The translations under genes and the position numbers were made by a program. A DNA stretch of 42,678 bases. Source: a virus. The notes under the pieces were generated by a model, which did not search any database, was not told the DNA's origin, and worked only from the letters and a program-made list of their open reading frames with translations. The stretch spans positions 1 through 42,678 of IMG/VR virus record IMGVR_UViG_3300009285_016193; one strand, 5' to 3'. Each line of letters opens with the position of its first letter. Positions within the stretch are counted from its first letter, which is position 1. Positions 1 to 42,678 of this stretch are shown one piece after another.

Positions 1-38
1 TCTATTTCTTTATGTGAACATTTGTTTTCTTTCTTCAT
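1..38 (-). CDS. 5' end of a small ORF cut by the window edge
   Basis: An ATG at 38 reads leftward for twelve codons (MKKENKCSHKEI) and runs off the window. It follows the stop of the P-loop ATPase gene by about 20 bases, with a purine-rich GAGAAG upstream that may serve as ribosome binding site. If the window is circular, the frame continues from base 42678 for seven more codons and ends in a TGA that overlaps the ATG at 42660 as ATGA. No function can be assigned to so short a peptide. Confidence 0.35.
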   Translation of the reverse strand, partial: MKKENKCSHKEI

Positions 39-58
39 ATTTTTATCTTAATTCTTCT

Positions 59-1276
59 CTAAACTGCTTGCACAATTTCGGTTGTCGGAACCTCGACTTT
101 ATCGGTACGTATCTCCGCTTCGGCCTCGGTAAGTTCCGTATCAAGTGTTTTGATACCCTCGAATTTTTCAACGATCTTCCGGTATTCGTCTTTGATCTTC
201 CATGAGTCGCCGCCGGGAACCTTTACGCGATCGACCATTTCAAGCGCGTTTAAATCTTCAAGCCACCGGCGTGTTGTTGATGTCGGATAGTTCAAAACAG
301 TTGCAACGCCCGAGGTTTTTACCGTATTGTATCGTGTGAGCTCTTGCAGAACTTTTCTTCTTGTCGATGTGATAGAATCAAGCGCCACTTTATAAAGAAT
401 ATGCCGGTCAAGATCTTCAACCTTGCCGTTATTCATCACCATAAACGCCTTTGTAAGCGTAATGAGTTGTGCCGCGAAGCGCGTCGGCATCTCTGGCGTA
501 TGGACAAATGTGATTTCTTTTTGACTGCTTCGCCAGTCGCGGTCAACCGGAGAGCGCGCCCGGGTTGAGAACTCGGCCAGGTCGCGGATTTCTTCAAATA
601 TATGTTCTGGGGTCTTGGGAAACTCAACGGGTATGCCGATCTCTTTATCAAGATAGTTTTCAAACGTATCTTTTATCTCTTCCCGTTTTTCTTTGATGAT
701 CTCCACGTTATTCATAGCTCGCTCTGCCATTTTTTTCCGGTCCGGAATGACCGGCGAATACATGACAAAACGTTCGCCCATTGCCGCGTACAGGTCCCGC
801 GCAACGTGGATAATGGTGGTAACGCCTGCAATCAATCCTATCTTTCCCCGCCAGCGAATTTCCTGTCCGGTCCCGAACGACTTGTTTAGCGAGCCGTCGT
901 AGATCTCGCGAAATTGTCCCATGACTTCTTTTCGTTCTTCTTGGTGAAGCGATAAGATACTCGTAAAATCCTTGAATGTGAATATGCCGTTTTTCACTTT
1001 GAAGAGAAGCGATGTTTCTTCTCCTTTTCGTTGAAACCCCGAGATAAGAGTTTTTGACGTAAGAGAAGAGATGGGATAGATGCCGAGTACCTTGTTTAAC
1101 GCGATAATCATTTCTGTTTTTCCTCCTCCGGACGGCGCCACAAGAAAAAGCCATACCGGATCAAATGGCAATCGGTTTGCCACGACCGCCGCGCATAAAA
1201 GCTTGATGATGCCTTCATCTTCGATCAAATAAAAATCGTGCATCAGGTCGTGGATTTTTTTGAATCCCTCCGTCAT
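59..1276 (-). CDS. P-loop ATPase with C-terminal winged helix, primase/helicase-like
   Basis: The 405-residue protein has a clear Walker A loop (APSGGGKT, residues 47-54) after a hydrophobic strand, and an AAA-like core with an arginine-rich segment around residues 165-190. Residues about 320-370 look like a winged helix, with a serine/threonine-rich recognition helix (STTRRWLEDL). Phage and plasmid helicases of the primase-helicase type often pair such a core with a DNA-binding wing. The start overlaps the stop of the upstream CHC2 zinc-finger gene by four bases (ATGA), so the two are translationally coupled and probably work together in replication initiation. No TOPRIM or other polymerising centre is visible. 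The ATPase call is firm; a helicase role is inferred. Confidence 0.75.
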   Translation of the reverse strand: MTEGFKKIHDLMHDFYLIEDEGIIKLLCAAVVANRLPFDPVWLFLVAPSGGGKTEMIIALNKVLGIYPISSLTSKTLISGFQRKGEETSLLFKVKNGIFTFKDFTSILSLHQEERKEVMGQFREIYDGSLNKSFGTGQEIRWRGKIGLIAGVTTIIHVARDLYAAMGERFVMYSPVIPDRKKMAERAMNNVEIIKEKREEIKDTFENYLDKEIGIPVEFPKTPEHIFEEIRDLAEFSTRARSPVDRDWRSSQKEITFVHTPEMPTRFAAQLITLTKAFMVMNNGKVEDLDRHILYKVALDSITSTRRKVLQELTRYNTVKTSGVATVLNYPTSTTRRWLEDLNALEMVDRVKVPGGDSWKIKDEYRKIVEKFEGIKTLDTELTEAEAEIRTDKVEVPTTEIVQAV

Positions 1277-1929
1277 ATTTTCAAAATGAATTTAACCGCT
1301 TCGATAAAATTGAGATTCTGTAGCTTTTGGATATAGGATATTGAGTCCCCACCGACGTTGCAACCATAACAAAAAAATGAATTCTGATCCGTGTAGATGA
1401 CAAAAGACGCTGTATTGTCTTTATGCAATTCGCATTTCCCGCTCATCCGCTTTCCGTATTTGCGCAGGGTCCCCGAATAAAAGTTTTCAATAGGCGCTTC
1501 TTTTGCTTGGGCAATGTCGGCATCCGTAATACCACGCTTGATCCATTCTTTCTCGAGTGGCGCCGCGATTCTCTCACTGGAAAACACAAGTTTTTTTATT
1601 TTCCTCCGGATATTGATTTTATCCTCTTCGATTTCTTTGATCCAGTGTTTATAAAGTTCCGCGTTTTTCGGATCGTCTGTTATGCTGTTCTGATGCGAGC
1701 GTTGTACATCAAGAAGAGATTGTAACTCTTTTTGATGTGTTGAGATTTTCTCTCGGATTTTTTTCAATACAACTCCTTTCGCCTCCGGAAAGATTTCAAC
1801 GAGCTCATGGAATGTTGGAACTCGTTCGGCGCGCCACTCTTCTTCCAAACGATCGGCTTCCGCCATTTCTTCTTCGTCAAAAATTTCTTGTTTGCCGATG
1901 TAGAAATTCAATGACGGAAAGTATCGCAT
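1273..1929 (-). CDS. CHC2 zinc-finger primase-like protein lacking a TOPRIM domain
   Basis: Near its C-terminus this roughly 218-residue protein carries the DnaG-type CHC2 zinc finger: CELH about 20 residues before CYGC, followed by the usual GGD-x-I-x-F-like helix (GGDSISYIQKL). In bacterial primases this domain is N-terminal and binds template DNA, with a TOPRIM core behind it. Here the zinc finger ends the protein and the preceding region is charged and helical, with probable coiled coil. I chose ATG 1929; an upstream in-frame TTG at 1944 is possible but overlaps a DnaA box. The gene is coupled to the downstream P-loop ATPase and faces a divergent promoter at 1960-1987. Catalysis of primer synthesis by this protein is doubtful. 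Confidence 0.75.
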   Translation of the reverse strand: MRYFPSLNFYIGKQEIFDEEEMAEADRLEEEWRAERVPTFHELVEIFPEAKGVVLKKIREKISTHQKELQSLLDVQRSHQNSITDDPKNAELYKHWIKEIEEDKINIRRKIKKLVFSSERIAAPLEKEWIKRGITDADIAQAKEAPIENFYSGTLRKYGKRMSGKCELHKDNTASFVIYTDQNSFFCYGCNVGGDSISYIQKLQNLNFIEAVKFILKI

Positions 1930-1934
1930 AAAAG

Positions 1935-1943
1935 TTATCCACA
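1935..1943 (+). promoter_or_regulatory. DnaA box (consensus TTATCCACA)
   Basis: TTATCCACA matches the consensus E. coli-type DnaA nonamer exactly. It lies just upstream of the CHC2 protein start codon, in the short divergent control region. A second nonamer of the TTATNCACA type lies at 2009-2017 on the other side of the promoter. Host DnaA could regulate or initiate from here; this is inferred from sequence only. Confidence 0.5.
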
Positions 1944-1959
1944 AGTCGTTTCTAATTAT

Positions 1960-1987
1960 TTGATTGTATCGTAAAAAAGAGTATAAT
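1960..1987 (+). promoter_or_regulatory. sigma70-type promoter driving the rightward replication genes
   Basis: TTGATT at 1960-1965 and a perfect TATAAT at 1982-1987 are separated by 16 bases. The expected transcript starts near 1994, about 30 bases before the ATG of the AT-hook/HTH gene. The promoter lies in the only divergent gap at this end of the genome and is flanked by DnaA-box nonamers at 1935-1943 and 2009-2017. Confidence 0.7.
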
Positions 1988-2008
1988 GGAAATATAAACC
2001 TTTAGTAT

Positions 2009-2017
2009 TGTGCATAA
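2009..2017 (-). promoter_or_regulatory. DnaA box variant (TTATGCACA)
   Basis: Read on the minus strand this is TTATGCACA, a member of the TTATNCACA DnaA-box consensus. It sits in the predicted 5' leader of the rightward transcript, eight bases before the ATG at 2025, and pairs with the exact box at 1935-1943 across the promoter. Confidence 0.4.
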
Positions 2018-2024
2018 CTTGTGT

Positions 2025-2210
2025 ATGGCAAAACGCGGCAGACCTAAAAAAGAAGATCTACTTGCATATCACGAACGGAATAAAAAGATGATAGATATGC
2101 GAGAAAAGGGCTATCCAATGAAATATATTGCCTCATATTTCGGTCTCTCTATTGTACGCACGTGGACGATTCTTGACAAGGCAAAGAAAGAAATAGAAAC
2201 TATAAAGTAG
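2025..2210 (+). CDS. small AT-hook plus helix-turn-helix DNA-binding protein
   Basis: This basic 61-residue protein opens with KRGRPKK, an AT-hook-like GRP core. A resolvase-like helix-turn-helix follows (about residues 27-50, MKYIASYFGLSIVRTWTIL). ATG 2025 is preferred over the upstream GTG at 2010 because it begins the conserved basic start and lies at a normal distance from the predicted transcription start. As first gene behind the promoter at 1960-1987 and next to DnaA boxes, it is a good candidate for an early regulator or origin-binding protein. The target site is unknown. Confidence 0.7.
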   Translation: MAKRGRPKKEDLLAYHERNKKMIDMREKGYPMKYIASYFGLSIVRTWTILDKAKKEIETIK

Positions 2211-2212
2211 CA

Positions 2213-2341
2213 ATGTCATATTACTCTGTTAAAGAAATTGAGGAAATGGTTTCGGCGGCACTGGTCGATGTGTATGTCGAAAACAAATGGATTGTCTTGG
2301 TTTTTGAAACGGGGATTAGAATTAAAATCGTAAACTTTTAG
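2213..2341 (+). CDS. 42-residue hypothetical protein
   Basis: An ATG two bases after the preceding stop opens a 42-codon frame (begins MSYYSVKEIEEMVSAAL, ends IKIVNF). The composition is protein-like, with an amphipathic helix followed by two beta-strand-like segments. It fills the gap exactly and lies in line with the operon. I recognise no family. Confidence 0.5.
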   Translation: MSYYSVKEIEEMVSAALVDVYVENKWIVLVFETGIRIKIVNF

Positions 2342-2361
2342 TCATTTAAAAATAAATTTTT

Positions 2362-2793
2362 ATGAGCGACTGGCAAGAAATAAAACCAAAGCGCGTGTCG
2401 TGGGGAAAAATCGGCGATTTTGCAGAAGGCACGCTTATCGACGTTGTCGAGCGCGAAGTGCGTGACGAACGAAAGGGCCTTATCAAGAAAAAAGTATACG
2501 AACTCAAGGCCGATGCCGGCGAGTACCACGAAACCGACGACAAGAAAAATCCCATTGAGCCGCCGGTAAAAGCGGACAAAGACGATTCCCTTATTATATG
2601 GGGCGGCCGGGACTCAATAGACGGCGCCATGAAGAAAATCAAGATCGGGCAGAAAGTAAAATTTCTGTTTGCCGAAGAAGGCGCGCCGAAGCAAAAAGGA
2701 TACTCCGGATTCAAGCTTATCAAGGTATTCTCGAATGGAGTAATGGATACCGAATGGCTTGAGGGGAAAGAAATAACGGCGGGGGATTTGTAA
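2362..2793 (+). CDS. putative OB-fold/ssDNA-binding-like phage protein
   Basis: This 143-residue protein is rich in alternating strands and charged turns. It opens with a W-x-E-I-K-P type segment and a strand pair suggestive of an OB barrel (residues about 15-55, GTLIDVVEREV...KKKVYELKAD). A disordered acidic/basic linker follows, then a second strand region (about 75-125). Its place just before a RecB-type nuclease suggests a role in handling single-stranded DNA. There is no strongly acidic C-terminal tip as in bacterial SSB, so the ssDNA-binding call is an inference from fold-like pattern and neighbours. A plain hypothetical label is equally defensible. Confidence 0.5.
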   Translation: MSDWQEIKPKRVSWGKIGDFAEGTLIDVVEREVRDERKGLIKKKVYELKADAGEYHETDDKKNPIEPPVKADKDDSLIIWGGRDSIDGAMKKIKIGQKVKFLFAEEGAPKQKGYSGFKLIKVFSNGVMDTEWLEGKEITAGDL

Positions 2794-2794
2794 A

Positions 2795-3529
2795 ATGATC
2801 AAGTTCAAGAAAAACTACAAAATTGAGCTCGCCAAAACTCTTGCCGGACATTGGTATGGTGTTTCAAAAATACTGAAAGTGTCCGGCAAGGATAAATTCC
2901 TCGGTTATTATCCATCTTCAACTACCATTCTCAATGCCTACCCGCAATCGTTACAGCTTACGCAATGGATCGCACAGCAAGGGTGGCAAGAAAGCCAACG
3001 CATCAAGTCAGAAGCAGGGGTCCGCGGTACGAACATCCATAATGGAATTGAAGCGCTTATTAAAGGTGAAGAATTATTTGAAGGAGGATGGTCAACCGAA
3101 GAATGGTATCGCCTCGATGCATTCGTTAAGTGGCATCGTGAATACTCTCCCGAGATTTTGGCAACTGAAGTTGCCCTCTACTCTCGCAAGCATGGCTACG
3201 CAGGCCGAGCGGATGTCGTATGTAAAATTTCTGGCAAGATTATGGTTGGAGATTGGAAGTCGTCGTCCGCGATCCACGACCACTTCCCGTTGCAAGTCGC
3301 CTCGTACGCGAAAGCGCTTGAGGAAAATACGGATATAGAAGTGGTTGAAACATTTGTTGCGCAATTTGGCGCAAAGAACAAAAACAATTACCGCTTTGTG
3401 ATTTATCCGGACTGGCGTGATCACTTTAAAACATTTCTGCATGTGAAAGAAACATGGTCTTATGACAATAATTATACGGAAGATTTTGAGCCGCCGGTGT
3501 TGGTACTTCCGGAAACGTTAAAATTATGA
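2795..3529 (+). CDS. PD-(D/E)XK exonuclease of the RecB/Cas4-like superfamily
   Basis: The 244-residue protein shows the motif series of RecB-family nucleases in order: GTNIHNGIE around residues 78-86 with His82, Glu125 in TEVAL, Asp140 in AGRADVV, the DWK pair at 153-155, and Gln167...Tyr171 (QVASY). The length fits a stand-alone phage exonuclease domain without helicase or iron-sulfur cysteines, unlike typical Cas4. It would act on DNA ends during replication or recombination, with the upstream putative ssDNA-binding protein as likely partner. The next gene overlaps its stop as ATGA. Confidence 0.85.
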   Translation: MIKFKKNYKIELAKTLAGHWYGVSKILKVSGKDKFLGYYPSSTTILNAYPQSLQLTQWIAQQGWQESQRIKSEAGVRGTNIHNGIEALIKGEELFEGGWSTEEWYRLDAFVKWHREYSPEILATEVALYSRKHGYAGRADVVCKISGKIMVGDWKSSSAIHDHFPLQVASYAKALEENTDIEVVETFVAQFGAKNKNNYRFVIYPDWRDHFKTFLHVKETWSYDNNYTEDFEPPVLVLPETLKL

Positions 3530-3945
3530 AAAAGCAAACGAAGCAACAACGAATCGACGAACTGGAAGCCGCAGCAAATCTGCACGTTGAGGAACACACA
3601 AAGATGAAAGCGACAATTTTGAAACTGACTGCTATTTTTTTCCCTACCCAATATAATCCGTTTGTCGGTAAGGAGTATGACCTCGTGTCCGAAGCAAAAT
3701 CCTTGAAACGCGAACTTGCCGCAGCAAAAAGTTTCAATGCAGATTTTCAACAACATGTAGAGTTTAGCAATACGCAAATCTACGCAGAGAACGAACGCTT
3801 GTGGCATATTCTCCGCGTACTTGCTGGAGATCCGCAAATAGGCCGACCGTCTACATTTGCCGAACAAATGGGAATGGGCGATAAAAATAATCCATTCAAA
3901 TATGGAGGGAACGATCAAAATCTCAATCCGAATAAACGAGTTTGA
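3526..3945 (+). CDS. coiled-coil hypothetical protein
   Basis: The start codon overlaps the nuclease stop (ATGA). The 139-residue product has helical heptad-like runs at residues 1-30 and 50-95, rich in Glu, Lys, Ala and Leu, and ends in an Asn- and Gly-rich tail. No enzyme motif is visible. Coupling to the nuclease suggests an accessory subunit. Its 3' end overlaps the start of the ribbon-helix-helix gene. Confidence 0.6.
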   Translation: MKKQTKQQRIDELEAAANLHVEEHTKMKATILKLTAIFFPTQYNPFVGKEYDLVSEAKSLKRELAAAKSFNADFQQHVEFSNTQIYAENERLWHILRVLAGDPQIGRPSTFAEQMGMGDKNNPFKYGGNDQNLNPNKRV

Positions 3946-4228
3946 AGCACGGCTCCTTCGGGAACTGTGTGCTCTCGGATGGAGCGAGTCCGAAGTTTTT
4001 CGTCTTGGGCTTCGGGCATTGCATGATGGAAACTTTAAGATAAAGCGAGCACGCGCTACCCGAGTCGAAATGGAGGCACGTGAGAAAGGCGCTACCGTAT
4101 CTCCAGGACCACCTGAAAATCCAGAAGATGCGTGTCGTATAAAAGGTGGCGAGGTACTGGTCAAAGACGACGGCACAAAAGAGTGCCACGTTCAAAATGG
4201 TGCGCTTGAGGAGATTTATGCTATATAA
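3902..4228 (+). CDS. ribbon-helix-helix-like DNA-binding protein
   Basis: From ATG 3902 the protein has 108 residues. A strand (TIKISIRINE) is followed by two helices (EARLLRELCALGW and SESEVFRLGLRALHDGN), which is the ribbon-helix-helix layout of Arc/MetJ/CopG-type repressors. The C-terminal half is charged and probably disordered. An earlier start at 3857 would add a segment unlike the family. Overlap with the previous gene suggests coupled expression. The gene ends on the -10 box of the next transcription unit (4224-4229), so self-regulation of the following RNA element is conceivable but unproven. Confidence 0.6.
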   Translation: MEGTIKISIRINEFEARLLRELCALGWSESEVFRLGLRALHDGNFKIKRARATRVEMEAREKGATVSPGPPENPEDACRIKGGEVLVKDDGTKECHVQNGALEEIYAI

Positions 4229-4229
4229 T
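4224..4229 (+). promoter_or_regulatory. -10 box (TATAAT) ahead of a structured RNA element
   Basis: A perfect TATAAT hexamer lies at the very end of the ribbon-helix-helix gene. No good -35 box stands 16-18 bases upstream, though a TG dinucleotide at 4219-4220 precedes the overlapping TATATA in an extended -10-like way. Transcription from it would begin near 4236, four bases before the outer stem of the RNA-like element at 4240-4370. Confidence 0.4.
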
Positions 4230-4239
4230 CATAAAGAGG

Positions 4240-4370
4240 TTCGTTGATGGGGGAGACAACAACATAGTCCTGAAAGATTTGAGCCCAAGGGACATTCTAT
4301 AGGTGTATATCCAAATCTTTTGTGTAGGAACGTTGGGGGTTGGTCTACCAACAATCTCCCCATCAGCGAA
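4240..4370 (+). ncRNA. candidate structured RNA with three-way junction
   Basis: The ends pair in a 16-bp stem (4240-4256 with 4355-4370; one bulged G and one G-U pair). Inside it sit a 9-bp stem AAAGATTTG/CAAATCTTT (4273-4281 with 4312-4320) and a 5-bp hairpin GTTGG-TCTA-CCAAC (4339-4352). This gives a closed three-way junction of about 130 bases. It has no ORF of its own, starts just after a TATAAT box, and precedes the tiny acidic gene at 4408. It could be a free ncRNA or a leader controlling that gene. I do not recognise a known riboswitch or ribozyme. Confidence 0.5.
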
Positions 4371-4407
4371 TCTCAAAAGGTCGCAATCCCATAAAAAATT
4401 CATTCGT

Positions 4408-4518
4408 ATGGACGACGAAGAAAAAAAAGAGGAAACTCCCGATGAGGAAATTCCAGCTGCAGGACAAGTGGGGGAGTCCGATAAAGGTGAAGAACTTCCG
4501 GTAGACGAAGAAGAATAG
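4408..4518 (+). CDS. 36-residue highly acidic protein
   Basis: ATG 4408 opens a 36-codon frame that is mostly Asp and Glu (starts MDDEEKKEETPDEEIP, ends VDEEE). A longer in-frame start at 4303 would run through the structured RNA and is rejected. Very acidic mini-proteins in phages can mimic DNA or bind host factors, but nothing here proves that. It lies between two structured elements and may be regulated by them. Confidence 0.4.
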   Translation: MDDEEKKEETPDEEIPAAGQVGESDKGEELPVDEEE

Positions 4519-4540
4519 TTTTCCTCTTACGATAATTTTC

Positions 4541-4647
4541 ATCCTTTGCTCCTTTTCGTGGGGAGTTTAAAGGTTAGGGTATAGAACGGATTTTAAAGAG
4601 AATTTGCCGTATCGCCCTTACAAACCTCCCCGAAAAGGAGCAAGGAT
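4541..4647 (+). ncRNA. long imperfect hairpin, candidate structured RNA or mRNA stabiliser
   Basis: The left arm 4541-4565 pairs with 4626-4647: ATCC with GGAT, then TTGCTCCTTTTC with GAAAAGGAGCAA (12 bp), then GGGGAG with CTCCCC. Only small bulges interrupt 22 pairs. The 60-base loop has a minor internal pairing (AGGG/CCCT and ACGG/CCGT). No U-run follows the right arm, so it is not a typical intrinsic terminator. It separates the acidic mini-gene from the glycan cassette and may act as processing site, attenuator or small RNA. Confidence 0.45.
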
Positions 4648-4670
4648 ATGGAAATTTACTCGATAACAAT

Positions 4671-4718
4671 ATGAAAGAAAAAACAATCGGCAAACTAATT
4701 AAGAGAACGTGGGTATGA
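4671..4718 (+). CDS. 15-codon upstream ORF coupled to the first glycosyltransferase
   Basis: ATG 4671 reads MKEKTIGKLIKRTWV and stops in a TGA that overlaps ATG 4715 as ATGA. That arrangement recurs at many gene junctions here, so this mini-ORF may serve for translational coupling or as a leader peptide. It is too short to be sure it is made. Confidence 0.3.
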   Translation: MKEKTIGKLIKRTWV

Positions 4719-6202
4719 ATAACCTAGAAGAAGAGATTTTGAATGAATTTGATGAGAAATTCCCAAACCCGCTTTATGATGAAGCACAGATAGGAAGTCC
4801 TACAGCTAATACACCTATAAGATTTTTCATCTCTCAATCCCTTGCCCGCCAAAAACAAGCCTTTATAAATAAGGTGGAGGGGAAAAGATTACCAGACAAA
4901 CAAGGATATTATGGACCATACGATACTAAAAAAATGAAAACAATCGGCATTCTCACAACTTTTTATTCCATTGACCCCGCTTATTCACTTTGCTCTGTCG
5001 TATTGGACCAACTCCGTGCTCTGGTAAAATACGAATACAAAACCGTCCTTTTTGTCCTTCCCGCATTTGAAGATCCCGAGCATCTTATTCCGGAAGGAGT
5101 CGAAGTCCGAAAGATTGTGCCGCAACTGATACTCGAGCCGTACAAAGAGTTCAGCTATCCAGCTCATTGGAAAGAAGACGTCGAAAAAGCGAAAGGCATG
5201 TTCGAGAAAAACATGCAGGATATAGATTACCTTATTTGCCATGACATATTTTTCATCGATACCTTTCTCCCTTATAACATTGCTCTCCGCGAGTCTAACT
5301 TGTCTTGCCGAATATTTTCGTGGATACATTCCGCCCCAAGCTCTCGCCCAGTTCTCGATAATAACCCTCACGCTAACCGTTACACCCTACCTCCTCGGAC
5401 TACTCTCATTTATCTCAATAACGACAAAGCTAATGAATTAGCAGAAATGATGGGTTGTTGGCTCAAGGATGTGCGCGTGGTCCCGAACTCGCGCGATGTC
5501 CGTGGCTTCTGGAATCTACATCCTTTGGTTGAAGACTTAATCGAGCGTTATGATCTTTTAGAAGCCGATATAATCTCTGTCTATCCTCTTTCCACGCCGC
5601 GAATGATTGCCGGCAAAGGATTGGATAAGGCAATCAAGCTTCATTCAAAACTAAAAGAACTTGGTTACAAAACTAAACTTATCGTTCCGAACGCGCACGC
5701 AAACGCAAAACGTGATAAAGGCACGGTTGCCGACACGATGGTATGGGCTGCGGATCGAGGCATTACGCCGTACGACCTCATCTTTACGTCACAGCAAGAC
5801 CCGCCGCGCTACGAACATGGCGTTTCTCCCAAGATTGTCAGTGACTTGTTTAGGATCTCGAACGTCTTCATCTTTCCAACTGTCAGTGAGAATAGTTCCC
5901 TCGTCCTCTTAGAAGCCATGCTGTCTGGCAATTTGCTTGTCCTTAATAAAGCTGTTGGAACACTCCGTGAACACGCTGTTGAAACAGCATTATACTTCGA
6001 CTTTGATTACCGGCATGACAAGGAAGAAAATGAACGCTACTATCTTGACCTTGGCAAGATAGTCGCCTCGCAATTCGAACAAATGAAACCCTTGCAGGCA
6101 AAGCGTCGAGCGCTGCAACGGCATTCGTATGATTATATATTTAAACATTTTATAGAACCTTTATTTTTTGAAAATGAATCAGCAACAACGAATCTTCCGT
6201 AA
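4715..6202 (+). CDS. GT-B glycosyltransferase (GT4-like)
   Basis: From ATG 4715 the protein has 495 residues. The first 75 or so form a charged extension with no counterpart in compact GT4 enzymes. The GT-B fold starts at MKTIGILTTFYS (codon at 4934). The C-terminal donor-binding half carries the E-x7-E motif (SENSSLVLLEAM) preceded by FIFPTVSE and followed by LVLNKAVGTLREHA, as in retaining GT4 enzymes using nucleotide sugars. It opens the nine-enzyme cassette. The start at 4709 (GTG) is less likely because 4715 is coupled to the upstream mini-ORF. The acceptor is unknown. Confidence 0.8.
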   Translation: MNNLEEEILNEFDEKFPNPLYDEAQIGSPTANTPIRFFISQSLARQKQAFINKVEGKRLPDKQGYYGPYDTKKMKTIGILTTFYSIDPAYSLCSVVLDQLRALVKYEYKTVLFVLPAFEDPEHLIPEGVEVRKIVPQLILEPYKEFSYPAHWKEDVEKAKGMFEKNMQDIDYLICHDIFFIDTFLPYNIALRESNLSCRIFSWIHSAPSSRPVLDNNPHANRYTLPPRTTLIYLNNDKANELAEMMGCWLKDVRVVPNSRDVRGFWNLHPLVEDLIERYDLLEADIISVYPLSTPRMIAGKGLDKAIKLHSKLKELGYKTKLIVPNAHANAKRDKGTVADTMVWAADRGITPYDLIFTSQQDPPRYEHGVSPKIVSDLFRISNVFIFPTVSENSSLVLLEAMLSGNLLVLNKAVGTLREHAVETALYFDFDYRHDKEENERYYLDLGKIVASQFEQMKPLQAKRRALQRHSYDYIFKHFIEPLFFENESATTNLP

Positions 6203-6314
6203 AGTTATCAAACGTCGACGGAAACGAGTAGGACATTTACTTTGGGAAAAACAAAATCCTCATAACATTCGACCCCGCAAAAAACTTAAAGCGAAAAAGA
6301 AAAAACATGTCTAA
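6174..6314 (+). CDS. 46-residue very basic protein overlapping both neighbours
   Basis: ATG 6174 lies inside the end of the glycosyltransferase gene, and the frame ends at 6314, inside the start of the SDR gene. The product is dominated by Lys and Arg (it contains KRRRKR and ends KKKKHV) with a short hydrophobic centre. It fills the only gap in the cassette exactly. It could be a nucleic-acid-binding peptide, or merely coupling translation across the gap. No family is recognised. Confidence 0.4.
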   Translation: MNQQQRIFRKVIKRRRKRVGHLLWEKQNPHNIRPRKKLKAKKKKHV

Positions 6315-7233
6315 AATTCTTATCACTGGAAATCGCGGATTCATAGCTTCAAAACTCGAAACGCGCCTTGCGTCTCTTGGCCACGAAGTCCATGGCTACG
6401 ACATTGTGGACGGCAAAGATTTATTGATCCTCGGCCAGCTTGATGCTTCTATTCGGGCCGTCGATGTTGTCTATCACATTGCGGCGCAGGCCGACCTTAC
6501 AAAAATGCAGGATATTGAAGAGGGACATCGCGGGGTCCGGGCAAACGTCGAAGCAACGGATAACGTCGCGTTTTTATGCGCGAAGTACCACAAGCGTTTA
6601 ATTCATGCTTCCACGGTTTGCGTATACGGAAATACAAAAACGTATCCTGAAGAAGAAGACACAACGTTGCCGAATCCGTCTGAACTTTATGCTTGTTCAA
6701 AATACGCTGCAGAGTGGATTATCAAAGGCTACGGCAAGAACTTTGGCCTTGACTGGACCATTCTTCGATTCGCTACTATCTACGGCGAAGGCATGCGACC
6801 GGCGCTTGGTATGTACATCTTTTTCAAACAAGCAATGAAAGGAGCGCCCATAACAGTGCACGGCGACGGAAAGCAAGATCGGACTCTTACTTATATTGAT
6901 GACCTCGTAGATGGGCTTGTCCTTGCACTTGATCAAGGGAAAGGTGAAGTTATAAACCTTACCGCGGAGGAATCAATCTCCGCAATTCGCATGGCGCATA
7001 ACATTGCATCAGTCGTAGGCAACGCTGTTCAAATACAATTTATCGATCAACGTCCAAACCAAACCATCCATGAGGATTTTTCAACGGAAAAAGCCCGGGA
7101 GATTCTCGGGTGGCGTGCAAAAACGTCTTGGGAAGAAGGACTCAAACAAACGTTTGAGTGGATGAAAACACAGGTCGAAATCCCGAATCAAATTAAAGGA
7201 CAAGGAAAAGAACATGTCTCCCCAACTCAATAA
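6307..7233 (+). CDS. NAD-dependent nucleotide-sugar epimerase/dehydratase (extended SDR)
   Basis: The 308-residue protein has the N-terminal glycine-rich NAD(P) motif (GNRGFIA, residues 8-14), Ser102-Thr103 before VYGNT, and the catalytic Tyr128-x3-Lys132 (YACSK). The HIAAQ strand and TYIDDLVDGL segment are typical of GalE/RmlB/Gmd-like extended SDRs. It would epimerise, dehydrate or reduce a nucleotide-activated sugar in the cytoplasm. The exact reaction cannot be read from the sequence. It overlaps the next methyltransferase gene by 20 bases, so the two are likely co-translated. Confidence 0.85.
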   Translation: MSKILITGNRGFIASKLETRLASLGHEVHGYDIVDGKDLLILGQLDASIRAVDVVYHIAAQADLTKMQDIEEGHRGVRANVEATDNVAFLCAKYHKRLIHASTVCVYGNTKTYPEEEDTTLPNPSELYACSKYAAEWIIKGYGKNFGLDWTILRFATIYGEGMRPALGMYIFFKQAMKGAPITVHGDGKQDRTLTYIDDLVDGLVLALDQGKGEVINLTAEESISAIRMAHNIASVVGNAVQIQFIDQRPNQTIHEDFSTEKAREILGWRAKTSWEEGLKQTFEWMKTQVEIPNQIKGQGKEHVSPTQ

Positions 7234-8065
7234 AAAATGCGAAGTTTGCCAAGCGCCTATTCCGGACGACTTCGGCAATCTTCTCTGCATGCAATGTTAT
7301 GAAAAAACTACCAATTCTGTTTCTGTCAGTGGAGGAATTCAAGTCAATGAATCAGGCATTTCGGATCCGGAATATCAAGAAAATCCGGAGGTTCCCGAGA
7401 TTGACATGGTTACGCGCGCTCACGGCCGTTTCAAAGGCACGGGTTGGATAATGCCGGAGTCACAAATCGTCCTCTACAAGGCGCTTAAAGATTGGATCCG
7501 GAATGAATGCGTAACAAAGAATGTTCAGTTCCCAAAGTTTATCTGGAAGCCCAAAGCCGTTGACGTTGGGTCCGGACTTGGCATTGGCACGAACATTTTA
7601 TCACAGGAGTGTGATTATATTCTCGGTATTGATAAAAACGAAGAAAATGTTCGCTGGTCCGAACAGATGTTCAAACGAGAAAAAAACAACATATATTGGT
7701 CGCCGCAAATTGATTTTATGTTTGTGGACGTGGTAACGGACACTCGAGAGTTCATGAAATTTGATATGGTATTTTGCATCGAAGTCATCGAGCATCTCAA
7801 AGAGTTCAAACCACTGTTTGAGTTCTTGAAGAAACTCGTAAAACCCAATGGCATAGTGTGGATTTCTACCCCGAATCGTGCGGCATGGGCCGGAGAACCA
7901 CGATCAAAGACGCCATTGAATCTTAATCACGTCAGAGAATACACCAGCGACGAATTTAAACAACTTCTTGAATCAAACGGCTTCAACAATATCGAGATGT
8001 ATAATTGTAACCTTGAACCGGCGCTCGTCGCAGATACACCGGTTATCGCAAAATGCCATGTGTAG
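7214..8065 (+). CDS. class I SAM methyltransferase with N-terminal zinc ribbon
   Basis: The first 30 residues hold a four-cysteine ribbon (Cys9, Cys12, Cys25, Cys28). The methyltransferase core follows, with motif I VDVGSGLGIGTN (116-127), an acidic residue at the end of strand 2 (ILGIDKN) and a motif-III-like EVIEHL segment. This layout is common in methyltransferases of polysaccharide loci. At 283 residues it looks complete. The substrate is probably a sugar or glycan, by context. It overlaps the asparagine synthetase homologue by eight bases. Confidence 0.8.
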   Translation: MSPQLNKKCEVCQAPIPDDFGNLLCMQCYEKTTNSVSVSGGIQVNESGISDPEYQENPEVPEIDMVTRAHGRFKGTGWIMPESQIVLYKALKDWIRNECVTKNVQFPKFIWKPKAVDVGSGLGIGTNILSQECDYILGIDKNEENVRWSEQMFKREKNNIYWSPQIDFMFVDVVTDTREFMKFDMVFCIEVIEHLKEFKPLFEFLKKLVKPNGIVWISTPNRAAWAGEPRSKTPLNLNHVREYTSDEFKQLLESNGFNNIEMYNCNLEPALVADTPVIAKCHV

Positions 8066-9374
8066 TATCGCAGGATCAAAAAATCCTGATAGGGTAGGAA
8101 AGATGCTCGACATAATGAAGCATCGCGCGCCTGATGGATCCCAATACAATTACTCTCCGAATTTTACAATCGGCATGGGACGTCTTGCTATAATTGATCT
8201 CGAATCACCGGATTTGTTTCCTATTGTAGACGGCAAATATACTCTTTCTTTCAACGGTGAAATTTTCAACTATCTGGAATTGAAAAAAGAACTTGAAGAT
8301 CTCGGACACGACTTCCGGACAAAATCCGATTCGGAAGTTCTTTTGAAAGCGTATCAGGAATGGGGCACGGGTATGTTCGATAAGCTGAACGGAATGTTTG
8401 CTTTTGCAATCCACGATGGCGAGTCAATTCTTCTTGCTCGGGACCTTGCCGGCGAGAAACCGCTTTATTTCTGTGAAGATCCATTTGAGTTCGCCTCGGA
8501 AGCAAAAGCGCTCAAAAGAAATGACTGGAAAGAGTTGTCGGCCGGAGGATGTCTTCAATATGATATTGCCCGCAAAACTATTACCACCTTTCATTGGTGG
8601 CAGCTTGAGGAAGTAGAGATAAAAAATCCGGAAGAAGAATTAGAGATTCTTTTTGAGGACGCCATAAAAATTCGTACACGATCCGACGTTCCCTATGGGC
8701 TTTACTATTCAGGCGGCGTGGATTCTTCCCTTATTGCCGCGTTTCACAATTTTGAACATAAATTTACCTATAAAGACGGAAATTACAAAAAAGAATTTGA
8801 GAATGTTTTTGAAAAAATAGTATGGCACCTTGATTATCCGATACAACATTTCTCCGCGTTCGGCTTATGGAAGCTTGCGGAGGAAACACGTTCAAAAGGA
8901 GTCAAAGTTATTCTTTCCGGTGAAGGCGCTGACGAGCTTTTCGGCGGTTACATTCGGTATCTGCCGGAGGCGCTTTACGAACAGGCACAAAATAAGTTTC
9001 CTTCTTACAAAACAATGTTTCCGGTTGTGGAACGCCTGCATAGAAAGCGCTGGCGTGAGTTCCGAGGTAATCTGCAGGAACTTTTGCGTATGGCCGATCG
9101 TATGTCTTCTGCTTTTGGAATCGAAACGCGATGTCCATTTCTTGATAAAAGAATTGTGAATTTTGCTTTCTCGCTTCCAATGAAATATATCATTGATGGG
9201 TTTGATACAAAGGTAATTTTGAAACGGATTCTAAAAAAGAGAAATCCGGATTGGCAGGACTTTGAGAAAACCGGACTTTATGTTTCGGTAAATAAATGGT
9301 TTGGTGTGACCGACCCATATGACAAAACACAATACATAACACGCCAAAAAGAAATATGCAAAAAGTTTCGATAA
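8058..9374 (+). CDS. asnB: glutamine-dependent asparagine synthetase homologue
   Basis: Starting at ATG 8058, Cys2 becomes the N-terminal nucleophile of a class II glutaminase domain (MCSIAG, then HRAPDG and FNGEIFNY). The C-terminal synthetase domain has the PP-loop SGGVDSS and the downstream LSGEGADELFGGY motif. At 438 residues it is shorter than the roughly 550-residue E. coli AsnB, mostly in the C-terminal part. Homologues in surface-glycan clusters amidate uronic-acid sugars rather than aspartate. Its place between a methyltransferase and a glycosyltransferase suggests that role. A longer start at 7968 would bury the nucleophile and is rejected. Confidence 0.85.
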   Translation: MCSIAGSKNPDRVGKMLDIMKHRAPDGSQYNYSPNFTIGMGRLAIIDLESPDLFPIVDGKYTLSFNGEIFNYLELKKELEDLGHDFRTKSDSEVLLKAYQEWGTGMFDKLNGMFAFAIHDGESILLARDLAGEKPLYFCEDPFEFASEAKALKRNDWKELSAGGCLQYDIARKTITTFHWWQLEEVEIKNPEEELEILFEDAIKIRTRSDVPYGLYYSGGVDSSLIAAFHNFEHKFTYKDGNYKKEFENVFEKIVWHLDYPIQHFSAFGLWKLAEETRSKGVKVILSGEGADELFGGYIRYLPEALYEQAQNKFPSYKTMFPVVERLHRKRWREFRGNLQELLRMADRMSSAFGIETRCPFLDKRIVNFAFSLPMKYIIDGFDTKVILKRILKKRNPDWQDFEKTGLYVSVNKWFGVTDPYDKTQYITRQKEICKKFR

Positions 9375-10045
9375 TCTTCACTCATTGGGCGCAAAATCCC
9401 GAGCGCAGTATCATGTCTCGATACTCTATTGAATCTCTTTTGTGCTCGTTGAAGAATCCCGTTGAGATAATTGTTGTTGATAACGGCGGCAGTTTTGACG
9501 ACAGTATCTACTTCCTCAAGCTATGTGAAGAAAAAAGAATTACTCACTACATAAGAAACGCCGACAATCTCAATTTTTGCTATGGCTACAACCAAGCATT
9601 AAAGCTTGCGTGGGGAGATTATTTTGTGCTTGCGTCAAACGATCTTCATTATCAGAGAGAATGGCTCGAGGCGTGTCTGAAGGTTTTTGAACATTATCCG
9701 GATGATAAACTGATTGTATCTCCGCTCGACTATCCGACAAATATCCTTCGGCAGAAGTACCATCAAGGCACGATCAACGTCGCGGGAAAGGATTTTAAAC
9801 TTTCGATGCGTGCCGGATCGAACTGTTTCGTGATGAAGCGAAGTACCTATGAAGAAATTGGCGAGTTTGATCTTGATCCTATGGCAGGGTCAAAGTATAC
9901 CGATAGGCTTGTGCGGGCCGGCTACCTTACCGCGGTTCCGCCCACAAATATGGCGATTGACCTCGGGCTACGCCGAGGATTCGACTTCAAAACGCCTTTT
10001 GAATTTAAAAAAACTTTAACCGACGGAACAACTATTGCATTATGA
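9356..10045 (+). CDS. GT-A glycosyltransferase family 2-like
   Basis: The 229-residue protein begins with the GT2 signature strand (VSIIFTHW) and has EIIVVDNGG for the nucleotide-binding aspartate. A metal-binding acidic residue is plausible in FVLASNDLHY, where the canonical DxD is degenerate (SND). It is compact and lacks membrane segments, so it acts in the cytoplasm on a soluble or membrane-presented acceptor. The gene overlaps its upstream neighbour by 19 bases and its downstream neighbour as ATGA. Confidence 0.75.
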   Translation: MQKVSIIFTHWAQNPERSIMSRYSIESLLCSLKNPVEIIVVDNGGSFDDSIYFLKLCEEKRITHYIRNADNLNFCYGYNQALKLAWGDYFVLASNDLHYQREWLEACLKVFEHYPDDKLIVSPLDYPTNILRQKYHQGTINVAGKDFKLSMRAGSNCFVMKRSTYEEIGEFDLDPMAGSKYTDRLVRAGYLTAVPPTNMAIDLGLRRGFDFKTPFEFKKTLTDGTTIAL

Positions 10046-10590
10046 TTAAACGAAATCCACTACATTTTACGCCGCATCTTGAACGCTACGTGTTTGCTTC
10101 GAATTATGTATGGAGAAAGGACGTAATGGATGCCGGATCAAAAGACGGATACGGTTCCCACATCATAAGCTATTTTGCGCGTTCAATCACACTGGTAGAT
10201 AGCAGAAAAGATTTTATCGTAAAAAGTCGGTACTTCAATTTCTTTTGTCCGACAGAAAATATCATTTGCGATTTTGAAAAATCGTTCCCACAAGGACAAT
10301 GGGACGTGATCATTGCTTTTGAGATTATCGAACATCTCGAAAACCCCGACTTCTTTCTTGAAAACGTCAAAAAACACTTATCACCCGGCGGCATCCTTAT
10401 TTTTTCCATTCCCCATGAAGCAGTTGCAGACGGTCACAAACATCTATATAACGAAGGGCAAGCGAAAAAATTGATAGAATCCCATTTTAAAATTTTTGAA
10501 TGGTACAAACAAGATAAAAGCGTCATCGCAGGTCGCCCGATGCTTCAGGTCCCCACGCCTCTTACCTATGTGGGAGTTGCAACACTATGA
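10042..10590 (+). CDS. class I SAM-dependent methyltransferase
   Basis: This is a 182-residue, single-domain methyltransferase. Motif I is VMDAGSKDGYGSH, strand 2 ends in LVDSRKD, and the motif near DVIIAFEIIEHLENPD is followed by the typical LSPGGILIFSIPHE strand-turn. No zinc ribbon is present, unlike the cassette's other two methyltransferases. By context it modifies a sugar or glycan. It is joined to both neighbours by ATGA overlaps. Confidence 0.8.
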   Translation: MIKRNPLHFTPHLERYVFASNYVWRKDVMDAGSKDGYGSHIISYFARSITLVDSRKDFIVKSRYFNFFCPTENIICDFEKSFPQGQWDVIIAFEIIEHLENPDFFLENVKKHLSPGGILIFSIPHEAVADGHKHLYNEGQAKKLIESHFKIFEWYKQDKSVIAGRPMLQVPTPLTYVGVATL

Positions 10591-11459
10591 TAAAAGTAAT
10601 GGTCACTGGGGCTGCGGGGTTTTTGGCCCATCACTTAATTAAAGAACTTCGATCTCGGGGATATTTTATTGTTGGCGTTGACAAAAGACCAATTCCCGCA
10701 AACCACGAATTGCCCGATTTGTTTTTGCAAACTGACGTAAACGATTTAAAATTTAGAGATCTTATAGGGATTGAAGACGTGTATCATTTTTCGTGGCGTA
10801 CCAACATTCCCGATTGTTCTCGTCATCCCGAGGAGTCAACCCGTGACAATATTATAATGTCAATACACATGCTTGAGGTTGCAAAAGAAGCCGGAGTGAA
10901 AAAGTTTCTCTTTCCTTCCACCGCTTCTTTGTACGGAAATAATCCAACACCGTGGACCGAAGATATGGAGCCGGATCCTCAAGAAATGTACTCATGGCAA
11001 AAGCTTTCGATCGAATACGCCTGTAAGATGTATGCCAAAATGGGACTTCCAACTGCGGTTTTTCGCTTTTTTCAAGTGTTCGGCGAGCACCAACGCGAAG
11101 ATACTGCGCTTGCGGCGTTTATAAAAGCAAAAAAAGAAGGACGGCCGATCACTCTTACAGAAACAACAGCTCAATCTTCGTTTAAATCCGGACAGCGAGA
11201 CTTCGTTTATGCAGGAGATGTTGCAAACGCCGTGTGTATGGTAGCCGAATCTGACATTGGAGACGGTTCGATTTTCAATGTTGCATCAGGAAACTTTTAC
11301 ACAATGGAAGAAATCGCCGATACAATGGGGGCGGACGTAATGTGGGTTCCTCGCAGGGGCTATGAAGTCGAGAGGCACTGGGGTTCTATAAAGAAGATAC
11401 AAAAACTTGGGTGGTCGCCCAAGACCGATGTTATTAAATGGATAAAAGAAAATATATGA
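10587..11459 (+). CDS. NAD-dependent nucleotide-sugar epimerase/dehydratase (extended SDR)
   Basis: The second SDR of the cassette has 290 residues. The glycine-rich loop is GAAGFLA (8-14), STAS precedes LYGNN, and the catalytic pair is Tyr135-x3-Lys139 (YSWQK). The substrate-binding half contains FRFFQVFGEHQ and RDFVYAGDVANAV. The family acts on UDP-, GDP- or dTDP-sugars. The next gene is a deoxysugar C-methyltransferase homologue, so a dTDP- or CDP-deoxysugar route is an attractive but unproven reading. Confidence 0.85.
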   Translation: MIKVMVTGAAGFLAHHLIKELRSRGYFIVGVDKRPIPANHELPDLFLQTDVNDLKFRDLIGIEDVYHFSWRTNIPDCSRHPEESTRDNIIMSIHMLEVAKEAGVKKFLFPSTASLYGNNPTPWTEDMEPDPQEMYSWQKLSIEYACKMYAKMGLPTAVFRFFQVFGEHQREDTALAAFIKAKKEGRPITLTETTAQSSFKSGQRDFVYAGDVANAVCMVAESDIGDGSIFNVASGNFYTMEEIADTMGADVMWVPRRGYEVERHWGSIKKIQKLGWSPKTDVIKWIKENI

Positions 11460-12685
11460 GAAACTGTAGAATATGCGGCGCGGACGATTTTAAAACCGTT
11501 ATCGATTTCGGCGAGAGTCCTCTCGTCAATAGTCTTTTGACGGAAGAAGAAATCGTAAAACCCGACGAGACGTATCCTCTTCTTGTTGAACAATGCCAAT
11601 CATGCTTTTTGGTTCAGATCGTAGAGCCGATCGGCGGCCAAAGGATCTACCGGAACCAAGACTATTTATACTATTCCGGTGATATGCCCGGACTCAAAGA
11701 ATATTTTGAGAAGTTTTCCAATGAATTACAATCGCTTATTATTCAGGATTTTTCCACGCCGTTCATTGTTGAAATAGGATCAAATGACGGCCTCATGTTG
11801 AATCAATTTCGACACAAACAGGTTCGTATTCTCGGCGTTGATCCCTCATCAAACGTAGTTGTTCGAGCGCTCAAAAATGGTATTCCGACTATTTCCGATT
11901 TCTTTTCCGAACGCCTTGCAAAGAGTATCGAGAAAGAAATGGGGAAGGCAAAACTCATCGGCGGAGCAAACTGTATCGCGCATCTTGACGATCTTCACGA
12001 TTTTGTTCGCGGGGTGAATGTACTTCTCGATTACAACGGCGTTTTTTGGATCGAATGTAATTATTGGGGAGGGATGGTGAAAAACAAAAATGCCGCGCTT
12101 ATATACCACGATCATTTTTCTTATTTTACTCTTCAAAATTGGATCGATTTCATGGGGAACAAAAATTTTCAAGTGTTTGATGCTTACGTCACTCCAGCTC
12201 AAGGCGGATCTCTTCGAATCTTCATCGACCGTGGTAAAAGGCAAGTGACTACTCGGATGAAAATGCTTCACGATGAAGAAGTGTCTTCGAATCTCAATTC
12301 GTATGAGACAGCCGTACAATATGAAAAGGATGTCCGGGAAGAGGCAACCAAACTTCGAGCCGTTATCGACAAGATAAAATCTGAAGGAAAAACGATCGCC
12401 GGGTACGGAGCAGCCGCAAAAGGTTTTTCCGTCTTACAGCTTGCGGGTATTGGCGCCCAACACATCGACTATTTTGTAGATGACTCCCCGGCAAAACAAG
12501 GAAAGTTCACGCCGGTGCATCACATTCCGGTAATTTCTCGAGAAGAAGCAGAAGAGAATTTTCCGGACTACTTCTTCATCACCGCGCCAAACTATGCGGA
12601 TGTCATCATAGCAAAAGAAAAAGAAAGGTGGGATTCCGATATAAAGTTTATTCTTGTAACCGGAGAAATTATCTCGACAAAATGA
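11456..12685 (+). CDS. deoxysugar C-methyltransferase-like protein (TylC3/NovU type)
   Basis: The protein is 409 residues from ATG 11456, the usual length of this family. It has the N-terminal four-cysteine zinc domain (Cys4, Cys7, Cys47, Cys50), a SAM-binding core (EIGSNDGLML), the family's YHDHFSYF segment, and a C-terminal Rossmann-like domain (GYGAAAKGFSVLQLAG, then DYFVDDSPAKQGKF). Relatives add a methyl carbon to C3 of dTDP-4-keto-deoxysugars in antibiotic and O-antigen pathways. This suggests that the phage makes a branched or methylated sugar. Start and stop both overlap neighbours as ATGA. Confidence 0.85.
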   Translation: MRNCRICGADDFKTVIDFGESPLVNSLLTEEEIVKPDETYPLLVEQCQSCFLVQIVEPIGGQRIYRNQDYLYYSGDMPGLKEYFEKFSNELQSLIIQDFSTPFIVEIGSNDGLMLNQFRHKQVRILGVDPSSNVVVRALKNGIPTISDFFSERLAKSIEKEMGKAKLIGGANCIAHLDDLHDFVRGVNVLLDYNGVFWIECNYWGGMVKNKNAALIYHDHFSYFTLQNWIDFMGNKNFQVFDAYVTPAQGGSLRIFIDRGKRQVTTRMKMLHDEEVSSNLNSYETAVQYEKDVREEATKLRAVIDKIKSEGKTIAGYGAAAKGFSVLQLAGIGAQHIDYFVDDSPAKQGKFTPVHHIPVISREEAEENFPDYFFITAPNYADVIIAKEKERWDSDIKFILVTGEIISTK

Positions 12686-13800
12686 CCGTATCCGTCATCA
12701 TATCGGCTCGCAACGAATATCCGAATATCGTTCATACCGTTCATTCGATCTTTAACGATCTTGAAACATTTTTGAGTCCGAGCGAATTTGAAATTTTGGT
12801 AGTGGACAATTGTTCCGACGATACCAATCCCCGCGGACGGTCAAAAAGCGGGACCGTTGACTACCTAATGCCTCGCGGCGCCTACGCAAGGGGTGTTTTG
12901 CGAGTTATGTACTATCCAGTGGCCTCAAACGTAGGAGCACGGCATTTTGGCGCTCTGGCAGCACGGGGAAAGTATATCTTCTTCTGTGACGCCCATATTT
13001 CAGTAAGCTATGGCACATTTTCCCGTTGGGTCAAGACCATCGACGAGTCCGGCGGACTCGTGCATCCTTCAATGGATTATATCGGGGCGTATCCGGCAGG
13101 TAGAATCGGACTTCAATATTCATGGAAGTTGGGTGAGGAGTTCAAAGGAACGTGGAATAACTATATGGTTGGCAAAGGCGATGATTGGTTTTACGTTCCC
13201 GGGCAAGGGCATTGTTCTGTTGGATGCCGGCGCGATCAATACTTTGAATTCGGCGGATATTTTGAAAATCGTTGCTACGGTGGCGGAGAGATGTATCTTG
13301 ACACTCTTTGGTGGATGATGGGATCTTCTTCTGTTACAGAGCCGCGTGCTCATGTCTACCATCTCGGGGCGGAACGCGGATATTCATACCAACATGACGA
13401 TTACGTCCATAATGTATTCGCATGCGCGCTTGCGCTTGGGGCAGATATGTGGGCTGAACGAACGTATATAAATTATCTTCGCAAGGGAAGAAAGGAAGTG
13501 CTTGACCGATTATGGGAAGAGGCGGTAAAAACCGCAAGACCGCATAAAACATTCAACGAGAAAGCGCCTTACACATTTAATAGTATTATTATCAATCGTC
13601 CGTGGGACATCGGGAATAGAACAAAATTCGGGAAATCAAACTCCGGCATGCTTATTTTTCACGATACGTGGCTTCCTCTTCTCGAAGAATCCCCGCAGGC
13701 AAAAGAAGCATACGAAAATTCGCAGTATCAACAAGAGCTTGCAGAGTTTATAGACGCTTACCTTTCGAATTTCGTCTACAAGAGAAGCCAACGCTCGTAG
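12682..13800 (+). CDS. GT-A glycosyltransferase resembling polypeptide GalNAc-transferases
   Basis: The 372-residue protein starts with a GT2/GT27 strand (VSVIISARNE) and VVDNCSDD. Asp103-Ala-His105 follows FF-C, matching the DxH metal motif of polypeptide GalNAc-transferases rather than the usual DxD. Residues 200-214 (GGGEMYLDTLWWMMG) match the position and pattern of their Gal/GalNAc-T block (GGE...W.xG). A following histidine (224 or 227) is placed like the third metal ligand. There is no ricin-type lectin domain and no membrane anchor. Sugar donor and acceptor are inferred only. It ends the cassette and overlaps the convergent lysis gene by 25 bases. Confidence 0.75.
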   Translation: MTVSVIISARNEYPNIVHTVHSIFNDLETFLSPSEFEILVVDNCSDDTNPRGRSKSGTVDYLMPRGAYARGVLRVMYYPVASNVGARHFGALAARGKYIFFCDAHISVSYGTFSRWVKTIDESGGLVHPSMDYIGAYPAGRIGLQYSWKLGEEFKGTWNNYMVGKGDDWFYVPGQGHCSVGCRRDQYFEFGGYFENRCYGGGEMYLDTLWWMMGSSSVTEPRAHVYHLGAERGYSYQHDDYVHNVFACALALGADMWAERTYINYLRKGRKEVLDRLWEEAVKTARPHKTFNEKAPYTFNSIIINRPWDIGNRTKFGKSNSGMLIFHDTWLPLLEESPQAKEAYENSQYQQELAEFIDAYLSNFVYKRSQRS

Positions 13801-14201
13801 CACGCCGGAAACTGACGCGACAAATCCACCTCTGGATCATCAATCATTCTTTTTGTCGTTTTGATTTGAAGATCCGGATCGAAAATGACGTTCATGATCT
13901 CGTCCTCCTCGATGTCAGAGAGGATGTTATATTTTGTGTGAGCAAAATAAAACAGCGTTGAGGGCTTGTACTGATACAATCCGAAAGACGCTGTCCCATC
14001 GAGATCACGTGGGTTTATTGCATTTGGATCCCCCCCTGATTCACACTGTTTCAGAAAATCAAGAAATTTCTGTTGAGGGTAGGGTTCGTCCTGAATTTCC
14101 GGCTTAATATATTCTATTGTTGCTTCGGGTGTACTCGCCGGTAAGGGTAAAACAAGCAAAAAACCGGCCAGAATAGCCCAAAACCCCTTAATAGCATACA
14201 T
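13776..14201 (-). CDS. exported lysozyme/lytic-transglycosylase-like protein
   Basis: The 141-residue protein begins with a signal-like stretch (positive Lys5, hydrophobic core 7-20, small residues at 21-24). The rest resembles a lytic transglycosylase/goose-lysozyme core: catalytic Glu54 in CESGG, then the family-typical GTASFGLYQYKPST motif (about 69-82). It is short for the family, so it is probably a minimal catalytic domain that cleaves peptidoglycan glycan strands at lysis. It is the last gene of the leftward operon and is convergent with the glycan cassette. No terminator is visible between them. Confidence 0.75.
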   Translation of the reverse strand: MYAIKGFWAILAGFLLVLPLPASTPEATIEYIKPEIQDEPYPQQKFLDFLKQCESGGDPNAINPRDLDGTASFGLYQYKPSTLFYFAHTKYNILSDIEEDEIMNVIFDPDLQIKTTKRMIDDPEVDLSRQFPACYERWLLL

Positions 14202-14233
14202 CTTCGCCCATATTTCAGGGCTACCCTAGCATA

Positions 14234-14398
14234 TCACAAGGCGCGTCTGATTCCAAACGCCGCAAGTCCGATCCAGATTATCTCGAATGCTCGAGCTTGA
14301 TCAAGCCATCCCATATACATGCCTACAAGACCCCATATAATTGCGAGCGCCGAAAGAGCATACGTTAATTTGCCTTTAAATAATGTAGCCAAGAACAT
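14234..14398 (-). CDS. 54-residue membrane protein, holin candidate
   Basis: ATG 14398 opens a 54-codon frame with two hydrophobic helices (about residues 11-30 and 38-50) split by a short polar turn (WLDQARA), and a charged end (RRAL). Size, two-helix shape and position between two cell-wall hydrolase genes fit a class II holin or holin partner. This is inferred from topology, not from sequence similarity. Confidence 0.6.
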   Translation of the reverse strand: MFLATLFKGKLTYALSALAIIWGLVGMYMGWLDQARAFEIIWIGLAAFGIRRAL

Positions 14399-14407
14399 AA
14401 AGTAAAA

Positions 14408-14995
14408 TTAGATATTAAATAGCTTCTTCAACTTTTCGTACAATTCCTGATACCACGTAATAAACTCATACGCGGTTTTATCCGCAAAGTAGGGTAGCGG
14501 ATCGACCCCTCCCCAATACCCGTTATCTTTGTTAAGTGTATTCCATTCCCATTGGTTGATCCCTTGTGAGATTCTTTTAAGTCCGAAGTGAAGATGAGAA
14601 CCGTTTGACTCTCCGGTGTTATCTGCTGAACCTAAAATGTCTCCGATTTTTACCCTTTGACCTGCTTTTACTTGAATGTTTGGCTGAAGATGATAATAAA
14701 TTGTTTTCCAGAAATAAGGAATTCCCGATTTATCTGCAAACATCTCTAAAGTTCGCAATTCTACAAAGTATCCTCCTGACGAATCAGCTCCAGCAAAAAT
14801 AACTTCTCCTGCGTGGGGAGCTCGCACGTTTGCTCCTTCAATCTCATAATACTTTCCTTTGACATATCCTCTGATTGCGTCAAAACCATTATGTCCAAGC
14901 ATTCCGAGTCTTGCGTACAGCGTTGAAAGATTCTGTCCGAATCCTTGGGAACCCGTCATCGGGTGAAGTGGTTTGTAGAGGTATAATTCCCTCAT
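14408..14995 (-). CDS. M23-family zinc endopeptidase (endolysin)
   Basis: The 195-residue protein has the LytM/M23 zinc signature in order: His35...Asp39 in GHNGFD, His102 in YYHLQPN, and the His134-Leu-His136 pair before FG. M23 enzymes cut peptide crosslinks in peptidoglycan. There is no signal peptide, so release would rely on a holin or on virion delivery. It lies between two small membrane-protein genes and overlaps the upstream one as ATGA. Confidence 0.9.
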   Translation of the reverse strand: MRELYLYKPLHPMTGSQGFGQNLSTLYARLGMLGHNGFDAIRGYVKGKYYEIEGANVRAPHAGEVIFAGADSSGGYFVELRTLEMFADKSGIPYFWKTIYYHLQPNIQVKAGQRVKIGDILGSADNTGESNGSHLHFGLKRISQGINQWEWNTLNKDNGYWGGVDPLPYFADKTAYEFITWYQELYEKLKKLFNI

Positions 14996-15171
14996 AAATT
15001 TATTTTATTTCTAATCCACTGAACAAGAAATGACGATACAACCCCGATGGCTGCGGCAAAACCATAGATGTATGACATTTTTCGATTCAACTCTTTCATG
15101 TCGGCCTTCAGTTCCGCCATGTCCCTCGCAAGACCGTCGAAAAACTCTTTTTTATAGAATTGGTCGTCCAT
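14992..15171 (-). CDS. 59-residue helical protein with C-terminal membrane helix (XhlA-like)
   Basis: From ATG 15171 the frame encodes an amphipathic helix with heptad-like spacing (residues 10-33), one membrane helix (about 34-51) and a positive tail. This is the layout of XhlA/hemolysin-type lysis accessory proteins, which sit in the membrane beside holins. The stop overlaps the M23 gene start as ATGA, so the pair is co-translated. The assignment is by architecture only. Confidence 0.6.
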   Translation of the reverse strand: MDDQFYKKEFFDGLARDMAELKADMKELNRKMSYIYGFAAAIGVVSSFLVQWIRNKINL

Positions 15172-15181
15172 GTCGATAAAA

Positions 15182-18100
15182 TTATCGAATCTTCGGTTCG
15201 AACAGTATTTCCTTCTCCCGTAATACTCCCATACGGAAAAGAAACTTTTTCAGTTCGTCTTTTTTTTGCAGTTCGTTAAAAAACTTTTGCCGTTCTTGAT
15301 CGACCGATGTCTCTCGGATACCGGTAAACAAGCGCAAAAATTTTCCAAGATTCGATTGATCTTCTGATTCAAGAAATCCCACCGTAGAAAGGATCCTAGA
15401 AGTAAACATATTTCTCAAAAAAGCGAGAAACATAGGGTTCGCCCTATATTCTGTTTTTCGTCCAGAAATAACGCCGTTTACAAACACCGGTTGATTGAGA
15501 ACCTCTTGCCATCCGATAAGACTTTCGATCTCTTTTCTTACCGGCGACGGAATCACTTTTAAAAACGGAAACAACGCGGCCCCATTGTCGATTTCGGTTA
15601 TCGGTTTTCTCCGAAACGTATCAAAATCAAGCGCCGCTTCAACAGGAAATTTAAGGTTGGGATTCGCTTTACTAAGCGTATCGGCTATAACGTTCGAGAT
15701 GATGTTGCCCCTGCCACTGAATCGATTTAAAAATTCTTCAATGGGCAGTCCGAATCCGGAAAGAACAATGTTTTGACCAAATTTATTCATTCCCGCTTTA
15801 ATCTGAAGACTTTCAAGTATCCAATCAGGCAATCCTTTTAAGTCTTCTTCGTTTATCGGCGCGCCGAATGCCTCGCCCACTCCGCGAATAAATTTCAACT
15901 GTGCGGCAACCCTTCCTGGATTATGCGTAAGCGCACTCAACTGAAGCTCAAAATTCTTACGAGACCAGGTATAAAATGGAATGAGACGACGCATAACAGA
16001 CCGTTCAAATTCGGTAAGCTTAGTATAATTAAATAAAGCGTCTTCTGCGGTTTTTACCGCCTCTTTGATTCCCTTACCCTGCATAAGTTCACTTACGATA
16101 GTAACGGTCTTTGCCTGCGCTTCGGCAAACGCTCCAACTTTTCTTCCGGTCGCAAGAAAGATATTTTCCCGGGAAAGTAAATTGAGTTTTTGAAGCCGAC
16201 CGCCCGCCCGGCGAATTTCTAAAGGCGCAGTATCCAAAAACTGTTCAAATCTTCCAAAAGCGCCCTCACGAAATACATTGGAGTTTTTGAAAATAAGATT
16301 TCGTATTTCCCCTTTTGTAATTACCTTCCCCATTTTTGTAGTCAACACACCTTCCAAATCTCTTCCATATATAATATCATACGCATGCTTTTGCAGATGC
16401 GGATTTAAAGTATCAACACCGATTTTCAACATATTTTGAAATTGATTCGAGGTGATATTTCGAATATGGAATCCAGGGAAAATAGAAGTGACATACCCTT
16501 TAAACAGACCGGTAACATAGTCGAGACCCGTAACCCGAGCAATTTCGTCAATGGGATTCAATTCCTTTACCCACAACTTATTCAATTCTTTTGCAATATC
16601 TTCCGGCAACCACGCTTCTATTTTGCCTTCGATTCCCTCACGGGTCCATCGAACAAGGCCAAGCTGTTTTGCTTCTTTTTCTGTAAGTTCCCGTATAGGA
16701 ACTCCAAATCGTTTTATGACCGCCTGTGTTGTTTTTGTTTTTATGCGAGCAACAACTACATCAATTTGACCCCGGGTAAACGCTTCAAACGGATCTCGTA
16801 TAAGCTGGTCATTCACAACGCCGGTAAACTTTTTACGAAAACCCATTGTAGGACTTCCGAGGTTTCGCCCAACCGCAAAGTCACGGACCGCAAGCTTATC
16901 CCTAAACTTTGAAGGAATGTAAAATTTTATCGCTTCATCATCCGGAATGTTTGCAAGTTTCGCAAAACGTTTCACTATCGCATTTTCGCTGTTAAACATA
17001 ATGTCCGCGAGATTTTGAAGTTTCGGGTTATCGAAATTCAGAACTTGTCCCTTTTGAACTTTTTTCGCTGCTTTACGAGCGTCCAAAATACCCTGTAATA
17101 TCCGAGACTTTTCGGTAATTTCATTTTGAATTTTAATAACTTTATTTTCCAATATAGCAAGCTTTTCTAATTTCTTCGGACGAGGTACGGTTTTTGTTAT
17201 TACTCGAAGGGCCTCTTCCGCAGTATCTACTTTTCCCAATTTCGCGATACGAACTTCGAGATTAAGCACTATTTCTTTCAATTCGTCAACCTTCACGTTT
17301 AAAGCAGATGCTACCGCGCCACTTACTCGTGCCTCACTCGGTAATTCCTGCGTAACCTTCCTTACAACAGTAGGAGACAAATCTTTTATAACTTCCCGAA
17401 GAGCTTTGATTGCATCTTCAAGCGATGCAGTTCTTCCGTCTTTCAAGCCAACTCGAATAACCTTCATCCTTTCTTGTAATTGCGTCACCTGTTTTGCCGC
17501 AGAATCTTCCAATCCTTCAAGTCGCCGAAGCGCTCCCGCCTCCGATTGCAGAACAAATCGCGGATCTTTTGTAGGGAACCGCTCATTGAACTCTTTTATC
17601 AAACGTTCTTGAATTCCTTTTTCGGCACTGACGACTTCGAGCTTTTTTGCAAAAACATCATCGAAAAATTTTATCATTTCGTCATCGGTCAAATTTTTGA
17701 ACAAATCCTCATTAGATTTTATGAGTCCTTCAATCGCGTTTTTTGCCGCACGATCAGCCCCTTCCACAATAGAAATAAGTTTTGGATTTCTTCCAAAATC
17801 CGCTATAAACGTTTTTCCAAGAGTATTTTTTAGCGTCTGGGCAATTTCGGTTTCCCCAAGCCGGCGCGCCGCTCGCCCCGGCAATGTACCGGCCAACGCT
17901 TTTGAAGATACCAAAGTCCTGCCGAAAAATTTTATTCCGCCTTCATCAATCATTTTAGAACCCAACATAGCAATGGAATCAACTGTTCCGCGATCAATTC
18001 CTTTCGCGACAAACTCATCTACGATTTGAGCAGAAAGACCTTTTTTACCTGTTGCCCGCAAAAGAAGTTCGTTTATCACCCCGCTAACCTTTCTCGATCC

Positions 18101-18643
18101 TATTTTTGCAGCAACATCCGGAGTAATACCTTTTAAAAGAGCATTATTGATATTCGTTCTCACCAACTCTCTTGCGGCGCCTTGAGCGAGTTTCGTACCT
18201 GTTTTCGTAAGCGCCCTTCCGCCGACCTTCAACCCAGCGCCTATACCGAACGTGAGATAAGTAATTGGATCAAATAAAACATCGGCGATGAATCCGGTCG
18301 TGGCAACGCCAATTTTACCCGGCCGGCCTTCGGGATTAACCCCTACGTCTTCGCGTATCACATCAGAGAAAGAAAGATTCCTTTTAACCCCTTCTCCAAT
18401 TCCTTGAATTATGCTTTTTTCCGGATCGAAAACGCCTTTTGTCGCACCCGCAACAATTGCATTTCCAAAATTCACCACCCGGCTGACTTTATTAAGAGCA
18501 TTTAACAACCGGCTTTCTTTTGGAGGTTCAATACCGCGAGAACGAGCGAAAGACTCCAATCCTTCGCTCGTTGAAAGATCAAAAGAAACTTTGGGCATTC
18601 TTCCTCCGCTTTGCGTAGTGGTTGTACCGAATAATCGCGCCAT
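15182..18643 (-). CDS. large internal virion/DNA-ejection protein candidate
   Basis: At 1153 residues this is the largest gene product. After a polar start there are glycine/alanine-rich amphipathic stretches (about 50-200) that could become membrane-active. Long helical and coiled-coil segments follow (about 330-520). The C-terminal third contains the segment RLIPFYTWSRKNFEL, which resembles a short motif seen in large phage virion proteins. In podoviruses, genes at this place beside the lysis module encode internal proteins that extend the tail through the cell envelope. No lytic-enzyme motif is visible. A tape measure is unlikely because other long-tail genes are absent. The specific role is inferred. 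Confidence 0.55.
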   Translation of the reverse strand: MARLFGTTTTQSGGRMPKVSFDLSTSEGLESFARSRGIEPPKESRLLNALNKVSRVVNFGNAIVAGATKGVFDPEKSIIQGIGEGVKRNLSFSDVIREDVGVNPEGRPGKIGVATTGFIADVLFDPITYLTFGIGAGLKVGGRALTKTGTKLAQGAARELVRTNINNALLKGITPDVAAKIGSRKVSGVINELLLRATGKKGLSAQIVDEFVAKGIDRGTVDSIAMLGSKMIDEGGIKFFGRTLVSSKALAGTLPGRAARRLGETEIAQTLKNTLGKTFIADFGRNPKLISIVEGADRAAKNAIEGLIKSNEDLFKNLTDDEMIKFFDDVFAKKLEVVSAEKGIQERLIKEFNERFPTKDPRFVLQSEAGALRRLEGLEDSAAKQVTQLQERMKVIRVGLKDGRTASLEDAIKALREVIKDLSPTVVRKVTQELPSEARVSGAVASALNVKVDELKEIVLNLEVRIAKLGKVDTAEEALRVITKTVPRPKKLEKLAILENKVIKIQNEITEKSRILQGILDARKAAKKVQKGQVLNFDNPKLQNLADIMFNSENAIVKRFAKLANIPDDEAIKFYIPSKFRDKLAVRDFAVGRNLGSPTMGFRKKFTGVVNDQLIRDPFEAFTRGQIDVVVARIKTKTTQAVIKRFGVPIRELTEKEAKQLGLVRWTREGIEGKIEAWLPEDIAKELNKLWVKELNPIDEIARVTGLDYVTGLFKGYVTSIFPGFHIRNITSNQFQNMLKIGVDTLNPHLQKHAYDIIYGRDLEGVLTTKMGKVITKGEIRNLIFKNSNVFREGAFGRFEQFLDTAPLEIRRAGGRLQKLNLLSRENIFLATGRKVGAFAEAQAKTVTIVSELMQGKGIKEAVKTAEDALFNYTKLTEFERSVMRRLIPFYTWSRKNFELQLSALTHNPGRVAAQLKFIRGVGEAFGAPINEEDLKGLPDWILESLQIKAGMNKFGQNIVLSGFGLPIEEFLNRFSGRGNIISNVIADTLSKANPNLKFPVEAALDFDTFRRKPITEIDNGAALFPFLKVIPSPVRKEIESLIGWQEVLNQPVFVNGVISGRKTEYRANPMFLAFLRNMFTSRILSTVGFLESEDQSNLGKFLRLFTGIRETSVDQERQKFFNELQKKDELKKFLFRMGVLREKEILFEPKIR

Positions 18644-18646
18644 ACT

Positions 18647-20140
18647 TTATTGTACGCTGAAAAACTTTTTAGTGAGCGATTCGGGACTTGCCGGAGGAGC
18701 TATGCTTCGCGTTTCTCCGGGCAACGGGCTTTCTCCGTTGATCTCTTCAGATCCGACTCCGGTACTCAATTTAATTCCAAGTGCGGACTCTATCTGCACG
18801 TTGCTTATTTCATCAGGGGTATACACGGTTCTCAAAAGTACGCTTCCGTTCATAAGGATTCTTTGCGCCTCGTCTGGATTTGCTTTTTCCAGTGCTTGAG
18901 CTTGTTTAATAATTTCTGCAGCGTCTTCTCGAAAATCGGTCTGCGTCTTTTGAAAATCTTTCATAATATCAAGTTGTAAACGCAGTGCGTCCCGCTCGTC
19001 CTTATTTTGAGATAACTGTAACTGTGCAGCAGTAACTTGAATAAGTTGATTTGTTCTTTCGAGTTGCATTTCAGTCGCAGCCGCAAGACGTTCCTCACGG
19101 GCTTGTGCCAATTCTGCGGTATCTTGTAAACGCTCTTCCCGAATTGCTTCAACAGTAGGCATAAGTCGCCCGCCCACAACCGCAAATCCTGCTTTATTGA
19201 GTTGTTCGATCGCTTGCTGTTTACCCTTATCAGCCGACTCAACCAATTTCGAAATATCCTCGTATATGCGCTGTCGAAGATCCAAATCGCGCTCCATCAA
19301 ATCAAGCGCAAGTCCTTTCGCCACATTCAATTTATCCCCCGCAAGATCACTCACTAATGCCATAACTTTTGATGCGCGCATGCCAGACATGAAAAGTCCA
19401 CGACGGCCAAGAGATTCTTCAATCTCTGTTTTTTCTACGGCAAATTTTCTATCCAACAAATCAATAACTTGTTGTGCTTTTGTTTCTTCGCTTGCGGCGG
19501 TTAACTCCAAACGGTCAAGAAAAATTTTAAAACGCGGGTCTGAAAAAACAGTATTTATCAAATCCGCTTCTGATGGCGTAGTATCGGTTATCCCACTAAT
19601 CTCTGTCGCTGACGGTGCTTGCTCGGGCACGGCCGTTGGAGGTGGCGCGAGTGCAGGAGACGGCGTTGGTGTAGGACTAACAGCAACAGAAGGTTCTTTG
19701 GGTTGTGCCACTTTTACTGCAGTTTTGTCTTCCGGTAACTTTTTCTCTTCCGGTAAAGGCGCAGATCCGCCTACAGCAGGAAAGTAACCCTTTGAGACCG
19801 GTAAAACACGCCCTGTTTTTGGTTCCACGCCGAATCCACCAAGAATCGACTGCGCGGTTTGAAATTCTTTTGTAGAAAAATTTCCCAAAAACGGAGAAAC
19901 GCGCGTTTCTGGAGACGTCGGAGTAGCAGAAGAAGCAACCGCAACGGGTTTCTCTTCCCCCTGCAATACTTTAAGAAACGCTGGGTTTTGCGTTGGGGAC
20001 CCGGTATATGTTCCAAGCCGTGACTCAAGACCTCGTTCTTTAAACATCTTCTCCCGAGAAGGAAAATCAGACGGCTGTCCTTTTGATTTGAGAAAATCAA
20101 CGATTGATGTTGTTGTATTCAATTTTATTGGTGCTGCCAT
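18647..20140 (-). CDS. internal virion protein candidate with proline-rich linker and coiled coil
   Basis: The 497-residue protein has an N-terminal polar region, a Pro/Ala/Thr-rich flexible linker (about residues 130-185) and a long alpha-helical coiled-coil block (about 200-430, rich in Glu, Gln, Ala and Leu). It sits three bases from the 1153-residue gene and is probably its partner in the ejection apparatus. No family is recognised. Confidence 0.55.
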   Translation of the reverse strand: MAAPIKLNTTTSIVDFLKSKGQPSDFPSREKMFKERGLESRLGTYTGSPTQNPAFLKVLQGEEKPVAVASSATPTSPETRVSPFLGNFSTKEFQTAQSILGGFGVEPKTGRVLPVSKGYFPAVGGSAPLPEEKKLPEDKTAVKVAQPKEPSVAVSPTPTPSPALAPPPTAVPEQAPSATEISGITDTTPSEADLINTVFSDPRFKIFLDRLELTAASEETKAQQVIDLLDRKFAVEKTEIEESLGRRGLFMSGMRASKVMALVSDLAGDKLNVAKGLALDLMERDLDLRQRIYEDISKLVESADKGKQQAIEQLNKAGFAVVGGRLMPTVEAIREERLQDTAELAQAREERLAAATEMQLERTNQLIQVTAAQLQLSQNKDERDALRLQLDIMKDFQKTQTDFREDAAEIIKQAQALEKANPDEAQRILMNGSVLLRTVYTPDEISNVQIESALGIKLSTGVGSEEINGESPLPGETRSIAPPASPESLTKKFFSVQ

Positions 20141-20141
20141 A

Positions 20142-20807
20142 TCAGTTCAAAATTTCTAAAATAAATTGTCTTATAGTAATACTATTCCCGGCGGTACTGG
20201 CCGACCATTGAGCAGTAACCGCAAGAACATTCGATGTAGTAGTATTTAAAGAAACTGTCGCCGTATTCGAATCGTCCTTATTGACATTGTTGATCTTCCC
20301 GACCATTTGTGCCTCAACTGTTCCGGAACTTCCGATGGCACTTACAATTCCCGTCCAAATTAGATGCCACGGCTGAGTTGTTACCGCAGCGGCCGTAGAC
20401 ACCATTGAATTCCACTCGGTTGTGGGAGCGTTTCCTGCGCCAACCCGCACCGTCACTGTTCTTGTCGCATCCGCCGTATACGTTCCCAACGCGGTAATCC
20501 GTATGAGCATCCCGAAGTGAATTTCATCCGGTAAAAACGTGAATGTGGCAAGATTTGTTTGAGTCGCGCCATTCACATCCGTACTGACTGTCGTCACCGT
20601 AGCGCTTGCGGCAACAAGTCCAGATAGCACAAAAACGTCTTTTAACTTTACTGATCGCCCGACTAAAGGAACGTTGATTGGATACAACCGTCTGTTTAAA
20701 GTCTCGTTCACAAACTCTCCAACTTCCCGTTGGAACGGTACATCTACGTTCAAATCCTCCACCGGCGCCGGCTCTTCTTTTATTTTAATTTTTTCTTCTT
20801 CCGGCAT
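20142..20807 (-). CDS. beta-rich virion protein, hypothetical
   Basis: The 221-residue product has a charged N-terminal arm (about 50 residues, Glu/Lys/Pro-rich) followed by a Thr/Val/Ala-rich beta-sandwich region. The pattern fits a small tail or fibre-associated jelly-roll domain. It lies tightly between the nozzle-like gene and the internal-protein genes, with two-base gaps. Function is unknown. Confidence 0.5.
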   Translation of the reverse strand: MPEEEKIKIKEEPAPVEDLNVDVPFQREVGEFVNETLNRRLYPINVPLVGRSVKLKDVFVLSGLVAASATVTTVSTDVNGATQTNLATFTFLPDEIHFGMLIRITALGTYTADATRTVTVRVGAGNAPTTEWNSMVSTAAAVTTQPWHLIWTGIVSAIGSSGTVEAQMVGKINNVNKDDSNTATVSLNTTTSNVLAVTAQWSASTAGNSITIRQFILEILN

Positions 20808-20808
20808 A

Positions 20809-22518
20809 TTACGGTCTTTTAATTACTTCAGTATCTTCAAGAATAAACCCGTTGAATATTGAAGTGCTAGCGGTATTTACAGAAGCTCCTCGAAACCCGA
20901 CTCGCCATCCAGCCGCTTCTTTCGGAAACGGCAATACTTGATTTGACTTCCGGATAGCTCCGAGCGGACTGTACGCCGTAATCCCATCTTCATTTTCTAC
21001 CCGGTAATCAATCATCCACTGGCCTTGCTCCGTAAACCCACGGAAAAACTTGAATGACTTATAAAGGTGCGGATGAGTAAAATCGTATAACGGAGTTTCA
21101 AACATTGCAGAGACAACGGATCCGGTATCCGAAACCAAATCCTGAAAAATGTCCGTTCCCTGCCGAGTATTAATAGACTGATTATCCATGTAGCGATTTT
21201 CAAACAAACGGTAGTACTTCGCATTCACGTCTCCCATGAAAAGCGCAGGCATATACTGTTGCGCGCGATCCCCAAAACGGAATTTATCAAAAGAACCAAA
21301 ATGTGTTATATCAGTCCACCCTGAATGAACTGTCCACGCCTTTCTTATAGTATCGTAGTCAAGAACAACATCATTCGTGCTTACGGGGTCGGTAACATCA
21401 CCTATATAAATAAGGTAGTGATCTCCAAACTTCCCTGAAAAAGTATTAAGAACTACTCTTTGAGTCGCCGCATCAAAAGTTGGTTGGAAATTTTTCCAGT
21501 ATTGCTTCACCGGCAAACCAATATTCTGTGATTCAAATCCGTTCGTTGCAAAAATTCCTTCTGGACAAAATGTATACATAAGACTGTTTATTTCTTGAAC
21601 CGAACGGTGGTTCCACGCGCCAGTATAGAACTGCCGCTGTTTCAATTCGATTTCGTCGTAAGAAAAAAGAGTGTTCGGTTTAAAAATCCATAATTTATCG
21701 TTCAATATTTTAAGTCCTGAAATCGGCTCTCCGCGTTGATCTTCGACATCAAAAAAATCAGTTGTTGTAGTCCAGCTTGTTCCGTCTCCGCGAGCAGAAA
21801 AACTTACGCGTCTGGGATCGCCGTTGGTTCCAGAATCGTTCGAACCAGCGCCATAAATCCTATCACGGTAATTCGTAAGAAAAAGAATGCTCGGTTCACT
21901 ACTCACGTCAGTCACCGTACCGGCATCAAACTGTTTTAAGTTCCCCAACCTACCACCGAATATAAGTATATTATTCAACACGGCATAGTAAACGCCCATC
22001 TGCGCATCAACCGCTGTTCCTGACTGTGTAAGCGTAGACCATTGATTAACGGCGATTCCTGCACTATGGACAAAAGTTATCCCTGAACAACCGGTAAAAG
22101 TCGTTCCCGTAGTTCCGGTATACGCTATAAGGTCACCATCAATTTCTATTGTTCCAGATGCCGCAAAGTTTGCCGTTGACGCAACAGTAATTGTTGTATC
22201 AGAAGTAGCAACGTTTGCCGTAAGTCTTGTCGAGCGCAGTAAACTTATGACACCTGTAGCCGCACGGTTATTAACCAAAAAGACAATCCCCGGTGTGCTG
22301 CCTGCGTCAAAACGTTCAAAAACAAACGAATTATCTATTGTCCCGGCAAGCGTATTCCCAACCTGCTGCGAACCGCGCCGCGTGGTAATCCGACCAGCAT
22401 CATCGACAAAAATATTTCGCGAATCAAGAAGCTCATTCTTTTTCATCTCAAAAAGCGACTTGTTTCGTACAACGCCTCCAGAAAAATTTGTTACTGCGTA
22501 GTTTTCTATTTTCGGCAT
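20809..22518 (-). CDS. tail nozzle-like beta-propeller protein (P22 gp10/T7 gp12 type)
   Basis: The 569-residue protein starts with a phrase common in phage nozzle proteins (NFSGGVVRNKSL) and then shows repeated beta blades (LLNNILIFGGR, YRDRIYGAGS, ILNDKLWIFKPNTLFSYD and similar). Residues about 95-160 form an inserted Ser/Thr/Ala-rich beta domain. Propeller proteins of this kind form the lower tail tube of podoviruses. Neighbouring adaptor and fibre-like genes agree with this. The assignment rests on pattern and position, not on a named-domain match. Confidence 0.6.
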   Translation of the reverse strand: MPKIENYAVTNFSGGVVRNKSLFEMKKNELLDSRNIFVDDAGRITTRRGSQQVGNTLAGTIDNSFVFERFDAGSTPGIVFLVNNRAATGVISLLRSTRLTANVATSDTTITVASTANFAASGTIEIDGDLIAYTGTTGTTFTGCSGITFVHSAGIAVNQWSTLTQSGTAVDAQMGVYYAVLNNILIFGGRLGNLKQFDAGTVTDVSSEPSILFLTNYRDRIYGAGSNDSGTNGDPRRVSFSARGDGTSWTTTTDFFDVEDQRGEPISGLKILNDKLWIFKPNTLFSYDEIELKQRQFYTGAWNHRSVQEINSLMYTFCPEGIFATNGFESQNIGLPVKQYWKNFQPTFDAATQRVVLNTFSGKFGDHYLIYIGDVTDPVSTNDVVLDYDTIRKAWTVHSGWTDITHFGSFDKFRFGDRAQQYMPALFMGDVNAKYYRLFENRYMDNQSINTRQGTDIFQDLVSDTGSVVSAMFETPLYDFTHPHLYKSFKFFRGFTEQGQWMIDYRVENEDGITAYSPLGAIRKSNQVLPFPKEAAGWRVGFRGASVNTASTSIFNGFILEDTEVIKRP

Positions 22519-22519
22519 A

Positions 22520-23953
22520 CTACGATCCCGTTATCGATTGCGGATAGTTATTCGGATTCACCCGAGCAAATCCCCACCCACCAGGTGTTGTCCTGTAATC
22601 TTTTATTCTCCCATGCTGCGAAGATTGCTTTGTGGAATATTTTCCTTCAAGCTCTTTTATCCCACGCTCGTATTTTGCGAGCAGTTCTTTTGCCTTTTCG
22701 TCTTTATTAAGCCCGGGCGCAAGATCAGCGGCAGCTCCCCATACAAGAACATCAGGTTCTGGAACCGCGGTGCGGTCTTGAGTATCAAGCAAATCCGTAG
22801 GCTCAACATGACACGAATATACAATATCTCTTTCAGTAATTGTCGTGGTATTAGTATGAGTCGCGGCGGTCGTTCCCTCCATTCCGCGTCGTAGACCGGT
22901 GAATGTCGTTGTGGTTGACGCAGTAGCATAGATCACCTCGCTATCAATAATGAAACGGTAGTAATCTCCCCGGTTAAATCCCGAAGTTGCGGTAACCGTT
23001 ACCGAAGTAGCCGTCGCCGTAATCCCGGCAACATCATTGATTGTCGTAGTTTGCGCAGCTGACGCTGGCCGCGGATACACCTTGATCTCCCTATTCCATA
23101 TATTGAAATGCGACGGGTCCGCAGAGGTTTGATCCGTATCCCAATGAAGCGCATCCCATTCAGAACGCGGCACGTCAACCAATGGCTGTGTGTCAAAGCT
23201 TATGGTATGGGCTTTTTGTACGGTTGAAGGAATGGCGTAACGAAACTGATTTGCGACCGAAGAAAAACTCCGCTCATCTTCGTAAAAACTCCACAAACGC
23301 ACATGCGCTATGTCACGCTGTTTATCGTTTAGCGCTTCATCAATTTCTCTATCTTTCAACTTTGATGATGTACGAAATTCATCAAGCGCTTTCCTTACTT
23401 TTCTCCGAAGCACCCAGAGAGTACGCGAGTCATACGAAGATCCTTCTCCGGCGGCTTCGTAATTTACCCCATCGGAATATGAAGAGAAACCGCCAGATGT
23501 TTGATTGTTGAAACGGATAAATCCGTAACCAGTGGTATTTGTCGTATCTTCATAGATAGTAAATTCTTTATTTGCTTCAACTAATTGTGTCGCAAGAACA
23601 GAAACTCCAGAAGTAGAATCCGTAGTATTACGGCTGAACTCAACCCGGTTAAAATCAACGCGATATACCGGTTCTCCAATCGCATGGACAAACCTTGCAC
23701 CACCAGCGCCCAACTGATCTATAGTAAGCGACGTGCCGTCGGACGCAGTCGCGGCCATTTGCAAAACTTCCGCGTTCGAAGACCCGATTTCTCCAACAAT
23801 TATATAGGTATTGTCCGACCACAAAGACCCTGAACCAACATCCGCATTGACTCCGGCAACCGTAAGGGTGGTACCGGCAACGGCAACGGCCGCCGTAAGA
23901 TACGTTTTTTCCCTGTCTTCTACTAAAAGCCTATTGTTTGCTTTGAACAACAT
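22520..23953 (-). CDS. head-tail adaptor-like protein (T7 gp11/P22 gp4 type) with inserted beta domain
   Basis: The 477-residue product has a helical core typical of adaptor proteins (residues about 180-240: RRKVRKALDEFRTS, then EIDEALNDKQRDIA) followed by a beta stretch and a C-terminal basic helix and tail. The N-terminal 150 residues and a segment at about 300-360 are beta-rich, Thr/Ala-rich insertions resembling those in the next gene. This suggests a shared modular beta domain. Its place directly before the nozzle-like gene supports the role. Confidence 0.55.
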   Translation of the reverse strand: MLFKANNRLLVEDREKTYLTAAVAVAGTTLTVAGVNADVGSGSLWSDNTYIIVGEIGSSNAEVLQMAATASDGTSLTIDQLGAGGARFVHAIGEPVYRVDFNRVEFSRNTTDSTSGVSVLATQLVEANKEFTIYEDTTNTTGYGFIRFNNQTSGGFSSYSDGVNYEAAGEGSSYDSRTLWVLRRKVRKALDEFRTSSKLKDREIDEALNDKQRDIAHVRLWSFYEDERSFSSVANQFRYAIPSTVQKAHTISFDTQPLVDVPRSEWDALHWDTDQTSADPSHFNIWNREIKVYPRPASAAQTTTINDVAGITATATSVTVTATSGFNRGDYYRFIIDSEVIYATASTTTTFTGLRRGMEGTTAATHTNTTTITERDIVYSCHVEPTDLLDTQDRTAVPEPDVLVWGAAADLAPGLNKDEKAKELLAKYERGIKELEGKYSTKQSSQHGRIKDYRTTPGGWGFARVNPNNYPQSITGS

Positions 23954-23963
23954 ATTTTTAAAA

Positions 23964-25427
23964 TTAAGGCGCTCTATAAGTTCTCTTTATTTCTAGTATA
24001 GGAGTTATCGGCTTGATTTCAAGTTCTGGTTTTATGTGGATAACCCCTGGAGTGGTTGTTGAAGAAGAGCTCGAACTTGACGTCGACGTACTCGTCGAAG
24101 TTCCCGCGCCAGTTGTTGTCGACGACGAACTAGAACTTGTTGAACTAGAAGTCGACGAAGAACTCGTACTGGAACTCGTTGAGGTAGATGTCGACGTCGA
24201 AGTACTCGTTGAGGTTGAGGTCGAAGTACTCGTACTCGTCGATGATGTCGAAGTACTCGTGCTCGTTGAAGTTGATGTCGAAGTGGAAGTACTCGTACTC
24301 GTCGATGTTGATGTCGATGTTGACGTTGAAGAACTGGTCGTCGTCGGCTGAAATGTCGTTGTCGAAGAGCTCGAAGTTGAGCTAGAAGAAGTCGATGTAC
24401 TCGTTGACGTACTCGTTGAAGTACTCGTTGACGTTGAAGTGCTCGTTGAAGTACTCGTTGACGTTGAAGTGCTCGTTGAAGTACTCGTTGACGTTGAAGT
24501 GCTCGTTGAAGTTGAAGTAGAAGAACTGGAGGTTGATGTTGAAGTTGAAGTTGAAGTCGAAGTTGATGTTGAAGTACTGGTTGATGTTGAAGTACTGGTT
24601 GATGTTGAAGTACTGGTTGACGTACTCGTAGAAGTGGAAGTACTCGTTGTCGTTGTCGCACCAGCTGGAGTAAAAACAACATATTGAGAACCACGCCGTG
24701 TCCACAGATACGGCGCGCTGACCCCGACCGTCGTCCCCGTCACCGTGCCGGTGCTTCCGTTGCCGCTGTGGTCACGGCAGGTCGCGGCCGCCGATTCCGT
24801 CAGAGGCCAGTAGCCCTTGAGGTTGATGAGCGTCCCGGCCGCGGTGGCGAAACGATGGAACGGGGCGTAGGGACGGAGGCGGAGGGCGTCGAGTTGCTGG
24901 ACTGTGAGCACGTTGTCCCACACGCTGAGATGCTCGATGAGGCCGTCGAAGGTACGATCCGCCGCACCGCGGTTGCCGATGTAGGCCGTGTCAGCGGCAT
25001 CGGAGCCTTGGGTGCCAGTCCCGGCGTCGGAACGGTCGTAACTTACCTCCGCGACAGGCGTCGAGAGGCGGCCGAGATAGAGCTTCGGCGCGTTCGTGGC
25101 AATCGTGCCGAGCCACGTTGCCGCGACGAACTGCCATGCATTCAACACGAGGGTATCGGCAACCGCGTAGGCGTTGGCGTTGCCTGTGGCCCCGATAACG
25201 ATAAACATGGTGGCGAGCGGCGCCACATCATTCTTCAGAATGAAGAACCACCCCGTCGTGTTGGGCGTCCCCTTATTCCAGATGCGCCCGAAATTCCCTT
25301 CGCCCCACCCGGTCGGATAGATCCAGGCCGCGACGGTGCGCGGGCCGTTCACTCCGCCGATGTCATCGAGCGCGGCGGGCGAGCCGAGGTCGATGAGGTC
25401 TGTTGTACCGTTGAAGTCCTTGCTCAT
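23964..25427 (-). CDS. LamG-like domain protein with long Ser/Thr-repeat stalk and conserved C-terminal tag
   Basis: The 487-residue protein has a concanavalin/LamG-like sandwich in the first 200 residues (starts DFNGTTDLIDLGSP, contains TVAAWIYPTGW and a late WDNVLT...LDALR strand). Then come roughly 200 residues of almost pure Ser/Thr, mostly TS dipeptides, from about residue 255. A C-terminal tag PELEIKPITPILEI ends it. LamG domains bind glycans, so this is a candidate receptor-binding or capsid-surface adhesin with a mucin-like stalk. The N-terminal half is visibly GC-richer than flanking genes. The tag is shared with the gene at 26349. Confidence 0.7.
   Translation of the reverse strand: MSKDFNGTTDLIDLGSPAALDDIGGVNGPRTVAAWIYPTGWGEGNFGRIWNKGTPNTTGWFFILKNDVAPLATMFIVIGATGNANAYAVADTLVLNAWQFVAATWLGTIATNAPKLYLGRLSTPVAEVSYDRSDAGTGTQGSDAADTAYIGNRGAADRTFDGLIEHLSVWDNVLTVQQLDALRLRPYAPFHRFATAAGTLINLKGYWPLTESAAATCRDHSGNGSTGTVTGTTVGVSAPYLWTRRGSQYVVFTPAGATTTTSTSTSTSTSTSTSTSTSTSTSTSTSTSTSTSTSTSTSTSSSSTSTSTSTSTSTSTSTSTSTSTSTSTSTSTSTSTSTSTSTSTSTSSSSTSSSSTTTFQPTTTSSSTSTSTSTSTSTSTSTSTSTSTSTSTSTSSTSTSTSTSTSTSTSTSTSTSTSSSTSSSSTSSSTSSSSSSTTTGAGTSTSTSTSSSSSSSTTTPGVIHIKPELEIKPITPILEIKRTYRAP
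23989..24029. repeat. copy 1 of a 41-bp repeat encoding the shared C-terminal tag
   Basis: This stretch matches 26365-26405 at 38 of 41 bases. Both encode, on the minus strand, the core of the peptide PELEIK(P/S)ITPILEI at the end of a Ser/Thr-repeat protein. Preservation at DNA level suggests recent duplication or a recombination site. Confidence 0.85.
24421..24510. repeat. 30-bp tandem repeat, three copies, in the Ser/Thr stalk
   Basis: A 30-base unit starting GTACTCGTTGACGTTGAAG is repeated three times without change at 24421-24450, 24451-24480 and 24481-24510. On the coding (minus) strand it gives ten Ser/Thr residues per unit. It is part of a wider degenerate region (about 24050-24660) built from 6-base Thr-Ser codon pairs. 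Confidence 0.85.
24562..24615. repeat. 18-bp tandem repeat, three copies, in the Ser/Thr stalk
   Basis: The unit GTTGATGTTGAAGTACTG occurs three times head to tail (24562, 24580, 24598). It uses different codons from the 30-bp array in the same stalk, so the tract was expanded more than once while keeping the TS pattern. Confidence 0.85.
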
Positions 25428-25780
25428 GGCTTTGTCCTTACAACAAGTGTGGTGCGATCCCGCGCCCCGCCCTCGCCTTCGTCATGGTAACTCAGATGCG
25501 CGCTCACATAAGAACCGGAGAGCACACGATCCGAACCCACCGCTGTCTCCATCGCGTCCTTGAGCGTATCACGGATGGTGTCGCGATCTGCGAGCCGGTT
25601 AAAGCGCACATCCCCGTACACGACCCAGGCGCCAAACTCCACATCCCAGAACCGCCGGAACGTTTGCGGCACGTCGAACACATCCTTGCCGTCAAGGAAC
25701 GTGGCCGCCCGCGTCAACGCGGCGTCGGCGTAAGCCTGTGTGGCGAAGCGAAACAAAAGTTTCACGCGGGGCTTGCTCAT
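25424..25780 (-). CDS. hypothetical protein in the GC-rich island
   Basis: The 118-residue protein is coupled by ATGA overlaps to both neighbours. It is mixed alpha/beta with several Arg and Asp residues and no recognisable motif. The sequence suggests a cytoplasmic or structural accessory, possibly a tail-completion-like or chaperone protein for the adjacent surface proteins, but that is guesswork. Codon use follows the GC-rich island. Confidence 0.55.
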   Translation of the reverse strand: MSKPRVKLLFRFATQAYADAALTRAATFLDGKDVFDVPQTFRRFWDVEFGAWVVYGDVRFNRLADRDTIRDTLKDAMETAVGSDRVLSGSYVSAHLSYHDEGEGGARDRTTLVVRTKP

Positions 25781-26325
25781 GTCGTGGTGTACTCCAGCGC
25801 GAACGAGATGAGGCCCATATCGCCACCACCCGTGTCGCTCGCGTGGTCAGCATCCCGCCCGACAAACAGCACTACGTCGTCGTTAGCCGCAACGCTATTT
25901 AAAGCGGTAGCACCTAAAGCAAGTGAACCAGCCACGCTGATGCCCGCTGCTTGATTGTTTGCAAGAGCAATCGTCACCGTGTCCGGCGCTGGGAATACCT
26001 TTGCCAACACATCCTCGCCCGGCGTGATCGCCGCGAGGCACGCCTTCATGACGAAGTTGTTGGTTCCGCTCTGAAGCGTGACGTTGTAGACAATGATCTT
26101 CAACGTGCCTCCGCTTGCGTAGTTCTCAGGCATGCGGAAGCCCCACGAGATGTGCTCATCGGTCGTGGGGTCGAAGAGCCAGACGGCCCGCGTGACCTTG
26201 GGGCCGTTCGTGGGCGGCGTCCCGGTGGAGACGTTGATGGACCCCTGGGCCGGGTTGTTAATCGTTCCGGTCCCGTCGGCAGGAATTGCTCCATCCATAT
26301 CGAATAAAATTGTTGCTGTGGCCAT
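25777..26325 (-). CDS. beta-sandwich virion surface protein, hypothetical
   Basis: The 182-residue product is almost all beta strands with Gly/Thr/Asn turns (starts TATILFDMDGAIPADG, middle ISWGFRMPENYASGGTLKI). The pattern resembles small trimeric or decoration-type phage proteins. It belongs to the GC-rich island and lies between the two Ser/Thr-stalk genes. No domain name can be given. Confidence 0.5.
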   Translation of the reverse strand: MATATILFDMDGAIPADGTGTINNPAQGSINVSTGTPPTNGPKVTRAVWLFDPTTDEHISWGFRMPENYASGGTLKIIVYNVTLQSGTNNFVMKACLAAITPGEDVLAKVFPAPDTVTIALANNQAAGISVAGSLALGATALNSVAANDDVVLFVGRDADHASDTGGGDMGLISFALEYTTT

Positions 26326-26348
26326 ATATTTATATTAGTTTATTAGTA

Positions 26349-27425
26349 TTAAACTTTTCCCATTATTTCTAGTATAGGAGTTATCGACTTGATCTCAAGT
26401 TCGGGGATCGTAAAAGGAAATACCGTTGTAGTTGAAGAACTCGATGAAGAACTCGAACTCGAAGAGGACGTCGAAGAAGATGTCGATGTCGAAGTCGATG
26501 TCGAAGTCGATGTCGAAGTGCTCGACGATGTACTCGAACTCGTTGATGTCGATGTACTCGTGGACGTACTCGTCGAAGTGGAAGATGTGGTCGTCGAACT
26601 CGATGTCGTCGGCGCCCCTGTCGTCGTGGAAGAACTTGAGCTTGAAGTGGAAGAGCTTGTAGAGGTCGAAGTCGAAGTCGAAGTCGAAGACGACGTGCTT
26701 GAACTCGTCGACGTTGATGATGATGTGGAAGAACTCGTTGATGTTGATGTCGACGTACTCGTAGATGTCGATGTCGATGTACTCGTTGACGAAGAAGTCG
26801 TTGTTGCCGCAACCACCGGAGCATAAGAGCCAACAACCGCTGCCCAGTTACTGTTTGAAACGGTTTGAACCGTCATTGAATAACTTCCCGCTGGGGTGAT
26901 AGCCGCATTGCTATCGGCCATGTCCGCGTCACTGATAGTCGTCACTCGCATTGTTGAACCAGCACCAGCCGAAGGGGCTTGACCTGAAGTTGCGGCATGA
27001 CAAGTGAGTATCGTCCAACAATTATTAGCAATCGTCGTTACGGAGATTGTAATACTTGTGGCCGTTGCCTGTACTCCCGTATTTGAGGCATCAAGCGTGC
27101 CCGTTTGTTTTACTCCCGTATATGAACCCGCACTTGTCAAAATTCCTGCGGGGCTTGCGCTTACCACGACGTTATTTGCTCCTGAAGCCGGATTTGCTAA
27201 ATACCATTGTCCGAATTTTCTGTTTGCAGGAGCACGGGCAGATCCGACTAAAGTCATTGCAACCGTAGCATAAGTTACTCCGGTAATTGAATATGTATCA
27301 CTCTCATCGCCTCCGGCATTTACAATCAAAAGACGATTACTTCCCGTACAAGTATGAGAATAAGTATATGAAGTGGAGGCTTGAAACCCTTGTCCAGCTG
27401 TAAAGGCATCTGTTGCAATAGCCAT
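26349..27425 (-). CDS. beta-domain protein with Ser/Thr-repeat stalk and conserved C-terminal tag
   Basis: The first 200 of 358 residues form a beta-rich domain (YTYSHTCTGSNRLLIVN, then GVTYATVAMTLVG) resembling repeated surface domains of secreted or virion proteins. Residues about 207-335 are Ser/Thr repeats. The end is IPELEIKSITPILEI plus five residues, nearly identical to the tag of the LamG protein. It has a different head domain on the same stalk-and-tag plan, so the two look like interchangeable surface modules anchored by the tag. Confidence 0.65.
   Translation of the reverse strand: MAIATDAFTAGQGFQASTSYTYSHTCTGSNRLLIVNAGGDESDTYSITGVTYATVAMTLVGSARAPANRKFGQWYLANPASGANNVVVSASPAGILTSAGSYTGVKQTGTLDASNTGVQATATSITISVTTIANNCWTILTCHAATSGQAPSAGAGSTMRVTTISDADMADSNAAITPAGSYSMTVQTVSNSNWAAVVGSYAPVVAATTTSSSTSTSTSTSTSTSTSTSTSSSTSSSTSTSSSTSSSTSTSTSTSTSSSTSSSSSSTTTGAPTTSSSTTTSSTSTSTSTSTSTSTSSSTSSSTSTSTSTSTSTSTSSSTSSSSSSSSSSSSTTTVFPFTIPELEIKSITPILEIMGKV
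26365..26405. repeat. copy 2 of the 41-bp repeat encoding the C-terminal tag
   Basis: Thirty-eight of 41 bases match 23989-24029. The differences do not disturb the peptide except for one Pro/Ser change. Confidence 0.85.
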
Positions 27426-27456
27426 TTCAGTTTGACGAAACCGTTATTATTATCGG

Positions 27457-27789
27457 TCAGTTAAGAGAATACTGTTCGTCAACCTTAGCGACGAACTCGG
27501 GAGTAACCGTTCCGTCTCCAAAAAATTCCAGTCGACACGTCCCTTGTCTTCCGTCAAAATTCATGAGTACCTTATCCGGTGTTTCCATTGCATAACATCC
27601 AAGAGGAATATCGTAAAATTCGTACGAAGCAATCCACCTTCCAATAGGATGAATCGGATTTGTTGGATTTTTTTCACCAAGACTTCGATATTCTTCTTGA
27701 GTTGTTTCAACTTCAAAAAAGGTTCCGTCTGGTTTTTGGAATCGATGACGATATGAATGTCCCGGAAGCAAAACTTCTTTCAATTTCAT
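27457..27789 (-). CDS. hypothetical protein
   Basis: The 110-residue protein starts MKLKEVLLPGHSYRHRF. It mixes beta strands with aromatic turns and contains ExxTTQEEYRSLG in the middle. No motif is recognised. It lies among virion genes, so a structural or assembly role is likely but unproven. Confidence 0.5.
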   Translation of the reverse strand: MKLKEVLLPGHSYRHRFQKPDGTFFEVETTQEEYRSLGEKNPTNPIHPIGRWIASYEFYDIPLGCYAMETPDKVLMNFDGRQGTCRLEFFGDGTVTPEFVAKVDEQYSLN

Positions 27790-27852
27790 AATTCAAATAA
27801 AAACCAATCACCAGTAATTTTTTTATATTCTAACTGTAATTATCGCCCACGA

Positions 27853-27893
27853 GGGAGTATCCCTCCAATCATAAAATTGAAAGGGATACCCCC
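27853..27893 (-). other. strong hairpin between two virion genes
   Basis: GGGAGTATCCC (27853-27863) pairs with GGGATACCCCC (27883-27893) over 11 positions with one G-U pair. Inner bases CAAT/ATTG extend the stem. It follows the third Ser/Thr gene on the minus strand and is not followed by a U-run. It may be an mRNA end-stabilising or processing site rather than an intrinsic terminator. Confidence 0.5.
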
Positions 27894-27903
27894 CTACCAC
27901 AAA

Positions 27904-28095
27904 CTAAGCAGTAGTTGTTGATGACGTTGAACTTGAAGTCGAAGTAGACGAAGACGTCGAAGTGCTCGAAGAGGTCGTCGAAGACGTCGAAGTGGACGAT
28001 GAAGTCGAAGAGGTCGTCGAAGACGTCGAAGTGGACGAACTCGTAGTCGTCCATGTCAACGTATTATCCGCAGTATATGTAGTGAATTCAGACAT
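27904..28095 (-). CDS. third Ser/Thr-repeat protein (63 residues)
   Basis: From ATG 28095 the protein has about 15 ordinary residues (MSEFTTYTADNTLTW) followed by an almost pure Ser/Thr run to the end (TTTA). It lacks both a head domain and the PELEIK tag. It may be a short mucin-like decoration, a truncated relative of the two stalk proteins, or a linker left after rearrangement. An upstream TTG at 28110 is possible but ATG is preferred. Confidence 0.5.
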   Translation of the reverse strand: MSEFTTYTADNTLTWTTTSSSTSTSSTTSSTSSSTSTSSTTSSSTSTSSSTSTSSSTSSTTTA

Positions 28096-28116
28096 ATTGT
28101 TTGTTTTCAATTAAAC

Positions 28117-28482
28117 TCACCGATATTCTGTGACGATCACTCTCACGGAGTTTCCCGTCGCACCGGCTTTTAAGTCCATTCGACCATACACTTGAATGTT
28201 GTCTCCGATCGGCTCTACCCATGTCGAACCACCGGGGAATGAGGTTGAAAGTTTTATATTGGTATTCGCTGCCGGAGCGGTAAAAGTTCCGTCAGCGGCT
28301 TTCGCAACATACTGCAATGCAACCGTGTGCCCTCTATTTCCTCTGATCATGAAGCGTACGTACCGTCTATCGGTCAAAGGACCTGCCCCGGCTACAGAAA
28401 CGAGTGGTTGCCATTGCGCAACTACAACAGGCGCGGCTCCTTGCGACACCGTTCGCACAACATAATCTCCATACATTGACAT
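28117..28482 (-). CDS. small beta-rich virion protein, hypothetical
   Basis: The 121-residue product is rich in Val, Gly, Ala and Thr in beta-strand periodicity (YVRFMIRGNRGHTVALQYVAK near the centre) and ends VRVIVTEYR. It sits between capsid-side and fibre-side genes. A head-fibre or decoration role is possible. No motif is recognised. Confidence 0.5.
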   Translation of the reverse strand: MSMYGDYVVRTVSQGAAPVVVAQWQPLVSVAGAGPLTDRRYVRFMIRGNRGHTVALQYVAKAADGTFTAPAANTNIKLSTSFPGGSTWVEPIGDNIQVYGRMDLKAGATGNSVRVIVTEYR

Positions 28483-28496
28483 AAGTTTAGTGAGGT

Positions 28497-28982
28497 CTAT
28501 TTAGGATTTTCATCCGAACGACCCTTGTTTTTATCCTCCGAAGATCTTTCCTTCACGTACTGTTCTGTGAAGGACTTGTACTCTTCCATCTCTCCGATAA
28601 ATCCTTTGAAAGGATAGAGAGACATAACTATCGTAACAAGATCAACGTTTTCTAAAATTGTGAAAAGCGCGATCCTGCGTTCCGGCGTATCGTATACCGC
28701 AAGTTGGGAAAGACGTCCGTGAATAGGACTATTGCGATCTTCACGTTCCTTTTTCGTCATTTTGGCCTCCAATGATCCCACAACAATTTTCGTAGAAAGA
28801 TGTTTTGCGAGGTGGAGCGCCACAAACTTTGAAAAAGATTTTGTCTCTTCTGCTTTTACGGAATACAACTCTCCGTTGAATTTCCAAGAAAAATCTTCGG
28901 AAGTTGGGTTTTTAACGAATATCGAATCGAATTCCTTGAGATTTTCCACGTCAAGGCCGTGATTGATTAGTCTTTCGCTCAT
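28497..28982 (-). CDS. hypothetical protein of the head gene cluster
   Basis: The 161-residue protein has an N-terminal beta part resembling a small barrel (DSIFVKNPTSEDFSWKFNGE) and a helical, charged C-terminal half ending in a Lys/Glu/Asp-rich tail. Position two genes after the capsid gene suggests a head-completion or assembly factor. Nothing in the sequence settles this. Confidence 0.5.
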   Translation of the reverse strand: MSERLINHGLDVENLKEFDSIFVKNPTSEDFSWKFNGELYSVKAEETKSFSKFVALHLAKHLSTKIVVGSLEAKMTKKEREDRNSPIHGRLSQLAVYDTPERRIALFTILENVDLVTIVMSLYPFKGFIGEMEEYKSFTEQYVKERSSEDKNKGRSDENPK

Positions 28983-29048
28983 AGCTTTATAATTCCGAGT
29001 GGCTATCTCGTGGTGTTTGCCCCTCGAAAGACCGGTTAGTAAATAACC

Positions 29049-29777
29049 TTATGAGATGTTGAGGAATACTGCTCCGTTTTCTGTCGTAGCAACGCCGGTT
29101 ACGAAATATCCAACAGGACAAAAAGCTTCTGTCGTTGCATTCGCTCCGACCTCTACAGCGCCGGCATTGTCTGCCGCAACTGCAACACTACCAACAGTTC
29201 CTGTACCGTTTACGAGCACGGCGGCTACTCCGCCGGTTTGGATCCATCCGTATTGAGCAGCGGTAATATTATTGACCGCTACGCCAACCGGACATCCGCT
29301 TCGAGTTGCGGGAAACTGTATAACCCCGTTAAAAGGATTATGCACAAGATCAATCTGCGACGTTGCGGTAAGCGCAACGGTCACAGGATCCTCAAGCGTA
29401 AGAGTAACCACTGCCGCGGTTGCGGCTGGGTGACTTCTGATGCGGAGAATCTGTCCGCGTCCAGTTGACGCCTCGCCAGTAACAATGACATAACCACCCG
29501 CGAATTCATTCGCAGTAACAGTAGTCGTATCAGTTGTAGTAATCGACAAATCGCCAATCGCCGCTGCCGCAACAACTAAACTTTGTGAATCAGTTGTTTG
29601 TGCGGGGCTCTGAAGAAGTTCCCCGACTACCAACGCAGATGCACCAACCAACACATAACGGAAACGCCGTCCATCCGGCGTAACCATCAACTCACCGAGT
29701 TCATGCGTTGGCGTCACCTCGTCAACGATAAGTGGACTACCGGAAAATACTGAAGGATAACCTGTAAAAGTAGACAT
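29049..29777 (-). CDS. putative capsid decoration/head-fibre protein
   Basis: The 242-residue protein begins with a short arm (STFTGYPSVFSGSPLIVDEV) and then Val/Thr/Ala-rich beta strands throughout. It follows the major capsid gene by about 20 bases. Decoration proteins and head-stabilising proteins commonly occupy this place and have this composition. No specific family is visible. Confidence 0.5.
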   Translation of the reverse strand: MSTFTGYPSVFSGSPLIVDEVTPTHELGELMVTPDGRRFRYVLVGASALVVGELLQSPAQTTDSQSLVVAAAAIGDLSITTTDTTTVTANEFAGGYVIVTGEASTGRGQILRIRSHPAATAAVVTLTLEDPVTVALTATSQIDLVHNPFNGVIQFPATRSGCPVGVAVNNITAAQYGWIQTGGVAAVLVNGTGTVGSVAVAADNAGAVEVGANATTEAFCPVGYFVTGVATTENGAVFLNIS

Positions 29778-29796
29778 AATAGTAAATCAATTACAG

Positions 29797-30810
29797 TTAA
29801 GAAGTAACAGCCGTTCTTCGTGCCATTGTGCGAGGCGATTCACCGACCAACTGACCCGCCCACAAGAGATGACCCACAATCGCGTTCTGGTTCGTTGAAC
29901 GCTTCCATCCCGACCAACCGAATCCTTCCTTCGAAGCTTCTGCTACTTCACTGGTGTAATCCAGTTCGTAGAGGTTGAGATGATTTTCATTCAGAGTGAA
30001 AATGTTCGCTGCCGTGCATTTCTCATCCGCAAGGATGGGAACACCGCGGTAGTAAAGCGAATTCACTCCGTAATGAAGCCGTATACCTGAACCAACATCC
30101 TGACCGGTCACTCCTCCGGCAGGAAGAACCTGTCCGTAGTTTACGTTCACGGTAGGAGTTACCAGTCGCTCAATGATCGAGAAGACCGCCGGCGTGGTAA
30201 GGATAAGAGTTGCCCCGTCCGAACCCCGCTGCGCTGCATCAAGATCAGTCGCAAGATTGGTAAAGGTCAATGCGCCCGATTGAGCATTTCGCGTCGCGCG
30301 AAGATTGGTATATGTATTTCGGGAAAGACCTTGATAGGTCACAACATCCGTCGCGTCGTCTACATGGTAGACAAGACCCGCGAGATTTTTGTTTGTATTT
30401 CCAGTTCCGTCGGTGTACATGTCTTCTCCCAACTTCTCGGACAATGCCCGAGCGGCATCAGAGAACTCTTCCGCAACCAAATTAAGAAAAGCTTCCTGCC
30501 CTTTATTGACAGCCAACTGTATTCCAGAGAACGTCACGTTAATGACGTATTCCGATGGATCGATGGTAAAGCGCTGCCTTGTGTCCTCCTGTGCTGTCGG
30601 CAAAGTGTCGAATCCTGAAAAGGATTGAGCATTTGATCGATCAGTTACCGTCGTAGACAAAACAATGCGATGTCCACCAGTCCACGGCCGCGCTTTCGCG
30701 CGAAGCCTCGAGAAAAGAATGTTGCCGTCAAATACGTTATCAACGCACTTCGGGAAAAATCTTTCCCGGGTGGCGGTAGTAACGAAATTTCCTGCTGCAA
30801 TTCCTGGCAT
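29797..30810 (-). CDS. major capsid protein (HK97-fold type)
   Basis: The 337-residue protein has the signs of a capsid subunit: an N-terminal arm, a long spine-helix-like stretch (EAFLNLVAEEFSDAARALSEKLGEDM, cited here only as residues about 105-130), and a late segment with NSLYYRGVPILADEK typical of the P-domain and A-domain border in phage coat proteins. It follows a scaffold-like gene and precedes a decoration-like gene, the standard order. Length and position make this call firm even without a named subfamily. Confidence 0.8.
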   Translation of the reverse strand: MPGIAAGNFVTTATRERFFPKCVDNVFDGNILFSRLRAKARPWTGGHRIVLSTTVTDRSNAQSFSGFDTLPTAQEDTRQRFTIDPSEYVINVTFSGIQLAVNKGQEAFLNLVAEEFSDAARALSEKLGEDMYTDGTGNTNKNLAGLVYHVDDATDVVTYQGLSRNTYTNLRATRNAQSGALTFTNLATDLDAAQRGSDGATLILTTPAVFSIIERLVTPTVNVNYGQVLPAGGVTGQDVGSGIRLHYGVNSLYYRGVPILADEKCTAANIFTLNENHLNLYELDYTSEVAEASKEGFGWSGWKRSTNQNAIVGHLLWAGQLVGESPRTMARRTAVTS

Positions 30811-30824
30811 AGCGTTTGAATTGT

Positions 30825-31517
30825 TTAACCATTAAATTTGCTTTTGAAATCCTTAATGACGTCTTGAGCAACCTGATACATGGTTTTCCCAGCGTCATTG
30901 GATTTTTCCTTTGGAGCGCCCGGCTGCGCGCGTTTCGGGGTAGGCATTTTAGGCTTGGGTTTTCCACCCATACCTTCGGCTTCCCATTTTTTGATGATCT
31001 TCACGGCAATCTTCGGTTCAACCTCGAACTCCTCAACAACGTCGAGAAGTTGACTCTCCTTAATATCAGGATTGTCTTCGAGTACCTCATCCACCGCATC
31101 GTCAAAATCGGAAAGTCTTACACTTTCCCGTTCTTGTTCTTCCTTACGAACAGTTTCATACTCTTCGCGGAAGATCTTTTTCAAGAACGCCCGAGCCTGT
31201 TTTTCCTTGTCATCAAGGTTTTGCTGCTCCTCCGGAGTTGTGTCGGGATTCTGTCGCGCCGCATCAACTTCTTTTTTAAGATTTTGATAGCGCTCCCGCC
31301 ACTTGATCTTTTGCGCGATTTCAGAACGATCAACTTTTTTTTCCTCGGGTTTGGATTTATCATCCTCGCCTTCGGATTGTCCTTTATCGCCCTTAAGATC
31401 CTCGTCCTCGGAAGGCAAGTCATCAACTGCCTTCTGTACATCTTCATTTTCGGGCGTTTTGTCGCCTTCAGAATTTATGTCGGAGTCCTGAATCTCCATT
31501 CTTGCCTCGTCGGCCAT
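30825..31517 (-). CDS. scaffolding protein
   Basis: The 230-residue protein is highly charged and mostly helical. The N-terminal 70 residues are acidic and disordered, the middle is a Lys/Glu coiled coil, and the C-terminus is basic (KPKPKMPTPKRAQPG and a final KDFKSKFNG), as expected for a scaffold that docks on the capsid shell. It lies 14 bases upstream of the capsid gene. ATG 31499 (MEIQDSD) is an alternative start, with a GAGG ribosome site seven bases ahead. Confidence 0.75.
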   Translation of the reverse strand: MADEARMEIQDSDINSEGDKTPENEDVQKAVDDLPSEDEDLKGDKGQSEGEDDKSKPEEKKVDRSEIAQKIKWRERYQNLKKEVDAARQNPDTTPEEQQNLDDKEKQARAFLKKIFREEYETVRKEEQERESVRLSDFDDAVDEVLEDNPDIKESQLLDVVEEFEVEPKIAVKIIKKWEAEGMGGKPKPKMPTPKRAQPGAPKEKSNDAGKTMYQVAQDVIKDFKSKFNG

Positions 31518-31533
31518 AGAAGTTTCATTTTTT

Positions 31534-31597
31534 AACGAGGTTTAGTCCTCGCTTTATTAAATTGATACGTTCATTTTTTTGAGTCGTTTTGTCGACT
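31534..31597 (-). other. two small hairpins in the gap before the scaffold gene
   Basis: CGAGG-TTTAGT-CCTCG (within 31534-31553) and AGTCG-TTTTGT-CGACT (31582-31597) are perfect short stems. On the transcribed minus strand each is followed by A-rich, not U-rich, sequence, so they are unlikely to be terminators. They may protect or process the mRNA of the abundant scaffold and capsid genes. Confidence 0.35.
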
Positions 31598-31604
31598 TTT
31601 GACC

Positions 31605-31793
31605 TCATTTTTTTGGAATCTTCATTCCTGCCTTACGTGCCTTCGACAAAGCAATCGCCACTTCCATTCTTCGCTTTCTCTTACCAGACACATTCGCGCG
31701 CTTTACCGTAGAAGGAGTATTGTGCTTGACTTCGTGAAAAATTCCCGCAAGCATTTTTTTTCTATCCTCTTTACTATGTTTTCCGTGTTCCAT
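31605..31793 (-). CDS. small basic protein (DUF6496-like)
   Basis: The 62-residue product starts MEHGKHSKEDRKKMLAGIF and ends in ALSKARKAGMKIPKK. Small Lys/Arg-rich proteins with this 'AIALSxA' C-terminal pattern are frequent in phage genomes and are grouped as DUF6496, but I compare from memory only. It lies between portal and scaffold, two bases from the portal start side. Function is unknown; nucleic-acid binding in the head is possible. Confidence 0.5.
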   Translation of the reverse strand: MEHGKHSKEDRKKMLAGIFHEVKHNTPSTVKRANVSGKRKRRMEVAIALSKARKAGMKIPKK

Positions 31794-31795
31794 AC

Positions 31796-33601
31796 CTACA
31801 AATTCGGCGTACCCGGAGCGACCGGGGCAGTTCCACCCAAATTAGCTCGAGCGCGCTGAATTACATTTGCCGCGCTTTCCGTGCCTCGACCTTCTGCAGC
31901 GCCGGACCCTCCTTCGGGAGATGCCGACTGTCTAGCACGCGCGCCTGCGTCAATTTCTTGAATCTTCGCCTGCGTTTCCATATTCAACTGTCCCTGTTTC
32001 CACAAAAGAAGTTCTTCTGCAGATTTTTCCGGGTTTGGAAACTTCAACCGTTCAAACAGCGTAACAGCTCCGATCGCTCCAAGTTGCCAAAGCTGAATTG
32101 CTTCGGACCGAAGCGCCTGTTCATCAAGCTGAATCGGATTTCCCGGATCAGAAATTACTTTTATTCCGTCCTCAATTTCATCCCGCATCAAACGAATATG
32201 CTCAACCGCGCCATCTTCGCCGATATACTGAACAAAATGCGCAACGTCATAATACATCTTCATGCACTGGATCAATCCATCCTGAATTCTCTTCGTGGCA
32301 CGATTTAAAACTCTTGTCACCAAATCAACGCGAGTAAAATCCTGCTGGCGCGAAAGAATATCCTGACCCAATGTTTTTGCTTGTGCCGATCCGCGCGTTG
32401 CAGAATGAACGCCCATCATATTATCAAATGACGCTTTCATATTTTGCAGATGCGCGAAGTGCGCATTCGGCAAAGGCGTCCCCGCTTCAAACTTCACTTT
32501 GTTTTGCGACGCAACTCCTTCTCCGCGAACGTACGCTCCCGGCTCGTTCGTGATGTTATCCGACTCTTCCTTTGTCATCGCATCCGCATCAATCAATACC
32601 CGACTATTTCCTTGACGACGTAAATTATCAATGATCTGCCTGTTCTCAACATTGATCGCATCTGCCACCGGTATTCCCACTTCTACTAAAGAAATCGGTG
32701 CCACAGGAGAATCTCCGACACGATACGATGTCAAAAACACAAACGGTTTTGTAGGATACTCGAGATGATTGCGAAAAACTTTCTGCATCATCTTTTTTCT
32801 CGGCCTTCCTTTGCCCGGCAAAAAATCACCCATCATCGGTATTTCTACGTCGTCACCCTCAAAATCCCAATACGGGTTCGCGCGTTTCTCCAAAACAACC
32901 TTTGAAGAGATCCACGCAACCATTTCATTTGTCCAAACTTCAAACACCCGATATGTTCTCCGGCTCCACTTGCTTTTATCGCTGGCGGCAGCCATGCCTC
33001 CGTACTCCGAAAGCCCATCAAGATTCACATCCGGAAAATACTCTTGCATCTCGTTATATGAGTACTCTTGTTCTTCAATCACATACGGCAAACCGGTATT
33101 CGGATTCACCCGAAGCTTCGGTATATATATGAGACGCGGATCAATCTCCCATACGTTAATATCATCGATCTCGTCATCCCACCCCCACTTCATGACTCCG
33201 AAACGGTACAAAAGAAATTTGCGCAATCCCTCTTCGTATTTTTCCTGCATGTCCAAATCCTTATATTTTTGCAAAAGCACCTTGCGGAGCGTCTCTGCTT
33301 TTTTCAAAGAGATCTCATTGGCGCCTCCGGGGACAACAATAAATTTATGCGCATTCGCGGTTGCAATCGGCACAAGCGTTTCCACGGCCTCAAAAATCCT
33401 GTTCTCCACCGTATCAGACAAATAATCAGGGATTTGATCTTTCTCGGTCTGATTCCCAATATAATACTGCTCCGCGAGTTTTTGGTGCGGCAGCATCGCA
33501 TCGTGAAACGTTTGCGATTCGTGGAACCACCCGGTAAACGTTTCGATTATCTCGTTGTCGGTGGCTTCGATATTGAATTTTTCTTCAATGAGTAACGGCA
33601 T
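31796..33601 (-). CDS. portal protein
   Basis: The 601-residue protein lies directly after the terminase gene and has the features of podovirus portals: an N-terminal helical wing (FHDAMLPHQKLAEQYYIGN), a central acidic and aromatic region (WGWDDEIDDINVWEIDPRLIYIP), a segment ISLVEVGIPVADAINVENRQ, and a Gln/Ala/Gly-rich C-terminal barrel-like tail. It forms the dodecameric DNA channel and docks the terminase motor. Length and order strongly support the call. Confidence 0.8.
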   Translation of the reverse strand: MPLLIEEKFNIEATDNEIIETFTGWFHESQTFHDAMLPHQKLAEQYYIGNQTEKDQIPDYLSDTVENRIFEAVETLVPIATANAHKFIVVPGGANEISLKKAETLRKVLLQKYKDLDMQEKYEEGLRKFLLYRFGVMKWGWDDEIDDINVWEIDPRLIYIPKLRVNPNTGLPYVIEEQEYSYNEMQEYFPDVNLDGLSEYGGMAAASDKSKWSRRTYRVFEVWTNEMVAWISSKVVLEKRANPYWDFEGDDVEIPMMGDFLPGKGRPRKKMMQKVFRNHLEYPTKPFVFLTSYRVGDSPVAPISLVEVGIPVADAINVENRQIIDNLRRQGNSRVLIDADAMTKEESDNITNEPGAYVRGEGVASQNKVKFEAGTPLPNAHFAHLQNMKASFDNMMGVHSATRGSAQAKTLGQDILSRQQDFTRVDLVTRVLNRATKRIQDGLIQCMKMYYDVAHFVQYIGEDGAVEHIRLMRDEIEDGIKVISDPGNPIQLDEQALRSEAIQLWQLGAIGAVTLFERLKFPNPEKSAEELLLWKQGQLNMETQAKIQEIDAGARARQSASPEGGSGAAEGRGTESAANVIQRARANLGGTAPVAPGTPNL

Positions 33602-33604
33602 ATA

Positions 33605-35083
33605 TTATCCCACCTTCCAGCTTCGTCCGCGCTCAATCATGAGCTCGGGACGAAACTGTGGTTTATATTTTAATTTTCCGTTCACTACCATAAATTTTCC
33701 TAACTTATCCGGTTCGCTTTTTGCCACCGGCCGGACAAACTGTCCGGGCTTGATCGGCGCCTTCTCCCAAAATGCCAACAAGCATGCAATCACACGATCA
33801 TCATGGAAGCCCGTTTCTGCTGCCATACCCTTTGACTTCGCTGCGTCCGTGTGAACGAACGACTTGAACTGTTCAAGGGTTCGCGCGCTATACACACAAG
33901 GATTCTGCAAACGCAACCGTTCTTGAAATCTTGATACAAGCAATGGTTTTGTCGCGCTCGTCGTGCGCCATCCATACTTGTCAATCTTTTGCCCGGTCAT
34001 CTTGTCAAACTCCTCGCGCTGATATATGCGGATCTCGCCGGACTCCTGCTTCAGCTTGTTCACAAGCGCCATACCGATGCTGTTCATTTCCGGTACGATC
34101 AAACATCGCGAGTATTCGTCCTGATACCACTTCGCCACCCGTATCCCCTTCTCCGCCACGACATCCGGCGGAAGCCTTCCGGACCAGGACGCGGCTTCCT
34201 GCAAACACGTAAGGCACGCAACCGTGATCGCAGCCTCGTCTCCCGCAAACCCTTCTGCCGCATCAATTCCCATTTGATACTTATGTCCGGGTATAAACTC
34301 TTCAAAGATCTCCACTTCCTCGCGCATGCGCAACGGATCGCGCTGCATTTCCAGCAGGCGCGCCACATATTCTCTTGAAAACACCACGCGCTCAGCCAGA
34401 AGCGAATAATCCCATACGCCTTCAACAAACTGCCGTCGCCACGACTCTGGATACTGCAAAAGCGATTCAATATATCCTTCCGGCAAGTTCGCTCTATTTT
34501 CCAACGTCGACGCCTCAATCAACGCGGCTTCGACAAGCGGTTCTTGTTTGAAGTCCGCAAATAGCCAAGACAGTTTCGGATTGCACGACAGGTATATTTT
34601 TCTATCGTTGTTCGGCACGCCTTCTCGCCTTAATCTTCCTTGCAGAGCAAGAAAGACTTCTTTTGAAATATCTTCTGCTTGATCTATGAACGCCGCGCCG
34701 AGGTTGAGAGAACGGAGTTCGGTTTCCGCGATCGTATCCAGATGCCGAAAAATTATTTCCGATCCGTTCGTAAATACGATCTTCATTTCTCCCCGCCTCG
34801 GTTCGCCGTCAAGAAACTCCGGAGGACACGTTACAATAAATTCTTTCCACAAAGAATCCCGCAACTCGACATAGGTCTTTCGTCCCATCAGGATAAAATT
34901 TCCCGGGTACTTGAGCGACAACTCAATCGCTTTCAAAACCAGCATCAGGGACTTCCCACATCCGAATCCTCCGGAAAACAAAACGTATTTTTTTTTCTCC
35001 AGCCAGAAGCGTTCCTGCGATGGATTCAGTTCCCATGTTCGCAGAGCCATTTCAGTTTTAGGATTTTTGAAAGAAACTTTCAT
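33605..35083 (-). CDS. terL: terminase large subunit
   Basis: From ATG 35083 (GAGAAG ribosome site five bases upstream; TTG 35095 is the longer alternative) the protein has 492 residues. The packaging ATPase has Walker A GGFGCGKS (residues 38-45) and a Walker B-like strand FIDQAEDIS. The C-terminal nuclease domain starts MGIDAAEGFAGDEAAITV, whose aspartate belongs to the RNase H-like metal site. It cuts and pumps DNA into the prohead. It follows the putative small subunit by one base. Confidence 0.9.
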   Translation of the reverse strand: MKVSFKNPKTEMALRTWELNPSQERFWLEKKKYVLFSGGFGCGKSLMLVLKAIELSLKYPGNFILMGRKTYVELRDSLWKEFIVTCPPEFLDGEPRRGEMKIVFTNGSEIIFRHLDTIAETELRSLNLGAAFIDQAEDISKEVFLALQGRLRREGVPNNDRKIYLSCNPKLSWLFADFKQEPLVEAALIEASTLENRANLPEGYIESLLQYPESWRRQFVEGVWDYSLLAERVVFSREYVARLLEMQRDPLRMREEVEIFEEFIPGHKYQMGIDAAEGFAGDEAAITVACLTCLQEAASWSGRLPPDVVAEKGIRVAKWYQDEYSRCLIVPEMNSIGMALVNKLKQESGEIRIYQREEFDKMTGQKIDKYGWRTTSATKPLLVSRFQERLRLQNPCVYSARTLEQFKSFVHTDAAKSKGMAAETGFHDDRVIACLLAFWEKAPIKPGQFVRPVAKSEPDKLGKFMVVNGKLKYKPQFRPELMIERGRSWKVG

Positions 35084-35084
35084 A

Positions 35085-35510
35085 TCACTTCTCAATCACC
35101 ATCACGACATTGTTTGTGACTTGTTGGCTTCCCTCATCTCCCAAATGTCCTTTCACTCTCAACATCGTTTCTGCCGCTTTCAGCTTCTGCGCCCATTCAA
35201 TCGTTACGGGAGTTGCGGACCGTATTGCCGATTTGTACACGTCGTATAGTTCTTTATCTTCCGGAAGGTACTCTTTAATTTCTGACTGCACTTCGGGGCG
35301 CTCAAGGATTGCGTTTGCTTTCCCGAACAAGCGTTCAATCTCGCTGCCGGCGGAACCAAAAGTTTCTCCATACGCTTTCATCAGGTTGCCTTCGTACTTC
35401 ACAAACAAACGCGCAAACTTCTTGTAGTAAAATGTTTCAAGAAACGAATCCACCGGCATTTGCATGCCGTTCAGTTTCACTAGTTTTTTTTCATCGTTTG
35501 TTTTTATCAT
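35085..35510 (-). CDS. putative terminase small subunit
   Basis: The 141-residue, mostly helical protein precedes the large terminase gene, where the small subunit normally lies. The pattern of an N-terminal helical DNA-binding part and a helical oligomer core (EWAQKLKAAETMLRVKGHLGD) is compatible. No clear helix-turn-helix can be named, so the call rests mainly on gene order. The start overlaps the upstream gene by 20 bases. Confidence 0.5.
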   Translation of the reverse strand: MIKTNDEKKLVKLNGMQMPVDSFLETFYYKKFARLFVKYEGNLMKAYGETFGSAGSEIERLFGKANAILERPEVQSEIKEYLPEDKELYDVYKSAIRSATPVTIEWAQKLKAAETMLRVKGHLGDEGSQQVTNNVVMVIEK

Positions 35511-35763
35511 CGAATTTTTTTCTGTCAGCTAGTTCAGCGTGTTGGTCTTTAGAATCGCGCACGTCCCGTTCGTAGACATCCTGTTGGTATTTGAGTTTTT
35601 TTCCGTACAGCTGATAAAAACGCGGGTTCGGTTTTCCGGTGCGCCGATCAACCGGCTGTTCGAGATCATCTTTATAGCGGCGTTGCAGTTCCCCCAGATA
35701 CCGTCGTCCGTCAGATGATTTTAAAAGTTCGTTGACTCCTCCGCGGGGCATCTCATTATTCAT
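35491..35763 (-). CDS. hypothetical charged protein upstream of the terminase genes
   Basis: The 90-residue protein is rich in Arg, Asp and Lys, with a helical second half (YEVRDSK-like, ending KKFDDKNKR). It contains the phrase KSSDGRRYLGELQRRYKDD. It overlaps both neighbours by 8 to 20 bases. No motif is recognised; a packaging accessory is plausible. Confidence 0.5.
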   Translation of the reverse strand: MNNEMPRGGVNELLKSSDGRRYLGELQRRYKDDLEQPVDRRTGKPNPRFYQLYGKKLKYQQDVYERDVRDSKDQHAELADRKKFDDKNKR

Positions 35764-35980
35764 GTTCCGGTGCGATTGCGTTTAAAAATTGTTTTTCTTC
35801 CGCGCGTTTTGAAGGGGACCCGAACTCAATTTTCGGACGGATACCGACAGAACGTTGAATTTCTTTGACTCTGTTACTAAGCGCACGCTTGATAACAGGT
35901 TTAAAAAATTCTGCGAGTAAAATTCCCACAAGGACCGCGCAAACAGTGAAAATAAATTGAATAATGAAATCCATTGTCAT
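35756..35980 (-). CDS. single-span membrane protein
   Basis: From ATG 35980, preceded by GGAG, the protein has 74 residues with one strong membrane helix near the start (about residues 3-25) and a basic, polar C-terminal half. An earlier ATG at 36067 would add 29 polar residues without a ribosome site. It is the first clear gene behind the leftward promoter at 36124-36153. A role in lysis or superinfection control is possible. Confidence 0.5.
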   Translation of the reverse strand: MTMDFIIQFIFTVCAVLVGILLAEFFKPVIKRALSNRVKEIQRSVGIRPKIEFGSPSKRAEEKQFLNAIAPEHE

Positions 35981-36076
35981 AAACAAAATAACTCCAGACG
36001 ACAAGTCGTTGAAGTTATTCTGCGGCTGGATTGTAGAACGCTGAATTGTTTCTTCATGTTGAAACATTTCAACGAA

Positions 36077-36106
36077 TTACGCAATGATAGTCATCAACAC
36101 TATCAC
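36077..36106 (-). CDS. possible 9-residue leader peptide
   Basis: AGGAGG (36113-36118 on the minus strand), an exact Shine-Dalgarno core, is followed six bases later by GTG and a frame MIVLMTIIA then TAA. It lies right behind the predicted start of the leftward promoter. The hydrophobic mini-peptide may be a leader or a chance frame. Confidence 0.2.
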   Translation of the reverse strand: MIVLMTIIA

Positions 36107-36123
36107 CACCAGCCTCCTGCTTC

Positions 36124-36153
36124 ACTATATACGCAACTCGCAGAGAAAGTCAA
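36124..36153 (-). promoter_or_regulatory. leftward sigma70-type promoter for the virion operon
   Basis: On the minus strand TTGACT (36148-36153) and TATAGT (36124-36129) are 18 bases apart; an overlapping TATATA gives 16. Transcription would start near 36117 and run into the packaging and virion genes. DnaA-box-like nonamers lie immediately upstream (36164-36182). Confidence 0.55.
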
Positions 36154-36163
36154 GCAAGAAGAG

Positions 36164-36182
36164 TTATGCACAGATATCCACA
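36164..36182 (+). promoter_or_regulatory. paired DnaA-box-like nonamers
   Basis: TTATGCACA (36164-36172) and ATATCCACA (36174-36182, one mismatch to consensus) lie one base apart in the same orientation, just upstream of the leftward promoter. The tandem spacing suggests cooperative DnaA binding and a link between replication state and virion gene expression. Confidence 0.4.
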
Positions 36183-36184
36183 GG

Positions 36185-36505
36185 TTAAACATTGAAGATA
36201 GCGCGCCATGTTTCGACAAATTCGTCAAACGTATGTACGACAAATGCATGGCCTCCGGCGTGGTTGATTGATTCTATAAATCCTTCCTGCTCGGGCGAAA
36301 GCGTGTCTTTGGCTATTTTTACCTCTACGGCGATGAAAAGGCCGTGGAAGCATCCTAACACGTCGCTGACCCCCTTTTTGGGCGCTGTACGATAGATTCT
36401 ACGGACAGGATCAAACACACCGACGGTATTTGCGCGCCATGCGAAACCACCGACAGAGAAAATGTGTTTGAGGATTTCTTGGGTTAGATCGTTTGCTTTG
36501 GACAA
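36185..36505 (-). CDS. VRR-NUC-type nuclease
   Basis: The 106-residue protein has the compact PD-(D/E)XK layout of VRR-NUC domains: an early helix with a polar residue, GVSDVLG with the catalytic Asp, and FIAVEVKIAKD with the ExK pair, then EQEGFIESINHAGG. These nucleases cut branched or structured DNA and are common in phages near packaging genes. The start must be TTG 36505, since no in-frame ATG lies upstream of the conserved part. Confidence 0.8.
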   Translation of the reverse strand: MSKANDLTQEILKHIFSVGGFAWRANTVGVFDPVRRIYRTAPKKGVSDVLGCFHGLFIAVEVKIAKDTLSPEQEGFIESINHAGGHAFVVHTFDEFVETWRAIFNV

Positions 36506-36524
36506 AAAGATAGCACAGCCACAA

Positions 36525-36902
36525 TCATTCTAACATCATACCGTGTTTTTGAAAATGGTGTAGTTTACACATCCACTCAATAACTAAATAGTTCGGCTTA
36601 TCGTAGCCATTTTTATGATGAGCAACAACGTCTTTTTCTCCACAAAAACAGACCGATTGTGAGATATGCCCCACTTTTAAATGATACCTAACGGCACCGT
36701 TCGCGAGATGGCGTCTATGCCGTATTGGATTTTTATTTCTTCTTTTTTCAATTTCCGGATAATACTTTCTTTTCTTCCCTCTACGACGTAATTTTTCACA
36801 GTTCTTGCAGCAACGACAAAAACCAGTTTTTCTAAAAGGATCTTTCCAGAAATTTAAAATTGGAAGTATTTTTTTACAACATCCACATATCTTTTCTTCC
36901 AT
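36525..36902 (-). CDS. HNH endonuclease with N-terminal zinc-cysteine region
   Basis: The 125-residue protein starts with cysteine pairs (CGCCKK, later CRCCKNC) that may bind zinc, followed by a very basic stretch. An HNH motif comes at the end (VAHHKNGYDKPNYLVIEWMCKLHH), with His-His, Asn and a last His. Such proteins can be homing endonucleases, or can aid packaging when beside terminase genes. It borders the non-coding control region and may have moved in as a mobile gene. Confidence 0.75.
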   Translation of the reverse strand: MEEKICGCCKKILPILNFWKDPFRKTGFCRCCKNCEKLRRRGKKRKYYPEIEKRRNKNPIRHRRHLANGAVRYHLKVGHISQSVCFCGEKDVVAHHKNGYDKPNYLVIEWMCKLHHFQKHGMMLE

Positions 36903-37020
36903 ACCCCTTTACTATATTCTAATTTTTTTAAAATTGCAACAAGCATCCCCCGAACATACCAGATAACAAGATTATAAAAGTATGACGGGGTCGAAGCGCC
37001 ATCTCCACCCCTTCGTCTAA

Positions 37021-37079
37021 CCGTGAAACATGTTTCACGGTGTTTCACGGTGTTTCACGGCGTTAAACATCGTGAAACA
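37021..37079. repeat. TGTTTCAC repeat cluster with perfect 20-bp palindrome
   Basis: CCGTGAAACATGTTTCACGG (37021-37040) is a perfect palindrome. The ten-base unit TGTTTCACGG then repeats at 37031, 37041 and 37051, and an inverted copy GTGAAACA follows at 37072-37079. TGTTTCAC equals a half-site of the bacterial ParB site parS, but here the halves are joined in the reverse order. An iteron or repressor operator is equally possible. No ParB gene is seen. Confidence 0.8.
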
Positions 37080-37127
37080 TTCAGACCATAAAAAACTACC
37101 GCATACATACGCTATAATATACGATAG

Positions 37128-37151
37128 TTCGCTTAATAATCATTATGCGAA
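37128..37151. repeat. imperfect inverted repeat TTCGC...GCGAA
   Basis: TTCGCTTAATAATCATTATGCGAA reads nearly the same on both strands; the two 12-base halves differ at two positions. A TATAAT hexamer lies just upstream (37113-37118). It may be an operator in the control region. Confidence 0.5.
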
Positions 37152-37166
37152 GTATCCTAACAACCC

Positions 37167-37183
37167 CGTGAAACAGTTTCACG
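37167..37183. repeat. second GTGAAAC palindrome
   Basis: CGTGAAACAGTTTCACG is a perfect 8+1+8 palindrome built from the same GTGAAAC/GTTTCAC elements as the cluster at 37021-37079, about 90 bases away. It is probably bound by the same protein. Confidence 0.75.
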
Positions 37184-37197
37184 CAAATTTCGGGGGC

Positions 37198-37206
37198 TGT
37201 GGATAA
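37198..37206 (-). promoter_or_regulatory. DnaA box (consensus TTATCCACA)
   Basis: Read on the minus strand this is an exact DnaA nonamer. It lies between the GTTTCAC palindromes and the AT-rich tract, as in iteron-type origins. Confidence 0.5.
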
Positions 37207-37235
37207 CTATAACTACCCCCCCCATACCCCCTTAC

Positions 37236-37300
37236 AGGGCTGTATATATATAATAAAAAAAAAAAAGTAGTAGTATAGTATATAAGAACTAGGAGAAAAA
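37236..37300. other. AT-rich tract, possible DNA-unwinding element
   Basis: A run of alternating TA, then about a dozen A residues, then more TA-rich sequence follows the DnaA box and repeats. No gene is present. The position fits an unwinding element; this is inference. Confidence 0.4.
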
Positions 37301-37338
37301 GAGGGTTTTTTGTCAAAGGGAAACTAGAAAATAGAGAC

Positions 37339-37422
37339 AATTTATTGTCAAGGAATTTTGTGTTTTTAAAGCCAAAACGGAAGTCAAGTTAAAAATCGCC
37401 TCAAAACCCTTGACAATAAATT
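37339..37422. repeat. 15-bp perfect inverted repeats flanking the early promoter
   Basis: AATTTATTGTCAAGG at 37339-37353 is the exact reverse complement of 37408-37422. The right copy covers the -35 box of the rightward promoter. The left copy gives a TTGACA facing left, with only a weak TCTAGT -10 at 18 bases. They could be operators for one regulator or a divergent promoter pair. Confidence 0.75.
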
Positions 37423-37438
37423 ATAAAGAGAGTATACT
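37410..37438 (+). promoter_or_regulatory. strong sigma70-type promoter of the rightward early operon
   Basis: TTGACA (37410-37415) and TATACT (37433-37438) are 17 bases apart, close to consensus. The transcript would start near 37445 and has a leader of almost 190 bases before the first ATG at 37633. Confidence 0.8.
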
Positions 37439-37444
37439 CATCTC

Positions 37445-37632
37445 AATAGCTCAAAGCTCCCGCCATAAAATAACACAACGTTACAGGGCGTCAAGAGCTT
37501 TCAAAAAGAGCGCAAAACATCATCAAAGTTTTTCACTCTTCCGGCCAGAGTATCGCCGCGCACATTCGCAACGCGCCGCATCTCTCGCGTTCTCTCGCGG
37601 TTACGTAGCAGAGCGCAAAAATAAAAAATATC
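37445..37632 (+). other. structured 5' leader of the early operon
   Basis: A hairpin pairs AAAGCTC (37453-37459) with GAGCTTT (37495-37501), with CGCC/GGCG inside. The 11-base AGAGCGCAAAA recurs at 37507-37517 and 37610-37620, and CTCTCGCG occurs twice near 37582-37599. No convincing coding frame is present. The leader may control translation or termination. Confidence 0.4.
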
Positions 37633-37818
37633 ATGTCATACATTCAAAATAAATTTTCTCTATCATGGCGCGACATAAAACGCGCCGAGGCGCGAGCCGA
37701 TACAATCGAAATAGCAAAGGCGTTTATCGGTCTTATTCTTTTTCTCGCCGTCGTTGTTTTTGTCGGCGCAGTATTGCAAGGAAACATCCCCGCATGGTCG
37801 GGCGAGGGTGTGAAATAA
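37633..37818 (+). CDS. small membrane protein, first gene of the early operon
   Basis: The 61-residue protein has a polar, basic N-terminal half and one membrane helix (about residues 30-50: GLILFLAVVVFVGAVLQ). It is followed 14 bases later by the next gene. Early phage membrane proteins often alter host envelope functions or block superinfection; here that is only a guess. Confidence 0.6.
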   Translation: MSYIQNKFSLSWRDIKRAEARADTIEIAKAFIGLILFLAVVVFVGAVLQGNIPAWSGEGVK

Positions 37819-37832
37819 AAAATAAAAATATT

Positions 37833-38165
37833 ATGACAAACACCAGAGATTTGAGCACGTTCGGAAATAGGGAATGCGAGATGGCGGCAAAGTTATTAAG
37901 CGCATACCAAAACGCGGACAAGTGGGAGGGAGAAAACAATCTATCGGACGGCGTAGCGGTTGAGTTCAATCCTTCATCGGGGAATGTTTTTCTGGTTGCT
38001 GACGATTTCAGTGTCGCCATGTTCAACGGAAGCGACAAGCTTGAAATGCTTGTATCGTGTAGCAACTGCGGCGCGGAGGGTTTTATAAGTGAAGATGGCG
38101 ACCTCGCCGCTATCGCGGAGCATGGACAATGTAAGCCATGCGTTGAAAAAGAAGCAACGGCGTAA
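37833..38165 (+). CDS. small protein with C-terminal zinc ribbon-like cysteines
   Basis: From ATG 37833 the protein has 110 residues. The C-terminal part contains two CxxC pairs (CSNC and CKPC) 22 residues apart, a zinc-ribbon spacing. The N-terminal 70 residues are a mixed alpha/beta region. A longer frame at 37665 would overlap the membrane-protein gene and is rejected. Host-factor or nucleic-acid binding is possible. A structured RNA element starts directly behind its stop. Confidence 0.6.
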   Translation: MTNTRDLSTFGNRECEMAAKLLSAYQNADKWEGENNLSDGVAVEFNPSSGNVFLVADDFSVAMFNGSDKLEMLVSCSNCGAEGFISEDGDLAAIAEHGQCKPCVEKEATA

Positions 38166-38172
38166 GGGCTTG

Positions 38173-38218
38173 GCTCTTGACTATGCGCCGCGCTGGTCGC
38201 GGCTCATAGATGAGGGGC
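38173..38218 (+). ncRNA. structured intergenic RNA element, copy 1
   Basis: GCTC-TTGA (38173-38180) leads into a stem of CTATG and GCCGCG with CGCGGC and CATAG (38181-38192 with 38198-38209, one mismatch, loop CTGGT). ATGAG-GGGC follows (38210-38218), where GGGC pairs with GCTC. Copies 2 and 3 at 38579 and 39550 share the TTGA and ATGAG sides. This copy lacks the loop sequence for the pseudoknot. The downstream tag ATGGTCGGC is shared with copy 2. Confidence 0.55.
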
Positions 38219-38270
38219 TGAATGGTCGGCGGCTCACTCAACATTAAAAAATAACAGCAAAGCAAAAATC

Positions 38271-38579
38271 ATGAGCAATAAAACAACAGCGCGCGAGGTT
38301 GCGGTTATGGACGCGTCAAGCGGAAGCGTATCACTCCACATATTGCCGCAGTCGGTGAGGACGGCGGAGGACTTGGAGGATTACATTCACTTGACGCTTG
38401 AGGTGGGGAGCGACAGCGATTGGATAGCGGCGGAGAAGATTGTGCTATCGGACTTTCGCATTAAAAATCCGAAGCGGTGGAGTAGGAAGGGCAGGTGTCC
38501 GTCTTGCGGAGTGTCGACAGGTTCGCGGCACGGCAAGAGTTGCAAGCCGCAGGCGGCGGGAACGGGTGCGAATAGATAG
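38271..38579 (+). CDS. hypothetical early protein with CxxC motif
   Basis: The 102-residue protein begins with a beta-rich part (REVAVMDASSGSVSLHILP) and a helical centre. Its last quarter is basic with CPSCG and a later Cys, suggesting an incomplete zinc site. Proteins with this N-terminal phrase seem to recur in phage genomes, but no function is known to me. RNA elements flank it on both sides. Confidence 0.55.
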   Translation: MSNKTTAREVAVMDASSGSVSLHILPQSVRTAEDLEDYIHLTLEVGSDSDWIAAEKIVLSDFRIKNPKRWSRKGRCPSCGVSTGSRHGKSCKPQAAGTGANR

Positions 38580-38636
38580 CTCTTGATATTGCCGGTAAAG
38601 GTCGCAAGAGCGTCTTTATCGGCAATAATGAGGAGC
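38579..38636 (+). ncRNA. structured intergenic RNA element, copy 2 (pseudoknot-capable)
   Basis: It starts on the last base of the upstream stop codon. GCTC-TTGA (38579-38586) leads to a 13-bp stem, ATTGCCGGTAAAG (38588-38600) with CTTTATCGGCAAT (38614-38626). ATGAG-GAGC (38628-38636) closes it by GCTC/GAGC pairing. The loop carries CAAGAGC (38605-38611), which can instead pair with the leading GCTCTTG over 7 bp as an H-type pseudoknot. A GCGGC-GCGA-GCCGC hairpin follows. The two pairings exclude each other, which is switch-like. Confidence 0.6.
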
Positions 38637-38691
38637 TGGGCGGCGCGAGCCGCATGGTCGGCAGTTCCGAAGGATTAAAAATAATAAAATC

Positions 38692-39270
38692 ATGTTGTAT
38701 AATTCATTAAACATCGAGGTTGCCCGTTTCGCGGACAAGTCGGAGAGACGACCGGAGCTTGCCGCCGTGTTTTTCAAAAAAGACATGGTTGTAGCTACGG
38801 ACACTTTCCGCTTGCTGGAAATATCCACGCCCGCGAATGTGAAGCCGGAAGAATTTCCGGACGCCATGCGCGGCTTCTCTCCATTTCTTGTGGACGCGCG
38901 AGCGGTGTCAAAACTCAAGATACCGAAGCATAAGACATTGCCAGCGCTTGAGTACGCGGCGATAAAACATCTTGATAAGGACAACGCGACATTCCTGACG
39001 GTTGACGATACGCTATCGCAAAGTACAACAACGGCGCGAGTTGTTGACGGCACGTTTCCGGATTACGAAGCCATATTCCCATCCGGCGCGCCGGTTCTTG
39101 AAATAACAATCAATGGGAAGTTACTCGCGGAATTGCTGAATACGCTGTCAAAGCTCAATAAAATGTCGAGCGTAAAATTAAAACTATACGGCACGGAAAA
39201 GCCAATCGCGCTGTTTGCGGAAAACGATACGCAGAGGGCGCGGGCGCTTTTGATGCCGGTAAGGGAATAA
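38692..39270 (+). CDS. truncated DnaN-like sliding clamp
   Basis: The 192-residue protein matches the pattern of bacterial beta clamps, but only in part. Residues about 10-45 (ERRPELAAVFF...VVATDTFRLL) follow the start of clamp domain 2 with its TD-x-x-RL groove residues. DGTFPDYEAIFP follows the domain 2-3 border. The end (ALFAENDTQRARALLMPVRE) matches the MPxR groove strand at the clamp C-terminus. Domain 1 and apparently the first half of domain 3 are missing (DnaN is about 366 residues). It may form an unusual ring, or bind clamp clients without circling DNA. Confidence 0.7.
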   Translation: MLYNSLNIEVARFADKSERRPELAAVFFKKDMVVATDTFRLLEISTPANVKPEEFPDAMRGFSPFLVDARAVSKLKIPKHKTLPALEYAAIKHLDKDNATFLTVDDTLSQSTTTARVVDGTFPDYEAIFPSGAPVLEITINGKLLAELLNTLSKLNKMSSVKLKLYGTEKPIALFAENDTQRARALLMPVRE

Positions 39271-39354
39271 TTTGACATCTGCCGGAAAACGACGCTCTAT
39301 AACGCCCTAGGACGAAATTAAAAAAGGTCGGACGATACATTATACATAAAATGT

Positions 39355-39376
39355 AACTGACGCTGATAGTGCGTTT
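39355..39376. repeat. 22-bp direct repeat, copy 1 (intergenic)
   Basis: The 22 bases starting AACTGACGCTGATAGTGCG are repeated exactly at 39498-39519. This copy lies just upstream of the ATG at 39391; the other is inside that same gene. The repeat contains ACGC...GCGT arms. It may be a protein-binding site or trace of a duplication. Confidence 0.85.
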
Positions 39377-39390
39377 TACGCGAAACGAAA

Positions 39391-39549
39391 ATGAAAAAAT
39401 ACATAGTAACGTTTACCGGTAGCGCGGATGTCACGGCGAAAAATGAAGAAGAAGCAATCGAGGAAGCGGGATTTTTCCTGTTTGGGGATTCCGGAAAAAC
39501 TGACGCTGATAGTGCGTTTCAATTGATGAGTGTGGAAGAAGTGGAATAA
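39391..39549 (+). CDS. 52-residue hypothetical acidic protein
   Basis: ATG 39391 opens a frame with a beta-strand start (MKKYIVTFTGSADVTA) followed by an acidic helix (KNEEEAIEEAG) and an acidic end (SVEEVE). The layout resembles small phage proteins of the 'MKxYxVxxxGxxxVxAxxxEEAxxxA' kind that recur without known function. The gene contains copy 2 of the 22-bp repeat, and a structured RNA element starts right behind its stop. Confidence 0.55.
   Translation: MKKYIVTFTGSADVTAKNEEEAIEEAGFFLFGDSGKTDADSAFQLMSVEEVE
39498..39519. repeat. 22-bp direct repeat, copy 2 (inside the 52-residue gene)
   Basis: Exact copy of 39355-39376. Here it encodes TDADSAF near the C-terminus, so the identical DNA is kept in both a coding and a non-coding setting. 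Confidence 0.85.
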
Positions 39550-39603
39550 GCGCTTGACCCTGCTCATTTGCCGCAAGCGCACAAATGGGCAGAGATGAGG
39601 CGC
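39550..39603 (+). ncRNA. structured intergenic RNA element, copy 3 (pseudoknot-capable)
   Basis: It begins directly after the stop codon. GCGC-TTGA (39550-39557) leads to an 11-bp stem, CTGCTCATTTG (39560-39570) with CAAATGGGCAG (39582-39592, one G-U). ATGAG-GCGC (39595-39603) closes it by GCGC/GCGC pairing. Loop CAAGCGC (39574-39580) can pair with the leading GCGCTTG over 7 bp as a pseudoknot. The T-to-G change in the leading strand is matched in both partners, which is covariation against copy 2. Confidence 0.6.
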
Positions 39604-39607
39604 TACA

Positions 39608-39691
39608 ATGCCTGACGTGATAAGAATGGTCTATGATGGCGCGCTTCACCGCTACGCCTATCACATAGTCGCTGGTGTCGCGCAGGTGTAA
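39608..39691 (+). CDS. possible 27-residue ORF between RNA-like elements
   Basis: ATG 39608 reads MPDVIRMVYDGALHRYAYHI and seven more residues. It follows structured copy 3 and overlaps a second pseudoknot-like fold (39631-39683: CTATG with CATAG interleaved with GCGCG...CACC and GGTG...CGCGC). Whether the region is coding or structural RNA cannot be settled by eye. The rest of the gap to 39944 holds no convincing gene; one frame (about 39710-39846) ends a hydrophobic run in a lipobox-like LLFAC but lacks a clear start. Confidence 0.25.
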   Translation: MPDVIRMVYDGALHRYAYHIVAGVAQV

Positions 39692-39944
39692 AACCTCGAA
39701 TACTTTTATTGCTGGTGGAGATACTATTGTTTGCATGTTCACAATCAAAACAGAACAGTGGCGATCCGGAATCAGACGGATCACGGCTCGGAGTATACCC
39801 GTGTAAAAAACAACCGAAAGTTCGATAGCGCTTTTCATCATCAAAGAAAAAAGCTATTACCTTTACAATTCGCCGATAACGCTAACGCAACGAGGCGCGT
39901 CAATGTAGCGGAGTTGCGTTGTTGTTGGCGGCGGATCAAAAACT

Positions 39945-40430
39945 ATGTACATATTTTTACTCATCCCGTTTGTGCTTTCGTTGCTATTAGTAGTAACGAT
40001 GCAAAGCTCGTTCGATATGGATGTGCGTTTACCGGAGCCGATAGCGACGCCCGTACCCGCGCCATTGCTGCTTCCTCCGGAAGACGCAAAGGCGCAGGGC
40101 AGGATTATGCCGCCGGTTGTTGTGGCGCCCGTTGTCGTGCCACCGGTTACATTCCCCGTACCGTCATCCATAATTCCATTGACGCCTGGCGTAGCACCCA
40201 TACATTCTCTTGGGCCGGTTGTGGAGATTGCCCCGCCTACTGTATCAGAACCCGTACCCGAGCCGGTGATTGAAGAAGCGTCGCCGGTTGTTGTGATAAT
40301 GCCATTGCCGGTAGTAGAACCTACCACAACGCCGGTTGTGAAACCTGTGAAGCCAGCAGTGTGCAGTTGCACATTCTATTGGTGTTATCGGGATAGATTA
40401 AATGCGCAATGTCAGTTGTATGAAAATTGA
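39945..40430 (+). CDS. membrane-anchored Pro/Val-rich protein with Cys-rich end
   Basis: The 161-residue protein has an N-terminal membrane or signal helix (MYIFLLIPFVLSLLLVVTM). About 110 residues of Pro/Val/Glu-rich extended linker follow, and the C-terminal tail has four cysteines (VCSCTFYWCYRDRLNAQC). The linker resembles TonB- or spanin-like periplasm-spanning segments. Disulphides in the tail fit an extracytoplasmic location. A spanin-like or envelope-spanning role is a guess from architecture. The helicase gene starts inside its 3' end. Confidence 0.55.
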   Translation: MYIFLLIPFVLSLLLVVTMQSSFDMDVRLPEPIATPVPAPLLLPPEDAKAQGRIMPPVVVAPVVVPPVTFPVPSSIIPLTPGVAPIHSLGPVVEIAPPTVSEPVPEPVIEEASPVVVIMPLPVVEPTTTPVVKPVKPAVCSCTFYWCYRDRLNAQCQLYEN

Positions 40431-42051
40431 GTCAGCCGGACAAGAATTAAAAATCACGTTTCCGTATAATGCAACACTGGTCGCATTGGTAAAGCATTTG
40501 CCAGCTCGCAGGTACGATCCGCGCGTTCGTGCGTGGTTTATTCCTATTGTCGGGTCCCTGGAGCACGTTGAAAAACTGGCAAGGCGCGGGTTTTTGATTG
40601 ATCCGAAGGCGTATGCTTCTATGCGATCGGCCGAAGTCGATCGTATAGAACTTGAAGCGCTGGCTGACAAAGAAGAAACCGGATTCGATACTACCTTGCC
40701 GTTATTTCCCTATCAGCGTGTTGGGTCAAAATTTTTATGGCGCGCCGGTTCGGGCTTGTTGGCTGATGAGGTTGGTTTGGGCAAGACCATACAAAGCTTG
40801 GCGGTGATTGAACGGACAAAAACATATCCGGTGTTGGTCTTTTGTCCGGCGATACTCAAATACCAATGGGAACAAGAGATAAAACGTTTTCTGCCGGCCG
40901 CGTCCACGACCGTGATCGACGGAAATGCCCTAGAACGCGAGAAGAGATGGAAAGAGGCATCAGACATCAAGATTGCGAATTACGAGCTGCTACAAAGGGA
41001 TTTTGACGCAATTTCAAGGGTAAAATGGGGTATGATCGTGGCGGACGAGGCGACTCGAATAGCAAATCCATTCACAAAGACCTATAAGACGATCACCAAG
41101 CTCAATGCGGCACACCGAATTGCCCTTACCGGTACGCCGATATCAAATCGTCCAGATGAACTGTGGGGCATAATTAACTGGTGCATGCCCGGAGTGTTGG
41201 GAAGCTATTATAGTTTTGTTGAGCGCTACTGCGTGAAAAACATGTGGGGCGGGATCTACCGCTATCAGCATCTTGAGGAATTACAAAAGCGCATCAAGCG
41301 TTTTATGATCCGCCGGCGCAAAGAAGACGTGTTGCCAGAGCTTCCGGAGAAGATCGTTTCCGATGTCCCGTTCCTTTTATCCGAAAAGGAATGGGAATTG
41401 TACCAGAAAATCCGCAAAGAGCTTTTGCATGAGATATTGAAAGAAGACATTTCAAAACTTGAGAACCCAATCACGATTCAAAACACTCTTACGAAGATGC
41501 TCCGGCTCCGGCAGATAGCAAATTCCCTCGAGCTTGTCGGAGAGAAAACCGATTCTTCAAAGCTCGAGGCGTTGCGTGAGGTATTGTCGGAAGTAGTAGC
41601 GGAAGATCGCAAAGTGATTGTATTCACGTTCTTCTCCGGCATGGCGGATATTCTTGAGCGTGAACTCAAAGAATACCATCCGCTAAAGATTACCGGCGAT
41701 GTTACGAATAGCGCACGGCAAATAGTCATTGATGATTTCAATTTCAAGGATGAACACAAAGTTTTAGTGATGACGAGTGCCGGTCAGTATGGCTTGAACA
41801 TTCAAGCGGCTTCATGCGTCATTCACTACGATCAGGAGTGGAGCTTGGCGAAAATGGAGCAACGCGAAGGACGTTCGCATCGTTTGGGACAACAAAGGTC
41901 GGTTCTCGTCTATAATCTTTTAGCAAAAGGGACCATAGACGAATACGTCCGGAAGATTCTCCGGACAAAACAACAACTTGCTCGGGATTTGCTCGGCGAC
42001 GGCATCGGCGCCGAAGAGATCAAGGGCATGCTCAATTATGGTGATGCCTAA
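40402..42051 (+). CDS. SNF2-family helicase with HARP-like N-terminus
   Basis: The protein is 549 residues from ATG 40402; ATG 40420 is a possible later start. Residues about 15-50 look like a HARP/annealing-helicase type strand pair (KITFPYN...RAWFIP). The two RecA-like domains carry DEVGLGKT (122-129), DEAT (215-218) in place of the usual DEAH, LTGTPISN, GLNIQAASCVIHYD and QREGRSHRLGQ. SMARCAL1-like phage helicases remodel forks or displaced strands. It overlaps the upstream gene by 29 bases and the downstream gene by eight. Confidence 0.9.
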   Translation: MRNVSCMKIESAGQELKITFPYNATLVALVKHLPARRYDPRVRAWFIPIVGSLEHVEKLARRGFLIDPKAYASMRSAEVDRIELEALADKEETGFDTTLPLFPYQRVGSKFLWRAGSGLLADEVGLGKTIQSLAVIERTKTYPVLVFCPAILKYQWEQEIKRFLPAASTTVIDGNALEREKRWKEASDIKIANYELLQRDFDAISRVKWGMIVADEATRIANPFTKTYKTITKLNAAHRIALTGTPISNRPDELWGIINWCMPGVLGSYYSFVERYCVKNMWGGIYRYQHLEELQKRIKRFMIRRRKEDVLPELPEKIVSDVPFLLSEKEWELYQKIRKELLHEILKEDISKLENPITIQNTLTKMLRLRQIANSLELVGEKTDSSKLEALREVLSEVVAEDRKVIVFTFFSGMADILERELKEYHPLKITGDVTNSARQIVIDDFNFKDEHKVLVMTSAGQYGLNIQAASCVIHYDQEWSLAKMEQREGRSHRLGQQRSVLVYNLLAKGTIDEYVRKILRTKQQLARDLLGDGIGAEEIKGMLNYGDA

Positions 42052-42256
42052 AAAGTACTACATCGAGTACAGAAAAAAGAATAAAGATAAACTTCGCGCC
42101 GCATGGGAGCGCTGGGCAGCGGCTCACCCCGAGGTCCGCCGGCGAATTGCGCGCGAGAGCTATCATCGGAGAAAACAGTTGAAGCCGGTGAAACGGGTCC
42201 CGATTGACGAAGAAATTCTTTCTGATTTGGCGTACCCGAAATTACATAGGGGCTAG
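42044..42256 (+). CDS. small very basic hypothetical protein
   Basis: From ATG 42044 the product has 70 residues, mostly Lys, Arg, Glu and Ala in helical runs (KKYYIEYRKKNKDKLRAAW). ATG 42038 adds two residues. The start lies within the helicase gene end, so it is probably coupled. The basic helical repeat is typical of nucleic-acid-binding segments seen before HNH domains, but no HNH part follows. It ends the rightward operon. Confidence 0.5.
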   Translation: MPKKYYIEYRKKNKDKLRAAWERWAAAHPEVRRRIARESYHRRKQLKPVKRVPIDEEILSDLAYPKLHRG

Positions 42257-42382
42257 AAAAATTGTCGCCACGACAACGGTACCAATTATAATCCACATAA
42301 AAAACGCCCAAAATAACGTTCCGAAAAAGTCACTTGGTTTTTCACCGAATATCTCGTCCCATATCCAACGAAAGAATTTCAT
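42242..42382 (-). CDS. 46-residue membrane protein
   Basis: ATG 42382 gives a frame with an amphipathic aromatic start (MKFFRWIWDEIFGE) and a long membrane helix (about residues 22-44). It overlaps the upstream gene stop as ATGA and the convergent basic gene by 15 bases. Function is unknown. Confidence 0.5.
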   Translation of the reverse strand: MKFFRWIWDEIFGEKPSDFFGTLFWAFFMWIIIGTVVVATIFLAPM

Positions 42383-42660
42383 TCTTTAAGATAATCAATT
42401 ACTTTTTGGAGAGTGTTGTTTCCATTTTCCAACCCACAATCGCAACCTTTGGTACTACCTGTAATATGGAAATCGCAATCAAGAGGATGTCTTGATTTTT
42501 TCATCCCCTCCGCTTCCTCAATCAGTCCTTTGATAAGGTTGGTTTGGGAGAAAAGAAAAAACTTTTGTATGTTTCCGAAATCTACAACCTTGAAAACCTC
42601 GTATGGAGGTTCAGTATCACATAATAACAACCACGCTTTGATTTTTTTTTCTTTCTTCAT
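42379..42660 (-). CDS. hypothetical protein with cysteine cluster
   Basis: The 93-residue protein begins with KKEKKIKAWLLLCDTEPPYEV. It has a mixed alpha/beta body, then a CDFH...CDCG cluster that may bind metal, and ends in NNTLQKVIDYLKE. A GAAGAAG purine tract stands just before the ATG. If the window is circular, it is coupled to the small ORF spanning the junction (1-38). No function can be given. Confidence 0.55.
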   Translation of the reverse strand: MKKEKKIKAWLLLCDTEPPYEVFKVVDFGNIQKFFLFSQTNLIKGLIEEAEGMKKSRHPLDCDFHITGSTKGCDCGLENGNNTLQKVIDYLKE

Positions 42661-42678
42661 AAAAACTTCTTCGATAAA

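Follow-up and report, generated by a model that had tools for sequence, protein, structure and literature searches.

The RNase III signals of the T7/T3 early region (R0.3, R0.5, R1, R1.1, R1.3) are the closest working analogy for the RNA elements described here. The likeness lies in several intergenic hairpins of 40-60 nt per operon, placed directly behind stop codons, and in a helix defect between the lower and the upper stem. T7 R1.1 is described as an RNA of 60 nt from between genes 1.0 and 1.1, its internal loop being asymmetric (4/5 nt) (PMC6121014). In T3, four of the five annotated early-region RNase III stem-loops start 0-19 nt past a stop codon, and all five end 20-37 nt before the next gene. 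In the element UUGA and AUGAG set 4 bases against 5, but by covariation most of these are paired. It differs from the T7/T3 sites in its longer upper stem and in a loop heptamer that changes with the 5' arm of the same copy.

Other described structures resemble it in part. Integron attC sites likewise conserve structure over sequence, carry an extrahelical base and lie behind stops in gene orientation; the element, however, has no core sites, no integrase was seen, and attC has no counterpart of the heptamer. In bistable or cotranscriptionally refolding RNAs one strand also has two exclusive partners, the first being available before the second is transcribed. The element differs from these in being multicopy behind stops, with no recognised expression platform and with a plain subtype that has no alternative partner. 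As in an H-type pseudoknot, the loop pairs with a segment outside the hairpin, and with covariation, but in the element the 3' arm is a second partner of that segment, and the linkers are only 1, 3 and 1 nt long.

Three copies in one phage operon

How does the locus itself look? The DNA analysed, called the window below, is the 42,678-base IMG/VR virus record IMGVR_UViG_3300009285_016193, positions 1 to 42,678. Three copies of one element had been predicted there, and all are present exactly at the predicted positions (Table 1). Chance would give 0.02 matches to CTTGA-N20-50-ATGAGGNGC in the window; there are 3, all on the + strand and inside 1.4 kb, and 0 of 100 shuffles reach 3. Without its flanks, TTGA...ATGAG is at the chance level in the window (13 vs 12.5 expected), thus the signal is carried by the flanking GCNC/GNGC stem. 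The trimmed copies 1, 2 and 3 fold better than shuffled sequence (z of -3.9, -7.1 and -4.7). As claimed, the outer pair covaries among them, and they begin at or just after stop codons, at 7, -1 and 0 nt past the stop.

Table 1. Features of the window around the three elements
Feature	Position	Strand	Details
Sigma-70-like promoter	37410..37438	+	TTGACA-17-TATACT, read from sequence, ahead of the operon
ORF ahead of copy 1	37833..38165	+	L121 homologue 79% identity; an element follows there too
Copy 1, plain subtype	38173..38218	+	GCUC-UUGA, AUGAG-GGGC; 7 nt past stop of ORF 37833-38165; inner stem with 11 pairs plus one mismatch; loop CUGGU
ORF between copies 1 and 2	38271..38579	+	
Copy 2, strand-exchange subtype	38579..38636	+	5' arm GCUCUUG 38579-38585; inner stem 38587-38601/38613-38627; loop 38602-38612; 3' side AUGAG-GAGC 38628-38636; overlaps final base of the TAG stop of ORF 38271-38579
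Copy 2 loop heptamer CAAGAGC	38605..38611	+	Complementary to 38579-38585
DnaN-like gene (DNA polymerase processivity factor) behind copy 2	38692..39270	+	L121 homologue 50% identity
Short ORF ahead of copy 3	39391..39549	+	
Copy 3, strand-exchange subtype	39550..39603	+	5' arm GCGCUUG 39550-39556; inner stem 39558-39570/39582-39594; loop 39571-39581; 3' side AUGAG-GCGC 39595-39603; immediately 3' of the TAA stop of ORF 39391-39549
Copy 3 loop heptamer CAAGCGC	39574..39580	+	Complementary to 39550-39556; co-varies with 5' and 3' arms

The genes of the window include a terminase, a P22-like portal, a head protein, a SNF2/HARP helicase, a CHC2 zinc finger, an exonuclease and the DnaN-like protein. 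In the phage collection, the element region has no neighbourhood match, and the terminase and the helicase have no match at 60% identity or above. The operon had been called early; it may be so, judging from the sigma-70-like promoter, the replication-type genes and their common orientation.

Some other features of the window should be mentioned. Ahead of the operon, window 37023-37186 carries repeats of GTGAAACA/TGTTTCAC, of which the palindrome GTGAAACATGTTTCAC at 37023-37038 is one instance. The half-sites resemble those of bacterial parS in the opposite arrangement, and the repeats may serve as operators, an origin or a partition site. An exact 21-bp direct repeat, ACTGACGCTGATAGTGCGTTT, is found at 39356-39376 and 39499-39519, one copy lying ahead of the short ORF 39391-39549 and the other within it. 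Elsewhere in this 42.7-kb phage record, a block of about 8 kb (4709-12685) holds sugar-type genes: glycosyltransferases, NAD-dependent epimerases, asparagine synthase and methyltransferases.

Relatives in other phages

Does the element occur in other genomes? A pattern scan of IMG/VR gave at least 119 stretches; among the matches listed, the inner hairpin is present in the records L121, L101 and L062, while most others are without it. A scan demanding the loop complement gave the same three records and two stretches without the hairpin. L121 belongs to a related phage, which shares the gene ahead of copy 1 and the DnaN-like gene; an element lies between them, preceding the DnaN-like gene as in the window. 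Near the elements of L101 and L062 no homologue of either gene was recognised.

A covariance model, R1, was built from five long copies. It recovered the short copies and added L101 4506-4560, L121 2477-2531 and, weakly, L121 1025-1089. In 380 Patescibacteria genomes R1 gave two matches, on contigs of 79 kb and 84 kb; this set was reached via a genome titled Patescibacteria, and binning errors are possible for the two contigs. A second model of ten sequences, R2, added L272 9391-9448, a second element on one of the two. Phage genes surround the element on both contigs, namely a terminase in both and a portal and a major head protein in one. Both have a Sak4-like protein upstream of the element and an O-like replication initiator directly downstream.

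In all there are 12 strong members and one weaker. They come from six records, of which one is the window, three are further IMG/VR contigs and two are the phage-type contigs in Patescibacteria genomes. The window has 3 elements, L121 3-4, L101 2 and L272 2. A lack of further instances with compensatory changes would have counted against the original prediction; the element does recur with such changes in other phages, several of them unrelated to this one.

The distribution is nevertheless patchy. The element is absent from phages sharing a window gene (L207/L208) and from relatives of the gene that the two L101 elements enclose (21 records, four pattern matches included), so the element comes and goes. 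The 198 Bacteroidota genomes contain zero elements. A DNA pattern gave 47 stretches in GTDB genomes, the inner hairpin being found in none. Scanning for the GCGC variant brought up no convincing match, and BLAST of single elements against phages gave short weak matches only. A covariance match at window 23328-23393 (E 0.004) lies within a 477-aa ORF and was taken as chance; L047-type matches were rejected as they overlap ORFs and their fold is unlike the element.

The class had not been recognised in the original prediction, in agreement with Rfam 15, which gave no gathering match in the window. At lax thresholds, searches of the window and of the L121, L272 and L101 stretches gave no match on the elements. 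No description of the element was found in open-licence papers.

On the - strand of L121, at 3138-3075 and 2480-2420, a second leader hairpin is seen with a conserved GATAGTCGTAAG[G]CCGGAC, followed by an A-rich stretch and ATG. At L121 3138 it is fused to the 5' half of the element (GGCTCTTGACTATG), which suggests recombination between leaders.

Hairpin structure

The long stems were said to be unrelated in sequence and yet paired, and this holds across the family: of 20 pairs, 15 have changes on both sides, and 97.4% of the cells pair. Over these pairs in ten members, covariation scores 0.70; shuffles give 0.20 and slid versions no more than 0.18. Fitting the ten-row alignment to the model tilts it towards this outcome, but a five-copy MAFFT alignment gave the same result. 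The comparison supports a hairpin of about 20 pairs with a bulged A kept at the base of the inner stem, and the element is almost certainly a structured RNA family.

Is UUGA opposite AUGAG a conserved internal loop, as originally thought? Only in part. Most of these bases appear to be paired (U·G, U-A or C-G, A-U), and what remains of the loop is a constant bulged A (A59; numbers here are alignment columns) and usually a G·G mismatch. Note that U10-A63 becomes C-G in two members, which argues against an open loop. Position 11/62 is mostly G·G, with G·U in L101 4506-4560 and G-C in L121 2477-2531 and L272 9391-9448. The lower stem is short in several members (4-6 pairs).

Two partners of the 5' arm

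In copies 2 and 3 the loop heptamer can form 7/7 Watson-Crick pairs with the leading GCUCUUG and GCGCUUG respectively, as had been noticed. This pairing is not family-wide: the heptamer is missing from copy 1 and its relatives, which make up the plain subtype. Eight members belong to the strand-exchange subtype; their loop, of 10-11 nt, includes a heptamer able to pair with the 5' arm. Loop and 5' arm pair in 48 of 48 cells of the ten-row alignment, and 2 of the 7 pairs change on both sides; L272 9391-9448 adds three compensated positions. When loops were swapped among members, the observed fit was matched in 48 of 40,320 orders.

The common 5' arm is GCUCUUG. It has three variants, GCGCUUG (copy 3), GCUCUCG (L271 5601 and L272 10121) and GCUUCCG (L272 9391), and each time the loop and the 3' arm have changed along with it. 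Such joint change is seen in three lineages, and one strand therefore keeps two partners. As the arm sequence varies between copies of the same genome, it is the pairing that is kept and not a DNA motif. The match to the loop is perfect (7/7) in six of the eight members, while that to the 3' arm is only 5/7 Watson-Crick in seven of the eight. A 3-bp mini-hairpin is possible within the loop in most members; it explains part of the loop conservation, but not that of copy 3 or L062. Although the evidence comes from only eight strand-exchange members with kinship among them, a 5' arm with two partners is very probably under selection.

Can both pairings exist together? The original prediction proposed an H-type pseudoknot competing with the outer stem. 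The competition stands, for the 5' arm pairs with either the outer 3' arm or the loop. The simultaneous pseudoknot looks sterically implausible: linkers of 1, 3 and 1 nt, as read from the sequence, surround stems of 7 and 11-15 bp, and by an estimate from these lengths the full pseudoknot would be strained. In minimum free energy folds with a growing 3' end, which describe equilibrium and not kinetics, the 5'-arm/loop hairpin is transient in all eight strand-exchange members. It has about -9 to -13 kcal/mol, and the long hairpin that displaces it about -28 to -38. A transient cotranscriptional strand exchange is likelier than the full H-type pseudoknot.

Placement behind stop codons

For 12 of the 13 members the start lies within -1 to +9 nt of a stop codon, an interval that takes in 2-4% of positions. 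The distance from the element to the next long ATG ORF is not fixed (11-341 nt). Three phages have one gene flanked by both subtypes, with the plain copy ahead of it and the strand-exchange copy behind it (window ORF 38271-38579, L121 ORF 2094-2426 and L101 ORF 4052-4471). There are several copies per operon, none of which has a terminator-like T run in the stretches that were read. Stop-codon readthrough was considered and rejected as the reading frames past the stops are not kept; so was AUGAGG as a start codon, its AUG missing in several members.

Discussion

What might the element do? Our best explanation takes the copies as one family of RNA elements that act in cis and lie in the spacers between cistrons of phage replication-type operons. 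During synthesis of the RNA, the 5' arm would pair first with the loop heptamer. The inner stem would then close, and the 3' arm would capture the 5' arm and displace the transient hairpin. The finished long duplex may be an intercistronic processing and insulating signal, most likely of the RNase III type as in T7/T3, which would separate the adjoining cistrons and leave a hairpin on the upstream message. Because a terminating ribosome would cover the 5' arm, the exchange could couple duplex formation to translation of the upstream gene. We give this full explanation a probability of about 0.42.

On analogy with T7/T3, RNase III-type processing as the main role is put at somewhat less than an even chance. 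Folds of T7 at the cut positions of the literature agree with hairpins. Against this reading, an RNase III site needs no loop heptamer matching its own 5' arm, and the lower stem is short in several members. Moreover, the T7/T3 sites match neither R1 (no E below 0.75) nor R2 (no E of 0.01 or less), so membership is not claimed. It may be added that T7 R1.1 and the loop of an L101 element (4019-4029, -) share an 11-nt string (UCGCAAGAGUG / TCGCAAGAGTG), which may be convergence on a GCAA-type loop.

One alternative is a two-state regulatory switch, in which a ribosome terminating on the upstream gene, or a ligand, sets the partner of the 5' arm and the next gene is controlled without processing. 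The 7/7 match to the loop against 5/7 to the 3' arm looks like a tuned balance, and the 5' arm lies within the footprint of a terminating ribosome, taking the generally known size of that footprint. However, the plain subtype has no heptamer, the next start codon lies at no fixed distance, neither a sequestered start site nor a terminator was seen, and there is no conservation like that of a ligand core; we consider such a switch unlikely, if worth keeping in mind. The bulged A and its A-U neighbour are invariant, and both subtypes keep the G·G mismatch as well as the U·G wobble. These features would suit recognition of the bulged A, the adjoining A-U and the lower stem by a phage or host RNA-binding protein (antiterminator, repressor or stabiliser), with the heptamer as modulator. 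This reading is rather improbable, as no candidate protein was found in the window and the element is absent from phages with common neighbouring genes.

Might the structure act as single-stranded DNA? An attC-like or transposon-end-like recombination site for the exchange of small-gene cassettes would fit the placement, always in sense and behind a stop, the conservation of structure rather than sequence, and the gene order, which differs between the window and L121 by the extra ORF 38271-38579 between two window elements. It is nonetheless very improbable: the ends are GCNN...NNGC with no GTTRRRY/RYYYAAC core, no recombinase was found among the subset of ORFs whose proteins were scanned, the loop heptamer has no counterpart in such sites, and there are few copies per genome. 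A small self-cleaving ribozyme is scarcely credible as well. The size is compact and the loop pairs with the 5' arm, but unpaired invariant bases are few, the plain subtype has no loop pairing, and no Rfam ribozyme matches even at lax thresholds. An HDV-like core does not fit, as had been stated, since P3, P4 and J4/2 are missing. A K-turn was rejected too, the bulge being one nucleotide and not three.

The element might be called a variant of known processing hairpins, by analogy with T7/T3; if the exchange itself proves to be what it does, a separate class would be warranted. Such a class of strand-exchange switches would be found in phages of Patescibacteria and perhaps of other hosts, and a terminating ribosome would mask or free the 5' arm, deciding during transcription on cutting or on expression of the next gene. 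This is a speculative and doubtful proposal.

What does the finding mean? The element is an RNA family absent from Rfam 15, with unusually clean evidence for one strand that has two partners. If the exchange is functional, it would be a compact model of cotranscriptional refolding beside a terminating ribosome. Patescibacteria are hard to culture and little studied, and the element, if this proves true, would give a first handle on post-transcriptional control in their phages.
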